From assembly GCA_001802125.1 (NCBI GenBank), contig MGZK01000018.1, forward strand, positions 186 through 58,925: a DNA stretch of 58,740 nucleotides, read 5' to 3'. The stretch is from Geobacteraceae bacterium GWC2_55_20 (GTDB lineage Bacteria; Desulfobacterota; Desulfuromonadia; Geobacterales; Pseudopelobacteraceae). The translations under genes and the position numbers were made by a program. Below, one piece after another: positions 1 through 58,740 of this stretch (position 1 is the first letter of the stretch; every line of letters starts with the position of its first letter). The notes beneath the pieces were generated by a model, which worked only from the letters and a program-made list of their open reading frames with translations, was not told where the DNA came from and did not search any database.

Positions 1-423
1 TTCGACGGCGTCCTGGCCCATCATGGCGCACCCTTCCCGATCCCGGAGGCGATCGACTGGTTGAAACAGTGCGAAGCGGTTTTCGGCGGCAAGATGATCT
101 TCATCCTCTCCAACAAGCCGACCGAAGGGCGCCGGCAATGGTTTGCCGAGCATTTCCCCACTTTCCGCTTCATCTCCGGAGTCCGCAAGAAGCCCTATCC
201 GGACGGGCTTGAAAAAACGGCCAAACTGGCCGGAGTCCCGCTCCCCTCGATCCTGATGGTTGACGACCGCCTGCTGACCGGTTGTCTGGCAGCGCTGGTG
301 GCCGGAGCCCGCCCCTGCTACATCCGCTCCCCCTACTACTCCTACAGCCACCGCCCGGTGGCCGAGCTGTTCTTCATGACGCTACGGAAGATCGAACGGG
401 TTTTGTTGATGGTTTGGCGGTGA
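1..423 (+). CDS. HAD-like hydrolase, C-terminal part (5' end outside window)
   Basis: Frame 1 is open from the first base to the TGA at 421-423, so this is the 3' part of a gene that begins upstream. The visible protein starts FDGVLAHHG, which fits the end of the first HAD motif (D-x-DG). IFILSNKPTEGR supplies the second motif (SN/T) and SILMVDDRLLTG resembles the last motif (DD). The length after the first motif is about 140 residues, typical of small YqeG/HAD-IIIA-like phosphatases. The substrate cannot be inferred. No downstream gene is close enough to suggest an operon. Confidence 0.7.
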   Translation, partial: FDGVLAHHGAPFPIPEAIDWLKQCEAVFGGKMIFILSNKPTEGRRQWFAEHFPTFRFISGVRKKPYPDGLEKTAKLAGVPLPSILMVDDRLLTGCLAALVAGARPCYIRSPYYSYSHRPVAELFFMTLRKIERVLLMVWR

Positions 424-622
424 CGGGCTTAGAGTTGTACAAACATCCAGGCGCTGGAAGAAATTCCACGGAATGAATTGATATGAACGGGATTTCTTGA
501 AATTGGTAATCAGAAATCCAGCGGACTCTTTGCTTCGGCAGATTCAAGCTCGAAGTCCAACAGCCAGTGGTGGTTTGGTGTAACACATCTCCACCCAGAA
601 TAACACCAATTCGGGAGCCAGC

Positions 623-2377
623 TTGGCAACAAAAATATCACAGAGCATTAAAGTAGCATTCGTTGCGATCATTACAATTGTGGTCTTCGTGCCGATGTTG
701 CTCAATAAAACCGATGGTGCCGACTTTTACAAGTATTACATTTGGGCAATGTCGTTCAATCAAAGCAACATATTTTGTAATGAAGGGCACATCCTCTCCC
801 CTCAAGGTGTCCCGTTATCCCAGTGGTCTTTCGGCCCCGGCCTCATCTTCTCTTTAGGCGGTCTTTTCAGCTCTTTTACACCTGAACACGCGGTCTTTGT
901 CGGGTGGCTGTTTACTGTTGTTTTCTGGGTTTCATATACAGGCATCCTACTCCATGCAACAAAAAACAATCTATCTCTGACGCTGTTTGGTGTTTGCATT
1001 ACCTTCATAGGTACGCCACTCGGGTATTACTCGTCTGCATACGCATCGGAATCATTGTCTTATACCTGTCTTTCCGTATTGATTTACTGGATACTCAGTC
1101 GCAACAGGTTTGGTCTGTTCGATTATTTGGTTGTAGGAATCTGGGCTTCCCTGCTTGTTGCCATTAGAAGTCAATTAGCTCTCTATGTAGTGCCCGTATA
1201 TCTTGTAATTCTCTTCAGAATCTGGAACGAGGTCAGAGCCGGCAATGCTTCAATACAGCGTTCCTCCCTGCATCTGCTGATTTTTCATGTTCCTGTTTTA
1301 TTGGCGATATCTGCAACACTAACAGTAAATTATTGGATGACAGGCTCCTATCTTACGTCTGTTTATGAATTTGGGTTTGGTGATTTCAAAAGTATCGACT
1401 TTCTGCATCCGGAACTTTCGGCCGTTCTTATCCACCCTTGGCACGGCTTATTTGTCTATCATCCACTTTATCTGCTATGTTTCGCGTCACTGGTTGTTGT
1501 GATATTTAAACATCGTAACAGCCTGCAATCATTGCTGCTTGTTGTGGCAGCGATTGTAATAATGTTGCATATTTACCTGCACGCCTCATGGTATGCCTGG
1601 TGGCTTGGTCTGGACAGTTTCGGTATGCGGGGACTGAGTATCTGCGGGATTGTGCTGGTGCCAGTATTGATTAAACTCTTGTCGGAGAGGGAGGATCAAG
1701 GAAAGTCAAATAGTGTGTGGATCATATTGATATTATTTACCAATATCTGGTCATTTGTTCTTCTGACACATGGTACTACACAATATTATACTTACAAACT
1801 GCTTGCCAGCGGAATCCGTTCTGCAATCGACAATCTGATAGATTTAGGCTTCATTATATTGCCGGCTTTGGTATTTGTTGTTGGAGTTGTTGGAGTCCTG
1901 TTATTTGGTAAGCATCACTCCTTATTATCCTTCAAGAATCTCGTGATTACTGTATTGCTTCTGATTGTTGTCCACTATCAGGACACTCAACTGTTCTACG
2001 AACGGTTTGGAATGTCGGCAATTTCTCTGGTATCTCTGGTGGTTACGATCTTGATACTTATCAGGTACCATGCTGTTGTTGAAGTATATCAGAAGCATTC
2101 CATTATACTTGCCAGGACCCTATTGATTTCATCAGTCTTAAGTTATGTAGCCATGACAGTAATGTTTACCAATTTGGCCGTTACTACCAACCAAATAATA
2201 AACGCCAAACTTCCACCACCTCCTACATCCATACATGTAAGTACTGTTGATACGGATGAAGTCAGATTGACCTATCTGGAATACATGAGTGTACCAGGCT
2301 TTATCGATAAGAAAGCCAATTTATCTAAGTACGTTGATTATCTTGTTACAAAAGATGAAGCAACGCGACTGAGATAA
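623..2377 (+). CDS. polytopic membrane protein, possible GT-C type glycosyltransferase
   Basis: A 584-residue protein with about a dozen hydrophobic segments from residue 10 to 530. An acidic DGADFYKYY segment just after the first membrane helix resembles the first periplasmic loop of GT-C (GT39/RgtA-like) glycosyltransferases, where an Asp binds the lipid-phosphate sugar. That family assignment is inference. The start is TTG, chosen because GGGAG lies about 6 bases upstream and the first helix follows directly. The gene is visibly more AT-rich than its neighbours and sits next to a broken toxin gene, which suggests acquired DNA. No clear partner gene is adjacent. Confidence 0.65.
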   Translation: MATKISQSIKVAFVAIITIVVFVPMLLNKTDGADFYKYYIWAMSFNQSNIFCNEGHILSPQGVPLSQWSFGPGLIFSLGGLFSSFTPEHAVFVGWLFTVVFWVSYTGILLHATKNNLSLTLFGVCITFIGTPLGYYSSAYASESLSYTCLSVLIYWILSRNRFGLFDYLVVGIWASLLVAIRSQLALYVVPVYLVILFRIWNEVRAGNASIQRSSLHLLIFHVPVLLAISATLTVNYWMTGSYLTSVYEFGFGDFKSIDFLHPELSAVLIHPWHGLFVYHPLYLLCFASLVVVIFKHRNSLQSLLLVVAAIVIMLHIYLHASWYAWWLGLDSFGMRGLSICGIVLVPVLIKLLSEREDQGKSNSVWIILILFTNIWSFVLLTHGTTQYYTYKLLASGIRSAIDNLIDLGFIILPALVFVVGVVGVLLFGKHHSLLSFKNLVITVLLLIVVHYQDTQLFYERFGMSAISLVSLVVTILILIRYHAVVEVYQKHSIILARTLLISSVLSYVAMTVMFTNLAVTTNQIINAKLPPPPTSIHVSTVDTDEVRLTYLEYMSVPGFIDKKANLSKYVDYLVTKDEATRLR

Positions 2378-2444
2378 AAAGTGCCTGCGAGAGGTCATCT
2401 ATAGGGTCACCCATTAAGAGGCTGCTGTCTTCCAAGTTGACAAG

Positions 2445-2774
2445 TTGGAAGCCAAGGGTGGTTTGTGGAGTGATGGCAAGGCGGTGATCAGTGTGTTGAC
2501 TGTGTATGAGTTAACAGCTGGGATGCGTGATGCGGAGAAGGTTGTGACGCATAATTTCATAGAGGCCTGCGCTGTTGAACCAATTACTCCAGAAATTGCA
2601 ATTAAGGGTGGGGAGTTGTATCGAAAGTATCGCGCTAAGGGAGTTACGCTTACTTCACTTGACTGCCTGATCGCAGCAACTGCACTTGTTAAGGGATATA
2701 AGGTAGCTACCAGAAACGTGAAACATTATCCGGAAAAGGGATTATTGTTTTCCACTACCCCCTCGAAGGCGTAA
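2445..2774 (+). pseudogene. truncated VapC-type PIN-domain toxin
   Basis: The reading frame carries the middle and end of a VapC PIN domain: SVLTVYELTAG (conserved Glu), LDCLIAATALVKG (conserved Asp) and VATRNVKHY. The first ~15-20 residues that should hold the initial catalytic Asp (the LDTN-like strand) are absent. The frame upstream is closed by TAA at 2415-2417, and no such motif was found in the other forward frames just upstream. Only a TTG at 2445 could start translation. No antitoxin gene precedes it. It is most likely a 5'-truncated, inactive remnant. Confidence 0.7.
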
Positions 2775-2904
2775 CAGTCCTTGATACAAGACAAAAGTAA
2801 AAAGCGAGGGGCCAATCGGGGTAAGGGGGAGCTTTTCTGTCCCTCTCCCCACACCACCCGGGGATTCACGGGTGCCGGAAAAGGAAATTGGTGAAGCATG
2901 TTGA

Positions 2905-3141
2905 TCAGATTCTATCAAATTCTTCCGGTTCTACCGCGGGAACCTTGGCTAATGCGGCGCGGAACTTGTCAACAGAGCCACGTGCAGCACGACCGGCAAG
3001 ATATGTTTCTGTCGTAAGGGCGGAGAGTTTTTCGGCCACCGCAGAGGCAATGAACTGATTTAGAGAGATATGATCCTCACTGGCAACTTCTCGGGCCATT
3101 TTATGGATCGAATCGGGAAGACGGACGCTGATTGCGCTCAT
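2905..3141 (-). CDS. ribbon-helix-helix antitoxin-like protein
   Basis: A 78-residue protein. Residues 1-45 (SVRLPDSIHKMAREVA, then ISLNQFIASAVAEKL) read as a ribbon-helix-helix/HicB-C-terminal-type DNA-binding fold, which usually acts as an antitoxin and autorepressor. The rest is charged. Its ATG overlaps the stop of the upstream PIN-domain gene by 4 bases (ATGA), so the two are translationally coupled. The order is toxin then antitoxin, the reverse of most type II pairs. The role follows from the fold and pairing and is not proven. Confidence 0.75.
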   Translation of the reverse strand: MSAISVRLPDSIHKMAREVASEDHISLNQFIASAVAEKLSALTTETYLAGRAARGSVDKFRAALAKVPAVEPEEFDRI

Positions 3142-3554
3142 GGCTGTACCTCCAGGGATGCAAGAAAATCACGCGGGGTCAACACTGCTATGCCAAACCG
3201 CGCGGCGTGTTTAAAGTCGGCTACGTTCCAGGTGACAATAGCCGCATTTGCTTTGACAGCAAGCTCCAGAACAAAATCGTCATCCGGATCTTTCAACACA
3301 GGCCGCCAAAGGTAGAAGATTTTATTCAGCACTGCTCTTGAACAGAGAAAATCTATGATATCATCAATCTCTTCACCCGATAGTGAAGTAATGCCACGCT
3401 TTAGAACCGCCTCGTATTCCGAGACTAGCGGAGTCGATACATGCAGGGTGAAAATACCATGTTCCACCAACGAAAGCATACGGAATGAAGCGCCACGCGA
3501 CGATTTGAGCGCGGCTACGAGAACATTTGTATCCATAACGATATCGAAGCTCAT
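3138..3554 (-). CDS. PIN-domain toxin-like ribonuclease (COG1569 type)
   Basis: A 138-residue PIN protein with all expected acidic positions: MDTNVLVAAL near residue 7, VSEYEAVL with the conserved Glu, DPDDDFVLELAV, and TWNVADFK near the end. This matches the family annotated as putative toxin component, PIN family. It would cleave RNA with bound Mg2+ when not held by its partner. It is the first gene of a two-gene unit with the RHH protein that follows with a 4-base overlap. Unlike the remnant at 2445-2774, this domain is complete. Confidence 0.8.
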   Translation of the reverse strand: MSFDIVMDTNVLVAALKSSRGASFRMLSLVEHGIFTLHVSTPLVSEYEAVLKRGITSLSGEEIDDIIDFLCSRAVLNKIFYLWRPVLKDPDDDFVLELAVKANAAIVTWNVADFKHAARFGIAVLTPRDFLASLEVQP

Positions 3555-3710
3555 AGTGGTAGTATAGGTGATACCAAGTACATGTCAAGGTAAGAAAAGA
3601 AGCGGTTCTCCATTTTCCATTTTAAAGAGCAGAAATCGAAGTTCCAATCTCTTTGCCTCCTGAATTCCAGTTCATTCGCAAGTCACGCCCCGGAACCTGA
3701 TGTTGCAGGA

Positions 3711-3750
3711 CCGGGCTGCACCGGCCACGCAGGGAAACCGGTTGACCCGG
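3711..3750 (+). other. possible structured leader in front of the secreted protein gene
   Basis: The 310-base gap 3555-3865 holds no gene. Within it, CCGGG (3711-3715) and ACCGG (3720-3724) can pair with CCCGG (3746-3750) and CCGGT (3738-3742), giving two stacked stems closed by a 13-base loop. The helices are about 115 bases before the ATG at 3866. It does not match a riboswitch class that I recognise. It could be a chance fold. Confidence 0.25.
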
Positions 3751-3865
3751 CTGTACACAAACAGCTAGAATACAAAATTTTTAACGCTACAAACCGTTCC
3801 AGCCTGCAAACCGCTGACAGCATTCGAAGTTTTTACGTCATTCTATTTCAGCAGGGAGGTGCTAC

Positions 3866-4636
3866 ATGAAGAGATGTCTGGCAGTTTTTGTCGCAATGTG
3901 CCTGGTTTGGACAGCCGGGACTGTTTCGGCTTCATCGCTGGCTTATCAGCCGGAAAGCCTGTCCCTGACGATACCAGCCGGAGCCGAGCAGCAGGCATTT
4001 ATAAAGGTCGGGGTTGAAGACGGCAGTTCACCGACCTACTTCCTGTTTTTCATGGACAGGCTCGTCAACGCCAACCTGCCGGCCGAGTGGCTGTCAGTTT
4101 CGCCGGCCAGCGCGTTCCTGTTCGGCAGTTCCAGCGCCGCTTCGCTGCTGACAATTCGTGTTCCCGACGGGACGTCAACCGGTGTCTACTCCGCTTACAT
4201 GCTGTCGCGGGCCATGGCTGCTCACGACGTCGCCCAGCCGGGCAACGGTATCCGGATAGATGTGACCGTACCTTCTCAATGCAGCGGCATTCCGGTCGTC
4301 ACGCTTGATTCGCTACAGCCTTTGATCATTTGGCCACCGGATCACAGCATGACCCAGGTGGTCGTTACCGGTACGGTTCAGATGCCGGCCGGATGCACGG
4401 TCGCCGAGGCCGGCTACGCAATTGAGGATGAATACCGCATGATCTCCGGCATCGGCAAGATAAGGATTGATACGGGTGGAAATTTCACCGTCGCGCTTCC
4501 GGTTGAAGCCATGCGCCACGGCCAGGACAAGGACGGGCGGCATTACACAATCACGGTTTATGCAAGGAACGAGGCCGGGAGCGGCTCATCCATCACCCGT
4601 ACAGTTGTGGTTCCCCACGACCATTCAGACAAATGA
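3866..4636 (+). CDS. secreted protein of unknown function
   Basis: A 256-residue protein with an obvious Sec signal peptide (MKRCLAVFVAMCLVWTAG, cleavage near VSASS). The ATG is preceded by GGGAGG at good spacing. The mature part is beta-rich. Residues about 25-140 look like an immunoglobulin-like domain of the kind that ends in TIRVPDGTSTGVYSAY, and residues about 145-250 form a second beta domain containing IIWPPDHSM. Two cysteines (QCSG and AGCT) could form a disulfide. I do not recognise a named family, and a structural or surface role is only a guess. Confidence 0.7.
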   Translation: MKRCLAVFVAMCLVWTAGTVSASSLAYQPESLSLTIPAGAEQQAFIKVGVEDGSSPTYFLFFMDRLVNANLPAEWLSVSPASAFLFGSSSAASLLTIRVPDGTSTGVYSAYMLSRAMAAHDVAQPGNGIRIDVTVPSQCSGIPVVTLDSLQPLIIWPPDHSMTQVVVTGTVQMPAGCTVAEAGYAIEDEYRMISGIGKIRIDTGGNFTVALPVEAMRHGQDKDGRHYTITVYARNEAGSGSSITRTVVVPHDHSDK

Positions 4637-4734
4637 GCTGCAAGCAAATACTTTGTGCAGAATGAATACGCCTTTACAAAGTGGAGCATACAGGGTCAAA
4701 CATATAAGATTTACAGCCAACAGGAGAATTTAAC

Positions 4735-5349
4735 ATGCACGGACGCATTTTCCGCTCGTTTCCAATCGGACCGTTTACCATCATCCCCGAAGGTGAAACC
4801 TCAACCAGCGGAATTCCGGTCATACTGGGCAGAAAGGGCGCCTTCGGCTCAGGGGAGCATGAGACAACCGTCGCCTGCCTGGAGGAGCTTTCAATGCTGG
4901 CCGGGATTTCCGGCGCCACCGTCCTGGATCTCGGCAGCGGCACCGGTATCCTCGCCATTGCAGCGGCCAGGCTGGGCGCCTCGCGTGTCGTCGCGCTCGA
5001 CAACGACTTGCAAGCGACCGTCTCCTGCGCCGATAACGTAAGTCTGAATGATCTGGACGGGCGGGTCGTCAGCATCTGTGGTGAACTCGCCTGCCTTACC
5101 GACGATTCTTTCGACCTTGTTCTTGCCAATGGCTACGCTGATATGCTCCTGGCTCTTGCCGCAGACATGGTCAGTATTACCCGCCCCGGAGGCACCCTGA
5201 TTCTCTCGGGAATCCCCATTCAGGACAAGTTCGAGGTAAAACAGGCATTCGAGCGCCGAGGCTGCATACTCAGTGACAGCCGAATCGGTGAGGAGTATGT
5301 TACATACGTCATGGAACAGCGGGGCATAACGTCAGAATCAAACAATTAA
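4735..5349 (+). CDS. PrmA-like SAM-dependent methyltransferase
   Basis: A 204-residue class I methyltransferase. FGSGEHETT corresponds to the FGTGTHxTT motif of ribosomal protein L11 methyltransferase. DLGSGTGILAIAAA is SAM motif I, VALDND the acidic end of strand 2, and LVLANGYAD replaces the usual NIL motif IV. It lacks the N-terminal substrate-recognition domain of PrmA (about 290 residues in the full protein). It is therefore a short paralogue and its substrate is uncertain. AGGAG lies 8 bases before the ATG. Confidence 0.75.
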   Translation: MHGRIFRSFPIGPFTIIPEGETSTSGIPVILGRKGAFGSGEHETTVACLEELSMLAGISGATVLDLGSGTGILAIAAARLGASRVVALDNDLQATVSCADNVSLNDLDGRVVSICGELACLTDDSFDLVLANGYADMLLALAADMVSITRPGGTLILSGIPIQDKFEVKQAFERRGCILSDSRIGEEYVTYVMEQRGITSESNN

Positions 5350-5436
5350 CGGTAATTTTAAGTGTTTTAAAATATCAGAAAAAGGCAAGAGTTCCAGGGC
5401 CTCACCTGACAACAGCGGACACGACCGGAGTTAAAA

Positions 5437-5781
5437 ATGATCAAATCAACCATCGTTGTTTCAATCATATTCTTGACTTTATTAACTTCACCGGAAAGTC
5501 ACGCCCAGGAACCTGAAGCTGTCAAATCCGCCAGTGCCGATAAAAACCAGGCTGCCTTTCAAGCCGGTGGGCATGCCTCCGCCAGAACACCCGACCGAGG
5601 CACCGCCGGGATCCCCCTTGCCAACCTGTTTCCAACCCGCGAGCCCGCAGTCCGTGACAAAATCAATCCCGTAGTCGCACCACCTCCCACCATCCCCCGC
5701 CAGGAAAGCTCCGGATTGCAGCACGAGTTTCATGGCGAGTTCACTACTTCCTTCAGCAATAGCAACGGAGTTCCCAATTAA
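5437..5781 (+). CDS. small exported protein of unknown function
   Basis: A 114-residue protein with a signal peptide (IVVSIIFLTLLTSPESHAQ, cleavage after HAQ) and a low-complexity, proline-rich mature part without recognisable motifs. GGAG lies 6 bases before the ATG. An overlapping reading frame exists on the other strand, but it has no ribosome-binding site or signal sequence. No family recognised. Confidence 0.5.
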   Translation: MIKSTIVVSIIFLTLLTSPESHAQEPEAVKSASADKNQAAFQAGGHASARTPDRGTAGIPLANLFPTREPAVRDKINPVVAPPPTIPRQESSGLQHEFHGEFTTSFSNSNGVPN

Positions 5782-5944
5782 AATAGTAAATCCGGCCGCA
5801 CTTTCCGGGGTTCGTGTCTGAAAGGTTTTAGTCATTATGGCAGGATATACTGGAGACAGGATCATAACCATCCCATCATGAGAGAATTGCCGCGGGGTGG
5901 AATTACGGGTAGGGTGGAGGACAGGTTTCACCCTGCCCTCCCTC

Positions 5945-5960
5945 ATTACTCCGGAGTAAT
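5945..5960. repeat. perfect 16-base palindrome between convergent genes
   Basis: ATTACTCCGGAGTAAT reads the same on both strands and lies directly beside the stop codon of the minus-strand gene that ends at 5962, in the gap between converging genes. It is short of a convincing T-tract for a terminator. A protein-binding site or part of a terminator are both possible. Confidence 0.4.
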
Positions 5961-5961
5961 A

Positions 5962-7599
5962 TTATTTTGTTAAAGTTTCCCGTCCCAGCTTATTCGGCTC
6001 TATTCCTTTTCCCACGATTTTACCTTTTGTATCGAAACCGTACGGAATCATCTCCACTAACGGCGGTTTTGGCTTGACGGTCAGCTTTATTCCGGGTTTG
6101 ACGAGTGTTAGAGTGCGGAAGTCGCTGACCCATCTGTACGGATAGGTGTAGCCGTTGGTTACCCGCGCCCAGGCCGAGATACGGAACAGGTAGGCACAGG
6201 TAACCGGTGGCACCCATTTCCCTGGTGATGCCGGCATGGTTGCTGATGAAATGCCGTGCCAGACCGGTGCAGTGGTACGGTTTGCCGGGTTGGCATAGGA
6301 ATCGGTGGCGATTACCTCGGATTGACCGGCGCCCCATTCGGCGGAAAGGGTGTAGTTGTACAGATCACCTTCCGGATCAAACGCCTTGAATGCCAGTTGG
6401 ACACCGTCATTCGAATCGGCCATGTACTCGATCGCGCATGGCGCAACCGGAAGGCCGTTGTGGAGCGTATCGATCAGTTTTACCTCGGGCAGTTTGTTGT
6501 CCAGGCGCAGAGTGAGTATCTGGGGCGGTGAGGCGACAGGTATCGCGGCCGTCCTGTAGAAATCTATTTTGAACTGGTGGATGTTGTTCGGCTCGGTAGA
6601 CGTGTTCCACTGGAAGAGCAGCGCCTTGATCGAATAGTCCAGCGCAGGGTTTACCAATGGATAGAGGTGGTTGGAGTCCGGACCGAAAGACTCCCACACA
6701 TGGGTGGTCCCGGTCCAGCGGTAATTGGCCCAGTTCTGGCGAATCGGCGCCCATGCAGCAGCGTTCACCTCGGCAAGGGTATTGCCGAAACGGTGCAGGA
6801 CTCTGTATTTCCTGGCTCCGGCGGCCCAGAGGCCTGGCAGGGTCGCGGTGTTGCCGATCAGGTCAAGGGTACCGCCAAAGGCCGCCGCATCCGGATTTAT
6901 CCGATATGGTTCGGAAATGGTCGCATAACCGGCAGCGTTGATTTTTGTAGCCGGTATGATCCCCACCCCGCCGATTACCACTCCGGCTGTGCCGGCCGGA
7001 TAAATTGCCGGAGCCATGTTGGCCAGGATTATCTTATGGAAACTGGAGAAGGCGCTTAACGGATTGACCGGATACTCGAAGATGAACGACGGGGTGCTTG
7101 AGGCGATACGCAGGCCGAATCTGACAACCGGTGCGGGTCCGGTCGGATCCAGCGTTATTCCCATTTCGCTCAGGGAGAGACGAATCTCCCAGATACGATG
7201 GTTTAACGGTGAATGGGAAGTTGGACCAAAGCTCATACGGGTGGAGGAGGCAATCACCTGACTGTTGGGAGCCGGCCAGGTCGCGTTGGGACGGGCCATG
7301 ATCCAACGGCCCAACCGGTTCGGCTGTCCCGGCCAGGGACTGTAGAGCACGTCACGGTCGGTGGTTACCGCACCGTTGTTGTCGCTGTCGATTACCAACC
7401 AGTAATAGTCGTTGGTACCGGGGTCGTTGCCCTTATCCCCTACCACATCCAGGATGATGTACAGGTTGTCGGCGTCATTTTTCACCATCATGTAACCGGC
7501 CGGAATCGTCATCATGGCGGCATCGCTCCACTCCGAAGCGGGCAGCATCGTTCCCGGCGCCACGGTGTTGTTTGTCCATTTACTGCGTACATTGGCCAT
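5962..7599 (-). CDS. DOMON-like / carbohydrate-binding-domain protein of unknown function
   Basis: A protein of about 545 residues. The start is placed at the ATG at 7599 because AAGGAG lies just upstream, so the longer open frame to 7662 is not needed. Residues about 10-190 resemble a DOMON/CBM9-like beta domain: ASEWSDAAMMTIP, NLYIILDVVGDKG and YYWLVIDSDNNGA. The C-terminal part is also beta-rich. There is no clear signal peptide despite the extracellular-looking composition. The function is unknown; comparable domains bind sugars or haem. Confidence 0.6.
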   Translation of the reverse strand: MANVRSKWTNNTVAPGTMLPASEWSDAAMMTIPAGYMMVKNDADNLYIILDVVGDKGNDPGTNDYYWLVIDSDNNGAVTTDRDVLYSPWPGQPNRLGRWIMARPNATWPAPNSQVIASSTRMSFGPTSHSPLNHRIWEIRLSLSEMGITLDPTGPAPVVRFGLRIASSTPSFIFEYPVNPLSAFSSFHKIILANMAPAIYPAGTAGVVIGGVGIIPATKINAAGYATISEPYRINPDAAAFGGTLDLIGNTATLPGLWAAGARKYRVLHRFGNTLAEVNAAAWAPIRQNWANYRWTGTTHVWESFGPDSNHLYPLVNPALDYSIKALLFQWNTSTEPNNIHQFKIDFYRTAAIPVASPPQILTLRLDNKLPEVKLIDTLHNGLPVAPCAIEYMADSNDGVQLAFKAFDPEGDLYNYTLSAEWGAGQSEVIATDSYANPANRTTAPVWHGISSATMPASPGKWVPPVTCAYLFRISAWARVTNGYTYPYRWVSDFRTLTLVKPGIKLTVKPKPPLVEMIPYGFDTKGKIVGKGIEPNKLGRETLTK

Positions 7600-7883
7600 T
7601 GTGTACTCCTTTCGTCTGCTTGCGATTGGCTCTGTCGAGCTGATATAACTGATTCGTATCATTAATGTTTTATCAGAATAAGAATGGTTGGCAATAGCGC
7701 GAAAGGTTGTTTATTCATCGTCCGAAAGGATTAATTCCAAAGGGTGGGAGTGGTGATACCAAAGGTGGAGAACCGTGCCGTTAAACATGTAACCATCAGT
7801 AATACCGGCAGGAAGCAACGGCTTTAGTTCATTTATTAGGGAGAGTTGTTGTAGATGGCAGATAAATCAGGATCATACGAGGA

Positions 7884-7920
7884 TGATTATGCAGATAACC
7901 GTTAATTATCTGCATAATCA
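7884..7920. repeat. 15-bp perfect inverted repeat upstream of the DOMON-like gene
   Basis: The arms TGATTATGCAGATAA (7884-7898) and TTATCTGCATAATCA (7906-7920) pair perfectly around a 7-base centre. The site is in the 357-base non-coding stretch between the DOMON-like gene and yceH, both on the minus strand. There is no U-tract on either side, so it reads more like an operator or an mRNA hairpin than an intrinsic terminator. Nothing else was seen in this gap. Confidence 0.6.
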
Positions 7921-7956
7921 CGCGATTTTCAAATGGATGGGAACAGGAATTATCTA

Positions 7957-8616
7957 CTACTCGAACTGCTTCTTGAACTCATCGACCAGTTGTCTGAGAT
8001 CTTCCATCTCGGTGCGCAGGACGGCCATCTCTTCTTCCAGTCTGGCAACTCGCTCGTTTTCAGCATTGACCCGCTGACGGGCGGCCTCGGGAGCGGATTC
8101 CGCGCCCTCCGCCCCACTTTCCGGCAGCTCCGAGAACAACTGGGCATAGCGCCCCTCTTTGCGGCCAGGTTGACGCGCCATCAGTGCGATCATGGGCGAC
8201 TCGCGCTCCATCAGCTCCTGCAGCACAACTTCGACAGCCGACAGGTCGCCAAAAGGGTGCATCCGTTCGCATCTGGTGCGCAGTTCGCCGACGGTCTGGG
8301 GTCCACGCAGTAGCAGTTCGCATAAAACCGCCTGTTCAGCCGGGACCAGCCCCAGTTTTTCGGCCAGCAGATGCCGGTACTTCGGCACCCGGCCGCCATC
8401 GGCCGATATCACCGACAGCTGTTTGAAGCGAAGCGAATCCAGGGCACGTACCACCTCTTCTTCCGACAGAGCCATCACCGGATCGCGATTGGATTTCTGA
8501 TTGCAGGCGTTGGTCAGCGAATTGAGTGAAAGCGGGTAGTATTCGGGTGTCGTGAGCTCTTTTTCCACCAGACTACCAAGCACGCGAACCTCTATGTTGT
8601 TGAGCGTTATATCCAA
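7957..8616 (-). CDS. yceH: YceH-family protein (DUF480)
   Basis: A protein of about 219 residues with the DUF480 signature: NIEVRVLGSLVEKELTTPE, YPLSLNSLTNACNQKSNRDP and LRGPQTVGELRTRCERMHPF. These make two winged-helix domains. A coiled coil follows (NAENERVARLEEEMAVL). The start is placed at TTG 8616 because AAGGAG sits 7 bases before it; a TTG 36 bases further upstream has no such site. The cellular role of the family is not established. It is the last gene of a minus-strand group with the DUF2288 and exported genes. Confidence 0.85.
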   Translation of the reverse strand: MDITLNNIEVRVLGSLVEKELTTPEYYPLSLNSLTNACNQKSNRDPVMALSEEEVVRALDSLRFKQLSVISADGGRVPKYRHLLAEKLGLVPAEQAVLCELLLRGPQTVGELRTRCERMHPFGDLSAVEVVLQELMERESPMIALMARQPGRKEGRYAQLFSELPESGAEGAESAPEAARQRVNAENERVARLEEEMAVLRTEMEDLRQLVDEFKKQFE

Positions 8617-8648
8617 CGGCTGTCTCCTTCCTGCCGGAACGGGATGAG

Positions 8649-8951
8649 TCAATGAAAGGTCGGCACCTTCTCCTGGAAGAGGACATAGGGGCTGACGATC
8701 AGCATCGAGAACTTTTTCATTTTGTTATCATCCCAGGAACGGATCTTGGCTTCCGACGGTTTGCCGATCATGCCGGTTTCAACCAGGTGCTGGATAATGT
8801 CTATGTCATCCGAGGCCACTTTCAGTGCTGTATCGGCCAGATCCAGAGAATCGTCAACCAGGATCAGGCCGCCACGCTCAAGATGTGCCCGCAGGCTGCT
8901 CCATTCCGCTTCATCAATTGAAAGCGCCAAATCTTCTTTACTGGGAATCAT
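8649..8951 (-). CDS. DUF2288 family protein
   Basis: A 100-residue cytosolic protein. EWSSLRAHLERGGLILVDDSLDLADTA and SWDDNKMKKFSMLIVSPYVLFQE match the DUF2288 pattern as I remember it. Its ATG overlaps the stop of the preceding exported-protein gene by 4 bases (ATGA), with AAGGGG upstream. The family has no assigned function. Confidence 0.75.
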   Translation of the reverse strand: MIPSKEDLALSIDEAEWSSLRAHLERGGLILVDDSLDLADTALKVASDDIDIIQHLVETGMIGKPSEAKIRSWDDNKMKKFSMLIVSPYVLFQEKVPTFH

Positions 8952-9322
8952 TTAAAAAACCCCTTTTCCACACACTTGTCACGGACAGCTATCGTGGCGT
9001 CCACAGTTTTTTTCTGATCCGCGGTCATGCCGGGATAACCGAGAGCGTCTTTGGGTGTCACGATGGTGTGAATGTACTGTTCAAAGCTCACCTCGCGCGG
9101 AAGATTTTCTCCGAGGCAGGTGCAGAATTTTTCCCTGCCCACGGCCCGGATGCACTGTTCCTGCTTGGCTACTCCGACTTTCTGCTGTTCCTTAAGTTCT
9201 TTAAGCTCCTGAATCTGTTGTTCAAGCAGCTTGATCTTTTCCATCAGCTCGTCGTCCTGGGCGGCAAAAACAGGCGATGTTAAAATGAGTGCTGTAATCA
9301 GGATTGATAAAATTAGTTTCAT
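8948..9322 (-). CDS. small exported coiled-coil protein
   Basis: A 124-residue protein with a signal peptide (MKLILSILITALILTSPVFA) followed by a short coiled coil (DELMEKIKLLEQQIQELKEL) and a domain with three cysteines (EQCIRAVGREKFCTC, DKCVEKG). AGGAGG precedes the ATG. It overlaps the following DUF2288 gene by 4 bases. Periplasmic location is likely; no family recognised. Confidence 0.7.
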   Translation of the reverse strand: MKLILSILITALILTSPVFAAQDDELMEKIKLLEQQIQELKELKEQQKVGVAKQEQCIRAVGREKFCTCLGENLPREVSFEQYIHTIVTPKDALGYPGMTADQKKTVDATIAVRDKCVEKGFFK

Positions 9323-9355
9323 AAGCTTGGCACCTCCTTGTGTTTACGCTTTTTA

Positions 9356-10255
9356 TCATGCGACACAGACAAAGTCCATGCCTTCCTGCCAACCGAGTTG
9401 ATTGGCCAGTTCCCTGAACTGCTGGCGTGCTCCGCGGACACCGATCGCGGCCAGCATTTTTCTTCCGGACAAATCCAGCTCTTCCGGACGGGTAACCTGC
9501 GCTCCATGCAGTGTGCGGCCGATTTTGCGAGGATCGACGTCGAGCCAGTGGCAGACACTGATGCCATTGGCCGCCAGCAGTCGCTGCCAGGCTCTGGCCT
9601 CGATCCCGGCGCCGGCCATGACCACCTCGGAACATCCTTTCAGAAACCCCTGACGGAGATAGTGCATTTTGCACGAACGAAAGGCATTGGAGGAGTATTC
9701 ATCCATGGTGCGAGTGGCGCGTTCCGGGTGATCGCGCCAGAAGAAGAACCGCCCGGGCAGCCGGGCGAAATGCACATTGGCAGCCGCCATCCGCAGCCAG
9801 AGGTCATAGTCTTCCGCCCAGCCGTGGTCACGATACCCCCCCAGCTGTTCCAGTATGCTCCTGCGGCACATGACCCCGGGATGCACGAAAGGGGATTCGA
9901 CAAACAGGTCTTTGCTGATCAGAGTGTGGTTCTGCAGCGAATTCTGCCAGGTTTCGTAATCCACCATCCCCTGCTTCAGCGATGTCCGGGGGAAATGTTT
10001 GAAACTGCAGGCCACGAGCCCGGTATTCAGCGCTGCCACCAGGCCGCCACCATCGCGCCGGATCATTTTTATCCGGCTGTCACTTGCGGCAGCCGAGGCA
10101 AGAATCCGGGGGGTGCTGTCGCTGGAACCGTCATCAACCGCCACCAGTTCCCAATCGTCAAGGGTCTGGCGATAGAGTGAATCCAGCGCCGCCTGAAGAT
10201 AACGCTCCTCATTGCGGACCGGCATCAGGATCGATACGGAGGGGACTCGGGACAT
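9356..10255 (-). CDS. family 2 glycosyltransferase with apparent in-frame loss of the DxD segment
   Basis: A 299-residue GT2 protein. The N-terminal nucleotide-sugar half is present: VSILMPVRNEERYLQAALDSL, WELVAVDDGSSDSTP, then GGGLVAALNTG. Relatives continue with an ARMDADD-type DxD metal-binding segment about 15-20 residues later. Here NTGLVA runs straight into CSFKHFPR, so roughly 30-35 residues seem to be missing without a frameshift (around 10005-10025). The later acceptor half (WAEDYDLWLRMAA, FFWRDHPERATR) and the family's C-terminal extension are complete. Without DxD, activity is doubtful. The start ATG overlaps the lipoprotein stop (TGATG). Confidence 0.8.
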   Translation of the reverse strand: MSRVPSVSILMPVRNEERYLQAALDSLYRQTLDDWELVAVDDGSSDSTPRILASAAASDSRIKMIRRDGGGLVAALNTGLVACSFKHFPRTSLKQGMVDYETWQNSLQNHTLISKDLFVESPFVHPGVMCRRSILEQLGGYRDHGWAEDYDLWLRMAAANVHFARLPGRFFFWRDHPERATRTMDEYSSNAFRSCKMHYLRQGFLKGCSEVVMAGAGIEARAWQRLLAANGISVCHWLDVDPRKIGRTLHGAQVTRPEELDLSGRKMLAAIGVRGARQQFRELANQLGWQEGMDFVCVA

Positions 10256-10485
10256 CAGGGTTTGGGTCGTTTGATTTCTTCCAGGCGTGCTGCGGCATCC
10301 CGGGAGGCTTGGGATGAGGGATACTTGCGGATTATCTCGTCATACAGCTTAGTGGCGTGCTCGCGGTTATTCTGCTTTTCTTCAAAACGGGCGGTTTCCA
10401 ACAGTTCCGCAGCATTTTTTTCTCCGGACTTGCATCCGGATATAAGCAAGACTGACATCAGTGTAAAAAGTACGGCTATTTTCAT
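10255..10485 (-). CDS. small lipoprotein with a TPR-like helical repeat
   Basis: A 76-residue protein with a lipobox (VLLISGC) after MKIAVLFTLMS. The mature part, with LLETARFEEKQNNREHATKLYDEI and YPSSQASRDAAARL, looks like one tetratricopeptide-type repeat as in YfgM/BamD-like proteins. The ATG at 10485 has AGGAG at proper spacing; a longer frame upstream lacks this. It overlaps the glycosyltransferase start by one base (TGATG), so the two are probably co-expressed. Specific role unknown. Confidence 0.75.
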   Translation of the reverse strand: MKIAVLFTLMSVLLISGCKSGEKNAAELLETARFEEKQNNREHATKLYDEIIRKYPSSQASRDAAARLEEIKRPKP

Positions 10486-10585
10486 GGCAAGCTCCTGTCG
10501 GCAATTCCGATGCCGACTATTACCAGAAAAGGCCTCAACAGTGCAATACATCTCACGACCGGATGCTACGACTAATTGCAGTTTT

Positions 10586-10801
10586 TTATGCGGCGAGTGA
10601 TGTCTGGTGAAACACGACGGAACGGCGGCGCTCCACTCCGCGAAACGGCCTGTTGGCGGATCTGATCGGGTCACGGCCAACCATGGCCCAGCCGCTGGAG
10701 CGTTCAAAGGCATGAATTTCTCCGCTGGCAAGCATCCTGTCAAGGACATGGGGGGGAACGGAATCAGGTTCTCTTGTGGTGGTAATTATCGGGATCAGCA
10801 T
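10586..10801 (-). CDS. small conserved-looking cytosolic protein
   Basis: A 71-residue protein starting at ATG 10801 with GAGAGG 5 bases upstream. It has a compact pattern (PDSVPPHVLDRMLASGEI, then SGWAMVGRDPIR and GVERRR) that I recall from short hypothetical proteins of Geobacter relatives. No function can be given. It lies between the M23 peptidase and the lipoprotein gene on the same strand. Confidence 0.55.
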   Translation of the reverse strand: MLIPIITTTREPDSVPPHVLDRMLASGEIHAFERSSGWAMVGRDPIRSANRPFRGVERRRSVVFHQTSLAA

Positions 10802-10826
10802 CAATACCTCTCAAGTCAAATGATGG

Positions 10827-11618
10827 TCAATAGAATCTGTTTTTGGGCCGGCTGCGCTGGATCGTCTGAAGATAGACCCCGGATTCGTTGACTATATTCT
10901 CACCTGGATGCGCCAACAAAAGTTCATCGGTGCGGTATGGCACCGCGGAAGCCCACAGACCGTTGCTACTGGTGTTGCAGGCTCCTTTCCAGGGATCAAC
11001 CGGGCGATACATGCCGGCTTCCTCTTTGTAAACGCCGAAATGCAGATGGGGAATCTGGGAGTTGCCGGAACTTCCAACTTCGCCAAGCGTTTGCATGCGA
11101 GAAACTCTTTGCCCCGGAGCGACTTTCAGTGAACCTTTGCGAAGATGGGCATACAACGTCAGATAGCGAGTGTCATCGATCCTGTGTTCCAGGACAACGA
11201 AATTTCCGGCATTGAAGCCAAGCGTTGCGCCATCCTTGCCTCCCGTTGAAAGCCGGCTTTTCTCACGTTCGTCACATTCGTGTTCGGAATCATTCGGACA
11301 ACGGTCGAACAGGCCATCCCGGGTCCACTTTACAACGCCGTCCGCGGCAGCCATGGCCTTGATGCCCTGATCAACCGAGGACACGACGATATCTGTGCCT
11401 TGATGGCCGGTATAACCCGGCTTGCTGCACGCAAAGGAGAGGCCGGTTCCGGCAACATCAGGATAACCGATACGGAAATGCCGGCCGGCGCAGTCCACTC
11501 CGGGCACGCAGGAAATCGGCCATGAAAAGCCATCTTCGGCAGTAGCATCGGAACAGTGAAAACCGTAGAACGCGACTGACAGCAACAGCACTAATTGGAT
11601 GAATCTGCCTTTACACAT
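10827..11618 (-). CDS. M23 (LytM-like) peptidase, exported
   Basis: A protein of about 263 residues with a signal sequence (FIQLVLLLSVAFYGFHC; the Cys could also be lipidated) and an M23 metallopeptidase domain. The zinc ligands are visible in GHQGTDIVV (HxxxD) and in IPHLHFGVY (HxH). VLEHRIDDTRYLTLYAHL gives the other catalytic His. Such enzymes cut peptidoglycan cross-links or, if inactive, activate amidases; here the motif set is complete. The start is taken at ATG 11618, since the longer TTG start at 11654 has no ribosome-binding site. Confidence 0.8.
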   Translation of the reverse strand: MCKGRFIQLVLLLSVAFYGFHCSDATAEDGFSWPISCVPGVDCAGRHFRIGYPDVAGTGLSFACSKPGYTGHQGTDIVVSSVDQGIKAMAAADGVVKWTRDGLFDRCPNDSEHECDEREKSRLSTGGKDGATLGFNAGNFVVLEHRIDDTRYLTLYAHLRKGSLKVAPGQRVSRMQTLGEVGSSGNSQIPHLHFGVYKEEAGMYRPVDPWKGACNTSSNGLWASAVPYRTDELLLAHPGENIVNESGVYLQTIQRSRPKNRFY

Positions 11619-11949
11619 TTTATGAGCCAACCATCCAGCTTGATTGAAGGGCAAAAGATTTCAACGGTTCGGCCTAAGGACCATTTTTTTTGCAAACATG
11701 TCTCAAAATAACTGAATAAATATCCGGAAGCAACTGTAAACGGGACGACCCGACACCTCTGGACACACACAGAACAAAGGTAGTTACTGGTTCTACGCCG
11801 GAACAGTTAAAAATAACTATAAATAACCGCAAATAATTCAGCAAATCCTGTGCCGATATCCCAGGAAAACATGGCAATAATTTTCCCTTGACGATCCGTA
11901 GTGATGGGGTAAGGATATAAGCAATATACTGACAGGAACAATTTTATAC
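11619..11949. other. intergenic stretch, no gene seen
   Basis: About 330 bases between divergent genes (the M23 peptidase to the left, NUDIX to the right). The sequence is AT-rich near 11800-11880 and contains a TTGACG at 11888-11893 that could be a -35 element, without a convincing -10 at standard spacing. No RNA gene or repeat was recognised. Confidence 0.4.
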
Positions 11950-12624
11950 ATGAATAGTGAACAGATACGACAAAGTTACAATTTTAAGCGCATCGCGGCA
12001 TTACTTTCCAGGGATTGCGATGAAATTCCGGATACGGCCGGGCGGACTCTCGCATCCGTGGCTCTGATCATACGACAGCAGGCCGATGACATGGAAATCC
12101 TCTTCATTCAACGGGCCGCCCATCATCTGGACCCCTGGTCAGGACACATCGCCTTCCCCGGCGGCAAATGGGAAGCAGGCGAACAGGTCTGCCAGACAGC
12201 GCGACGTGAGACATGGGAAGAGATCGGTATCGATCTGGAAGAGGAGTGGTATCTTGGCCGACTGTCCGACATCGTCGGCACCAATCTGCCCGTGTGGGTT
12301 TCCTGCTGCGTGTACGGGATCGGCAACAAAGGCGCCGATCCGGTGTTGAGCGAGGAAGTAAGCGACGCTTTCTGGATCAGGCTTTCGGATGTGCGTGATC
12401 GTGGGCGTCACCACCTGTCGCCGGTTGCTTTCGATGACAGATCTTTTGAAGTCCCCGCCATCCGGCTTCCCGGAGAAGGCAAACCGGTACTGTGGGGCAT
12501 CACCTATCGCCTGGTGATGCAGTTCCTTGAATTGCTCGAACTTCTCGATCTTGGAGTTGCAAAGAGTGAAGATTGCTGTACACTGCCGAAATTGGTAGAA
12601 CTTAACGAGGAGGATTTGTCATGA
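11950..12624 (+). CDS. NUDIX hydrolase, CoA-pyrophosphatase-like
   Basis: A 224-residue protein. The complete NUDIX box begins at GGKWEAGEQ and ends in [10 protein letters not shown], with the family spacing GX5EX7REUXEEXGU. The preceding [14 protein letters not shown] matches the NudL/CoAse-type subgroup, which hydrolyses CoA or related dinucleotide pyrophosphates; the exact substrate is inferred. The last codons overlap the tpx start by 4 bases (ATGA), so the two genes form an operon. Confidence 0.85.
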
Positions 12625-13136
12625 GTGAAAAAAACGGAATCATAGTCTTCAAAGGCAATCCGATGACCCTGCTGGGACCGGAACTCAAGGTAGGGGATGC
12701 GGCCCCGGAATTTACCGTGGTTGACAACGCCCTGGCGCCAACCACCCTGGCAACCTACGCCGGCAAGGTCAAGATCATCAGCGCCGTACCGTCGCTGGAC
12801 ACCCCGGTTTGCGACACAGAAACCCGCCGTTTCAACCAGGAAGCCGCGGCCCTGCCGGGAGATGTGGTTGTGCTGACGATCAGCCAGGATCTCCCCTTTG
12901 CCCAGAAACGCTGGTGCGGAGCGGCCGGCATTGACAGGGTGGTGACGCTCTCTGACTATCGCGAGCGCTCCTTCGGCCTTGCATACGGCGTACTGATCAA
13001 GGAGTTGTTGCTATTGGCCCGGGCGGTCTTCGTCCTGGATGCCGACAACAAGATCCGCTACATCCAGATCGTTCCGGAAGTCACCGCCGAACCGGATTAC
13101 GCGGCCGCGATCGCAGCCGCCAAAGCCCTGCTGTAA
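12621..13136 (+). CDS. tpx: thiol peroxidase (atypical 2-Cys peroxiredoxin)
   Basis: A 171-residue protein of normal Tpx length. The peroxidatic motif is in [17 protein letters not shown] (peroxidatic Cys) and the resolving Cys is in QKRWCGAAG. It reduces hydrogen and lipid peroxides with thioredoxin. GGAGG precedes the ATG, which overlaps the NUDIX stop. A strong hairpin follows the stop codon. Confidence 0.93.
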
Positions 13137-13152
13137 CTGTCAGACACAAGTT

Positions 13153-13191
13153 GGCCGGCAGAGGCATCCCGTTGCGGAGTCTCTGCCGGCC
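13153..13191. terminator. hairpin between convergent tpx and flavodoxin-like reductase
   Basis: GGCCGGCAGAG (13153-13163) pairs perfectly with CTCTGCCGGCC (13181-13191) around a 17-base loop, 16 bases after the tpx stop and before the stop of the converging gene. The T-tract is weak in both directions, so termination is likely but not certain. Confidence 0.6.
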
Positions 13192-13205
13192 TTCCGCTCT
13201 CTCCC

Positions 13206-13781
13206 CTACCCCGCAATCCTCTTCAAAAGCCAGGCCATGTTTTCGCCCAGCACCTGCATCGTATGGACCCCTTCCTCATCCTGGTTCACATCGCCGATAT
13301 TCCTGCCCATGCCCATATTCCAGTAGTTCGAGGCGGGAATTATCATCTGCCCGATCGTGAAGAAATGATTGATCGTGTCGAACACGTTGATGGCTCCCGC
13401 CCGGCGCGCAGCCACCACCGCCGCTCCGGCCTTGCGTTTGAACATGTCGCCGTTGGCGCGCGACACCATGCCGCAACGGTCGATCAACGCCTTGGTTTCG
13501 GGAGTCAGAGCCGCGAAATAGGTAGGAGAGCCGATGATGATGCCGTCCGATTCCAGCATCTTTGAGATGCAGTCATTGGCAATGTCGTCGAGTACCGCGC
13601 AGCGTTTATCCTTGCGGGTGAAGCATTGGTAGCAGGCGATGCAGCCATGCAGCATCTCGCCCCCCACCTGGACCAGTTCGGTCTCGATGCCTTCCTGTTC
13701 GAGCGCTGAAAAGACGTGGCCGATCAGCTGCGAAGTGTTGCCCCCCTGGCGGGGACTTCCATTGAATGCGGTTACTTTCAT
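13206..13781 (-). CDS. flavodoxin-like NAD(P)H-dependent FMN reductase family protein
   Basis: A 191-residue flavodoxin-fold protein: MKVTAFNGSPRQGGNTSQL is the FMN phosphate-binding loop and IIGSPTYFAALTPETKALIDR the second flavin loop. A HGCIACYQCFTRKDKRC segment gives clustered cysteines typical of the iron-sulfur flavoprotein/NADPH-dependent FMN reductase subgroup. It probably transfers electrons to an unknown acceptor. GAGG is 6 bases before the ATG. Confidence 0.85.
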   Translation of the reverse strand: MKVTAFNGSPRQGGNTSQLIGHVFSALEQEGIETELVQVGGEMLHGCIACYQCFTRKDKRCAVLDDIANDCISKMLESDGIIIGSPTYFAALTPETKALIDRCGMVSRANGDMFKRKAGAAVVAARRAGAINVFDTINHFFTIGQMIIPASNYWNMGMGRNIGDVNQDEEGVHTMQVLGENMAWLLKRIAG

Positions 13782-13845
13782 GGTGTACCTCTGGGATCTG
13801 GAATATTTTTAAACAGTGTTGAGGGGAGTGTGGATACTTGCGATT

Positions 13846-14253
13846 TCACGCTTTGAGATATTCATGCCTGAGCGGGGTTGCGGCGGCAATCATCTCGAAA
13901 TGCCGGTCGTAGTGCAACAGAAGCGCATCCTGTTCCTGGGACACGGCTGCAATCAGCGTGTCTGTCAGCGGTGCGTTGATCCCTTTGTGCCGGAGCGCAT
14001 AGCCAAGTTTGCAGGCCCGCTGCCACACTTTCGCAGAAACATCAAAGCAGCGCAGCGCCGCCAGATCCTTGCTCAGCCTGTCATATTCACGCTGTGTCTT
14101 TGCGCCCCTTAAAATCTCCATGATGATGACCGGCGTCGTGGCCAGCCGGTCGGCCATGATCAGCGGGACCAGGCGTTCCTGAAACTGAATGCCTGAACCG
14201 CGCAGGAAATGTATCCAGACGGTGGTGTCGGCAATGACGATGTCATTTGTCAT
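13846..14253 (-). CDS. vapC: VapC-type PIN-domain toxin
   Basis: A 135-residue PIN ribonuclease with the four acidic positions: IADTTVWIHFLRG, VIIMEILRGAK, PLTDTLIAAVS and LLHYDRHFEMI. VapC toxins typically cut tRNA or rRNA. Its ATG lies 11 bases inside the end of the antitoxin gene, the usual VapB-VapC order. The downstream gap to the flavodoxin-like gene is short. Confidence 0.88.
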   Translation of the reverse strand: MTNDIVIADTTVWIHFLRGSGIQFQERLVPLIMADRLATTPVIIMEILRGAKTQREYDRLSKDLAALRCFDVSAKVWQRACKLGYALRHKGINAPLTDTLIAAVSQEQDALLLHYDRHFEMIAAATPLRHEYLKA

Positions 14254-14449
14254 CGGTGCGGTACTCCTCCAGTTCTTCGCAGGTCATGGCGACCGCGCCC
14301 GAGGAATACATGCCGGCCAGGTGCTCCAGCCGTTTTTTGCGGATAAATTCCTGCAACGACAGGTTGATTAGTTCCTTCTTTGTCTTGACATTCGAAAGAG
14401 AAAAGGCCTCCTCGAACAACGCGTCGTCTATTGCAATTGTCGCTCTCAT
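14243..14449 (-). CDS. vapB: VapB-type antitoxin
   Basis: A 68-residue protein starting at ATG 14449 with GGAG 8 bases upstream; the longer open frame upstream is not used. MRATIAIDDALFEEAFSL followed by KTKKELINLSLQEFIRKKRLEHL is the VapB 'type II antitoxin of Bacteroides/Geobacter' (VAPB_antitox) pattern: an N-terminal DNA-binding strand/helix part and a C-terminal toxin-binding tail. It should repress its own promoter, which is visible just upstream. Confidence 0.88.
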   Translation of the reverse strand: MRATIAIDDALFEEAFSLSNVKTKKELINLSLQEFIRKKRLEHLAGMYSSGAVAMTCEELEEYRTDDK

Positions 14450-14470
14450 TTGTGTGTCTCCCATATGCAC

Positions 14471-14499
14471 ACAATAATGCAACATAATGTGCCTGTCAA
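14471..14499 (-). promoter_or_regulatory. promoter and candidate operator of vapBC
   Basis: On the minus strand TTGACA (14494-14499) is followed after exactly 17 bases by TATTGT (14471-14476). The spacer and -10 contain a near-direct repeat, CATTATGTTG then CATTATTGTG, and an outer GCACA/TGTGC pair. This is a good candidate for the VapB or VapBC binding site, ending about 20 bases before the antitoxin ATG. Confidence 0.7.
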
Positions 14500-14589
14500 T
14501 GTTCTGAATAAGCGTACTGACTGACGTTAAAAAGAAATGGTCAACTTTCACGAGGATTTCATGGAATATTCTTCTTACTATCGATCTGT

Positions 14590-14622
14590 AAAAAAACCCT
14601 CCCGAGCATTCGGAAAGGGTTA
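14590..14622 (-). terminator. terminator after the M64-like peptidase gene
   Basis: On the minus strand AACCCTTTCCGA and TCGGGAGGGTT pair around ATGC and are followed by a run of seven T. It lies about 35 bases after the stop codon of the peptidase gene and before vapBC, so it separates the two units. Confidence 0.8.
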
Positions 14623-14654
14623 GGTAATTCATACACCATATGCAGTTCAATCAA

Positions 14655-16592
14655 TCACTGGATGGTAATATCCATGAAGTGTTCATTAATGTTTTGCATC
14701 CAATAAGCTTTCTTCAGATCAACTGAAGTTAACACCGCACCGCCGAGCTGGGGACCTTTAACGGCTTTGATTCCTTTTGCAAACCAGCTGACATTGAAGT
14801 CATTGGTCAGTGTCGCCATGCCATTTGCATCAGTGGTCAAGGTTTCCAGCAAGGCAATCATGTTCTGGGGTGATCCAATACCAGTTCCCGGAACAACTGC
14901 CACGCCACCATAAGACGTAACAACCGCAGCAGGAACAGGATTTCCAAACGCATCCACAACCTTAACCTTGATTGTCATTGTTTTGACCACATTGGAAATT
15001 TGATAAAGATCAAACTGGGAAACCGGATTGTTTCCAATGAAATAATAATTCAGATCATTAAAACGGTTTTCCAGAATATTGTATTTTACAACATCAAATT
15101 TTCCCATGGAATCAGTTGGAAATAGTGAAGTAAAATCAAACACGCCAAGGTTTGGCAATGTTCCGGAATTGTCCACAAAATTCAAACTGTACTCTTCCGG
15201 ATACCCGAGACCTGCACCACCATGTCCGACAAGTTCATGTAAAACACCACCAAGTGCGGCATCATGCGCGCCAAATCCATTCACATAAGTAAGCGGTGAA
15301 TCACGCAGTATAAGTAGATAATCTTCAGCACCAGTTCTGGCAATATATGACATTGAATATTTTTTTCCATTAATCATATTAACAGTATTATACCCAGTAC
15401 CATTGCCATTTTCGACGAAAAACTTTGGCTTATTATTAATAAAGTCCTGCCCCGAACCAGTATAATACCACAACAACAATGTTGCTCCTCCAAAACTAGG
15501 ATTGCTGACAAAATTATTATCCGAAAAATAAATCGGGTTATTAGTAACATTATCCGTGGTGGTGTTAAAATCTGAATCCGGATAAACAATCAGCTTATTA
15601 AGCTCGTAGCGTTTCTTGTTGCCCGGATCCTTGGCAATGACAGCATTGATATCGGAAAACATCGCTCTAACAAGGGTCTCATTCATCAGCTCCGGATAAA
15701 GATTTACATAAGCTTGATTAATCAAGACATTGGTTTTTGTTATTTGATCACTATCCGGTACTGGTGCAAAGGTGAGCCTCGAACTACCAGGGGCAGTGAC
15801 ACCAATATAAGTAATAAATGTATTTGAACCGGTTATGTTTGATGCAGTCAGACTTACTGAGTATGTTCCGGAATTTGCATATGTATGTGACGGATTTTGA
15901 GAGGTACTTGTACCACCATCTCCAAAATCCCAGAGCCATGATGTGGGATTACCAGTGGAAGTATCGGTGAATTGGACGTTCAGATTTACAGCCGGTGCTG
16001 CCATGAATGCGGCAGACGGAGCAGGGATTTTTGTAAAAGTGGCCATGACATTTGTATCGGCATTCATTGTTGCATAGCAGACATCCGTGCCAGTGCAATC
16101 CCCACCCGTCCAACCGTTAAAGAGTGAACCTACAGATGGGTTTGCAGTCAGCGTTACGATGCTCCCCTTTTCAAACACCGAATTACAGCTTGTTCCGCAG
16201 TCAATTACCGCCGGCAGACTTTTGACAGTGCCGCTGCCGTCACCGGCTTTTGTGATGGTGAGATTGTATAGAACCGTTGGTATAGCTGACGTCAGCGTGA
16301 GCTGGCCTGAACCCAGAGTGAGATTAGAGTCATCAGCGATTGTAAGGGTGTTGATTGTTGCCGCGGAGTTAAGCAAGACGGTATTGGCTCCGGCATTGTT
16401 GACAACGACATTGTCTCCGGGAACCGGGACTCCGATTGGAGTCCAGTTGGTGTACGCATTCCAGAGCCCGCCGGACACATTGTTCCAAGTAACAGTTTCC
16501 GCGCCGACAAGAATGCTCATTGACAGCATGACAGCCGTAACGAGCAATATGAACCAGGATTTCCCTTCCTGCCTGTTTCTACCGTTTTTCAT
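14655..16592 (-). CDS. secreted M64-like metallopeptidase with InlB-type repeat and PKD domain
   Basis: A 645-residue protein with a signal peptide (WFILLVTAVMLSMSILVGA). In order: a beta-solenoid-like segment (about 35-110), an InlB/SpoIID-type repeat (about 110-190; GSIVTLTANP, FNGWTGGDCTGTDVCYATM), a PKD domain (about 192-270; SWLWDFGDGG, NPSHTYANSGTYSVSLTAS), then a catalytic domain with HELVGH at 452-457 and GLGYPEE ending at 467. HExxH followed by a Gly/Leu-rich turn and Glu resembles peptidase family M64 (IgA-peptidase type, HExGHxxxGLxDEY). A final beta domain (about 560-645) follows. GGAG lies 7 bases before the ATG. The target protein is unknown. Confidence 0.75.
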   Translation of the reverse strand: MKNGRNRQEGKSWFILLVTAVMLSMSILVGAETVTWNNVSGGLWNAYTNWTPIGVPVPGDNVVVNNAGANTVLLNSAATINTLTIADDSNLTLGSGQLTLTSAIPTVLYNLTITKAGDGSGTVKSLPAVIDCGTSCNSVFEKGSIVTLTANPSVGSLFNGWTGGDCTGTDVCYATMNADTNVMATFTKIPAPSAAFMAAPAVNLNVQFTDTSTGNPTSWLWDFGDGGTSTSQNPSHTYANSGTYSVSLTASNITGSNTFITYIGVTAPGSSRLTFAPVPDSDQITKTNVLINQAYVNLYPELMNETLVRAMFSDINAVIAKDPGNKKRYELNKLIVYPDSDFNTTTDNVTNNPIYFSDNNFVSNPSFGGATLLLWYYTGSGQDFINNKPKFFVENGNGTGYNTVNMINGKKYSMSYIARTGAEDYLLILRDSPLTYVNGFGAHDAALGGVLHELVGHGGAGLGYPEEYSLNFVDNSGTLPNLGVFDFTSLFPTDSMGKFDVVKYNILENRFNDLNYYFIGNNPVSQFDLYQISNVVKTMTIKVKVVDAFGNPVPAAVVTSYGGVAVVPGTGIGSPQNMIALLETLTTDANGMATLTNDFNVSWFAKGIKAVKGPQLGGAVLTSVDLKKAYWMQNINEHFMDITIQ

Positions 16593-16812
16593 ATGGAAGC
16601 TCCAATTTGCTTCTTGAAATGTATATCAAGCCAACAGTTTCGACAACGGTTCCAGCGGTTCGGGGTGGAGTGTTTGGAGTGACCAAGCTGACATCAGTTT
16701 CAGGACGTCAACCGGCGGTCGAAGTGTACAATCAAATAACCAAAACATCAATAATATTGCAGCTAATTAACTTGTTGATACCAACCGAACAAAATCTTTG
16801 ATTTAAAATTGG

Positions 16813-16978
16813 GTAACTATTCAGCATACCCTTCATAACTCCCCCGGCCCCTCTTATCTTAAGAGGGGAGCAAAAGCAGAATCAACCTGCCAGATACCAC
16901 TGTGCAACATCAGTGCGTCCCGCCCCTTAAGTTAAGGGGCGGACAGGTGGGGTTATGAAACAAGTGCTGAACAGTTAC
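16813..16978. repeat. MITE-like inverted-repeat element, copy 1 (left of the HEPN-MNT pair)
   Basis: About 166 bases bounded by GTAACTATTCAGCA (16813-16826) and TGCTGAACAGTTAC (16965-16978), which are inverted copies with one mismatch. A second perfect pair lies inside (TTCATAAC at 16832 and GTTATGAA at 16952). The interior contains two G/C hairpins, CCCCTCTT/AAGAGGGG near 16850-16870 and CGCCCCTT/AAGGGGCG near 16921-16941. There is no coding capacity. This is the structure of a non-autonomous element or a large REP-type repeat, in an otherwise gene-free stretch 16593-17104. Confidence 0.65.
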
Positions 16979-16990
16979 AAAATTGGCATA

Positions 16991-17026
16991 ACAAAAGCCC
17001 TCTCATGTTCAGGAGAGGGCTTTTGT
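16991..17026 (+). repeat. hairpin A, left copy of a matching pair flanking HEPN-MNT
   Basis: ACAAAAGCCCTCTC (16991-17004) and GAGAGGGCTTTTGT (17013-17026) form a perfect 14-bp stem around the loop ATGTTCAG. The T-rich right arm makes it look like an intrinsic terminator on the plus strand, but it precedes the HEPN gene. A near copy is found at 17878-17913 on the far side of the gene pair. Confidence 0.75.
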
Positions 17027-17104
17027 TTGCTCTATTATTGGGATGCTCCTGGCTTTGTCGAAATTCAGTTTATGAATGCGTTGCCACATGTTTTGTGGTA
17101 CAAG

Positions 17105-17491
17105 ATGGGCATGATTGATATAAGCAAACAGATACTGCATTGGCGAAACGGTGCGGACGAGGATTGGGCCGTGGCCAGGGAGCTGATTGGCCGGGACAAG
17201 ATCAGGCATGCCCTGTTCATTGCCCATCTTGCGCTGGAAAAAACGCTGAAGGCGCATGTTTGCCGTACTACCGGAGAGTTGGCCCCGAGAATCCACAATC
17301 TCGTGAGGTTGGCTGAAATTGCGGGATTGAAACTCTCCGAGGGGCAGGTTGACCTCTTGGCTGATGTTAACGAGTTTAATATCGAAGGACGGTATCCTGA
17401 GATGCTCATACCTCCACCCTCGAATGAGGAGGCAGCTGACTACATGGCGCGGATTTTCGAGGTACTGCGATGCTTGAACAATCTGTTCTGA
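17105..17491 (+). CDS. HEPN-domain protein (toxin-like partner of MNT)
   Basis: A protein of about 128 residues from ATG 17105. The open frame extends upstream through hairpin A, but that part has no protein-like character. Residues match PF05168-type HEPN: W-A-VARELIGRDKIRHALFIAHLALEKTLKAHV, then RIHNLVRLAEIAGL (the conserved His-x3-Leu helix), then an FNIEGRYPE segment. HEPN proteins paired with MNT are commonly RNases or RNA-binding toxins. I do not see a clear R-X4-6-H RNase motif, so its activity is open. It overlaps the MNT gene by 22 bases. Confidence 0.8.
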   Translation: MGMIDISKQILHWRNGADEDWAVARELIGRDKIRHALFIAHLALEKTLKAHVCRTTGELAPRIHNLVRLAEIAGLKLSEGQVDLLADVNEFNIEGRYPEMLIPPPSNEEAADYMARIFEVLRCLNNLF

Positions 17492-17796
17492 CATCCGTAA
17501 AAAACTATCTCGCAGCTCTCTCGTTGCGGGGCATCACGGTCGAACGCGCGGTGGTTTTCGGCTCACGGGCCAGGGGCCGTGCCGATGAATGGAGCGATAT
17601 TGATCTTTTGATCATCTCACCCCAGTTCGACGACATGAAAGACAGGAGCATCATTAACCTCCTGTGGCGGGTCGCCGCCCGGACCGACAGCCGGATTGAG
17701 CCGATTCCATGCGGTTCCATACAATGGCTGAATGATGATTCCAGCGCGATTATCGAGATTGCCCGGAGGGAAGGAGAAGTTTTAATGGCGGCATGA
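17470..17796 (+). CDS. minimal nucleotidyltransferase (MNT-domain antitoxin-like)
   Basis: A 108-residue Pol-beta-type nucleotidyltransferase: FGSRARGRADEWSDIDLLI carries the G-S-X(10)-D-X-D catalytic signature with both Asp present, and RIEPIPCG may hold the third acidic position. In HEPN-MNT systems studied elsewhere the MNT partner neutralises HEPN by adding AMP; here this is inferred from pairing only. Starts inside the HEPN gene with a 22-base overlap. It ends before hairpin B. Confidence 0.82.
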   Translation: MLEQSVLTSVKNYLAALSLRGITVERAVVFGSRARGRADEWSDIDLLIISPQFDDMKDRSIINLLWRVAARTDSRIEPIPCGSIQWLNDDSSAIIEIARREGEVLMAA

Positions 17797-17877
17797 GTCG
17801 CTGTAGATTTGGCGCGCCTTTCCCATCCCGTTATTAAACTGTTGTACTCCTTGTAGCCGTCAACAAATTTTCATGTA

Positions 17878-17913
17878 ACAAATGCCCTCTCACGTTCAGG
17901 AGAGGGCATTTGT
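17878..17913 (+). repeat. hairpin B, right copy of the pair flanking HEPN-MNT
   Basis: ACAAATGCCCTCTC (17878-17891) and GAGAGGGCATTTGT (17900-17913) make a perfect 14-bp stem with loop ACGTTCAG. It differs from hairpin A by a compensated base pair (A-T changed to T-A) and one loop base, so the fold rather than the sequence appears conserved. It can act as the terminator of the HEPN-MNT pair. Confidence 0.75.
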
Positions 17914-17960
17914 TTACCCTGTGATTTTATTAACAGCCATCTCCCAGTTACAATCAGAGT

Positions 17961-18150
17961 TGTCCGGTTTGGTCTTTGCATTTTGCCTCCCCTCCCTTGC
18001 CTAGAGGCACCTACTTTTGGGGACGGGAGGGGATTGAGGGGTGGGTGAAGCTGCCGGCAGTATCAAATATGGCAAATTCCCCCACCCCCTAACCCCCTCC
18101 CGCAAGGAGAGGGGGGACTTTTAAGACAACTGCATTAACCAAACCGGACA
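17961..18150. repeat. MITE-like inverted-repeat element, copy 2 (right of HEPN-MNT, touching copA)
   Basis: TGTCCGGTTTGGT (17961-17973) and ACCAAACCGGACA (18138-18150) are perfect 13-base inverted ends, and the similarity continues outward imperfectly (GTTACAATCAG on the left, CTGAGTTACAA on the right). The interior holds two C/G-rich tracts able to form hairpins, as in copy 1. The right outer end (CTGCTGAGTTACAA, 18151-18164) resembles the right end of copy 1 and contains the copA stop codon. No coding capacity; it fills the gap 17914-18158. Confidence 0.65.
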
Positions 18151-18158
18151 CTGCTGAG

Positions 18159-20579
18159 TTACAATTGCTTTTCCACCCTCTTCAGCATGATCGAATTCAG
18201 CACCACCGAAACCGATGAAAAAGCCATTGCCAGCCCGGCGTATTCCGGTCTGAGGGTGATGCCGTAGCCTGACAGCAGTCCGGCCGCAACCGGGATGCCG
18301 AGAATGTTGTAGAACAGCGCCCAGAACAGGTTCTGCTTGACTTTGGTGAGGGTGGCCCGCCCGATCTTGATCGCCCGCACCACGTCCAGCAGGTCATCAC
18401 GCATCAAGACGATGTCGCCGGTCTCCTTGGCCACGTCGGTGCCGCCGCCGATGGCGATGCCGATGTCGGCCAGGGCCAGGGCCGGAGCGTCGTTGATGCC
18501 ATCGCCGGCCATACCGGTGATCAGGCCGCGCCCCTGGTATTCCCTGACGATCTCCTGCTTGCGCCCCGGCAGCACTTCCGCCTCGAAACTGTCCACGCCG
18601 GCCTGCTTCGCCACTACCGCGGCCACATCGGCATGGTCGCCGGTGATCATGCAGGTCTTGATGCCGATAGCACGCAATTCGGCCACGGCGTCGGCCGAGC
18701 CGGGCTTGAGCGTGTCGGCGAAGGCGGCCACACCCACCAGCGCTTTGCCGGCAGCCACGTATACCAGCGATTTTCCGGCCGCTGTCAAACTGGCCACCTT
18801 TTTTGCCAGCGGCGCCAGATCGATGCCATCTTCCTGCATCAGCCGCTCGTTGCCGACCGCCAGGCGGTAGCCGCCATAGGAGCAGGTGATGCCGTAGCCG
18901 CCCCGCTCATCGAAATCAATCGCCTCACCCGGCTCGATGCCGGCTTCGCGCGCCGCTGCCAGCGCCGCCTGGGCCAGCGGATGGGTGGAATAGGCTTCGG
19001 CGGTGGCCAGACACTCCAGCAGCTTTTCCGGATCAACGTGGCGGGACACCGGGACCAGGTCGGTCATCTCTGGCGTCCCCCTGGTCAGGGTACCGGTCTT
19101 GTCCAGCAGCAGCACCTGCAGCCCCGAGATGATCTCCAGCGCCGAACCCTTCTTGACCAGTATCCCCCGCTTCAGCGCTATGCCACTGCCGACCATGATC
19201 GCGGTCGGCGTGGCCAGCCCCATGGCGCAGGGGCAGGCGATCACCACCACGGCAATGGCAAAGCGGAAGGCGGTCAGGAAGTCGCTGGAGAGCAGGTTGA
19301 ACCAGACCAGGAATGTGGCTGCCGCCATCAGCAGCACTAACGGCACGAACCAGGCCGAAACCGCGTCAGCAAAACGCTGAATCGGCGCCTTGTCCCCCTG
19401 CGCTTCCCGCACCATCTTGACAATCTGGGCCAGCAGGGTGGCCTCGCCGATACGGGTGGCGCGAATCCGCATCATGCCATTGGTGCTGATGGTGGAACCG
19501 GTGACGCTGTCGCCCGGTTTTTTAAATACCGGCAGCGATTCACCGGTGACCATGCTCTCGTCAACCGCGCCGCCGCCATCCACTACCTCGCCATCAACCG
19601 GCACAGTGTCGCCGGCCCGCACCAGCACTACATCGCCGACCCGCACCACCGAGGCCGGCACCTCTTTCTCGCCGGTTTCGGTCACTAGGATGGCCTTGTC
19701 GGCCTGCAGGTGCAGCAGGCTCTTGAGCGCCTCGCCCGCTTTGCCCCGGGCCCGCGCCTCAAGGTATTTGCCCAGCCTGATGAAGGCGATCAGCATGGCC
19801 GAAGTCTCGAAAAAAACCGCGCTGTGGGCGCCCAGCAGCCCGAAGTAGGCCGCCAGCGAGTAGAAATAGGCCGCGGAAGTGCCCAGCGCCACCAGCACGT
19901 CCATGTTGGTCGTGCCATTTTTGAGCGCGCTCCAGGCGCCGCGGTAGAAGACCAGGCCGGCCGAGAACTGCAGCGCGGTGGCCAGCAGCAGATTCAGCTG
20001 CATCACGGCCCGATTGGAGTGCATGCCCATGGTCAGCATGATCGGCAGGGCGGCAACCAGCGATATGATCAGCCAGTTGCGCTGCGAGCGCAACGCATCA
20101 TCCACGGCGGCTTCGGATTCGCGCAGCTCGACCGGCGTGTAACCGGCGGCATGGACAATCGCAAGGATATCGGACTGGGTCAGCTTTTGCGGATCAAAAC
20201 GGACAAAACCGGTTTCGGCGGCCAGATTGACGATGGCGGTAGTAATGGCTGGGTTTTCCAGCAGTTTGCTTTCCAGGGTGTTTACGCACGAGGCGCAGTG
20301 CAGGCCGCGCACACCGAATGTAAGCTCCCCGGGCGGTTCGGGACGTCTGATGCCGTAACCCAGCTCTTCCACTCTCCGTGTGACCTCATCCCCGGTTATG
20401 ATGGTTTCATCAAGGCTGACAGTCAGCTCTTCGGTGGCAAAGTTGACAACCGCGCTCCGCACTCCTTCCAGCAGCTTGATCTCTTTTTCGATTCGTGCGG
20501 CACAATTGGCGCAGGACATGCCGGTAACTGAATAGGTTTCTTTTGTCGCAGCAGGATCAGTGGTGTTTGAAGTCGCCAT
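18159..20579 (-). CDS. copA: copper-translocating P1B-type ATPase
   Basis: An 806-residue protein with two N-terminal metal-binding domains (GMSCANC with Cys23/26 and GLHCASC with Cys95/98), eight membrane helices, the CPC motif in VVIACPCAMGLATPTA, the phosphorylation site DKTGTLT and MAGDGINDAPAL. These define a Cu+-exporting ATPase that moves copper out of the cytosol. Its start lies 23 bases inside the AI-2E family gene, so both are one transcript. The stop codon lies within the outer end of repeat copy 2. A CueR-like regulator is not seen here. Confidence 0.93.
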   Translation of the reverse strand: MATSNTTDPAATKETYSVTGMSCANCAARIEKEIKLLEGVRSAVVNFATEELTVSLDETIITGDEVTRRVEELGYGIRRPEPPGELTFGVRGLHCASCVNTLESKLLENPAITTAIVNLAAETGFVRFDPQKLTQSDILAIVHAAGYTPVELRESEAAVDDALRSQRNWLIISLVAALPIMLTMGMHSNRAVMQLNLLLATALQFSAGLVFYRGAWSALKNGTTNMDVLVALGTSAAYFYSLAAYFGLLGAHSAVFFETSAMLIAFIRLGKYLEARARGKAGEALKSLLHLQADKAILVTETGEKEVPASVVRVGDVVLVRAGDTVPVDGEVVDGGGAVDESMVTGESLPVFKKPGDSVTGSTISTNGMMRIRATRIGEATLLAQIVKMVREAQGDKAPIQRFADAVSAWFVPLVLLMAAATFLVWFNLLSSDFLTAFRFAIAVVVIACPCAMGLATPTAIMVGSGIALKRGILVKKGSALEIISGLQVLLLDKTGTLTRGTPEMTDLVPVSRHVDPEKLLECLATAEAYSTHPLAQAALAAAREAGIEPGEAIDFDERGGYGITCSYGGYRLAVGNERLMQEDGIDLAPLAKKVASLTAAGKSLVYVAAGKALVGVAAFADTLKPGSADAVAELRAIGIKTCMITGDHADVAAVVAKQAGVDSFEAEVLPGRKQEIVREYQGRGLITGMAGDGINDAPALALADIGIAIGGGTDVAKETGDIVLMRDDLLDVVRAIKIGRATLTKVKQNLFWALFYNILGIPVAAGLLSGYGITLRPEYAGLAMAFSSVSVVLNSIMLKRVEKQL

Positions 20580-21618
20580 GGACGAAGTGCCCCCATGTTA
20601 TTTTGATGGCGGATGCGATCGGAAGCGCCAGCAGGATGCCCCAGAACCCCAGAGTCTCACCCAGGGCCATGACCATGATGATCGTTATCAGCGGGTTGAG
20701 ATTCATCGCCTCCTTGAAGACCAGCGGCTTGATGATGTACCCCTCGAAGAAGTAGATCAGGGCGAAGGCGATGCCGGTCTGGCCAAGCACGTCTATCGAC
20801 TGGTATTTGAACCAGGCGAAGAACAGCGCCGGCAGAGTGGCGAGCAGCACGCCGATGAACGGCAGTATTGAAGCGGCGCCGGCGAATAATCCGCAAAAGA
20901 TGGGGTGCGGAATATCGATAATGAAGAGCGCGACAATCGCCAGTATCGCGACTATGATCGAAACCACTACCTGGCCGCGCAGGTATCCGCCGATGCTGCT
21001 GTTGACCTCTTCACCGATGCCGAGGATTAGCTCGCGCCGATGCTCCGGAATCCAGGACGAGATGGTGTCTTTCACGGTCTGCTTGTAGTAGAGCATGAAG
21101 AAAACCAGGATCGGGGAAAGGACAATATTGAACAGGTTAAAAAAGATGCTGGTTCCGAAACCGTAAAACCAGTTGCCGGTCTTTTCCGCGGCGGTATCCA
21201 CCTTGCCGGTGGCCTTTTCGATCAGCCAGTCGATCTCCTCGGAGCCGTAGCGGTCCGGAAGGCGCGCTTTCCATTCCAGTGCCAGCTGTTTGATCTTCTG
21301 GATATAGAGCGGCAGGTCGCGGATGAAGGCGTTCCAGTTTATCGTAATCGCCGGTACGATGAAGGTGAGGAAGAAGACCGTCAGTATGCCCAGGATCACA
21401 TACAGAAGCGCCAGGGCGTAGATGCGTTTGATCCCGTTGTTTTCTGCGCGCACCAGAAACGGGTCCAGCAGGTAGGCGATCACCCAGGAGAGCAGGAAAC
21501 AGGAGATCGTATGCTGCAGGGCATAGCCGATGACAGCCAGCAGGCAGAACGTAAGGATGACGGCAATGAATTTGCCGTAGTCGTTACGCGGCAGATGGCT
21601 GTGGTGTTCGTGCCCCAT
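20557..21618 (-). CDS. AI-2E family (PerM-like) transporter
   Basis: A 353-residue membrane protein with the family layout: two N-terminal helices, a central segment SIGGYLRGQVVVSIIVAILA, a helical pair near GLFAGAASILPFIGVLLATLP, and a C-terminal GETLGFWGILLALPIASAIKI. The N-terminus is His-rich (MGHEHHSHLP), which could bind metal and may fit its pairing with copA, but such a tail alone proves nothing. GGAGG precedes the ATG. The transported substrate is unknown. Confidence 0.85.
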   Translation of the reverse strand: MGHEHHSHLPRNDYGKFIAVILTFCLLAVIGYALQHTISCFLLSWVIAYLLDPFLVRAENNGIKRIYALALLYVILGILTVFFLTFIVPAITINWNAFIRDLPLYIQKIKQLALEWKARLPDRYGSEEIDWLIEKATGKVDTAAEKTGNWFYGFGTSIFFNLFNIVLSPILVFFMLYYKQTVKDTISSWIPEHRRELILGIGEEVNSSIGGYLRGQVVVSIIVAILAIVALFIIDIPHPIFCGLFAGAASILPFIGVLLATLPALFFAWFKYQSIDVLGQTGIAFALIYFFEGYIIKPLVFKEAMNLNPLITIIMVMALGETLGFWGILLALPIASAIKITWGHFVHGDFKHH

Positions 21619-21626
21619 TTCCCCTC

Positions 21627-22082
21627 CTAGGGGTGCGTCAGGCCCTGGGTAGTCCTGTCAACGGTAAAGAGGTTGTTTTCTTCCAGCCAGACTTTCAGCC
21701 TGCTGGAGAGGAACTGGTCTTTCAACAGCAGCAGGCGCTCTTCCTCTTCCGGATAGAACGAGAGGATATCTTCCGTTTTGCCGTAGGGTTTTTTACCGGC
21801 CAGAGAAGCGCCCAGAAGATTTTTCAGGCTGGGGTCTGTGATGGATGAAATAAAACCGGACATGATCTGGCGTTCGGTGTGATAGTCAAAAAGAGGAATC
21901 TCGAGAAAACGCCCGCTATTTTTATCCAGCTGCAGTTGAAATTCAACGTCATTCTCGAAGTCGGATACGGAAAAGATCTCTCCTGTGAATCGGTCAAGGA
22001 AATAGATCCTGTCAGCTTCTCCGTTGGTGAAAGCGGAAAGCAGATCCTCCCAGGATATTTCTACGCTGTGTACACCGGCCAT
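21627..22082 (-). CDS. UPF0158 family protein
   Basis: A protein of about 151 residues. VEISWEDLLSAFTN, YFLDRFTGEIFSVSDF and FIDYH-like LFDYHTERQIMSGFISS fit the UPF0158 pattern. The start is placed at ATG 22082 because GGAG lies 6 bases upstream; the frame is open further but without a start signal. It ends 8 bases before the AI-2E gene start, so it likely leads that operon. Function unknown. Confidence 0.75.
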   Translation of the reverse strand: MAGVHSVEISWEDLLSAFTNGEADRIYFLDRFTGEIFSVSDFENDVEFQLQLDKNSGRFLEIPLFDYHTERQIMSGFISSITDPSLKNLLGASLAGKKPYGKTEDILSFYPEEEERLLLLKDQFLSSRLKVWLEENNLFTVDRTTQGLTHP

Positions 22083-22142
22083 TACGTTCTCCATTTTTCT
22101 TCTTGTTGACTTTTTGTGGTTTGTCGAAGCACAATCCGCTCC

Positions 22143-22886
22143 ATGCGATCCATTTTTCTGGCCGATGCCCATTTGAAAGCGCCGACCGACGACAACTACC
22201 TGCTGATGCAAAGTTTCCTGCATGAACTGGAGGGTAAGACCGATACCCTCTACATCATGGGAGACCTGTTTGACTTCTGGGTCGGATTCCCGTCAAACCC
22301 GTTCCGGCAGTTCGACAATGTGCTTGACTCACTGGAGCGGCTGGTTTCCAGCGGCTGCCGCCTGGTGTATTTCGAAGGAAATCACGACTTCCACCTGGGC
22401 GAGGTCTTTTCCAGACGTTTACGAGCCGAAATCCACAGTGGCCCCGCAACGGTTACCGTGCAGGGCAAACGACTCTATCTCTGTCATGGCGATCAGATCA
22501 ACAAAAATGATCGTTACTATCGCCTGCTGCGCCGGATACTCCGTTCCAGCGTGATTGCCTCAAGTGTCGGCTGTTTCCCGCCGGCATGGGCGTTAAAGGT
22601 GAAAAAACGTCTGCAAAGGCGCAGCCAGGCCGGTTATCAGGTCAAAAAGGCCCGTTGGGACTACCGGAAAATTCTGCTTGATTTTGCCCGGCAGATACAA
22701 AGGCAGGGTTGCGACGGTCTGGTTGCCGGGCATTTCCACCTGGCCCTGCTGGAAAAGCTGGACGGCAAGCCATTTACACTGCTTTCACTGGGAGACTGGA
22801 TGGGACAATACACCTACGGTGAAATGGTGGACGGTGAACTGCGCCTGATGGCCTATTCCCCATGTAATCCCCGCCAGCGGACCTGA
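22143..22886 (+). CDS. lpxH: LpxH-type UDP-2,3-diacylglucosamine hydrolase / calcineurin-like phosphoesterase
   Basis: A protein of about 247 residues. It has the calcineurin-like metal-binding motifs in order: IFLADAHL (D-x-H), YIMGDLFDFW (GD), YFEGNHDFHLG (GNHD), LCHGDQIN (HGD) and VAGHFHL (GHxH). LpxH removes UMP from UDP-2,3-diacyl-GlcN in lipid A synthesis. The layout and the FWVG segment favour LpxH over a generic phosphoesterase. The ATG at 22143 is preferred to an in-frame GTG at 22116 because the protein then starts two residues before the first motif. Confidence 0.82.
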   Translation: MRSIFLADAHLKAPTDDNYLLMQSFLHELEGKTDTLYIMGDLFDFWVGFPSNPFRQFDNVLDSLERLVSSGCRLVYFEGNHDFHLGEVFSRRLRAEIHSGPATVTVQGKRLYLCHGDQINKNDRYYRLLRRILRSSVIASSVGCFPPAWALKVKKRLQRRSQAGYQVKKARWDYRKILLDFARQIQRQGCDGLVAGHFHLALLEKLDGKPFTLLSLGDWMGQYTYGEMVDGELRLMAYSPCNPRQRT

Positions 22887-22894
22887 GCAATCGC

Positions 22895-24283
22895 CTACTT
22901 TTCGAAAAACTCCTCCAAAGCCTGCTGGCCGACCTGTGATGCCTTGATCTTCCATTTATCAGGATTTATTACCAGCGCCACCAGCGCAATGCGCGGGTTC
23001 TGCAGTGGAGCAAAAGCCGCGAACCACGAATAGTGACCTTTGGGGTCGTCACCGTTGATCGATCCGGTTTTTGCCGCTATCGACACATCCAGGAGCAGTC
23101 GCCCGCGACGGTCGTGAAACGCTCTACGCGAGGTTCCGGTCAGTACCGTGCTCGAAAGCATCCGCGTCAGCGAGGATGCCGTTTCAGGAGTGACCAACCG
23201 GCGCATCTCCCTGGGTTCAAAGACTTCCTTCTGTCGCCCCTTGTCATCAGTTACGCTGCTGGTAAGAGTTGGAGCCATCATCCTCCCACCGTTGGCGATG
23301 GCCGACATGATGACAGCGGCATGCAGCGGAGATATTTTCACATCGTGGTCCAGCCCGGCTCCCATCAGCATCAGGTCATTATTGCTTTGCGGCTCGGATG
23401 CCTGGCTCGGTTTGGCGGGGATTCCGGGGAACAGCTCCTGGTTGAATCCAAAGCGCGACACGCTTTCCATCACCGATGTTTTACCGGCAATGTCGGAAGC
23501 GATTCGTCCATAGACCGGATTGATTGATTTTCCCATGGCATAGGTGACATCCAACCGGTTGTTTTTACCACGCGGGCTGATTTCCCAATATCGCGGAGTT
23601 TCGGAAGTGGATCCTCCGCGAAATTCCACCACGGAATCGGGAGTAATTTTACGGCTCTCCAGGGCCGCCGAGGCCGTAATGATCTTGAAGAGGGAGGCCA
23701 TCGGGTACAAACCGTAGGCCGAACTCTTTGTCCAGGACGGATCCACCGACGAATAGGATGTCATGCCCAGAATCCGCCCGGTAGCCGGCTCTATTGCCAC
23801 AAAAACCCCATAGGGCACCTGGTTTTTGGCCAGGAAGTCATGCACCTTTTTTTGCAATCCCCCCTGCACCGTATAATTCAACAGCAGGCCTTCGGATGTT
23901 CTCGCAGTCAGCTGGTCACCGTTCATCTCGGCATTTTCGAGCAGGCTGCCGGCAAGCGCAAACGTACTTTGGCCCCTCGGCTGTTTGGCCGCCTCGACCG
24001 GCTTTGGCGTCGACTCAGTCAGTGATGTGAACCATCCGCCGATATGTTGCAGGGGAGCTTTAGAATGCCGCAGGGTTGCAAGGCAAACCGGTGTCAGCGC
24101 AAGAACCACGGCCAGAAAGATCAGCGTGAGCTTGAGTTTCTGGAGCTGCTTGCCAACCGGAAACGGCAGACGGAACCTTTTGGTTTCGAAGTTAGAATTC
24201 AGTCGTTTGTTGCGGTTGCCTGTGCTGAAAGGTTTGAAGTTTGGAAAGCGACTTTTCTGTGATAAGTTTTTTAGATCCTGCAT
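22895..24283 (-). CDS. penicillin-binding transpeptidase-domain protein
   Basis: A 462-residue protein with a cytosolic basic N-terminus, one membrane helix (LTLIFLAVVLALTPVCLATL) and a periplasmic transpeptidase domain. The active-site motifs are MASLFK (SxxK, near 195), KSINPVY (SxN, near 250) and AAKTGSI (KTG, near 415). It has no glycosyltransferase domain, so it is a single-domain class B-like transpeptidase. It converges with lpxH with an 8-base gap. Whether it acts in division, elongation or spore-like processes cannot be said. Confidence 0.82.
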   Translation of the reverse strand: MQDLKNLSQKSRFPNFKPFSTGNRNKRLNSNFETKRFRLPFPVGKQLQKLKLTLIFLAVVLALTPVCLATLRHSKAPLQHIGGWFTSLTESTPKPVEAAKQPRGQSTFALAGSLLENAEMNGDQLTARTSEGLLLNYTVQGGLQKKVHDFLAKNQVPYGVFVAIEPATGRILGMTSYSSVDPSWTKSSAYGLYPMASLFKIITASAALESRKITPDSVVEFRGGSTSETPRYWEISPRGKNNRLDVTYAMGKSINPVYGRIASDIAGKTSVMESVSRFGFNQELFPGIPAKPSQASEPQSNNDLMLMGAGLDHDVKISPLHAAVIMSAIANGGRMMAPTLTSSVTDDKGRQKEVFEPREMRRLVTPETASSLTRMLSSTVLTGTSRRAFHDRRGRLLLDVSIAAKTGSINGDDPKGHYSWFAAFAPLQNPRIALVALVINPDKWKIKASQVGQQALEEFFEK

Positions 24284-24357
24284 GTCATCCCGGAATGTGT
24301 TTAGTGGGTGAACTATACCGTCAAGAGCTGATTTTTGTCAACGGGCCAGACCTGCAA

Positions 24358-25386
24358 TTAGAATGTGTTTATACGATTAATGAAAGCGATCAGCAACCCG
24401 TAGTGGTGGTGGTCAAACAACATCGAAATCCTGGGCAGTTCGGCAAGATCAGGTTCGTCAATCTCCTCGGGATATGCCTCGCAGCAGTGTATCTTGTCTC
24501 CGTTTTTGATCAGTTCCGAAAATTCATCCGATAGAGTCGCAATCTGCTCAACCGAGAGTTTTTTTGTCAATCGGATCACCAGCCGGTTTTCTATGAAGCG
24601 CAGCGAGTGGTAATTCCGGTAGAAGGTGTTGATGACCTCCAACGCTTCCTGTTCATCCTTGGTGATCGTGAACAGCGAGAAGTCTTCACCGGAGATAAAA
24701 CCCTTGACCAGCAGGCTCTGCTTTACGAAATCAAAAAACTGCTCCCAGTAACCGTCTCGATCGTCCATGAGGATCAACGGCTTGGGCGATGTTTTTCCGG
24801 TCTGGATCAGCGTGAAAACCTCCATCGCCTCATCCAGGGTTCCGAAACCGCCCGGAAAGACCACAATGGCGTCGGACTCTTTCACAAAGGCAACCTTGCG
24901 GTTGAAAAAGTACTTGTATGTGACCAGGCGTGGATTGCGGTACATGACCGGATTAGGCTTCTGCTCGAACGGCAGCCTGATGTTGACGGCAAAGGAGTTT
25001 TCACTGCCGGCGCCTTCATTACCTGCCTGCATGATTCCGGGGCCACCTCCGGTAATTACCATGTAATCGTTCTCGGCCAGACTGCGGCTGAAGCGTATGC
25101 ATTTCCGGTACATTTCCTCATCCGGCTCGGTACGCGCGGAACCGAAAATAGTGACTTTTTTGCGGCTGCGGTAAGGACCGAAAACGCGGGCGGTGTAACG
25201 CATTTCTCTTAACGTGCGGTTGATCAGTTTAAGGTCTGCAAGATAATCGACGTCCTGCCCGATCTTCAGTGTAGAAAGTATCATTTCCTTGATGATGGCA
25301 GGATGGTGAACACCACCAGACTCTTCTATCAGGCGGTTGATGATCTGGTCTATCTGCTGGTTGGATCGGGAGAAACTTAATTCCAT
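24358..25386 (-). CDS. LOG-family protein (TIGR00730-like Rossmann fold)
   Basis: A protein of about 342 residues from ATG 25386. The LOG signature is complete: TIFGSARTEPD, VITGGGPGIMQAGNEGA and FPGGFGTLDEAMEV (PGGxGTxxE). The family includes cytokinin-type phosphoribohydrolases and nucleotide 5'-monophosphate nucleosidases. The flanking N- and C-terminal parts (about 80 and 90 residues) are longer than in LOG itself, as in the PpnN-like or Geobacter-type variants. The exact substrate is not inferable. Confidence 0.8.
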   Translation of the reverse strand: MELSFSRSNQQIDQIINRLIEESGGVHHPAIIKEMILSTLKIGQDVDYLADLKLINRTLREMRYTARVFGPYRSRKKVTIFGSARTEPDEEMYRKCIRFSRSLAENDYMVITGGGPGIMQAGNEGAGSENSFAVNIRLPFEQKPNPVMYRNPRLVTYKYFFNRKVAFVKESDAIVVFPGGFGTLDEAMEVFTLIQTGKTSPKPLILMDDRDGYWEQFFDFVKQSLLVKGFISGEDFSLFTITKDEQEALEVINTFYRNYHSLRFIENRLVIRLTKKLSVEQIATLSDEFSELIKNGDKIHCCEAYPEEIDEPDLAELPRISMLFDHHHYGLLIAFINRINTF

Positions 25387-25524
25387 TTTTGTGGCCTTTA
25401 TCTTTTGTTTTGACAATGCGACGGCAACGGTATCACAGTCGTCACTGTAAAGCAAACGGCTGTTAGCTCGGCTCTTCAGCGATTAAGCTTGAAACCGCGC
25501 GGCGGTTTTGATATAAAGCACCTT

Positions 25525-25540
25525 TATTTATATATAAATA
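25525..25540. repeat. 16-base AT palindrome upstream of mglB
   Basis: TATTTATATATAAATA is a perfect palindrome 43 bases before the mglB ATG. It lies in the shared control region of mglB and the LOG-family gene and could be part of the promoter or a regulator site. It may equally be a chance AT run. Confidence 0.35.
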
Positions 25541-25582
25541 TTTGAGTTATGATTACACAGACGACGGGCAAGGAGACATGGC

Positions 25583-26074
25583 ATGTCCAATCCACAACTG
25601 GTCATGTACGATGAAGAGTTCCAGGAAATCAACGATGTAATTGGGCGTTTGCTTAAAGAGGCCAATGCAAAGGTGATTTTTCTGGTCGACAAGAATGGGC
25701 AGCTCATTTCCGGAGTCGGCGAAACCGAGCGCTTTGACACCACCTCGCTCGCGTCCCTGACTGCCGGGAATATCGCAGCAACCGGCGGTCTTGCCAAACT
25801 GATCGGTGAAAAAGAGTTCTCGATACTTTTTCACGAAGGTGAAAAGGATAACCTGCATATTTCGATCGTTGGGGGCAGGGTCATCCTGGTAGTCCTGTTC
25901 GATGGGAGATCTTCACTGGGCCTCGTGCGTCTGCGAGTCAAAAAGTCATCGGAAGAGCTTTCGACTATCTTTGAAAAGCTGATGAAAAAGTCGGAGGAAC
26001 GCGAAAAACGCGGTTCATCCGAGTTTCCGTTTGCCGAGATTACCGATGATGACATCGATAACCTTTTCAGCTAA
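25583..26074 (+). CDS. mglB: MglB-like roadblock/LC7 protein
   Basis: A 163-residue roadblock/LC7-domain protein: EFQEINDVIGRLLKEANAKVIFLVDKNG, then SLASLTAGNIAATGGLAKLIGE and VVLFDGRSSLGLVRLRVKK. It is the GTPase-activating and localisation partner of MglA, which controls cell polarity and motility in Myxococcus and is conserved in Geobacter relatives. The C-terminal tail (about 30 residues, acidic) is an extra. GGAG precedes the ATG by 7 bases and mglA follows after 21 bases. Confidence 0.88.
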   Translation: MSNPQLVMYDEEFQEINDVIGRLLKEANAKVIFLVDKNGQLISGVGETERFDTTSLASLTAGNIAATGGLAKLIGEKEFSILFHEGEKDNLHISIVGGRVILVVLFDGRSSLGLVRLRVKKSSEELSTIFEKLMKKSEEREKRGSSEFPFAEITDDDIDNLFS

Positions 26075-26095
26075 TGATAACGAGGTGAGTTAACG

Positions 26096-26683
26096 ATGTC
26101 TTTCATCAACTATGCTTCCCGGGAAATCAACTGTAAGATTGTTTACTATGGTCCGGGATTATGCGGTAAAACAACCAATCTTCAGTTTGTGTACCAGAAG
26201 ACAGCTCCTGACGCAAAAGGCAAGATGATCAGCCTGGCCACGGAAACGGAACGGACCCTGTTCTTCGATTTTTTGCCGCTTTCCCTGGGTGAGATCCGTG
26301 GATTCAAGACCCGTTTTCATCTCTATACCGTACCGGGTCAGGTTTTTTATGACGCATCCCGCAAACTGATCCTGAAGGGTGTCGATGGCGTGGTCTTCGT
26401 GGCTGACTCCCAGGAAGAACGGATCGATGCAAACATCGAATCACTTGAAAATCTGCGGATTAACCTGAAAGAGCAGGGTTACGACCTGGATAAGTTGCCT
26501 TACATCGTTCAATACAACAAGCGGGATTTACCGAATGTAATGACGGTTGAGGAATTGCGTAGCGAACTGAATCCTACCAATGTACCTGAGTTTGAGGCCT
26601 GTGCCACAACAGGTGAAGGGGTATTCGAAACTCTCAAGGCTGTAGCCAAGCTTATTCTGATTGATCTCAAAAAGGGTAAGTAG
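26096..26683 (+). CDS. mglA: MglA-type small GTPase
   Basis: A 195-residue Ras-like GTPase. G1 is [13 protein letters not shown]3 is YTVPGQV, with Thr in place of the usual Asp and Pro-Gly-Gln, which is normal in MglA; G4 is QYNKRDLP. It acts with MglB at the cell poles and may control pilus or motility machinery. The pair is an operon (mglBA) with no other gene attached. Confidence 0.92.
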
Positions 26684-26789
26684 CCGGTACAACCACATCA
26701 TGGAATCTGATTGTTGCCTTTTGAGCTTGATTTTTTTTGAGTAGCATGGTAGGTATCCAATCCCACCGCACTGGATAATAGATTATTAC

Positions 26790-26882
26790 GGAGAGATGGC
26801 CGAGTAGGTCGAAGGCGCTCGCCTGCTAAGCGAGTATACTGGGAAACCGGTATCGAGGGTTCGAATCCCTCTCTCTCCGCCA
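26790..26882 (+). tRNA. tRNA-Ser (anticodon GCT)
   Basis: The acceptor arm GGAGAGA (26790-26796) pairs with TCTCTCC (26872-26878), followed by G and an encoded CCA. The anticodon loop reads CTGCTAA, giving GCT. GGTTCGAATCC is the T arm. The long variable arm (TATACTGGGAAACCGGTAT) is as expected for tRNA-Ser. A short T-run follows the CCA. Confidence 0.97.
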
Positions 26883-26902
26883 CTTTTTTACCGGATATTC
26901 CA

Positions 26903-27394
26903 TTGACTCCTGCACTTTCCATAAATAATTTACCGTTTGCTTTTCTTGCCATACTACTGCTGGCAGCCTGTCAGGGCCAGGAGCAGCAACCTGTTGCACT
27001 CAAACCCAGGATTTCACATAAAACAGCTTCTGAAAAATCCGTTATTGTCCCGCCGGAGGTTGCAAGCAGCTGGAAGGCCGTCAAGATTGCCGTGATCGAC
27101 AAAACACACGCCACCGAGAACATATACACCATACCTGTCGGAGGCGTTTCACGCATACCTTCTTCAAAACTCACCATTTCAGCTGAAGCTTTTCTTCCCT
27201 CGTTTGTCATTGAAGGAACTGTGATGACATCTTCCTCGAATGAGTTGAAAAACCCTGGTGTCAAAGTCAGTATTTCAGAAAACGGCACTCCAGTTTTCAA
27301 AGGTTGGCTTTTTTCCAAGTATCCCGCTACCCATGCCATCAGCCACCCGAAGTACGGCTTCACCCTGGTCGGCGTGGTGCCTGTCCCGAAATAA
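26903..27394 (+). CDS. DUF2155-like lipoprotein
   Basis: A 163-residue protein from TTG 26903 with a lipobox (LLLAAC after a hydrophobic stretch). The core (SSWKAVKIAVIDKTHATENIYTIPVG, LPSFVIEG, PAT-HAISHPKYGFTL) fits the small DUF2155 family, whose members form a beta-sandwich domain of unknown role in the envelope. It is 20 bases after the tRNA and is not obviously linked to the flanking genes. Confidence 0.7.
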   Translation: MTPALSINNLPFAFLAILLLAACQGQEQQPVALKPRISHKTASEKSVIVPPEVASSWKAVKIAVIDKTHATENIYTIPVGGVSRIPSSKLTISAEAFLPSFVIEGTVMTSSSNELKNPGVKVSISENGTPVFKGWLFSKYPATHAISHPKYGFTLVGVVPVPK

Positions 27395-27422
27395 CCCACA
27401 ACTCAAACAAACGCATATTTGA

Positions 27423-27866
27423 TCAGCAAGGGATTCCTGCCCGCGCCAACCGGTCGCAACGTTCGTTTTCGGTGTGCCCGGCATGACCGCGAACCCATCT
27501 CCACTGCACGATATGTGGTTGAGTCAACTCAAGCAGCAGTTCCCATAAATCCCGGTTGACGACCGGTTCTTTCTTGCTGTTGCGCCACCCCTTGCGCTGC
27601 CAACCCGAGATCCACTCGGTCATCCCTTTAACCAGATACTGAGAATCGGTTGTAATTGTGACTCTACAGGGCCGGGTCAACAGGCGCAGCGCCTCGATCG
27701 CTGCGCTCAACTCCATGCGGTTATTGGTGGTTTCTTTTGCACCGCCGCTGATTTCCTTCTCGTGCCGGCCGCACCTCAAAATGGCTCCATACCCCCCTGG
27801 ACCGGGATTGCCGCTACAGGCGCCATCACAGAATATTTCCACGCTCTGCAAATCAGGCTTCGCCAA
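27423..27866 (-). CDS. rnhA: ribonuclease HI
   Basis: A 147-residue RNase HI with the four catalytic acids: [14 protein letters not shown] (D), [12 protein letters not shown] (E), [10 protein letters not shown] (D), and a final acidic residue in the NERCDRLAR segment. It cleaves RNA in RNA-DNA hybrids. The start is TTG at 27866 with GAGGGGG 6 bases upstream. It overlaps the acyltransferase stop by 14 bases. Confidence 0.93.
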
Positions 27867-28506
27867 GGTAGGCCCCCTCTTCCCTTAGAAGGTCGGCAAT
27901 TGCCAGCATGACCCGTTCAACTATCAATTGATGGGTTTCCTTGCAATCTTCCCGCTGGAAAAGATCGCTGAAATCGAGCGCTTTCCCGAACACCACTGAA
28001 CCCTGCTGCCCCAGTCCGGGAAACTTCCAGTGATTGAGTCCAATCAGCGCGGTTGGAATCACTGCCGGGCGGGTATCGTAGATGATTTTCCCGACACCGC
28101 GGTTGCCCTTGCCGAGTTTTCCATCCTTATGGCGGGTTCCCTCGGGGAACAGCATCACCTTTTGATCAAGCAACAGCTCGTTCAAAATCAGGTTGGCCTT
28201 GAGATCGCGCTTTCTTTTTACCGGAAACGCGCCCCAGGACAAATAGATCAATCTCTGGAACGGCTTTACGAAAAGCTCTTCCTTGGCCGGCGCCCAGAGC
28301 ATCTGAAAAGGATTGTGCCTTATCACCGCCCAGGGTAGAAAAATGGTCTCATAGGCTGAAATGTGGTTGGAAGCCAATAGAACCGGGCCTTTGCGGGGGA
28401 TATTGCTGCTGCCCTTGATAATGAAACGGTTAAGGGTGGAAGCGTACACCCCGACGACATAAACGGAAAATGTTACCCAGAAACGCTGCAGCAGATGTGC
28501 CCTCAC
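27853..28506 (-). CDS. lysophospholipid acyltransferase (PlsC-like), HX4E variant
   Basis: A protein of about 217 residues from GTG 28506 (AAAGGG about 7 bases upstream; a longer frame to ATG 28551 has no site). One membrane segment is followed by the acyltransferase domain: [11 protein letters not shown] is the HX4D motif with Glu in place of the catalytic Asp, PVKRKRD and [10 protein letters not shown] are the later motifs, and PVAL-like [10 protein letters not shown] follows. It would transfer an acyl chain to a glycerophosphate. It is coupled with rnhA by an overlap. The Asp-to-Glu change makes its activity uncertain. Confidence 0.75.
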
Positions 28507-28698
28507 GTAAATCCCTTTCGTGTTTGGTGCTACCGATAGTGTTACCGGCATTTATAGCACGTCACGGGGCTTGGGGCAACTCCCGCCATCCCGGTAGAAT
28601 AATGCGTTGAAATGTGATGTATACTTGATATAGTTTAGACGGACATTAAGAAGCATTTTAATTTACGTGGAATGATGTCAACTTGATCAGAGGTGGTT

Positions 28699-29073
28699 AT
28701 GCACGGATACGAGACAATTCTTCTGGCGGAAGATGACGACATTGTCAGGGACGCCACTGTAGCCATCCTGGAGTACGGCGGGTACAGGGTAATTACCGCC
28801 GAAAACGGAGAGGAGGCGGTGCGGCTTTTTAAGGAGAGCCGTATTGATATGTTGCTGTTGGACGTTATCATGCCGGTAATGAATGGGGTGGAAGCATATC
28901 GGATCATCAAGGAGATTGCCCCGGATATCCGTGTTCTTTTTACCAGTGGCTATATCGCCGAGGTCCTGGATAAGGAGCTGATTCAGGCTAAAGATGTGCG
29001 TTTATTGCACAAACCGATTCCGCCAGACACGCTGCTCAAGGTTGTTCGTGAAGTTTTGGATGCCGGACGATGA
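28699..29073 (+). CDS. single-domain response regulator (CheY-like receiver)
   Basis: A 124-residue receiver domain from ATG 28699 with AGAGG upstream. ILLAEDDDIVRDA gives the acidic pocket, LLLDVIMPVMNG the phosphorylation Asp, FTSGY the Thr-type switch and LHKPIPP the Lys. There is no output domain. No kinase is adjacent, so the partner is unknown. It overlaps the NUDIX gene by 4 bases. Confidence 0.9.
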   Translation: MHGYETILLAEDDDIVRDATVAILEYGGYRVITAENGEEAVRLFKESRIDMLLLDVIMPVMNGVEAYRIIKEIAPDIRVLFTSGYIAEVLDKELIQAKDVRLLHKPIPPDTLLKVVREVLDAGR

Positions 29074-29612
29074 ATATAAAAAATAAAAGAACCGTTTTCA
29101 GAGGTATGGTCATCGACATAGAACAGATGGATGTTGAGATCGGTGAAAAAGGACATCACACATTTCAGATCATCCGCCATCCCGGAGGAGCAGCAGTCCT
29201 GCCGGTTCATGGTGACGGCACGGTTTCGCTGATCCGTCAGCTTCGGCCGGCGGTTGGAATGACGTTGCAGGAAATCCCGGCCGGTCGCCTCAGCCCCGGG
29301 GAACCACCAATAGAATGTGCCCGCCGGGAACTGCTGGAAGAAACCGGATTGCGAACGCAGCGGATTATTCCTCTTGGACTGATCCAGTCATCGCCAGGTG
29401 TCTTTGACGAAATCATCCACCTTTATGCTGCTATGGAACTGTCTGAAGGCCAGGCGCGACCTGAAGCCGATGAAGATATCGAAGTTGTTCGCGTCGGGTA
29501 TGCCGATCTGTTGGCAATGGCTGCTGACGGGCGGATCAGTGATGCAAAGACGCTGGCGGCAATCTTTCGCTGGCATTTGCTGCAAACTGGTAAAACGTGC
29601 AGTGATGCCTGA
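29070..29612 (+). CDS. NUDIX hydrolase, ADP-ribose pyrophosphatase-like
   Basis: A 180-residue protein with the NUDIX box in [28 protein letters not shown], and an N-terminal strand region [16 protein letters not shown] typical of ADP-ribose/GDP-mannose pyrophosphatases. GGPIG... [13 protein letters not shown] fits the ADPRase subgroup. It overlaps the receiver gene before it and the release-factor gene after it, so the three are one operon. Confidence 0.85.
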
Positions 29613-29949
29613 ATTCGCCGTAAATGAGGAGAAGAACCGCTGGCTGAAGCTGAAAATGGCCGAATTGGGAGTGCGCGAAGAGGACCTGGACGAGAGTTTT
29701 GTGCGTTCCTCCGGTAACGGCGGCCAGCATGTCAACAAGACCTCCAGCTGTGTACAGCTCAAGCACAAACCCAGCGGCATCATTGTCACCTGCATGCGGG
29801 AACGGAGCCAATCAGTGAACCGCTTTCTGGCACGGCGCGAACTGCTGGAGAGAATCGAGGCAGCTTCCGGCGTTAAGACGCACGAAATGAAACGCATCGA
29901 AAAGCTGCGTAAACAGAAGGATCGCCGCAGACGCCGCGCAACAAATTAG
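29605..29949 (+). CDS. peptide chain release factor-like protein (GGQ domain only)
   Basis: A 114-residue protein from ATG 29605, which lies 8 bases inside the NUDIX gene. The catalytic GGQ loop is in [22 protein letters not shown], followed by the [19 protein letters not shown] basic tail. It has no codon-recognition domain, so it resembles ArfB/YaeJ-type or PrfH-less release-factor-like rescue factors, which free stalled ribosomes. Its stop converges with the polA stop with a 4-base overlap. Confidence 0.8.
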
Positions 29950-32720
29950 TGTGCCTCGCTCCAGTTGGCGCCGTAATTTATATCCACCTGGAGAGGGACA
30001 CTAATTTCAACTGCCCGCGACATCTCTTCCTCCACCAACCGCTCCATGCGGATTAATTCATCCTCGGGAATCTCGAAAACCAGTTCGTCATGAACCTGCA
30101 TTATCAGGCGGCTACTCAATTGTTCACTGCGAATCCGGTCATGAACACGGATCATTGCACATTTGATGATATCGGCGGCCGACCCCTGGATGGGGTAGTT
30201 GATCGCGTTGCGGCGGGCAAAGGAAAGCACATTGCCGTTTGTGCTCCTGATATCCGGAATCGGCAACCGCCGCCCGAGGATTGTGGTGACATACCCCTTC
30301 TCTTCCGCCTCCCGGACACAGGAATCAAGAAACCCGATCGCTCCGTTATGCCTTTCCTTGTAGGTTGTTATGAATTGTTCGGCTGTCTTGCGGGCTATGC
30401 CGAGCTGTTTGGCGAGACTGAAGGCTCCTTGTCCGTAGATGATACCGAAATTGATGGTCTTGGCCTGCCGGCGCATTTCCGGAGTAACCATCTCCGGAAA
30501 CAGCCCGAAGACTTCTGCGGCTGTGCGAGTATGGATGTCCTCGTCATTGGCAAAAGCGTGGCAGAACACCCTGTCACCGGAAAGATGAGCCAGAACGCGC
30601 AGCTCGATCTGAGAGTAATCGGCTGAAAGAATAAAGTGCCCCGGAGGAGCGATGAAGGCATGCCGGATACGGCGTCCTTCCTCGCTACGGATCGGTATGT
30701 TCTGCAGGTTGGGATCGGATGATGAAAGGCGGCCTGTGGCGGTGACCGTCTGATTGTAGGACGTATGCACCCGCCCGGTTCTATGGTTGACAAGACGCGG
30801 CAGCGCGTCGGTATAGGTGGATTTCAGCTTTGCCACACCGCGAAAGTCGAGAATAAGCCGGGCAATCTCATGCTCTTCAGCCAGCAATGTCAACACCTCG
30901 TTATCAGTGGACCAGCCGGTTTTCCCTTTTGTTTTTTTACCGCTCTTGAACCCCAGCCGCTCAAAGAGAACGTCTCCCATCTGCTTGGGGGAATTGAGAT
31001 TGAAGCGTTCTCCGGCCAAGCCGAAGATGCGTTCCTCCAGCCCCGCCATACGTTCCGCAAAATCAGCCGACAAACCTCTCAGCAATTCGCTGTCAAGCAA
31101 AACGCCACAATCTTCCATCTCTGAAAGTATCGGCGCCAGCGGCATCTCAACGTCATGGAACAACCCGGCCAAGCCCTCATCGGCCAGTCGTGGCTCAAAC
31201 TTTCGACGCAAGAGCCAGGTGGCGTCCGCATCTTCACAGGCGTAGCGTGATGCGGCCTCGACATCAACTTCCGAGAAGTTCTTCTGGTTTTTACCGCTGC
31301 CGGTCACCTCGCCGTAGCTGATCATGCGATGGTTAAGATGCTCCTGGGCCAATACGTCCAAACCATGACCCGTACGGGACGGATTAAGCACATAGGAGGC
31401 CAGCATCGTGTCGAACCAAATTCCACCAAGCCTGATGCCGTTGTTGGCCAGCACCTGCATGTCGAATTTGATGTTCTGGCCGACCTTGCGCAGGCCGGGA
31501 TCCTCCAGCAGCTGCCGCAGGGAGCCAAGGACTGTCGTACGGGGAAGCTGATTTGGAGCGGGATGGGCAGCGTTTTTGGGTCCTTCACCGTCAGAAGGGT
31601 TGGGATTGCAAGCAAACAATCCGCCCTCACCTTCAAGATGAGCGGCTGTTTCATGTTCGGATGACAACACATGTCCGACCGGGATATAGAAGGCCTCGTG
31701 TTCACGAAAAGAAAACGACAACCCGACTATCTCCGCCTCTCGCGGATCCAGGCTGGTGGTTTCCAGGTCAAAGGCGAATTCCCCGCTCTCCTCGAGTTCC
31801 AGCACAAGTTGCCGGAGCTGTTCCAATGTTACGATTGTCCGGTATTCATCACCGGAAAGAGTGGCGCGTGCGGTCAGCTCCTTGATCAACGTAGTGAATC
31901 CGAACTTCCTGAACAGCGCATTCAACGCCGCGTTGTCCGGTTCCCTGGCTACAAGATCTTCATCGCGCACATCGACAGGCACATTGCACTCGATCGTTGC
32001 CAGCCTTCTGGACAGAAGCGCCTGCTCGCGAAATTCACGCAGCCTCTCGCCGTTTTTGCCCTTGACCTCGGCAGCCCGCTCCAGAAGCGCATCCAGGGTA
32101 CCAAATTCCTGCAGCAGTTTTGTTGCTGTCTTTTCACCGATTCCCGGCACTCCCGGGATATTGTCCGATGAATCACCGGCCAGGCCGAGTATGTCCGGCA
32201 CCAGTTCGGGCAAGACACCAAATCGCTCAACAACTTCGTCAATACCGGACTTTTTACCTTTCATCGTATCCAGCAGGGTAACCTGCCCGGTGACGATCTG
32301 CATCAGATCCTTGTCGCCGGTAACAACAACGACCTGTCCGCCATTTGAGCTGTACCTGCGCGCCAATGCCCCGATGATGTCATCGGCCTCGAACCCGGAC
32401 AGTTCCAGAACCGGAATATTGAAAGCGCGTACCACATCGCGAATAGGGCCAACCTGGGCGCGCAGATCATCCGGCATCGATGCGCGATTGGCCTTGTAGT
32501 CCGGATATATGTCGTTGCGGAATGTGATCCTGCCTGCGTCAAAGACGACCGCCAACTGCCGCGGTTGGAAGTCCTTGATCAGCTTCAGAAGCATCTGCAC
32601 AAAACCGTAGATGGCATTGGTTGGCTGCCCGGAAGGTGACGACAGATGTCGTATGGCGAAGTAGGCCCGATAGATGTAGGACGAACCATCAACCAGATAG
32701 AGAGTATCTTTGGAAGTCAT
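29946..32720 (-). CDS. polA: DNA polymerase I
   Basis: A 924-residue, three-domain enzyme. The 5'-3' exonuclease region is residues 1-290 ([25 protein letters not shown]). The 3'-5' proofreading domain, about 310-520, keeps its acids ([32 protein letters not shown]). The polymerase domain, about 540-924, has [15 protein letters not shown] and [13 protein letters not shown]. An unusual insertion of about 25 residues ([20 protein letters not shown]) sits inside the proofreading domain near residue 385. Stop overlaps the release-factor gene by 4 bases. Confidence 0.95.
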
Positions 32721-32908
32721 ACTGCCTCACCATTGTCCGGCATTTCCCGTGTAAAAAGCATAAATGCCATCGAAGGCCTCCGGCTGGATTCTCGCATAGC
32801 GAATTGCATGCCGTCGAAGTTCCAGCCTTTCGAGCTCCAGCTGTTGAGTACTTCCTCTATGGCATCTTCTGTGACAGTACCCAGTTCAATAACTTTAAAG
32901 ACAGGCAT
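32717..32908 (-). CDS. DUF4177-like small protein
   Basis: A 63-residue protein from ATG 32908 with AAGGA 6 bases upstream. MPVFKVIELGTVTEDAIEEVLNSW, with SSKGWNFDGMQFAM, is the DUF4177-type pattern, in which a short alpha-beta domain ends in a Trp/Asp core. It overlaps polA by 4 bases (ATGA) and so probably starts the polA transcript. Function unknown. Confidence 0.7.
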   Translation of the reverse strand: MPVFKVIELGTVTEDAIEEVLNSWSSKGWNFDGMQFAMRESSRRPSMAFMLFTREMPDNGEAV

Positions 32909-32974
32909 GACATGTCCTTTGTATGGATTGTGTATCACTATATTGCAATGGACGTTCAGGCTTCAAGCGGAAAT

Positions 32975-32999
32975 AAAAAAGGCGGCCCGAAAGCCGCCC
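32975..32999 (-). terminator. terminator of the iclR-type gene
   Basis: On the minus strand GGGCGGCTTTCGGGCCGCC is followed by TTTTTTA: a perfect GGCGGC/GCCGCC stem and U-tract. It lies about 20 bases after the regulator's stop codon and separates it from the DUF4177-polA unit. Confidence 0.9.
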
Positions 33000-33021
33000 T
33001 GGAGGTTGAATATTGAGAATA

Positions 33022-33804
33022 TTATTTCTGAAAACCAAGTTTGGATGAAATTTCCTCACCGGCTTTTTTAACCAGCGGAACAAGTTCATCCTTCATCCGT
33101 TCATCGGAAAAGCGCATCGACGGGCCTGAAATGCTGACAGCGCCTATGATGCGGCGGGTGTAATCCCGGATTGGCGCGCTGACACACCTTACTCCGATGT
33201 CCAACTCCTCATTGTCAATGGCATAGCCCTGTTCTGCAATGACCTTCAGCTGTTTTTTGAGAGTGTCCCGGTCTGTAATGGTATGGTTTGTGTATCGTTG
33301 CAGTTCCTTGCCGGGGAGGTAACTTTCAAGCTCTTCGTCATTCATATAGGCGATCTGTATCTTGCCGGCTGCGGTACAGTAAGCCGGCAAGCGCGAACCA
33401 ACCCGCGGGACGACCCGGACTGTCATCGCGGTTTCAACCACATCCAGATAAATGATATGGTAATCCTTGAGTATTGAAACGTAGGTGGTTTCATTGCAGT
33501 CCTGGACCAGAGCCTCCAGTACCGGCTTGGATTGGCGCAGCAGGCCCATCTGTTTGATAAAGGTCTGTCCCAGCTCCAGGGTTTTCAGGCCCAGCCGGTA
33601 GTTTTCCGTCACCCTGTTCTGTTCTATGTAACCTCGTGATTCAAGTGTTGCAAGCAATCGGAAGACGTTGTTCTTATGAAGCTTCAAACGTTTGCTAAGT
33701 TCTGTAACACCCAGTTCATCCACCTCGCCATGAAACTGTTCGAGCAGATCAAGCGCATGGGAAACTGCCTGGATCAAATATTCGGATTTTTCTTTCTTTG
33801 CCAT
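33022..33804 (-). CDS. IclR-family transcriptional regulator
   Basis: A 260-residue regulator: winged helix-turn-helix at about 20-75 (LGVTELSKRLKLHKNNVFRLLATLE) and the IclR effector domain (SRLPAYCTAAGKIQIAYM, YAIDNEELDIGVRCVSAPIRD). Effectors of this family are usually small aromatic or carboxylic acids; this one is unknown. AGGA lies 8 bases before the ATG. It is divergent from the usp operon and shares its control region, so control of itself and of usp is plausible. Confidence 0.88.
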   Translation of the reverse strand: MAKKEKSEYLIQAVSHALDLLEQFHGEVDELGVTELSKRLKLHKNNVFRLLATLESRGYIEQNRVTENYRLGLKTLELGQTFIKQMGLLRQSKPVLEALVQDCNETTYVSILKDYHIIYLDVVETAMTVRVVPRVGSRLPAYCTAAGKIQIAYMNDEELESYLPGKELQRYTNHTITDRDTLKKQLKVIAEQGYAIDNEELDIGVRCVSAPIRDYTRRIIGAVSISGPSMRFSDERMKDELVPLVKKAGEEISSKLGFQK

Positions 33805-33918
33805 GGTTTCAAGTCCTGTAATAAAAAAATTTGAAAAAACATGAAGCGCAACATATCAAAATTTCACTGCTAATTAAAAAACGAGAGAAATTATACAATT
33901 ACGGAACATTTTTTTCAA

Positions 33919-33947
33919 ATACTAGAATATTGTTTTATAATTGTCAA
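33919..33947 (-). promoter_or_regulatory. promoter of the iclR-type gene
   Basis: On the minus strand TTGACA (33942-33947) is followed after 17 bases by TAGTAT (33919-33924). The -35 element overlaps that of the divergent promoter for the usp operon, so the two would compete for RNA polymerase. Confidence 0.65.
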
Positions 33948-33969
33948 GTGTTAAAAATTGCATTATATT
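33941..33969 (+). promoter_or_regulatory. promoter of the usp/deacetylase/Cys-rich operon
   Basis: On the plus strand TTGTCA (33941-33946) and TATATT (33964-33969) are separated by 17 bases, about 65 bases before the usp ATG. The -35 overlaps the divergent iclR promoter's -35. The rest of the 229-base gap is AT-rich with no further feature seen. Confidence 0.6.
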
Positions 33970-34033
33970 TGATCTTTAAGTGTAGTAATGGGGTCTGCAC
34001 AATAGACGGAAATAGAACAAATATGAGGCCGAC

Positions 34034-34489
34034 ATGCTAAATCTGCGGAAAAAAATTCTCGTCGCAATCGACGGTTCCCCTCAATCCGACAAGGCCGCGG
34101 AGGAAGCGGTCAGGCTGGCGGCAGGGAACCAGAGTCAGTTCAAAAGCCCGGTATTTGCACTTCTGGTCCTGCCCAATGCACCCACTTCAACCTACACCGA
34201 TTTCGTACCGTCAGCCCCGATGACGGAAACTGAAAAGTGGGACGATTTAAGGCGGCGCATTTTCTTCGTAGTAGAAAAATGTGCTGCCGAACACAACATT
34301 CCGCTCGAAATGATTGTTGAATACGGTGATCCGGCGGAAAAAATGATCAGCTTTGCCAAACGCGAAGGCATTGACGTAATTGTCATCGGCAGTTCAAGCA
34401 AAGGCTTTATTCAGAGGCGGATCAAGGGAAGCATTTCCCATAAGATTGCCAGCAGCGCCCCCTGTTCCGTCTATATTGTAAGAGGTTGA
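34034..34489 (+). CDS. universal stress protein family (UspA-like)
   Basis: A 151-residue UspA-fold protein: ILVAIDGSPQSDKAAEEAV at the N-terminus and VIVIGSSSKGFIQRRIKGSISHKI, which carries the G-x2-G-x9-G-S ATP-binding pattern in a modified form. GAGG precedes the ATG. It overlaps or closely precedes the deacetylase gene, and together with the small Cys-rich gene forms a three-gene unit. Confidence 0.88.
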   Translation: MLNLRKKILVAIDGSPQSDKAAEEAVRLAAGNQSQFKSPVFALLVLPNAPTSTYTDFVPSAPMTETEKWDDLRRRIFFVVEKCAAEHNIPLEMIVEYGDPAEKMISFAKREGIDVIVIGSSSKGFIQRRIKGSISHKIASSAPCSVYIVRG

Positions 34490-34506
34490 CCATCGAAAGG
34501 TTTATA

Positions 34507-35301
34507 ATGATTTCAAGTTGTTTCCTCAGCAAGCTCTTAGGTTTATTATTGATATTACTCCCCATGCAGGTATCGGCTGCCGAATCCTTTCGGGTGCCAA
34601 TCCTGCTGTATCATCGTTTCGGTCCCACTGTTGCGGATGGTATGACCATCACCACATCGGTTTTTGAATCTCAGATGAAATATCTTCACGACAACGGCTA
34701 CAAGGTGATACCACTCCGCCGGTTGATCGACCATTATCTCGGCAAAGCTCCGGCACCGGCGCCTAAATCCGTGGTGATCGTTGAAGACGACGCGCATAAA
34801 TCCGTTTACAGCGATATGTTTCCTGTAATACGAAAATACCGCTACCCGGTTACGGTATTCACATATCCATCCGCCATATCCAATGCAAAATATGCCATGA
34901 CCTGGAATCAGCTGCGCGATCTTAAAAAGTCCGGCCTGGTTGACGTTCAATCACACACCTACTGGCATCCAAACTTCCGGAAAGAGCGCAAGAAACTTAG
35001 TCCTCAGGCGCTTGACAGCATCGTCATGTCTCAACTGCGAAAATCCAAGGCGCGCCTGGAAACGGAGCTTGGCGGTCATGTGGACATGCTGGCCTGGCCG
35101 TTCGGAATCCACGATGCTTATCTTATTAGGAAAGCATCCGAAGCCGGATATGTTGCCACATTTACAATCGAGCGGCGGCATGCCCTGCCGTCTGACCAAG
35201 CCATGAAGCTGCCGCGATACCTGCTGGTCAATGCCGACAGCGGCAAAGCCTTTGTCCAGCTGCTTGAAGGCAATGCAGTCAAACGGAACGTTGCCTACTG
35301 A
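34507..35301 (+). CDS. polysaccharide deacetylase family protein, exported
   Basis: A protein of about 264 residues from ATG 34507 (AAAGG 6 bases upstream; a TTG 21 bases earlier lacks a site). Signal peptide LSKLLGLLLILLPMQVSA. The NodB-type domain has ILLYHRFG, then VIVEDDAHKS in place of the usual TFDDG motif (both Asp kept) and DVQSHTYWHPN giving the His-x3-His metal ligands. Such enzymes deacetylate cell-wall or exopolysaccharide sugars. It is coupled to the next gene through a TGATG overlap. Confidence 0.82.
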   Translation: MISSCFLSKLLGLLLILLPMQVSAAESFRVPILLYHRFGPTVADGMTITTSVFESQMKYLHDNGYKVIPLRRLIDHYLGKAPAPAPKSVVIVEDDAHKSVYSDMFPVIRKYRYPVTVFTYPSAISNAKYAMTWNQLRDLKKSGLVDVQSHTYWHPNFRKERKKLSPQALDSIVMSQLRKSKARLETELGGHVDMLAWPFGIHDAYLIRKASEAGYVATFTIERRHALPSDQAMKLPRYLLVNADSGKAFVQLLEGNAVKRNVAY

Positions 35302-35477
35302 TGACCGATGAACCAACAAAAAAAAACCCCTGCCCTGACTGCAATTTTTGTCAGTGGTGCTCCGATGATCGTTGCCGCAAATGCCTGAACCGTTCGAACT
35401 GCTGCCGCCGTAAACTTTCAATAGCAGATCAGATAGCTCTCTATGAATCCTTGAATCCCCCAGCGAAAAACAAATGA
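35301..35477 (+). CDS. small Cys-rich protein (58 aa), translationally coupled
   Basis: The ATG at 35301 shares its first base with the TGA stop of the deacetylase gene (TGATG), so translation is coupled. The 58-residue product has nine Cys in a dense array: C-P-D-C-x2-C-x2-C-x4-C-x2-C-x5-C-C. The rest is Lys/Arg-rich. The arrangement suggests metal (Zn or Fe-S) binding. No signal peptide is visible. It would be missed by a 60-residue gene-size cut-off. No family recognised. Confidence 0.65.
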   Translation: MTDEPTKKNPCPDCNFCQWCSDDRCRKCLNRSNCCRRKLSIADQIALYESLNPPAKNK

Positions 35478-35570
35478 GCCCAGTCAATTGACAATCCAAA
35501 TGTTAGAGTTACCCTCTCAATGATAAACCGGCAACGTGATATCGCGTTGTTTTATTTTTGCACTCATTAG

Positions 35571-35598
35571 AAAATATATTCAAAACACTATATATTTT
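35571..35598. repeat. AT-rich inverted repeat upstream of the outer-membrane protein gene
   Basis: AAAATATAT (35571-35579) and ATATATTTT (35590-35598) form a 9-base inverted repeat around a 10-base centre, about 165 bases before the ATG at 35764. It could be an operator in the otherwise gene-free 286-base gap 35478-35763, where nothing else was seen. Confidence 0.4.
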
Positions 35599-35763
35599 GA
35601 TAGACCATAATAACACTATGCAGTATATTGAATCTGGTTTAAGCCGTTCCGATGTAAAAATATTCCTGTCAAGGAGGTGAATTTCTGCTTTTCTTCCAGT
35701 TCCAGGTTGATTTGGTTTGATGCTGTACGCAGGGTGTAATAAATATCTCATTGTGGAGGTTGT

Positions 35764-37767
35764 ATGAAACAAAAAATGGCAAAAAAGCTTCTCTTTTGTG
35801 CAATTGCAGGTCTGGCTTTCCCGCTTGCCGCCCAGGCGGCCGACGATGACCTGCAGAAAAAGATCGACAAGCTGAGTAAAGAGGTTGCCGACCTCAAGGG
35901 CTCCGTGAAAAGGGTCGAGGACAAGTCCATCGGCAAGTGGCTTACCATCGGCGGCGAGTACCGCTTCCGGGTGGATTCACTTCATGGTGAAACAGTGCCC
36001 TATTCAAGCGCCATCGGGACCATGCAGAACATGGTGGGATCCTTTCTGCTTGATCCGGCCGTTGCCGGATCAGCCGGCAATCCTTCGGCAACGCAGTTCA
36101 TGCTGGCCACTGAGAGCGGCAAACTCTTTTCGCCGACACAGTTCGGCTATATTCTGAACAATTATATGCCACAGGCCATGTATAACAGCTTTACGGCTTC
36201 AGGCGCAACTCCAGGCACTTTCCTCAACCAGTTCAACACCATTGTCATGAGTGGACCTGCCGCAGTTCAGGCAGCATTATCAGGAACGGCGCTGACCAGC
36301 CAGCAAACAGCCATTCTCGCAACACTCCAGTCCAAAGTATTACCTACTGTTTTTGCAAAGCCCTCTTCCGCCAGCATTATCGACCCAGCCACAGGATTAC
36401 AAGCTGCCGGTACAAGCCTTGGAGCACAGTGGAATACGGTTCTGACCTCACTTGCCGGCATGGGATACACACCGACACAGATAAATCAACTTGCAATGCA
36501 GATGATGATGCAGGGCTTTTTGGGAGCCGGCAGCCCCTACCTTGCACAAGCTCCTGCTTTCAAGCCCAAGAACGAAACCCTCTACACCAACAAATTCGGC
36601 ATTGATCTGACCGCCAAACCGATCAGAGACGTCACGGTACATGCCAAACTGGACATGTATAAGTCATTTGGTTCACAGAGCGATTCCACCACCATGAATG
36701 GATACTTCGCTGACCGCGTCGGCGTGTTCGACGGCACTCTCAGCCACGTTCCTACCGACAGCCTTCTGAATGTCGATCGCGCCTATGCAACATGGAGCAA
36801 CATCGCCGAACAGCCGGTCTGGTTCTCTGTCGGTCGCCGGCCAGCCACGAACGGAGCCCCCAGCAACCTGCGCCTGAACAAAGAGCGCCCCGGCAATGGC
36901 GGCACACCATCTCTTCTGGTCGATTATGCTTTTGACGGCATGACCATAGGTTATGCCCCCGACATCGATGCACTGCCAGGCGCATATGCCAAGGTTTGTT
37001 ACGGCCGCGGATTCGACAGCGGCATCAAGACATCTTCCAACAGCATCAAGGACACCGACATGCTTGGTGTAGCGGTTATTCCTTATGAGACCGACCCGCT
37101 GCGTATCTGGCTGCAGTGGAACCGCGGTTTCGATATCTTTGATTTCCCTGCCATGAACAACACCATCTTCGGCAACACCGCACCGGCAGTGAACCTGGGC
37201 AATATTGACTGGTACGGCGCCGGAGCAATGAGTACGCTCAAAAACGTCGGACCGGGCACCCTGCAGCTTTTCAGTGATTTCGGCCTGAGCGTGACTCACC
37301 CGAACGGCAACGTATCTGAAAACGCCGGATTCCAGGGATTGATGAGCGGAGAGTTCTTTGCACAGGACACGAATCCCAAAGACCAGACCGGTTGGGCCGT
37401 CTACGCCGGTATTCGCTATGACCTGCCGTCAAAAACCAAGATCGGCTTCGAGTTCAACCATGGCTCAAAATATTGGATCACCTTCGCGCCTGCTGCTGAC
37501 GACATGTGGACCAGCAAGGTCGGCACACGCGGCAACGTCTATGAACCGTACATCATCCAGGAACTCAACCTGAAACCGATTTCCAACTATTTTGCCAAGG
37601 CCTTCTTCAAGCTTGGCTACCAGTACTATGACTTCGAATACACCGGCAGCAACAACTGGGTCGGCGCTCCCAAGAAAATCTCCGAGATCAAACCAACCGA
37701 TCTCATGCTGATGGCGCCACTGAAAGAAGCTCACAATATTTACGGCACTTTTGAAGTTCATTTCTAG
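35764..37767 (+). CDS. DUF3373-like outer-membrane beta-barrel protein
   Basis: A 667-residue protein with a signal peptide (LLFCAIAGLAFPLAAQAA), a periplasmic coiled coil (DDDLQKKIDKLSKEVADLKG) as seen in porins, and a long beta-strand-rich body ending in Phe (GTFEVHF), typical of outer-membrane barrels. WLTIGGEYRFRVDS and VWFSVGRRPATNGAPSN resemble the DUF3373 proteins that accompany multihaem cytochromes in Geobacter, including the Ext-type electron-conduit and selenite-related channels as I recall them. GGAGG precedes the ATG. A hairpin follows its stop. Confidence 0.75.
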   Translation: MKQKMAKKLLFCAIAGLAFPLAAQAADDDLQKKIDKLSKEVADLKGSVKRVEDKSIGKWLTIGGEYRFRVDSLHGETVPYSSAIGTMQNMVGSFLLDPAVAGSAGNPSATQFMLATESGKLFSPTQFGYILNNYMPQAMYNSFTASGATPGTFLNQFNTIVMSGPAAVQAALSGTALTSQQTAILATLQSKVLPTVFAKPSSASIIDPATGLQAAGTSLGAQWNTVLTSLAGMGYTPTQINQLAMQMMMQGFLGAGSPYLAQAPAFKPKNETLYTNKFGIDLTAKPIRDVTVHAKLDMYKSFGSQSDSTTMNGYFADRVGVFDGTLSHVPTDSLLNVDRAYATWSNIAEQPVWFSVGRRPATNGAPSNLRLNKERPGNGGTPSLLVDYAFDGMTIGYAPDIDALPGAYAKVCYGRGFDSGIKTSSNSIKDTDMLGVAVIPYETDPLRIWLQWNRGFDIFDFPAMNNTIFGNTAPAVNLGNIDWYGAGAMSTLKNVGPGTLQLFSDFGLSVTHPNGNVSENAGFQGLMSGEFFAQDTNPKDQTGWAVYAGIRYDLPSKTKIGFEFNHGSKYWITFAPAADDMWTSKVGTRGNVYEPYIIQELNLKPISNYFAKAFFKLGYQYYDFEYTGSNNWVGAPKKISEIKPTDLMLMAPLKEAHNIYGTFEVHF

Positions 37768-37780
37768 CACAAACAGTTGA

Positions 37781-37806
37781 AGGGGTACGGCACTAGCCGT
37801 GCCCCT
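37781..37806 (+). terminator. hairpin after the outer-membrane protein gene
   Basis: AGGGGTACGGC and GCCGTGCCCCT form an 11-bp stem (one G-T pair) around a 4-base loop (ACTA), 13 bases after the stop. The following T-tract is short (GCTTT), so termination may be partial and allow read-through to the next gene. Confidence 0.6.
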
Positions 37807-37875
37807 GCTTTAAACGTTAACCGGGACAATCACATTTGAGTAACACTTACACAGAACACAAACAGGGAGTTAGTC

Positions 37876-38199
37876 ATGAAGAAAATCAGTTCAGTTATTA
37901 TCGTCTTTGCAATCATGTTGGCAGCATCATTAACAGTTATCAGTACCGCCAGCGCAGAAACTATCAAGATTACAGGGGTCATCTCTAAAATTGAAATTGC
38001 TGCTGACCAGAAGTCGGCCATTGCCGTGATAAAAGACAATAAATCCGGTGAATCCATTTCCATTACCATTGCTGATGAGCTTACACTCGACAAACTCAAG
38101 GACAAGCGCATCCTGGAAGGCGATGAAATCCGCACCAAGTTTGAAAAAGAAGGCGACAAGAACACCAGCAAGATGTTCAAGAAAACAGCAGGTTGCTAA
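37876..38199 (+). CDS. small exported beta-domain protein
   Basis: A 107-residue protein with a signal peptide (VIIVFAIMLAASLTVISTASA). The mature 75-residue part (IKITGVISKIEIAADQ, then ILEGDEIRTKFEKEGDKNTSKMFKK) closely resembles residues about 55-130 of the next gene's product, where IKKGHEIKVEYVENNG sits. It appears to be a free-standing copy of that domain. GGGAG precedes the ATG by 6 bases. The protein ends in Cys. No named family. Confidence 0.75.
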   Translation: MKKISSVIIVFAIMLAASLTVISTASAETIKITGVISKIEIAADQKSAIAVIKDNKSGESISITIADELTLDKLKDKRILEGDEIRTKFEKEGDKNTSKMFKKTAGC

Positions 38200-38231
38200 C
38201 CCTGATCTAAAATCAAGGAGGAGTCCTAAGC

Positions 38232-39644
38232 ATGAAATTTAATTCACTTCGCCCGGTAGTTCTGACTTTGGTAGCAGGAATATCTGTTTCAGCAGCTGTT
38301 ACCGTCTCAGCGGCACCCAGTGCGCCGACTGCCAAGCCGACAATTGCCAAAATCTGCACCACCTGTCACAAAGCTGAAGCAAATGCAGTTCGCGGATATT
38401 TTGACATTGTAACATTCAAGGCCAAGACCATACAGGTCAAGATCGATGATGCCGTCGAACAATTCAAGTTTGATGAAGATGAAATCAAGGTCGTAAACGG
38501 TGCGGGAAAAACCGGTGACGGTGAATTTCTCAAGGACAACCTGATTAAAAAAGGACACGAGATCAAGGTCGAGTACGTCGAGAATAATGGCGTAAAGAAT
38601 GCGGTCAAGTTGATTGAAAAACCGCCGGTAAAGATTCCGGCCGAGATGTTGATGAGCACTGCTGAAGTTGAAAAGCTGGTTGCTCTTGGACCGGAAAAGG
38701 GCAAATACTTCCTGTATGATTCCCGTCCGTTGCCACGTTTCCAGCAGGGCTCGATCCCAACCGCTGTAAACCTTCCTTTCCCGGCCTTTGACAAACTGGC
38801 CGACAAGCTGCTTCCCAAGGACAAGTCGGCCCTGGTTATTTTCTATTGCGCCGGACCTTCCTGCAACATGAGTCCAGGTTCAGCCGACAAGGCCAAGAAA
38901 CTCGGCTATACCAACCTGAAGGTTTACAAGGATGGTATGCCGGCCTGGTCAACCAAGAATTACGGCGTACTCTCTACCCAGTTCCTGAAAGAGGCCTGGA
39001 TCGACAAGGACATTCCGCATGTCCTGCTGGACGTGCGCGCAGCTAAGGATGCCGCCAAGGGTCACATCAAGGGCGCCGTTTCCTTCCCGGCCGCCAAGGC
39101 CGCCAAGCTGATCAAGAACCTGCCTCCGAAAGACAAAAAACCACCGGTCATGATTTATGACGGAAAAGATGGCGTCCAGGCTGCCAAGGTAGCCAAGCAA
39201 CTTGTAAAAGCCGGCTACGGCAATGTGATGGTGGTGACGGGTGGATACGATGCCTGGCAGGCAGCTAAATTTGAAGTGGCAACCGGAAAACTTACAACCA
39301 AGGCTGTCTATGTTCCTAAGCCGCGTCCTGGCGAGATCAACCTGGACGAGTTCAAGAAGTACGCGTCTGAGTTGCCTGCAAACGTCATGATTATCGATGC
39401 CCGCACCGCAGCGGAAGCCAACAAAGGCATGCTCAAGACAGCCAAACTGATCCCGGCCGAAGAGATCAAGGACCGTCTGGCCGAGATCCCCAAAGACAAG
39501 CTGATCGTGTTCTACTGCAATACAGGTACGATAGCGGAAGTTGCCTACAACACTTTAAAGGGTTTTGGATACACTAATGTCAAGTTTGCAAATGCCAAGG
39601 TTGCATTTGAAAAGAATGGCAGCTACAAGATCACAAAAGAATAA
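38232..39644 (+). CDS. exported monohaem cytochrome with three rhodanese domains
   Basis: A 470-residue protein with a signal peptide (VLTLVAGISVSAAVTVSAA). CTTCH (42-46) is the single haem-binding site. The small beta domain (about 55-130) follows. Rhodanese domain 1 (about 140-245) has an active-site-like Cys206 in FYCAGPSC; domain 2 (about 255-350) has Asp in that position (MIYDGKDGVQ, inactive-type); domain 3 (about 365-470) has Cys429 in FYCNTGTI. The combination suggests sulfur (sulfane or polysulfide) transfer linked to electron transfer in the periplasm. GGAGG precedes the ATG. Confidence 0.85.
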   Translation: MKFNSLRPVVLTLVAGISVSAAVTVSAAPSAPTAKPTIAKICTTCHKAEANAVRGYFDIVTFKAKTIQVKIDDAVEQFKFDEDEIKVVNGAGKTGDGEFLKDNLIKKGHEIKVEYVENNGVKNAVKLIEKPPVKIPAEMLMSTAEVEKLVALGPEKGKYFLYDSRPLPRFQQGSIPTAVNLPFPAFDKLADKLLPKDKSALVIFYCAGPSCNMSPGSADKAKKLGYTNLKVYKDGMPAWSTKNYGVLSTQFLKEAWIDKDIPHVLLDVRAAKDAAKGHIKGAVSFPAAKAAKLIKNLPPKDKKPPVMIYDGKDGVQAAKVAKQLVKAGYGNVMVVTGGYDAWQAAKFEVATGKLTTKAVYVPKPRPGEINLDEFKKYASELPANVMIIDARTAAEANKGMLKTAKLIPAEEIKDRLAEIPKDKLIVFYCNTGTIAEVAYNTLKGFGYTNVKFANAKVAFEKNGSYKITKE

Positions 39645-39652
39645 CGCTATAT

Positions 39653-39690
39653 CACGTACAACACCCGCCAAATGGCGGGTGTTGTACGTG
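39653..39690. repeat. 17-bp perfect hairpin between the rhodanese and octahaem genes
   Basis: CACGTACAACACCCGCC (39653-39669) and GGCGGGTGTTGTACGTG (39674-39690) pair perfectly around AAAT. There is no following U-tract, so it may protect the upstream mRNA 3' end, attenuate transcription or bind a protein, rather than terminate cleanly. Confidence 0.65.
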
Positions 39691-39830
39691 GGCATTTCAG
39701 ATTGTATTCAAAATCTTTTTATTTATCGATAACTATACAAAAATTCATATAATTGGAACAAGCGTTGCATTGATCAGGCAACATACCATCTATGGGTATG
39801 AATATGCCTGGAATCGAAAGGAATGGAAAC

Positions 39831-41198
39831 ATGTCTGGAAAAATTGCAGCGATCATGCTGGGATGTGCTTTGTTGGCAACAACTGCTGTTGCCAAAGAAC
39901 ATCCAGGAAAAGAGCAGATACTCAAGGATGGCTATCAGGGTCCCAAAACCTGCGAAACCTGTCATCCCGGCAAGGCCAAGGAGTTTCTCGGAACGGTCCA
40001 CTGGAAACACGCCTCCAAGGTGGATCATGTTGACAATCTCAATCCCAATGAAGAGCACGGGATGAAGAATCGCATCTATACAATGTGTAACGGCAATGAC
40101 ATCGTCAACAACCTGAAGGAAGTCCCGCCGAACGCATTGGGCAAGACCAAGTTCACCGGCTGCAACACCTGTCACCCCGGCGATCACGCCAGTGACGTCG
40201 GCAGCACCGGACCACAGGCTGAGCAGGCCATCGACTGCCTGATCTGCCATTCATCCAAGTATGATTTCAGCAAGAGAAAACCGATCAAGGACAAAAACGG
40301 CAATGTTGTCATGACCCAGGACCGCAGCACAGAAGCTGCCGCAAACATAGGCAGGCCATCAATCAAGAACTGCATGGTCTGCCATGAAGCAGCAGGCGGC
40401 GGAGCAATGATCAAGCGCGGTTTCTCCATGGCCAAGGATGCCGAGGTACATGTAACCAAGGGTATTATCTGCGTTGATTGCCACCAGGTCAAAAACCACA
40501 AGTTCCCCACCGGCCGTGATCCCAACAACTGGGCACACGACGGCATTTATATGACCTGCGTCGGCGAATGCCATACCAGCAAACCACACACGGATGCTGA
40601 TTACAACCGTCATACCGACAAGATCGCCTGCCAGACCTGCCACATTCCGAGAACCGGTGGTGCTTTTTCAAAGGATTTCACCAAGTGGGAAAAACAGTCC
40701 AACGGATTCTATGAGCCTTCTACATTGAAGCGCGAAGTCAATGAAACCGCTCCGGTATATGCCTGGTACAATCTGACCGTCAGCAACACACCGACCTTCA
40801 TCGGCCCGAAGGGGAGCAGAACCGACGGTAAGAGCAAGATCTATCCGTTCAAGGTTTTCCAGGGCAAGGCATATTTCAACAAGAAGAACGGCCAGCTGAT
40901 GTCAATGGACTTCGCACCGCCAATTTCAAACGGCGATTCATTGGCAGGCGTAGCATCTGCCGCCAAGATACTCGGCATCAAGGATTATGAACCGGTACCG
41001 GGATGGCAGACCATCTACTTCGGCAGCAACCACCAGGTCACACCCAAAAACAAGGCACTGACCTGCGCAAATTGTCACGCGGTAAATGGCGTGCTTGATT
41101 TCAAGGAACTGGGATATGCCGCCAAAGAGATCGAGAAGCTAACCAACCCTGAGCTTTATTTTGAAAAACTGCTCAAACTACAGCAAGAAGATGAGTAA
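39831..41198 (+). CDS. octahaem c-type cytochrome of the tetrathionate reductase (OTR) family
   Basis: A protein of about 455 residues from ATG 39831 (AAAGGA 8 bases upstream) with a signal peptide (IAAIMLGCALLATTAVA). It has seven CxxCH haem sites plus one CVGECH, a CX3CH site, for eight haems. The C-terminal half has the OTR pattern: IACQTCHIPRTGG, YAWYN, KIYPFKVFQGKAYF and HQVTPKNKALTCANCHAVNG. The N-terminal TVHWKH fits too. OTR proteins reduce tetrathionate, nitrite or hydroxylamine in vitro. The substrate here is not known. Confidence 0.87.
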   Translation: MSGKIAAIMLGCALLATTAVAKEHPGKEQILKDGYQGPKTCETCHPGKAKEFLGTVHWKHASKVDHVDNLNPNEEHGMKNRIYTMCNGNDIVNNLKEVPPNALGKTKFTGCNTCHPGDHASDVGSTGPQAEQAIDCLICHSSKYDFSKRKPIKDKNGNVVMTQDRSTEAAANIGRPSIKNCMVCHEAAGGGAMIKRGFSMAKDAEVHVTKGIICVDCHQVKNHKFPTGRDPNNWAHDGIYMTCVGECHTSKPHTDADYNRHTDKIACQTCHIPRTGGAFSKDFTKWEKQSNGFYEPSTLKREVNETAPVYAWYNLTVSNTPTFIGPKGSRTDGKSKIYPFKVFQGKAYFNKKNGQLMSMDFAPPISNGDSLAGVASAAKILGIKDYEPVPGWQTIYFGSNHQVTPKNKALTCANCHAVNGVLDFKELGYAAKEIEKLTNPELYFEKLLKLQQEDE

Positions 41199-41229
41199 TT
41201 CCTTGAACTTCAACGTATACAAATAAAGC

Positions 41230-41261
41230 ATGGGGCGTGAATTATTTCACGCCCCATTTTT
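41230..41261 (+). terminator. terminator of the octahaem cytochrome gene
   Basis: ATGGGGCGTGAA (41230-41241) pairs perfectly with TTCACGCCCCAT (41246-41257) around TTAT and is followed by TTTT. It lies 30 bases after the stop. The molybdoenzyme operon that begins at 41339 therefore likely has its own promoter in the AT-rich stretch 41263-41320. Confidence 0.9.
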
Positions 41262-41338
41262 GATTGCATTATATAGATATTTATATACTAGCCCGGGAAA
41301 TTATTTTTCACATCCAAGCATCAATCAGGAGGTAGAAC

Positions 41339-43537
41339 GTGTCGCCAAAATTCTCTCGCAGAACTTTTCTAAAGGTTTCAGGCGCGGCAACCGCAGCGGT
41401 GACAGTTGCCGCTTCAATGCCGGAAAAGTTCCTTTCATGGGCAGAGGAGTCCGGACAAAAAGAGATGAAGCAGATCCCCACTTTTTGCGAACTCTGCTTT
41501 TGGAACTGTGGACTGATCGCAAAAGTCGAGAACAACAAAGTTGTCAAGATTGACGGCAATCCCAAGAGCCTTCGCGGCAGGGGACGGTTATGCGGACGTG
41601 GTAATGCGGCCTTGGGTGCGCTCTACGATCCGGACCGCCTGAAATACCCGATGATCAATACCGGTAAGCGCGGTGAACCGGTCTGGAAACGGGCCACCTG
41701 GGACGAAGCGCTCGGTGTCATTGCCCAGAAGATGAAGTCGGTCAGCGAAAAGTACGGCCCGGATTCCATGGCGCTGATCTATCACGGCACCGGAGCCTCC
41801 TTCTGGAAGCATCTGCTGCACGCCTATGGCAGCACACTGTCGGCAGCGCCTTCATTTGCCCAATGCCGTGGACCGCGCGATATCGGTTTTGTACTGACTT
41901 TCGGCTCGGATGTTGGATCTCCTGAATACTACGACTTCAGTAAAAGCAAATACATAGTCCTGTTTGGCTCCCATCTGGGAGAGAACGCCCACAACAGTCA
42001 GGTCCAGGACATCGTCAAGGGTTATTCCAGTGGTGCGAAGATGACCGTGGTAGATCCGCGCCTCTCCAATATTGCATCCAAGGCCGATCGCTGGCTTCCG
42101 ATCAAACCCGCCACCGATCTCGCGCTGATGCTTGCCTGGATCAGGCTGATAATCGAGGAAGGGCTCTACGACAAGGAGTATGTTGCCAAATACGCCACCG
42201 GTTTTGACGAACTGCGCGCCGCGGTCCAGCAATACACTCCTGAATGGGCTGAAGCCGAAACATCGATATCCAGCGATGTAATCGTCAAGGTTGCCCGCGA
42301 AATGGGAGAGTATGCTCCCAATGTCTGCGTTGGGGCAGGCCGTTATTCCACCTGGTACGGCGACGACACCCAGCGCAGCCGGGCAATTGCAATTTTAAAT
42401 GCCCTGCTCGGCACCTGGGGCCGTGAAGGGGGCTACTTCTTCCCCACCGGAGCAAAAGTCCCGGAATACCCCGGATTGCCGGCATACCCGGAACATGTGG
42501 AAGCTGCACAACTGGATGAAGCCTACCCGTTCGCCCTGCTGCAAACGACAACATCCATCAAGCAGGCCACAATTACCGGACAGCCGCGACCGGTCAAAGC
42601 GTGGTTCGTGTACGGTTCAAACCTGATGAAGACCATGCCTGACAAACAGGAGACCATCAAGGCGATCCAGAACCTGGATCTGATGGTTACTATCGACACC
42701 ATGCCGATGGACATAATCAATTATTCGGATGTTGTCTTGCCGGAATGCACCTACATGGAACGTTATGACAACATAAACGTGGGCAAATTCAAGGGTGAAG
42801 CCGAGATTGCGCTGCGGCAGCCGACCGTCGAACCGCTGTGGGAATCAAAACCCTCCTGGTGGATAACCAAGGAACTGGGCAACAAACTGGGACTGGCGGC
42901 ATTCTTTCCCTGGAAGGATGGCGAGGAGTACATTGCCAAGCGTTGCGAAGCTGCAGAATTGGATTTCGCCCAACTGAAGCGGGACGGCGTCATCATCAAA
43001 AAGGGTGGCAATCCCTATATCACCGCCGACAGCCAACCGGAGTTCGGCACTCCTTCGGGCAAGATCGAGCTGTACTCCCAACAATTGGCGGAAAAAGGGT
43101 TTGATCCGGTTCCCAAATACACCAGGCATCCGACCCCACCTGCAGGTCATTTCCGGCTACTGTTCGGCCGGGCGCCGCTGCACACCTTCTCCCGTACCAC
43201 CAACAACTTCATGCTGACCGATCTGCAGAAAGATAACTCCCTCTGGATCAACGCCAAAAAAGGGAAGGAACTGGGATTGAAAAACGGGGACTATGTCTCT
43301 CTCGTCAACCAGAACGGTGTGATTGCAAACGGCCGGATCAAGGTGAAGCTGACCCAGCGCCTCCGTGATGATGCCGTTTATATGAACCACGGCTTTGGCG
43401 TTCACGCCAAAGGGATGTCTCGTGCCAACGGTCAGGGAATTGCAGATGACGACCTGATCGGAAAACCCGCGATTGATCCGATAATGGGTGGCACCGCCAT
43501 GCGCGGGAATTTTGTCAAGATCGTTAAGGGGGCCTGA
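41339..43537 (+). CDS. molybdopterin oxidoreductase catalytic subunit (PsrA/PhsA-like)
   Basis: A 732-residue enzyme with a Tat signal (SRRTFLK at 6-12). The 4Fe-4S site is C50-x2-C53-x3-C57 ... C85 (CELCFWNC, RLCGRG). Cys175 in SFAQCRGPRDI is placed as the likely molybdenum ligand, as in polysulfide/thiosulfate reductases. Molybdopterin-guanine-binding strands follow (VLFGSHLGENAH, VVLPECTYMERYDN). It reduces an oxidised sulfur or related chalcogen or metalloid compound, or runs in reverse. The start is GTG 41339 with GGAGG 6 bases upstream. First gene of a three-gene operon. Confidence 0.87.
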   Translation: MSPKFSRRTFLKVSGAATAAVTVAASMPEKFLSWAEESGQKEMKQIPTFCELCFWNCGLIAKVENNKVVKIDGNPKSLRGRGRLCGRGNAALGALYDPDRLKYPMINTGKRGEPVWKRATWDEALGVIAQKMKSVSEKYGPDSMALIYHGTGASFWKHLLHAYGSTLSAAPSFAQCRGPRDIGFVLTFGSDVGSPEYYDFSKSKYIVLFGSHLGENAHNSQVQDIVKGYSSGAKMTVVDPRLSNIASKADRWLPIKPATDLALMLAWIRLIIEEGLYDKEYVAKYATGFDELRAAVQQYTPEWAEAETSISSDVIVKVAREMGEYAPNVCVGAGRYSTWYGDDTQRSRAIAILNALLGTWGREGGYFFPTGAKVPEYPGLPAYPEHVEAAQLDEAYPFALLQTTTSIKQATITGQPRPVKAWFVYGSNLMKTMPDKQETIKAIQNLDLMVTIDTMPMDIINYSDVVLPECTYMERYDNINVGKFKGEAEIALRQPTVEPLWESKPSWWITKELGNKLGLAAFFPWKDGEEYIAKRCEAAELDFAQLKRDGVIIKKGGNPYITADSQPEFGTPSGKIELYSQQLAEKGFDPVPKYTRHPTPPAGHFRLLFGRAPLHTFSRTTNNFMLTDLQKDNSLWINAKKGKELGLKNGDYVSLVNQNGVIANGRIKVKLTQRLRDDAVYMNHGFGVHAKGMSRANGQGIADDDLIGKPAIDPIMGGTAMRGNFVKIVKGA

Positions 43538-43538
43538 C

Positions 43539-44696
43539 ATGAAACTATTCGGAGTTCTTATTCCTGAGAAGGAACAGCTTATCGGCACAGTGGGTGACGT
43601 AATCAAAGGAAAAGCCGGCTTGTCGCTGTATGCGTCAATATTCGGCCTGTTGATCGGGCTATACGCCATCGGCTCCATCTTCATCAGAGGGCATGCCCAC
43701 ACGATCAACACCTCCAGCCTCGTTCCCTGGGGACTGCAGATATCCACCTATGTTTACTTTGCGCTGCTCAGCACCGGCTGCACATTCGTCAATTTTTTCG
43801 GCCATGTGTTTTTCGAAAAACAGTACAAACCGTTTGCGTCAAGAATTGTTTTTGTCGGGATAATCACAGCCGTGGCTGCCTTCTTCTCTCTGACGACCGA
43901 GATGGGGCACCTTGAGCGGATGTACTACTTCCTGCTGTCGCCAAACCCGAAGTCGCCCATGTTCTGGATGGCCATCTGGTACACCTGCTACCTGATCATC
44001 ATTACCTGGGAATACGTAAACATCCAGACCAACAGGCACTCCAACCGGGTCATGTGGGCAGCGTTTTTCATAGCGGTCTTCACCCACAGCACCCTGGGAA
44101 GCCTGCTCGGTTCGGTAAGTTCGCGCGTCTACTATTACAGCGCCCTGATGCCGATCTACTTCCTGTTTATCGCCTTCCTGACCGGCTGTTCCCTTACGAC
44201 CATCATTGCCGCAATGACTGTCAAACAGAAGAAACTGGACGAGAACTACCATCTCCACCCCTTTGTAACATTGCTCAAGGTCGGCTTGGGACTGGCGCTT
44301 TTGATCACCTTCTGGCGCATGATGATCGGCCTCTCCGCGCATCTGGAGGGTTCCGAAGTATTCTCACTGACACTGATCAACAGCGTTTTGTTCGGAATCG
44401 TGGTAGTTATCGTAATTCCGTACATTCTGCTCAAAATCGGTCAAAGCGCCAACTGGCTGATCTTTGTGGGACTCTTCATCATGGGTACCCAGCTCAAAGC
44501 CCGTAATGACCTGGTGGTCGGCGCGTTCAAGATTCCGGTCTTCAGGGTCTACGACATGCCCGAAGTAATACACTACACACCATCAATCTATGAAAACCTC
44601 GTGGTCGTGGCATCCGCATCCCTGGTGGCCATGCTCTATATCGTTTTCGAGCGTTCGGGTGTTTTTGAAGCAAGAAACATCAAGGAGGAACACTGA
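43539..44696 (+). CDS. NrfD/PsrC-like membrane subunit
   Basis: A protein of about 385 residues with about ten membrane helices (first SLYASIFGLLIGLYAIGSIF, last LVVVASASLVAMLYIVF), as in the larger NrfD/HybB/DmsC-like anchors that exchange electrons with the quinone pool. ATG 43539 has AAGGGGG upstream and begins one base after the catalytic gene's stop codon, so the two are tightly coupled. It ends just before the iron-sulfur gene. Confidence 0.87.
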   Translation: MKLFGVLIPEKEQLIGTVGDVIKGKAGLSLYASIFGLLIGLYAIGSIFIRGHAHTINTSSLVPWGLQISTYVYFALLSTGCTFVNFFGHVFFEKQYKPFASRIVFVGIITAVAAFFSLTTEMGHLERMYYFLLSPNPKSPMFWMAIWYTCYLIIITWEYVNIQTNRHSNRVMWAAFFIAVFTHSTLGSLLGSVSSRVYYYSALMPIYFLFIAFLTGCSLTTIIAAMTVKQKKLDENYHLHPFVTLLKVGLGLALLITFWRMMIGLSAHLEGSEVFSLTLINSVLFGIVVVIVIPYILLKIGQSANWLIFVGLFIMGTQLKARNDLVVGAFKIPVFRVYDMPEVIHYTPSIYENLVVVASASLVAMLYIVFERSGVFEARNIKEEH

Positions 44697-44698
44697 TC

Positions 44699-45415
44699 AT
44701 GGACCAGTTTGACGGCAAGGATATCATGGAAATAATGCAGGAAGATCTGCTGCGCGCCCTGAAAAAACCACGCAAGGAACGGCGCTGGGCAATGGCGATC
44801 GACCTTAAGAAGTGTATCGGCTGCCATGCCTGCACTACCGGCTGCATGTCCGAGAACCTGACACCACCCGAGATTCATTATCGCCCGGTCAAGGAAGAAG
44901 AGATCGGCGAGTACCCCAATACCGGCATGCGTTTTCTGCCACGTCCATGTTTTCATTGCGATTCGCCCACCTGCACACCGGTCTGTCCGGTTACCGCTAC
45001 TTACAAGCGCGATGACGGCCTGGTCGTGATCGATTACAAGAAATGCATCGGTTGCCGCTACTGCATCGTGGCCTGTCCATACGGCGCCCGTTCGGCCGAT
45101 TCCGGGCATTACTTTACCGGTGACTTCCACGATAAAACCTATGAAGTGGAGAATTCCGGCGAGTACGGCGGTAATTTCAAACGCAAGAGCCACTGGCATT
45201 CGCCGATCGGCAACGCCCGCAAGTGCCACTTCTGCATACACCGGGTGGAAAAGGGTGAACTGACCCGTTGCACGACAACCTGCCTCGGCAACGCCACCTT
45301 CTTCGGCGATATCAACGACCCCAAGGCCCTGATCACCAAGCTGATCTCCAAGCCGAACGTGTTCAGGTACAAGGAAGAGTTGGGCACAAAACCGATGGTG
45401 TATTATATCACCTGA
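44699..45415 (+). CDS. four-cluster iron-sulfur electron-transfer subunit (PsrB-like)
   Basis: A 238-residue ferredoxin-like subunit with four Cys groups for [4Fe-4S] clusters: CIGCHACTTGC (39-49), CFHCDSPTCTPVCP, CIGCRYCIVACPYG and CHFCIH with the later CTTTC. It passes electrons between the membrane subunit and the molybdoenzyme. No Tat signal of its own, so it is probably exported with the catalytic subunit. GGAGG precedes the ATG. Confidence 0.93.
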   Translation: MDQFDGKDIMEIMQEDLLRALKKPRKERRWAMAIDLKKCIGCHACTTGCMSENLTPPEIHYRPVKEEEIGEYPNTGMRFLPRPCFHCDSPTCTPVCPVTATYKRDDGLVVIDYKKCIGCRYCIVACPYGARSADSGHYFTGDFHDKTYEVENSGEYGGNFKRKSHWHSPIGNARKCHFCIHRVEKGELTRCTTTCLGNATFFGDINDPKALITKLISKPNVFRYKEELGTKPMVYYIT

Positions 45416-45453
45416 CAGGCGCCCGGAATTTCCGGATAGCAGGCTCAGCAGTA

Positions 45454-45489
45454 AAAACAGGGGAATTCCAGTGAGTTCCCCTGTTTTTA
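45454..45489 (+). terminator. terminator of the molybdoenzyme operon
   Basis: AAAACAGGGGAA (45454-45465) pairs perfectly with TTCCCCTGTTTT (45476-45487) around a 10-base loop, with T continuing. It lies about 40 bases after the iron-sulfur gene's stop. Confidence 0.9.
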
Positions 45490-45631
45490 TGACACGCCGC
45501 AAAATGGCAACGGGTTTAAAATCCTGCTTTAGAAAACTGGAGTTGTTGACGGGCGGACACGTTTTTGATACCACACTATTGTATTTTCAACGCAACACAG
45601 GCGGCAATTCCGCCTTGTACAAAGGACGCAA

Positions 45632-46105
45632 ATGAAACAAGTAGCAAAGAACACCGTGGTAACACTCAGTTACAATCTTACCGACCCTGACGGAAACATG
45701 CTTGACGAGGGCAATCAGCCGATAGTGTATCTACATGGCGGCTATGGAGGCGTATTCGCTCCCATTGAAAGTGCGCTGGAAGGCAAACTGGTCGGAGATG
45801 CTGTGACCGTCAAGCTTCAACCCGCCGATGCTTTTGGCGAATATGATTTCGATTTGCTGCAGATTGAACCGGTTGAAAACCTGCCGCAACCGCTCAAGGT
45901 AGGAATGATGATTGAAGGCGAAACCGAGGAAGGACTGGAAGAGAGCGCTGTATTCTATACCGTAACAGAAATTGCCGACGGCAAGGCGGTTCTGGACGGC
46001 AATCACCCGCTGTCGGGCATGGCACTGGTTTTCATCGCCGCTGTCACCGCGATACGACCGGCGACAGCGGCAGAGATCGCGGCCGGCGAAGCGCTTGGCG
46101 CTTGA
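45632..46105 (+). CDS. SlyD-like FKBP-type peptidyl-prolyl isomerase
   Basis: A 157-residue protein with the SlyD layout: VVTLSYNLTDPDGNMLDEG, then GVFAPIESALEGKLVGD, the inserted-flap region DAFGEYDFDLLQIEP, and a C-terminal GNHPLSGMALVF strand. It catalyses prolyl isomerisation and acts as a chaperone. The metal-binding His-rich tail of SlyD is absent here. AAAGGA precedes the ATG. A zinc-ribbon gene follows on the same strand, after 33 bases. Confidence 0.85.
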   Translation: MKQVAKNTVVTLSYNLTDPDGNMLDEGNQPIVYLHGGYGGVFAPIESALEGKLVGDAVTVKLQPADAFGEYDFDLLQIEPVENLPQPLKVGMMIEGETEEGLEESAVFYTVTEIADGKAVLDGNHPLSGMALVFIAAVTAIRPATAAEIAAGEALGA

Positions 46106-46138
46106 TCCATATATCCTGAAATATTGGAGTAACAGTTC

Positions 46139-46828
46139 ATGGCCAGATGCACCAACTGCAACGCTCCCCTGCCGGACGGTTCCCTGCTGTGCACCTACTG
46201 CGGTGACCGCAATGACGTTGACCTGAGGGGGATACACTACCACACCACCCACGCCCCGGACCTGCCCCGCACCTGCCCCCGTTGCGGGGTAAACCTGAAA
46301 ACAATCAACCTGAATCTGAAAGGCACTTTTCTGATTGAAAGGTGCGACCAGTGCCTGGGTCTGTTCTTCGATCCGGCCGAACTGGAAGCACTGCTGGATG
46401 CCGCCGTCTCGAATGTGTTCCTGATAGACCGGGTCGGATTGGACGGCATCAACCTGAAGCGGCCGCCCGACCAATATCCGGTCGCTTACATCAAATGCCC
46501 GGTCTGTTCACAGTTGATGAACCGGGTCAACTTCGGCGCCAGGAGCGGCGTAATTGTCGATCGCTGCAAGGATCATGGCGTCTGGCTGGATGGGGGAGAA
46601 CTACGGCACCTGATGGAATGGATGAAACTGGGCGGCAAGCTCCTCGACCAGGAGCGACAGGAACAGGCCAAAAAGGAAGAGCTAAAGCTGGAAAGGGAGA
46701 AACGGGAGAGCCTGGCGGGTTATCGGACCGAGCCCTCCACGTTTGACAGCTTCAGGGATCCGCTTTTGCGATCCGATCCGGACCTGTTCGACATCATCTA
46801 CAGCGCGATCCGGTTTTTTACAAGGTAA
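46139..46828 (+). CDS. zinc-ribbon (zf-TFIIB-like) protein
   Basis: A 229-residue protein with several paired-Cys motifs: CTNCNAPLPDGSLLCTYCG (residues 4-22), CPRCGVNLKT ... CDQCLGLFFDPAEL, and CPVCSQLMNRVNFGARSGVIVDRCKDHGVWLDGGEL, which is the zf-TFIIB type of zinc ribbon. A coiled-coil follows (LDQERQEQAKKEELKLER). No catalytic motif is seen. Its last 11 bases overlap the convergent hflX gene. Function unknown. Confidence 0.75.
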   Translation: MARCTNCNAPLPDGSLLCTYCGDRNDVDLRGIHYHTTHAPDLPRTCPRCGVNLKTINLNLKGTFLIERCDQCLGLFFDPAELEALLDAAVSNVFLIDRVGLDGINLKRPPDQYPVAYIKCPVCSQLMNRVNFGARSGVIVDRCKDHGVWLDGGELRHLMEWMKLGGKLLDQERQEQAKKEELKLEREKRESLAGYRTEPSTFDSFRDPLLRSDPDLFDIIYSAIRFFTR

Positions 46829-48464
46829 CCTCTTCCGTTTCCTCGGGCCAGAACCTGCGCTGCAACTCATCCATCAATGGCGCCAGGCTCTTGCGGTCAC
46901 GGGCCGATACAGTCACGCTGTTCCGGGTCCTGGCGGACTGCCGCACCCTCAGAAAACCTACCATATCCTTCTTGCGCATCTCGTTCAGAAGATCGGACTT
47001 GTTATAGACCATCAGTTCCTGTTTGTCCCCCAACTCCAGCTCCTGCAGGATTGTCCGCACCTGGGCAATCTGGTCCTCGAAACGGGGATGCGAAGAATCG
47101 ACCACGTGCAGCAACAGGTCGGCATCGCGCAACTCCTCCAGTGTCGCCTTGAAAGCGCCCATCAACGACTTAGGCAGAGAACGGATGAAACCGACCGTAT
47201 CGGTGATGATCACCTCCCGTTCCCGTGGAAAACGCAGACGGCGGGTGGAGGTATCCAGCGTGGCAAAGAGCAGGTCCTCGGTAAAGACATCGCTCTTGGT
47301 CAGCGCATTCAGCAGGGTAGATTTACCGGCATTGGTATAGCCGACGATCGAGATGATCGGCACTCCGGCCTTGATCCGCTGCTGGCGGCGCTGGTCGCGC
47401 CCACGGGAAAGTTCCTTCAGCTCCCGCTCCAGGCTGGCAATCCGGTCCCGGATGCGGCGACGGTCGGTTTCCAGCTTGGTTTCGCCCGGTCCGCGCCCGC
47501 CGATGCCCCCCATCAGGCGCGACATCTGCACCCCACGTCCGGTCAGGCGCGGCAGCAGGTATTTCAGCTGGGCCAGCTCCACCTGCACCTTGCCATCCAG
47601 CGTCTTTGCCCGCCGGGCAAAGATGTCCAGGATCAGCTGGCTGCGGTCGATGACCTTCAGTTCGGTCATGGCCGAAATGCTGCGTATCTGGGCCGGGGTA
47701 AGCTCCTGGTCAAAGATCAGCATGCTGGCGCCATGCTGCAGGGCCCGGATGACCACATCGCGCATCTTCCCCTCCCCCATCAGGAAACGCGGGTTGAGGC
47801 TGCGCGGACGCTGTATGAATTCGTCCAGCGCTTCAACCTGGGCGGTGCGGGCCAACTCCCGCAATTCGGCCATGGAGTCCTCAGCCTCCTGGCGGGTACC
47901 ACTGGTGGTGACCGAGATCAGGATGGCCCTTTCCAGGGCATTAGCGGCCTTTGTCGTCGTGCGGGCCGCCTTCTCCAGATCGGCTTCAAGCTCGTCGATA
48001 AAATGCACGCAGTCCAGATCGATGCGGTCAAACAGCTTGACCGGCTCGACGATCGTACTTGCACCGCGCTGGTCAGGAGATAGCCAGGCCAGCTGGGCCG
48101 AGATCTGCTGCCGGCCGGGCGTAAACATCAGTGTTGCCAGCAGATCCAGCCGTAGCAGTGAAAGGTCGGTCAGGTCATCTTCGCTGACCGGCTCGTTTTT
48201 CAGATGGGTATGGATCAGGCGGAGGCCGCGCATGACACGCCGGCCCAGTGGATAGTCACGCAGCTCGGGGATCACCAGTCCCTTTTCATCCCCGACGATC
48301 ACGTACTCCACGATTCCGGATCGATTGACAAGAATGGCGATCTGGCGGCGCAGATCAGTGGAAAGTTCGACGAGACGTGTGGCAAGTTCGTGGGAACATA
48401 TTTCAGCGGGGAGCACGCGCCTGCGGTACAGACGTTCCAGTGCCTGTATCTGACTGGACTTCAA
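46818..48464 (-). CDS. hflX: HflX GTPase
   Basis: A 548-residue GTPase (with TTG 48464 as start). The HflX N-terminal domain is followed by the GTPase motifs: VGYTNAGKSTLLNAL (G1), ITDTVGFIRSLPKSLMGAFKATL (G3, DTVGF) and VYNKSDL (G4). It splits or rescues stalled ribosomes under stress. The region just upstream of the TTG is in frame and encodes residues (TIKEPFGNLAGLK) that resemble the usual HflX N-terminus. GGAG lies 7 bases before an in-frame ATC at 48494, so the true start may be a non-canonical codon there. Confidence 0.85.
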   Translation of the reverse strand: MKSSQIQALERLYRRRVLPAEICSHELATRLVELSTDLRRQIAILVNRSGIVEYVIVGDEKGLVIPELRDYPLGRRVMRGLRLIHTHLKNEPVSEDDLTDLSLLRLDLLATLMFTPGRQQISAQLAWLSPDQRGASTIVEPVKLFDRIDLDCVHFIDELEADLEKAARTTTKAANALERAILISVTTSGTRQEAEDSMAELRELARTAQVEALDEFIQRPRSLNPRFLMGEGKMRDVVIRALQHGASMLIFDQELTPAQIRSISAMTELKVIDRSQLILDIFARRAKTLDGKVQVELAQLKYLLPRLTGRGVQMSRLMGGIGGRGPGETKLETDRRRIRDRIASLERELKELSRGRDQRRQQRIKAGVPIISIVGYTNAGKSTLLNALTKSDVFTEDLLFATLDTSTRRLRFPREREVIITDTVGFIRSLPKSLMGAFKATLEELRDADLLLHVVDSSHPRFEDQIAQVRTILQELELGDKQELMVYNKSDLLNEMRKKDMVGFLRVRQSARTRNSVTVSARDRKSLAPLMDELQRRFWPEETEEVTL

Positions 48465-48571
48465 ACCTGCTAGATTACCAAATGGTTCTTTGATAGTGAG
48501 ACTCCGGAGAAATTTAAGTTATGGTCGATCCTGAAAGATTCGTTCAGCTGGCGATCTGAACCTCGGACAAC

Positions 48572-49339
48572 CTAGATTCCTATCACATTGTATCCGCCAT
48601 CCACGTAATGGATCTCGCCGGTGACACCGCTGGACAGGTCACTGCAGAGGTAAAGCGCCGAACGGGCAACGTCCTCCTGGGTGACGTTGCGGCGCAGTGG
48701 CGCCTTTTCTTCGACATGATTCAGAATCTGGATAAAACCGTTCACTCCGGCGGCGGCCAGGGTACGGATCGGACCGGCCGAAATGCCGTTTACCCTGACC
48801 CCCTCCGGTCCCATGGCTTCAGCCAGATAGCGCACCGAAGCTTCCAGCGCGGCTTTGGCGACCCCCATCACATTGTAGCTGGGGAACACCTTGACCGCCC
48901 CGTAATAGCTGAGCGTCAGCGCGGCGGCATTGCGCCCCCGCATCATCGCCTGGCCCTCTTTCAGCAGCGCCATGAACGAATAGACGCTGATATCCATTGC
49001 GGTGGCAAACCCCTCGCGGGTGGTATTGACGATGGTTCCCTTCAACTCTTCCTTGTTTGCAAAAGCGATCGCGTGGATGATGATGTCCACACCGTCCCAG
49101 ATTTTGCCAAGCTCGGAGAATACATTCCTGATATCTTCATCACTGGTTACATTGCAGAGCAGGACCACGGCGGCATTGATCGATTCCGCCAGCGGGCGCA
49201 CCCGTTTTTCCAGGGCCTCCCCGGCATAGGTTACGGCCACTTCGGCTCCCTGTTCGTGAAACAACCTGGCAATAGCCCAGGCTATGCTCTTATCGTTTGC
49301 AACGCCGAAGATCAGCGCTTTTTTGCCTTGAAGTAACAT
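48572..49339 (-). CDS. fabI: enoyl-[acyl-carrier-protein] reductase
   Basis: A 255-residue FabI of normal length. The nucleotide-binding GVANDKSIAWAIA, the catalytic pattern LSYYGAVKVFPSYNVMGVAKAALEA (Tyr-x6-Tyr-x6-Lys type; first LSYYG, then YNVMGVAK with the Lys) and the C-terminal EIHYVDGGYN are present. It reduces enoyl-ACP in fatty acid synthesis. It is upstream of hflX on the same strand, about 110 bases away. Confidence 0.94.
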   Translation of the reverse strand: MLLQGKKALIFGVANDKSIAWAIARLFHEQGAEVAVTYAGEALEKRVRPLAESINAAVVLLCNVTSDEDIRNVFSELGKIWDGVDIIIHAIAFANKEELKGTIVNTTREGFATAMDISVYSFMALLKEGQAMMRGRNAAALTLSYYGAVKVFPSYNVMGVAKAALEASVRYLAEAMGPEGVRVNGISAGPIRTLAAAGVNGFIQILNHVEEKAPLRRNVTQEDVARSALYLCSDLSSGVTGEIHYVDGGYNVIGI

Positions 49340-49419
49340 CTCTCAACATCTCCATGTAAATATTATGATTATCCAGTGAACAGTGCCAGTGGCCAACAAC
49401 CTATTAACAGGCGGTGGGA

Positions 49420-49689
49420 TTACCGAACGCTATCAACGTGAGATTCACTCTCCGGAACGAATACCGGCGAGGCGGGTGAGGGAGTCTCCCGATCGGCATC
49501 ATGAGGGGTGTTGCACCGCAGGCCCGCTTCAAGTGCGGCCAGGCGTTTTTCGATTCCTTCCAGCACTTCCAACGTCCTATCCTGCTTACCCTTGATTGCA
49601 AACACGACAAAAGGCATGATCAGCCATATCACCGCCAGGAACAGGCCGATGATGCTCATCATAACCATGAATCCGCCAAAGATCTCCAT
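49420..49689 (-). CDS. small membrane protein
   Basis: An 89-residue protein with one or two membrane helices at residues 5-32 (GFMVMMSIIGLFLAVIWLIMP) and a short coiled-coil (LEVLEGIEKRLAALEAGL) in the cytosolic part. GGGAG lies about 5 bases before the ATG. No family recognised. Confidence 0.6.
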   Translation of the reverse strand: MEIFGGFMVMMSIIGLFLAVIWLIMPFVVFAIKGKQDRTLEVLEGIEKRLAALEAGLRCNTPHDADRETPSPASPVFVPESESHVDSVR

Positions 49690-49871
49690 GTAGTCTCCCG
49701 AAAAATACTATCTTCGTCTATACCACGGCATCGCCAAAAAGTTAAGGTGATATTTTACTGTATACCGCTGGCTGAGACTCTTCCGCAAATCATTAAAAGT
49801 TTGACCGGGGTCATAATAATTTTCCGGCGTCGGCGCTATGCTCCAATCATAAACGATGCGGGGAGGCAAGA

Positions 49872-50093
49872 ATGGAATTCAAAAACGGGCTCGGCGAAAA
49901 AGCAATACAGGATGTAATGGTCAACTACCCGGAAATCGGCGAAATACTGAACCGTTACGAGATCGGCTGCGTTACCTGCAAGGTGGGCATCTGCCTGCTG
50001 AAGGACGTGGTTGCGATCCACGGACTGTCCAAAGAGGATGAAACCAATATCGAACTGGAAATCAACAACCACCTGGTATCAAAAGGAGAATGA
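49872..50093 (+). CDS. DUF1858-like / ScdA_N-like small protein
   Basis: A 73-residue protein. YPEIGEILNRYEIGCVTCKVGICLLKDVVAIHG resembles the DUF1858/ScdA_N pattern: a Tyr-Pro-Glu start, a Gly-Cys-x2-Cys turn and a helix ending in His. The Cys are in CVTCKVGIC. Members are often next to hemerythrins and Ric-type Fe-S repair proteins. GGGGAGG precedes the ATG. First gene of a four-gene unit with Fe-S, hemerythrin and PAS genes. Confidence 0.75.
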   Translation: MEFKNGLGEKAIQDVMVNYPEIGEILNRYEIGCVTCKVGICLLKDVVAIHGLSKEDETNIELEINNHLVSKGE

Positions 50094-50095
50094 TC

Positions 50096-50548
50096 ATGGC
50101 AAATTTGGGATGCGGCTGCCCCGGCAGCATGGCAAGGGTTATCGAACGTGAAGAAACAGTAGCTACCAGCGTCAAGGCGGCCTCGGAACTCCGGCAGTGG
50201 CCGGTACAACTGCACCTGGTGCCCCCCACGGCGCCCTACTTCCAGGATGCGGACATCCTGATCTGTGCCGATTGCGTGGCTTATGCCATGGGCAGCACCC
50301 ATCAGGATCTGCTGAAAGGAAAGGCACTGGCGATCGCCTGCCCCAAACTGGACGACACCACCGCCTACGTGGACAAAATGGCCCATATCTTCAGCGCCAA
50401 CAACATCAAAAGCGTCACCGTCGCAATCATGGAGGTTCCCTGCTGTCGCGGACTTGATATCATGGTTCGCGAAGCGCTTGAGAAAAGCGGCAAACAGATT
50501 CCGCTCGACGCAATCATAGTCGGCATCAACGGAGAACGGAGGAACTGA
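50096..50548 (+). CDS. probable iron-sulfur-binding protein, partner of hemerythrin
   Basis: A protein of about 150 residues from ATG 50096 (GGAG 7 bases upstream). Cys motifs are LGCGCPGSM near the start, ICADCVAYAMG in the middle and VPCCRGLD near the end. In larger relatives this sequence (SELRQWPVQLHL, FSANNIKSVTVAIMEVPCC) follows a ferredoxin domain; here it stands alone. It probably binds an Fe-S cluster. The stop overlaps the hemerythrin start by one base (TGATG). Confidence 0.7.
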   Translation: MANLGCGCPGSMARVIEREETVATSVKAASELRQWPVQLHLVPPTAPYFQDADILICADCVAYAMGSTHQDLLKGKALAIACPKLDDTTAYVDKMAHIFSANNIKSVTVAIMEVPCCRGLDIMVREALEKSGKQIPLDAIIVGINGERRN

Positions 50549-51096
50549 TGAGAACCGATATCACGACGGCACTGGTCAACGAACACAAGCTGATCCTGCG
50601 TATGATCGCACTGCTTGAGCGCAACGCATCCAGAAGCGCGGCTGGCGCATACGGCAACTGGCGCTTCTACCTGGATGGCGTGGACTTCATCCGCAACTAC
50701 GCCGATCGCTTTCATCACGCCAAGGAAGAGGACGTGCTGTTCGAAGCGCTGATCAAAAACGGCATGCCGCGCGAGAACAGCCCGATCGCCGCGATGCTGA
50801 TGGAACATGACCAGGGCAGGGCGTACGTACGAGCAATGGAATCGGCGGCCCTGGACGCGCTGGCCGGAAAAGAAGTTGACCTGGAAACACTAGGCGGGAA
50901 TGCGCTGGCCTATGTGGAATTGCTGCGCGAACATATCGGCAAGGAAGATGGAATCCTCTACCCGCTTGCCGAACGGATCATAGCTGATACACTGAGGGAA
51001 GAAATCGTAGCAGGCTATGCCGCGGCGGAAGCCCGTACCGCGGAAGATTTCAGCGACCGCTACCTGGCACTGGTGCAAAGCTACGAAAACGAGTAG
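50548..51096 (+). CDS. hemerythrin domain protein
   Basis: A 182-residue HHE-type protein. The iron ligands fit the pattern: VNEHKLI (H), FHHAKEEDVLF (HxxxE), LMEHDQG (H), REHIGKEDGILYP (HxxxxE/D). It would bind O2 or NO at a di-iron site. It starts in the stop of the Fe-S gene and lies in a four-gene unit (DUF1858-like, Fe-S, hemerythrin, PAS), which points to oxygen or nitric-oxide sensing or repair. The unit has no regulator that I recognise. Confidence 0.85.
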   Translation: MRTDITTALVNEHKLILRMIALLERNASRSAAGAYGNWRFYLDGVDFIRNYADRFHHAKEEDVLFEALIKNGMPRENSPIAAMLMEHDQGRAYVRAMESAALDALAGKEVDLETLGGNALAYVELLREHIGKEDGILYPLAERIIADTLREEIVAGYAAAEARTAEDFSDRYLALVQSYENE

Positions 51097-51117
51097 TGAA
51101 ACAAAAGGGGGGTTGCC

Positions 51118-51555
51118 ATGCATGATTCACAATCACAGGAATGGCTCTGCAACAGGATTGTCGCCGGAATCGGTGATGCGGTCATGTACTCGGACCGCCA
51201 GGGCACCATCAGATACTGGAACGCCGCCGCGGAAAAGATGTTCGGGTACAGCGCAACGGAAGCACTGGGACAGTCCCTGGACCTGATCATCCCGGAAAAC
51301 CTGCGCGGTCGCCACTGGGAAGGCTACTATCGCGTGATGGAGAGCGGCAGCAGCCGCTACAGCATCGATTTGCTGTCGGCGCCGGCGCTACGCAAGGACG
51401 GCACGCGGCTATCGACCGAGTTTTCGATGGCGCTGATCCGTGATGACGAAGGCGGCATGTTGGGGGTTGCCGCCGTGATTCGCGACGTTAGCGCCCGCTG
51501 GCAGCGCGAACGGGAACTGAAGGAACGCATCCGCGTACTGGAAGCGCGCCCGTAG
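51118..51555 (+). CDS. single PAS-domain protein
   Basis: A 145-residue protein made of one PAS domain: DAVMYSDRQGTIRYWNAAAEKMFGYSATEALG, then RKDGTRLSTEFSMALIRDDEG and VIRDVSARWQRERELKE. It has no kinase, cyclase or DNA-binding part, so it may sense redox or ligand and act by protein contact. Follows the hemerythrin gene by 21 bases. The stop codon is in a REP-type hairpin. Confidence 0.85.
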   Translation: MHDSQSQEWLCNRIVAGIGDAVMYSDRQGTIRYWNAAAEKMFGYSATEALGQSLDLIIPENLRGRHWEGYYRVMESGSSRYSIDLLSAPALRKDGTRLSTEFSMALIRDDEGGMLGVAAVIRDVSARWQRERELKERIRVLEARP

Positions 51556-51596
51556 GGGCGAACCTTGTGTTCGCCCTGTCTTGTGTTCGCCCTGTC
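51556..51596. repeat. REP-type hairpin with two 16-bp tandem copies
   Basis: GGGCGAAC (from 51556) and GTTCGCCC (to 51576) form a hairpin around CTTGT. The 16-base unit TTGTGTTCGCCCTGTC occurs twice in a row (51565-51580 and 51581-51596) and is partly repeated further on. The PAS stop codon precedes it directly. It looks like a repetitive extragenic palindrome and could also act as a transcription end. Confidence 0.65.
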
Positions 51597-51634
51597 TTGT
51601 TTCACCCATGCCATGGCAGATCACACATACACCA

Positions 51635-53140
51635 TTACCTGCAAAAAAATGGGGCATGGTTTGATGAAAACTGGGGCGGATCGTTTCTGACAATTTCCGC
51701 CACCGCCGGGTGACGCTTGAAGTGCTGCTCCAGGAAACGCCGTACCCGCGGGCGTCCCCAGCCGCCGGGATGCCGGAAAGCGGTGTAAAGTGAAAGATCG
51801 CCTTCATAGAACAGTCCCGTCCCGAACTCTCCAGCCTGATCCCCATGGATCGGCATATTGAAAACCGCAAGGTTCAGAAAACCGATCGCATCCCGTTGCC
51901 GCACCACAAACTCCAGCGTCCGTACAGCTTCAACCTCGTTCTCTCCCGGCGTACCGAACAGAAGATAGCAATAGACGGCGATCCCGGCCCGCCGCAGACT
52001 TGAAAGCACCCGTTCGACCACTTCCAGCCGGATCCCCTTCCCCATCCGGTCCAGCACGCCCTGATCACCCGATTCCAGCCCCAGCTTTAGCATCACGCAG
52101 CCGGAATGCTTCAGCGCCCGGCAGAACTCCGGATCGGCCAGCTGCTCATCGACCCTTGCGAAACCGTACCAGGGCGCACCGGGCGGATTTACAGCCAGCC
52201 CTCGCAACAGCCCCGGACTGACGGCATTGTCCAGCAGGTGGATCAGGGCCGGCCTGTGCGTTGCCGTCAGATGCCGCAGATCAGACAGAGCCCGCGAGAC
52301 CGGAATCGGGTAATAATCGTTCCCCTCGGCCCGCTCGGGACAGAAGGAGCAGCGGTTCCAGTAACAGCCGCCGGCGGCGCTGTAGGGCAGAATCATTCCG
52401 GGTGAAAAATATTCCGTCAACGGCAGGCCGGAGTAGTCCGGAGCAACTGCTTGATCCGTTGCCGAGCTGACGCCGGAAAGCGACAACAGCGCCCCCTCCC
52501 CGGCCCCGGCCACCAGGTGATCCACCAGGCCAGCGAAGGGATTGCTCCAGCCGGGACGCCGCATCCAGGAGGTCACCAACCCTCCCCCCAGAACGATCCG
52601 TAAATGCGGGTAACGTTCCCTGATATGGCCGATCATGGCAAAGACACAGAGCGCCTGGCTGAGATAGTTCAACGAAAAGCCGACCGTGCCGATGTCGTCC
52701 AGCAATTCCGGCAGCCGTCGGCTGAAATATGGAAAAAAAGGATTGGCTTGCGGTTGCAGTGAAGCGGCAATCAGGTCGGCGCTGCGCAACGGGGATAGTG
52801 TGGCGTGCTGATAGTCAGCCAATCCCACGACAGTGCCCTGTCCGGTGTCGGCAACGGCCAGCAGGCGGTTAAGGTCGCTGACCGCGCGGCGGTAACGATC
52901 GGGGGTTTGATAGGTATTCGAATTGCGCAGCGAGGCAATGTGGGCGGCATGGTTCCTGGCTGCCCGGCGGCTCCAGGTATCATCAACCGTTGGCGTCTGC
53001 TCCAGCAGCCAGAGCTGCCCCTCCAGGTTGGCATCCAGCATCCGGCAGGCGATACCGTGGGTCCGCAGGGCTGCCGCCAGCCTGGCGATGCCTGCCGGCG
53101 GTTCGCAGGCCTTGGCAACCGGCGGGAATATCAACAGCAT
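51635..53140 (-). CDS. radical SAM protein with N-terminal cobalamin-binding-like domain
   Basis: A 501-residue protein. The N-terminal half (VGFSLNYLSQALCVFAMIGHIRERYPHLRIVLGGGLVT) resembles a B12-binding domain, although no DxHxxG is seen, so B12 may not be bound covalently. The radical SAM core has GGCYWNRCSFCPE, with Cys spacing X4 then X2 rather than the common X3 and X2. LGLESGDQGVLDRMGKG and YLLFGTPGENEVEAVRTLEFV are further SAM-core strands. Product unknown. The lipoprotein gene lies upstream on the same strand, 9 bases away. Confidence 0.8.
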   Translation of the reverse strand: MLLIFPPVAKACEPPAGIARLAAALRTHGIACRMLDANLEGQLWLLEQTPTVDDTWSRRAARNHAAHIASLRNSNTYQTPDRYRRAVSDLNRLLAVADTGQGTVVGLADYQHATLSPLRSADLIAASLQPQANPFFPYFSRRLPELLDDIGTVGFSLNYLSQALCVFAMIGHIRERYPHLRIVLGGGLVTSWMRRPGWSNPFAGLVDHLVAGAGEGALLSLSGVSSATDQAVAPDYSGLPLTEYFSPGMILPYSAAGGCYWNRCSFCPERAEGNDYYPIPVSRALSDLRHLTATHRPALIHLLDNAVSPGLLRGLAVNPPGAPWYGFARVDEQLADPEFCRALKHSGCVMLKLGLESGDQGVLDRMGKGIRLEVVERVLSSLRRAGIAVYCYLLFGTPGENEVEAVRTLEFVVRQRDAIGFLNLAVFNMPIHGDQAGEFGTGLFYEGDLSLYTAFRHPGGWGRPRVRRFLEQHFKRHPAVAEIVRNDPPQFSSNHAPFFCR

Positions 53141-53149
53141 CGCTCCCCC

Positions 53150-54232
53150 TTACTGATACTGGATGTAGAGCGGTTTCGGGTTCAACTTGAGGACCTCCCG
53201 CGGCTTCAGCAACGGGTCGCCCTTCTTGGTGTCGTTGTGGTAGAACAGTTTGAAGCCGGTGTACTGCACCGGTTCCGAGACGATGTATTCCTTGTAGGAA
53301 TTGCGCTTCAGCCAGGGAGCTCCCCAACCGTCCATATGCATGACCATCTGCACCTCGGGGCGCAGGATTATATCCCTGGAGTTGGTGACCCCGCCTTTGG
53401 TAAAGCGATGCACGGTAAACACCTTGGGTGGCAGGTTGTTTTTTTTGACCAGATCTTTCAGAAAGGCGGAGGCATAGTTGATATCGGCAGCGTCATAGGA
53501 GCCGATCTTAGTGCCCGGTTTCTTGCCGCTCTTGATCAGATTGAACTCAGGGTCGATCCCCAGATGCACATCGGGGTTTTTAAGAATCCATTCAAAGCGC
53601 GGCAGAACCGACCGAATATCGTCGTGTCCGGTCTGGATGTCGATGAACAACAGCGCCCCGGCCTCTTTTGCCCAGCCGTAGACCTGGCTGATGATCTTGT
53701 CCGGCATGATCATACGGTACTTGCCATCTTTGCCCGGCTCTCCCTGGGCCACGACCGCGATCAGATGCAGGGCCGGTTGTACCGGTGTGGCGGGATCGGC
53801 CGCCTGCCAGGCAACCACCTCCCCTTTGAGTTTTCGCAACATATCGTCCTTGGGGAACTCCCCCAGCACACCCATCTTCTTTGAAAGCGGATTGCCGTAG
53901 TAGGCCACGATACGCTTCCGCGGCAACAACGAACCGGGCAGCGCGGCCGGGTCCTTGACCGGCCAGCCGTGGCTCTTTGCAAAATCCGGGCTTTCTCCGG
54001 CATTATATTTGATTTTGGGGGCTGCGGCGTCGGCGGAGCTGGATTGGGCTGCAAAAAGCGCGGCTTTGCGAATTGAACTGCTGGTGGCCGAGAATACCGT
54101 GATAACCGGCGCCGGCTCGTTTTTTTCCATATTGGAGATCGGCTCGACAGACTTGTTATTGGTGCATCCTGAAAGTACTAACAACAGACAAGCAAATGAT
54201 CCCGCATAACGACTGACTGACTGCTTCTTCAA
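53150..54232 (-). CDS. exported lipoprotein of unknown function
   Basis: A 360-residue protein from TTG 54232 (AAGGAG 6 bases upstream). Lipobox VLSGC after a hydrophobic stretch. Residues about 100-350 look like a TIM-barrel type domain (RIVAYYGNPLSKKMG, LLFIDIQTGHDDIRSVLPRFEWIL, DVHLGIDPEFNL, MHMDGWGAPW) with several acidic residues as in glycoside hydrolases, but no family is recognised. It is close to the radical SAM gene downstream (9 bases). Confidence 0.7.
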   Translation of the reverse strand: MKKQSVSRYAGSFACLLLVLSGCTNNKSVEPISNMEKNEPAPVITVFSATSSSIRKAALFAAQSSSADAAAPKIKYNAGESPDFAKSHGWPVKDPAALPGSLLPRKRIVAYYGNPLSKKMGVLGEFPKDDMLRKLKGEVVAWQAADPATPVQPALHLIAVVAQGEPGKDGKYRMIMPDKIISQVYGWAKEAGALLFIDIQTGHDDIRSVLPRFEWILKNPDVHLGIDPEFNLIKSGKKPGTKIGSYDAADINYASAFLKDLVKKNNLPPKVFTVHRFTKGGVTNSRDIILRPEVQMVMHMDGWGAPWLKRNSYKEYIVSEPVQYTGFKLFYHNDTKKGDPLLKPREVLKLNPKPLYIQYQ

Positions 54233-54299
54233 ACAAAACTCCTTCGGTTATCCTGGTTTACGACCATAACACGTCAGGGACTCATCCCGCCGAACGGGA

Positions 54300-54521
54300 T
54301 CACTCCCCCTGCTCATCGTCCTGAAAATCTTCCATATTGATCACATCCTTCACCTTAAACAGCAACCCGGCCGGCCATACCAGCATCGGCAGCCTGGTCA
54401 GGATCTTGGATTCCTCGAAGGTCAGGTCCACATCATGCGGCAATTTGTCGGCAATCTCCATGGCCCACCTGGTTTCGTGCGCCGTTAATGACGCCCGTAA
54501 TAACTCAGCATTTTTATTCAT
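54300..54521 (-). CDS. small cytosolic protein of unknown function
   Basis: A 73-residue protein from ATG 54521 with GAGG 6 bases upstream; the longer open frame is not needed. The sequence is mainly helical (LLRASLTAHETRWAMEIADKL) with an acidic tail. No motif recognised. It lies between the lipoprotein and rubrerythrin genes. Confidence 0.55.
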   Translation of the reverse strand: MNKNAELLRASLTAHETRWAMEIADKLPHDVDLTFEESKILTRLPMLVWPAGLLFKVKDVINMEDFQDDEQGE

Positions 54522-54702
54522 ATTCACCCTCGTTTGCACGGACACAACTGTCTAATGAGACTACAATGAAAGCTGCCCAGAGACAACTTAATATTTCCGA
54601 AAAAGAAAAATTCAAATAGTTTGACTTTGCCCTCGGTCATGTAATAAAACTTGCTAATGACAGGTATATTACGGTCATACTTCCAAAGAAAAGGAGCTTT
54701 GA

Positions 54703-55239
54703 ATGAAAGATATCAAGGGGACCAAGACCGAGAAGAATCTGTGCGAAGCCTTTGCCGGAGAATCCCAGGCGCGTAACAAGTACACCTACTTTGCTTCGGT
54801 CGCCAAGAAAGAGGGCTACGAGAAGATTTCCGCCATTTTTCTGGAAACCGCCGAAAATGAAAAGGAACATGCCAAGCTGCACTTCAAGCTGTTGAACGGT
54901 ATCGGTTCCACCGCCGACAATTTGCGTGCGGCAGCTGCCGGCGAGAACGAAGAGTTCACCGACATGTATCCACGCATGGCCAGTGACGCAAAAGAAGAGG
55001 GATTCCCCGAAATCGCCGCCCTGTTCACATCGATCGGCAAGATAGAAAAAGAACACCGAGACCGTTATCGCCTGCTCCTGGAAGAACTGGAATCGGGAGC
55101 GCTTTTCAGCCGCAAGGAATCGGCCCGCTGGAAATGCCGGAACTGCGGTCACATCCATGAAGGACTGGAAGCCCTCAAGATCTGTCCGGTCTGCAAACAC
55201 CCCCAGGCATATTTTGAACTGGTGGAAGGCAGCTACTGA
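54703..55239 (+). CDS. rbr: rubrerythrin
   Basis: A 178-residue protein with the di-iron four-helix part (residues 1-135): AFAGESQARNKYTYFA, TAENEKEHAKLHF, and FTSIGKIEKEHRDRYR give the ExxH pairs. A C-terminal rubredoxin domain follows (KCRNCGHIHEG, CPVCKHPQAYF). It reduces hydrogen peroxide using electrons from a rubredoxin or NADH path, protecting an anaerobe. AAGGAG precedes the ATG. A terminator hairpin follows. Confidence 0.95.
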   Translation: MKDIKGTKTEKNLCEAFAGESQARNKYTYFASVAKKEGYEKISAIFLETAENEKEHAKLHFKLLNGIGSTADNLRAAAAGENEEFTDMYPRMASDAKEEGFPEIAALFTSIGKIEKEHRDRYRLLLEELESGALFSRKESARWKCRNCGHIHEGLEALKICPVCKHPQAYFELVEGSY

Positions 55240-55284
55240 AACAGATAACCGCGATTGCCGGTTATTACTGACTGTAAATGCAAA

Positions 55285-55310
55285 AAAAGGCGTCCATGGG
55301 GGCGCCTTTT
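55285..55310. terminator. terminator between rubrerythrin and GGDEF-PilZ gene
   Basis: AAAAGGCG (55285-55292) and CGCCTTTT (55303-55310) pair around a 10-base loop; the T-tract is present in the plus direction and the A-tract makes it bidirectional. It lies between two converging genes. Confidence 0.8.
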
Positions 55311-55344
55311 AATTTCAATGCACTATAACCGCGGATTTCAAATA

Positions 55345-56505
55345 TCAGTGCGTCATCACGCTCTTGGCCAGGGACATGGGGATATAGCTGGTGCAGTCGT
55401 CAAGAAACCGGTCGAACTCAATGCCCAGATAACGGAGGCCGGTATCCTTGTCCGGGCTGACCTGGCGTACAAAGCCGCTTATCTCGAGCTCGTCGGACCA
55501 GAAGGGCTTGCTCAATCGAATCGTTAGCGAATCCTCGGGCTCGGCCGGGATATTGCTCCAGATTCCCACCCCGGTATTACTGAAGTTGCAGGCCATTGCG
55601 GTTTCGGACATCCCGTTGTTGGCCGGAAAGCATTGCAGCAGTGCCTGAGTGGGATGCCGCTGGTGTTTTCTGCGCTCAAAACTGCAGGGTGAAATTGAGT
55701 TTCGCAGGCGCTTTGCATTGTAGAGTTCCCGGTCCGCCACCTCTATCAGTGATTTCACATCGCTTGTTTCTTCCGAATAAAATGATATGCCGCAGCTGGC
55801 CGTAAGTTTTCTGCCTTTGAGAAGTTCCTGGCCCGGGAATACGGTGTTTTCAACCGCCAGACGTATCCTGTTTGCGACTGCAAAGGCCACGTTTTTGGTA
55901 ACTTTGGGAAGATAGACGGCAAACTCGTCACCTCCGTAGCGCGCCGCGATATCCTGTTCCCTGATCTGATCCTTGATAATGCCGGCCACCGTGCGAAGAG
56001 CCTCGTCGCCCGCAACATGCCCGCAGCAGTCGTTATAGATCTTGAAATAATCCAGATCCAGAAGTATCAGGGCACTGGCGGAATCATCTATCCTGCGGCG
56101 CATAGGCACATTCTGACCGAGCAATGTCTTTAGATAGGTTTGATTGTAAAGTCCGGTCAAACCGTCCGTAACAGAACAGTGGCGGATACTGTCCAGGTCC
56201 TTGGCTTCTATGAAAACAAGGTTTTTGAAGTCGCTTGAGTTTTTTTGAATCAGTTCCAGAATCGATGCCCGCATGCTGAGGCGATAATGTGTTTTTTGGA
56301 GAATTCCATCACGAAGAGCCAAAGCATCGCACCAGTATCGTTTGGATTCGCTCAAACCCGGCGATTTGCCTGTAAGCAGTCTCATAATTTCCAGATAGAC
56401 AATGTCGCCGTACAAACTTGAATAGTTTGCCACGTCACTCTCAAGTGCGTCATCACTTCTCCGTAAAAGCGTCTTCCTTAACAGCTCCTGGATGTTTTTT
56501 TCCAT
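55345..56505 (-). CDS. diguanylate cyclase with C-terminal PilZ domain
   Basis: A 386-residue protein: an N-terminal helical region (about 1-105), a GGDEF domain with RYGGDEF (190-195) and an RxxD inhibitory site at 182-185 (REQD), then a PilZ domain (about 277-380; RKHQRHP and NFSNTGVGIW give the RxxxR and [DN]xSxxG motifs). It can thus make c-di-GMP and bind it in two places, giving feedback control. No membrane segment is visible. The stop converges with rubrerythrin. Confidence 0.9.
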   Translation of the reverse strand: MEKNIQELLRKTLLRRSDDALESDVANYSSLYGDIVYLEIMRLLTGKSPGLSESKRYWCDALALRDGILQKTHYRLSMRASILELIQKNSSDFKNLVFIEAKDLDSIRHCSVTDGLTGLYNQTYLKTLLGQNVPMRRRIDDSASALILLDLDYFKIYNDCCGHVAGDEALRTVAGIIKDQIREQDIAARYGGDEFAVYLPKVTKNVAFAVANRIRLAVENTVFPGQELLKGRKLTASCGISFYSEETSDVKSLIEVADRELYNAKRLRNSISPCSFERRKHQRHPTQALLQCFPANNGMSETAMACNFSNTGVGIWSNIPAEPEDSLTIRLSKPFWSDELEISGFVRQVSPDKDTGLRYLGIEFDRFLDDCTSYIPMSLAKSVMTH

Positions 56506-56750
56506 GATAGCACCGCCCTGCTAAATTTGTATTTTATATACCATAATTCCACTCAAGCACAAAAGTTTTTTATTCAAGACTAATTAAATAATACAATTAT
56601 TTCATCAGCTACCGGAGTTGAAAGCGCGGACCATATGCATGGGCTCCTGGAAGGCGTCGAAGTATCTACGCCGAAAAGCACCAGATATTGTTTGACAAAC
56701 CGCCGAATAGTATGTCACCAAACTTCAAATTCACCGAAGGAGAGACTAAA

Positions 56751-57233
56751 ATGAACAAATGTCCTTGCGGCAGCGGCATTACATATTCCGAATGCTGTGA
56801 ACCCGTCATAAGCGGGGCTCGCCCAGCCGAGACGGCTGAAAGACTTATGAGAGCGCGCTACTCGGCATATGTAGCGGTAAATACAGGCTTTATCTTTGAA
56901 AGCACACATGCGGACCATCGGACCGGATATGACCACAAAGGCACAAAGGAGTGGGCCGAAAACGCTGAATGGCAAGGTATGGAAATCATCGCCACCAAAA
57001 ATGGCAGCAGTTCCGACACCTCCGGAGAAGTGGAGTTTATCGCGCGTTTCAGTGAAAATGGTGAACCGCGGGAACATCACGAGAACGCCCATTTCATACG
57101 CGAGGGCGCAAACTGGTTCTTTACCGAAGGCAAAACGGTAAAAGCGGCCCCGATCATTTCCAGCAAAATCGGCAGGAATGAACCTTGCGTCTGTGGAAGC
57201 GGTCTCAAATACAAAAAGTGCTGCGGCAAATAA
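56751..57233 (+). CDS. YchJ-like protein with two SEC-C motifs
   Basis: A 160-residue protein from ATG 56751 (AAGGAG upstream); the open frame starts earlier but without a signal. [18 protein letters not shown] is an N-terminal SEC-C zinc motif and [22 protein letters not shown] a second one at the end. The middle is an UPF0225-type NTF2-like domain ([21 protein letters not shown]). Function unknown. A strong bidirectional terminator follows the stop codon. Confidence 0.85.
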
Positions 57234-57310
57234 GCATCAATAAGACCGAAGAACCTGTAATGCCAAATTCCTCAATTTTGCATATACACCAATACTGCAA
57301 AGCTAAATCA

Positions 57311-57341
57311 AAAACGGGGCGATCCTTAGTCGCCCCGTTTT
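57311..57341. terminator. bidirectional terminator between ychJ-like gene and cytochrome gene
   Basis: AAAACGGGGCGA (57311-57322) pairs perfectly with TCGCCCCGTTTT (57330-57341) around a 7-base loop. The A and T tails let it serve both converging genes. Confidence 0.92.
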
Positions 57342-57363
57342 GTGTTCTTATCGTCAAGACCCC

Positions 57364-58740
57364 CTATTTTGTGGCCGGCACTTCGCGCTTCAGCGAGACC
57401 ATATCCACCACCGGCAAAACCGGAACCTTGGCCAGACCGTAATCCCGTGCCAGATCAATATCCTTGGGCACCGCTTTCAGTAGCGCCTCGGCAATTTTCT
57501 GGTCCGCCTGGCGATACCGTAACCGTGCTTCGATGGTAATCCGCGAACTTCCCTTTGGAGCCGTGATTCCATAATAAACATCACGATATCCCTTGGGAGG
57601 AATTGTTTCATGGCGTGAAAAGGCGGTAATGATCCAGGGATCAACCGAGAAGTGCATGTCCGTCCCCATGCCGTCCGAGTTGAAAAGCCGGGCGTCTTCG
57701 GCCAGGGAACCGTCAGCCCCCACCGCTCCGGTGGAAAGAACAACTTCCCCCTTGTCATCCCGGGCGATAACCTCCAGCCACATCTGACGGATATTGGTCA
57801 GCGAAGTGGGCAGGTTGTGACCGGCCCGCATGTTCTTGACCCGCACCCGCACCTCAGCCAGGGCCCCCTTGCGGTAAACCGGCTCTATCTCCAGCTCGGC
57901 AGCTTTCTGCAATCGCTTGACAGCCATGTCATACTGGGCCGTCAGACGTTCGGACTGTTGCTTGTCACCCGCTTTCAAAGCTGACTGGGAACCGAGATAA
58001 TACAGCAGATAGTTGGCGCCGTTGAAATAGTGCCGGTAATCTTTCCGCTCCGGTTTTTGCATCGTATCGGCGGCTTTTACAAAGGTCTCGGTTGCCACCA
58101 TGTGACAATCCTGGCAATGGATGTCTTTCTGGGCGTAGGGGCTGTGCTTCCACTCATTATAGGTGGCCTCGATCGGAAAGTGCTTTTCATAATGATACAC
58201 CTGATGACAGGAGGCGCACAGGTCAGCTTTTACGTGAAACTCCGTCTGACGGCACTCATGGAACCCTTCGCCGCAGCCATCCTGAGGTTTGATCGGACCA
58301 CGCTTGATCAGCACCGCACCTTCCCTGGCATCCTCGCCCGGTTTTATCACGAAGGAGCCATTTTCAGGCTCCTTCGTGGGAGTCTTGTCATGGTTAAGGG
58401 AACTGATCGAATGGCAGATGTCGCAGGAGACACCTGCCTTGGCGACGGCCGACAGGCCGCTCAATCCAGGCCCCTTGACCTCCCCGGTGACAACCCCGGC
58501 GGCGGAATGGCAGCCTTCGCACTGACGGGAGATATCATGTCCCACCGCCTTGACCGCCTTGTTCAATTCGCCCTGGTACACCGGGTCAACGAACGCCATG
58601 CTGTGCAAAGAACCGTTCCATTCCTTGTATTTGTCCTCGTGACAGCCGGCGCACGTTTCCGGTTCTGTAAACCCCGCCTTGGTTTTTTCGTAGACGATCA
58701 GCGACGGATACAGTTTGAACAACTCCCGATCAACCTTGAA
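57364..58740 (-). CDS. multihaem c-type cytochrome, C-terminal part (5' end outside window)
   Basis: The frame is open to the right edge of the window, so the N-terminus and signal peptide are missing. The visible 458 residues carry five CxxCH sites: CAGCH, CEGCH, CDICH, CASCH and CQDCH. Other His residues (SLHSMAF, HVKADLC) may be axial ligands. The C-terminal 200 residues have a beta domain (LEIEPVYRKGALAEVRVRVKN, GHNLPTSLTN) of the type found in cytochrome c554-like proteins. It lies after the terminator shared with the ychJ-like gene. Role unknown. Confidence 0.85.
   Translation of the reverse strand, partial: FKVDRELFKLYPSLIVYEKTKAGFTEPETCAGCHEDKYKEWNGSLHSMAFVDPVYQGELNKAVKAVGHDISRQCEGCHSAAGVVTGEVKGPGLSGLSAVAKAGVSCDICHSISSLNHDKTPTKEPENGSFVIKPGEDAREGAVLIKRGPIKPQDGCGEGFHECRQTEFHVKADLCASCHQVYHYEKHFPIEATYNEWKHSPYAQKDIHCQDCHMVATETFVKAADTMQKPERKDYRHYFNGANYLLYYLGSQSALKAGDKQQSERLTAQYDMAVKRLQKAAELEIEPVYRKGALAEVRVRVKNMRAGHNLPTSLTNIRQMWLEVIARDDKGEVVLSTGAVGADGSLAEDARLFNSDGMGTDMHFSVDPWIITAFSRHETIPPKGYRDVYYGITAPKGSSRITIEARLRYRQADQKIAEALLKAVPKDIDLARDYGLAKVPVLPVVDMVSLKREVPATK

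Follow-up and report, generated by a model that had tools for sequence, protein, structure and literature searches.

A gene cluster joining a DUF3373 porin, an octahaem cytochrome and a polysulfide-reductase-type molybdoenzyme: a candidate module for sulfur respiration in a Geobacteraceae bacterium

The window analysed here, a stretch of 58,740 nucleotides from Geobacteraceae bacterium GWC2_55_20, carries within positions 35764–45415 a cluster of seven genes in the order I-J-H-K-A-C-B, all on the + strand. A preliminary description of this DNA had placed the same gene set on one strand, with the catalytic, membrane and iron–sulfur subunits of the molybdoenzyme in that order, and both points agree with the genes found (A-C-B). 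The arrangement is not a chance one, as the same order recurs in relatives. The features are:

35764..37767, + strand: I, DUF3373 outer-membrane porin (PF11853, 510.9 bits)
37876..38199, + strand: J, exported OB-fold protein of 107 aa (terminal Cys, OB-fold model)
38232..39644, + strand: H, exported monohaem triple rhodanese (PF00581, three stretches)
39831..41198, + strand: K, periplasmic octahaem c cytochrome, OTR-like (TIGR04315 and 1sp3 matches)
41230..41257, + strand: hairpin of terminator type separating K from A (stem of 12 pairs, T-rich tail; consensus match only)
41339..43537, + strand: A, Tat-exported Mo subunit of polysulfide-reductase type (2vpw match, tree)
43539..44696, + strand: C, NrfD/PsrC-type quinol-binding membrane subunit (PF03916, 75.5 bits)
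44699..45415, + strand: B, 4Fe-4S electron-transfer subunit (PF13247 and other Fer4 families)

Two terminators, at 41230 and 37781, had been proposed to divide the cluster into several transcripts. The 12-pair stem at 41230–41257 was recovered, but nothing is listed at 37781, and the terminator scan returned 14 candidates against 12.5 ± 3.9 in shuffled sequences, which is no excess; the proposal of several transcripts therefore depends on a single good hairpin.

The product of I is predicted to have an N-terminal, coiled-coil-like helix and a 16-strand barrel, with a mostly helical insert of about 170 residues after strand 1 (AlphaFold2 model, mean pLDDT 74.4). Its best fold matches are with the porins OmpM1 and PorB (best Z 21.7), consistent with the earlier suggestion that substrate or product crosses the outer membrane through this channel. 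The MtrB barrel has 26 strands. The modelled barrel of I, with 16, fits a porin, unlike a sheath of the MtrB/PioB type; MtrB is not among the fold matches listed for I, although such an absence is no proof. A link between DUF3373 and selenite or Geobacter conduits had also been drawn, and this is not supported: the selenite/tellurite porin ExtI belongs to a separate family (NF040900/PF07396) with its own gene. On NF040900 (curated score 150) the porin of an ext-type cluster at locus L241 scores 718.2 bits; I has no match in NCBIfam at E 0.001, and hence is not an ExtI of this family. Identity of DUF3373 with ExtI was thus ruled out.

The sole cysteine of J is its last residue (codon 38194–38196, ...KKTAGC-COOH). 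No match to J was found in Pfam or NCBIfam at E 0.001, or in PADLOC. A C-terminal Gly-Cys is present in all 110 distinct homologues and in 18 of the 19 from a wider search, two sets which overlap and the second of which leaves out L301 (24.6 bits, rhodanese-like); J has, in other words, the invariant terminal cysteine looked for in a terminal-thiol carrier. Sulfur carriers of the SoxY/DsrC type likewise bear a terminal or near-terminal cysteine on a short tail, whereas J has an OB fold and no sequence relation to them is shown; their fold is not among the matches listed for J, which resembles the silver/copper chaperones SilF and CusF. The ending -GC is found also on ExtJ, on the rhodanese lipoprotein ExtH and on a Lys-rich exported family in such loci, where 2.8% of the other ORFs end in cysteine. 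J is present in loci where queries with H and ExtH find no rhodanese. These cysteine-tipped exported helpers are possibly a new class of carrier. Relation of J to ExtJ is not claimed, the profile match spanning 35 columns, mostly signal peptide (probability 76.7). An apparent fusion of I and J in one named locus was rejected as an artefact of a masked run, and in L287 a long open frame that contains J is apparently fortuitous, overlapping I and extending as far as J.

H contains one CXXCH haem motif (38355–38369) and three rhodanese domains, of which domains 1 (38841–38864) and 3 (39510–39527) have a catalytic-loop cysteine and domain 2 (39153–39173) has aspartate. Among 41 distinct homologues the haem motif is kept in 41 and each of the two cysteines in 40, while the domain 2 position is Asp in 38 and Asn in 2; nine of the 41 have a lipobox-like sequence.

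The start of K was placed at 39831 and not 39792 from the starts of its relatives. Seven CXXCH motifs and one CX3CH (CVGECH, 40557–40574) give eight haems, as in the octahaem tetrathionate reductase (OTR) of Shewanella (PDB 1sp3, matched at E 1e-23); a difference from OTR is that the sixth motif is CX3CH or CX4CH in many relatives of K. On the OTR model TIGR04315 K scores 155.6 bits, below the curated cut-off of 375. Among the more divergent octahaem proteins encoded beside DUF3373, two were scanned and both exceed that cut-off, one at L110 in the same gene order (508.5 bits) and one at L141 from another family (557.4 bits). In OTR, Lys153 is a haem ligand and Cys64 and Asp150 are active-site residues. 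The equivalents of Cys64 (MCNGND, 40083–40100) and Lys153 (GGGAMIKRG, 40395–40421) are kept in 44/44 close homologues; Asp150 is kept in none, being replaced by Ala (17), Val (25) or Tyr (2). A further candidate identity, with ExtKL, was rejected, since the L241 homologue of that protein is encoded by a five-haem ORF with TGA and then a short ORF behind it. A scan of close K homologues for in-frame TGA gave matches only at gene ends.

The molybdoenzyme had been described as PsrABC-like, and its catalytic subunit now falls in the clade of the solved polysulfide reductase (PSR) of Thermus. A carries a twin-arginine motif, a 4Fe-4S motif (CELCFWNC) and a cysteine aligned with the Mo ligand of PSR (FAQCRGP, 41855–41875), and matches 2vpw at E 2e-202 with 45.2% identity. 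In a quick tree, in which the Thermus PSR branch is long, A joins Thermus PSR with SH-aLRT 98, and PhsA and ArrA lie outside; the 90 rows were thinned to 66 by shared peptides, the unrelated ORF L261_p662 was left out and Wolinella PsrA was not included. In PSR, Cys173 is the Mo ligand and His145 and Arg332 are active-site residues. These three and Trp336 are kept in 63/63 sequences of types A1–A3, and PhsA, ArrA and type A4 differ at positions 145 and 336. Tree grouping, ligand and active-site His/Arg are thus found together with encoded FeS and NrfD partners. Membership of PhsA or ArrA was rejected on scores: A reaches 518.1 bits on the PhsA model NF012032 (curated score 694), which no protein of the 277 genomes of the class passes, and 173.6 bits on the ArrA model NF041714 (curated score 1600). 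ArrA-like proteins of the class, encoded by separate genes, mostly score 970–1180 bits, also below that cut-off. The A and C genes are one base apart, and B is nearest to the DsrO and TtrB models of NCBIfam (177.9 and 172.3 bits, both below cut-off). PsrABC of Thermus thermophilus likewise combines a Tat-exported Mo subunit bearing a Cys ligand with FeS and NrfD subunits; the order A-C-B, the leaning of B towards DsrO/TtrB and the setting among porin, J, rhodanese and octahaem cytochrome genes distinguish the present enzyme.

In relatives, 86 of 121 mapped DUF3373 loci have an octahaem cytochrome, a Psr/Phs-type enzyme or both downstream, and all seven genes occur in one run in 8/79 named loci. 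Of the 67 named loci that could be assessed, K is preceded by I in 56, by J in 53 and by both in 50. Among the matches listed, a same-strand DUF3373 gene is present no more than 12 kb upstream of 19/31 A1-type, 8/23 A2-type, 0/14 A3-type and 15/30 A4-type catalytic genes, the last 15 being all those A4 genes whose genome has DUF3373 among the matches listed. The parts mostly stay together, but some relatives separate them: in G204 and G234 K is at another place on the contig, in L069–L072 it is divergent from I, and in G143 and G144 some 11 kb lie between A and I. The earlier proposal of one pathway is weakened, even though the parts recur together: an A gene above 350 bits is found at 18/79 K loci and absent at 61/79 (contig ends truncate several loci), and loci of type A4 contain I and A but lack both K and J. 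The enzymes thus appear to be exchangeable modules around a shared porin, and from gene content A and K need not share a pathway.

The reading preferred here, to which we give a probability of a little under one half, is that the cluster is a respiratory module for sulfane sulfur, as polysulfide or polythionate, with a thiol relay; both the substrate and the relay are inferred. In this model the DUF3373 porin, judged by its predicted structure, would admit soluble chain anions to the periplasm, and the conserved cysteines of J and of H domains 1 and 3 could then hold sulfane sulfur as persulfide. Wolinella rhodanese Sud passes sulfane sulfur to PsrA, and by analogy the persulfide sulfur might be handed on. 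Homology argues strongly that A, fed from menaquinol through C and B, would reduce sulfane sulfur to sulfide. More weakly, K, with its OTR-type lysine haem ligand, might act in the periplasm as a second reductase, its substrate being a related sulfur oxyanion, or as a redox partner. Since among relatives A and K are exchanged for each other beside this porin, I and J would form a common intake and the reductases its interchangeable ends. The 61 K loci with no A gene above 350 bits, and the A3-type genes, none of which stands by the porin among the matches listed, count against the sulfur reading, as do the likeness of J to SilF/CusF, its presence at loci where H and ExtH detect no rhodanese, and the ext genes that follow the cluster in some relatives. 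A broader proposal, tentative and on balance doubtful, is that several exported -GC proteins, apparently without kinship, form a relay for sulfur (or selenium) in the periplasm: an OB-fold carrier whose gene adjoins that of the DUF3373 porin, Lys-rich arms, and a lipoprotein rhodanese whose tail is rich in Gly. Their thiols would load sulfane sulfur at the pore and serve interchangeable PSR-type Mo or OTR-like reductases.

A rather unlikely alternative is that the cluster reduces oxyanions of selenium, tellurium or another chalcogen, as partner of the ext pathway, with rhodanese and terminal thiols carrying Se/Te and the Mo enzyme or K reducing selenite, tellurite or selenosulfide. In its favour, homologues of ExtH and ExtI are encoded after the full seven-gene run in L188 and after the cluster in L221 and L230, which points towards selenium; in L040 and L038 they follow I-J. 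Next to ext-type genes, L242 and L097 encode monohaem rhodaneses of H type (603 and 475 bits, respectively); in L093 and L114 A2-type enzymes occur at the same loci as cytochromes of ExtM/ExtN size, and the shared -GC ends of ExtJ and ExtH point the same way. According to the excerpted text of PMC5877670, extI deficiency impairs selenite and tellurite reduction. The extHIJKLMNOPQS cluster of Geobacter sulfurreducens, as excerpted in PMC5877670 and PMC6148476, likewise combines a rhodanese, a porin, a small exported protein and a multihaem cytochrome, and lists no Mo enzyme. Its ExtI is not DUF3373 and its five-haem ExtKL with TGA is not octahaem; the window porin and cytochrome are thus neither protein by sequence, J could not be tied to ExtJ, and A, a PSR-type subunit, scores low on the YnfE/F and ArrA models. 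Improbable, again, is that the -GC tail serves as a signal for sorting or processing, or that the proteins bearing it act as thiol buffers or as chaperones for metals and not as sulfur carriers, the reductases still respiring sulfur compounds. Families without evident relation have identical last two residues, and the chaperones SilF and CusF among the fold matches of J would suit this; the enrichment, however, comes from loci that encode sulfur-type enzymes and rhodaneses, and ExtH is itself a -GC rhodanese, points that are not decisive.

That A respires a metalloid (arsenate, antimonate or thioarsenate), K and H being incidental, appears very unlikely. This reading draws on L126, an A4-type locus in which an ArsR-like regulator, a permease and a thioredoxin-like protein, read from sequence, follow I-A-B-C. 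The genome to which the window belongs, however, has a separate ArrA-like gene at C126 scoring 1009.9 bits, against 173.6 bits for A on the ArrA model, and A4 enzymes lack His145 and Trp336 of PSR, so that their context need not apply to the window. Least probable is an outer-membrane conduit in which the barrel sheathes a cytochrome and passes electrons to extracellular acceptors. Geobacter-like relatives with many multihaem cytochromes, a 27-CXXCH cytochrome near I-J-K in some of them and the Geobacter conduit link drawn earlier favour it; against it stand the 16 predicted strands and matches to small-molecule porins, and that link fits ExtI. No outer-surface cytochrome lipoprotein is apparent among the seven genes by reading, the lipobox scan having covered the H homologues.

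For the sulfur reading, published parallels exist. The excerpted text of PMC12142623 describes a Psr operon in Desulfurivibrio dismutans in which, as here, a secreted three-domain rhodanese is encoded with PsrABC; Psr is strongly up in S0 disproportionation, and porins are suggested for polysulfide import. That rhodanese is a predicted lipoprotein, unlike H, and the excerpts name no DUF3373 protein, J or octahaem cytochrome. In Dethiobacter, octahaem relatives of OTR/SirA are encoded with rhodaneses, one being up on thiosulfate (excerpts of PMC10376724). DUF3373, rhodanese, octahaem cytochrome and Psr were not found together in the open-licence literature searched, partly as excerpts, which is weak evidence of absence. 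The cluster bears on the route by which insoluble or chain-like sulfur gets to the periplasmic reductases of Gram-negative anaerobes. It offers a candidate pore in DUF3373, which Pfam lists as a domain of unknown function, along with a candidate thiol carrier and the reductases possibly served; it also corrects an easy confusion of DUF3373 porins with the selenite porin ExtI. As a separate observation, DUF3373 stands beside two unrelated kinds of sulfur-compound reductase.

The cluster that the preliminary description recognised is real and conserved: its seven genes are present in the order I-J-H-K-A-C-B, all on the plus strand at 35764-45415 of the window, and this order recurs in relatives. 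I carries DUF3373, J is a short exported protein, H has three rhodanese domains and one CXXCH, and K contains eight c-haem motifs, one being CX3CH; A, C and B are the catalytic, NrfD/PsrC-type membrane and 4Fe-4S subunits of a PSR-type molybdoenzyme. The successive intergenic gaps are 108, 32, 186, 140, 1 and 2 bases, with a 12-pair terminator-like hairpin between K and A. Judged from sequence, this is probably a conserved PSR-type cluster for sulfur respiration, with new companions. Its flanks are ordinary-looking: genes for a universal stress protein and a polysaccharide deacetylase precede it, and one for an FKBP-type isomerase follows. No LysR gene was found among the genes scanned upstream, where the following regulator lies:

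33025-33804, minus strand, window: IclR-type regulator, upstream of the cluster

A heavy-metal P-type ATPase with HMA domains is encoded at window 18162-20579 (minus strand).

The catalytic subunit A shares 45.2% identity with Thermus PSR and 33.1% with the PhsA encoded on an E. coli plasmid, and it missed the curated cut-offs for both PhsA and ArrA. In a quick maximum-likelihood analysis (66 rows), which covered Thermus PSR, PhsA and ArrA among known enzymes, three groups of catalytic genes (A1, the clade of the window, A2 and A3) formed one set with Thermus PSR (SH-aLRT 98), with PhsA, ArrA and a fourth group, A4, outside; the PhsA and Thermus branches are long. This placement agrees with the PsrABC-like character first proposed for the enzyme. 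The Cys173 column holds Cys in every aligned row, while His145, Arg332 and Trp336 are kept in 63/63 A1–A3 sequences and not jointly in A4, PhsA or ArrA; we take all four residues to have functional roles in PSR. The window's genome also carries a second, A2-type enzyme beside a LysR-like gene (contig C32) and an ArrA-like gene (contig C126).

A DUF3373 match occurs in 199 of 277 genomes of the class Desulfuromonadia. Among the matches listed, 120 DUF3373 places with their neighbourhoods were mapped using the window proteins, giving 121 loci with the window. An octahaem cytochrome or A-type enzyme lies at most 10.5 kb downstream on the same strand in 86/121, and neither in 35/121, a count that includes loci cut by contig ends. 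Viewed from the catalytic genes, a DUF3373 gene among the matches listed stands at most 12 kb upstream on the same strand for 19/31 A1, 8/23 A2, 0/14 A3 and 15/30 A4 genes; where the genome of an A4 gene has a listed DUF3373, it lies 119–456 bases upstream, hit to hit (15/15). The A1 genes that do not have DUF3373 nearby number 12. In ten cases the genome has its DUF3373 on a different contig or has none listed; the remaining two (G143, G144) are about 11 kb upstream of I, with ext-type cytochromes between A and I (L097). Relatives of K were found at 79 loci of the named collection, including Anaeromyxobacter, Bdellovibrionales and Holophagaceae records; upstream of K, 67 testable loci have I in 56, J in 53 and both in 50. 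A scores above 350 bits in 18 of the 79 loci and H above 300 bits in 16. All seven genes occur together in nine, eight of them as a single one-strand run (L183, L184, L187, L188, L189, L193, L200, L218); in the ninth, L163, H is on the opposite strand. The parts mostly recur together, but some relatives separate them: in G204 and G234 K sits at another place on the contig, and in L069–L072 it is divergent from I. J was present in 21/395 genomes sampled from the phylum, and I-J-K order recurs in eight J loci outside the class. In L152 and L153 (minus strand, near K) and in some other Geobacter-like loci, a 713-residue cytochrome with 27 CXXCH adjoins I-J-K. At L126 4333-6332 (A4-type), an ArsR-like regulator, a permease and a thioredoxin-like protein, by reading of the sequence, follow DUF3373-A-B-C.

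K resembles OTR (1sp3; E 1e-23) and scores below the OTR cut-off (155.6 bits vs 375). It aligns with Cys64 and Lys153 of OTR, kept in 44/44 close K homologues, and not with Asp150 (0/44), all three being residues that we presume to be functional in OTR. Two of the more divergent octahaem proteins beside other DUF3373 genes were scanned, and both exceed the cut-off (L110, 508.5 bits; L141, 557.4 bits). Since OTR-like octahaem and PSR-type enzymes both stand beside DUF3373, these porins go with two unrelated predicted kinds of sulfur-compound reductase. At window 40557-40574 K has CX3CH as its sixth haem motif; other relatives have CX4CH there (CADTACH), and yet others, L107 among them, CXXCH.

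As modelled by AlphaFold2 from a 50-row alignment (mean pLDDT 74.4), I consists of 16 strands preceded by a helix at the N terminus. The best structural matches are OmpM1 and PorB, both at Z 21.7 (3.7 A over 295 and 3.1 A over 286 residues, respectively), which argues for a small-molecule porin. One premise of the preliminary description, the link of DUF3373 channels to selenite, is wrong in that DUF3373 is not the selenite porin ExtI. The ext-type cluster of L241 has the order LysR-like gene, rhodanese lipoprotein, 401-residue porin, small protein, five-haem ORF, TGA, short ORF and 12-haem ORF; its porin matches NF040900 ExtI (718.2 bits) and PF07396, whereas an NCBIfam search with I gave no match. 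ExtI-type porin and DUF3373 are thus separate genes of separate families, and in the L241 genome the ext-type cluster is at 512–531 kb and the one DUF3373 match at 3,697 kb. The two sets are not always apart: in L188, L221 and L230 the cluster is followed by ExtH and ExtI homologues, as is I-J in L040 and L038.

We keep, as a less likely alternative, a reading in which the cluster is tied to selenium/tellurium reduction as a partner of the ext pathway. Its grounds are that H-type rhodaneses stand next to genes of ext type, that some relatives have ExtH/ExtI genes after the cluster, and that cells deficient in extI are impaired in selenite/tellurite reduction (PMC5877670); that the window porin is not ExtI weighs against it. 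Under the preferred reading of sulfur respiration, polysulfide or polythionate would enter through I, and J, together with rhodanese domains 1 and 3 of H, would hold the sulfur. Among 41 H homologues the catalytic-loop Cys is present in 40 in domain 1 and 40 in domain 3, the residue in domain 2 is Asp in 38 and Asn in two, and the haem motif is in 41/41. A-C-B would then reduce the sulfur with electrons from menaquinol, and K may be an added OTR-like reductase or a redox link. In Desulfurivibrio dismutans a secreted triple rhodanese belongs to the Psr operon, Psr rises strongly during sulfur disproportionation, and porins have been suggested for polysulfide import (PMC12142623). In Dethiobacter, rhodaneses are encoded along with octahaem OTR/SirA relatives, one of which is up on thiosulfate (PMC10376724).

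The most surprising observation is the -GC tails. The sole Cys of J is its last residue, and a C-terminal Cys occurs in 110/110 distinct J homologues at the mapped loci (102 end in -[KR]KTAGC) and in 18/19 from a broader search that overlaps with this set in part; only L299 differs, with -KVAGE at its end and neither I nor K on the short stretch around it. ExtJ homologues end in -GC in 7/7 cases, and ExtH-like rhodanese lipoproteins have a C-terminal Cys in 10/15 hits, the other five being four cut by locus ends (10/11 once cut rows are dropped) and one weak 40.6-bit hit. Another small family has the ending -QGC (L244, L257, L258). Many mapped loci also encode short exported proteins rich in Lys and Ala, with -KKEVSGC or a similar tail, in the vicinity of A-B-C or ExtM genes, among others:

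L246 9117-9335, minus strand: Lys/Ala-rich -GC protein by extM, in the window's own genome
L032 16877-17119: Lys/Ala-rich -GC protein
L077 15469-15675: Lys/Ala-rich -GC protein

As background, a C-terminal Cys occurs in 58/2053 other distinct, mechanically called ORFs of at least 80 residues. We read the -GC proteins, from their sequences, as a set of terminal thiols putatively able to hold sulfane sulfur; the tail may instead be a sorting signal or serve a metal-chaperone role. The model of J (mean pLDDT 76.7) is an OB fold, with a best Z of 11.8. Extra J paralogues occur, five in the genome G274 (contigs C17, C34, C28, C27, C36) and a second J in the window's own genome at C31:53861-54142.
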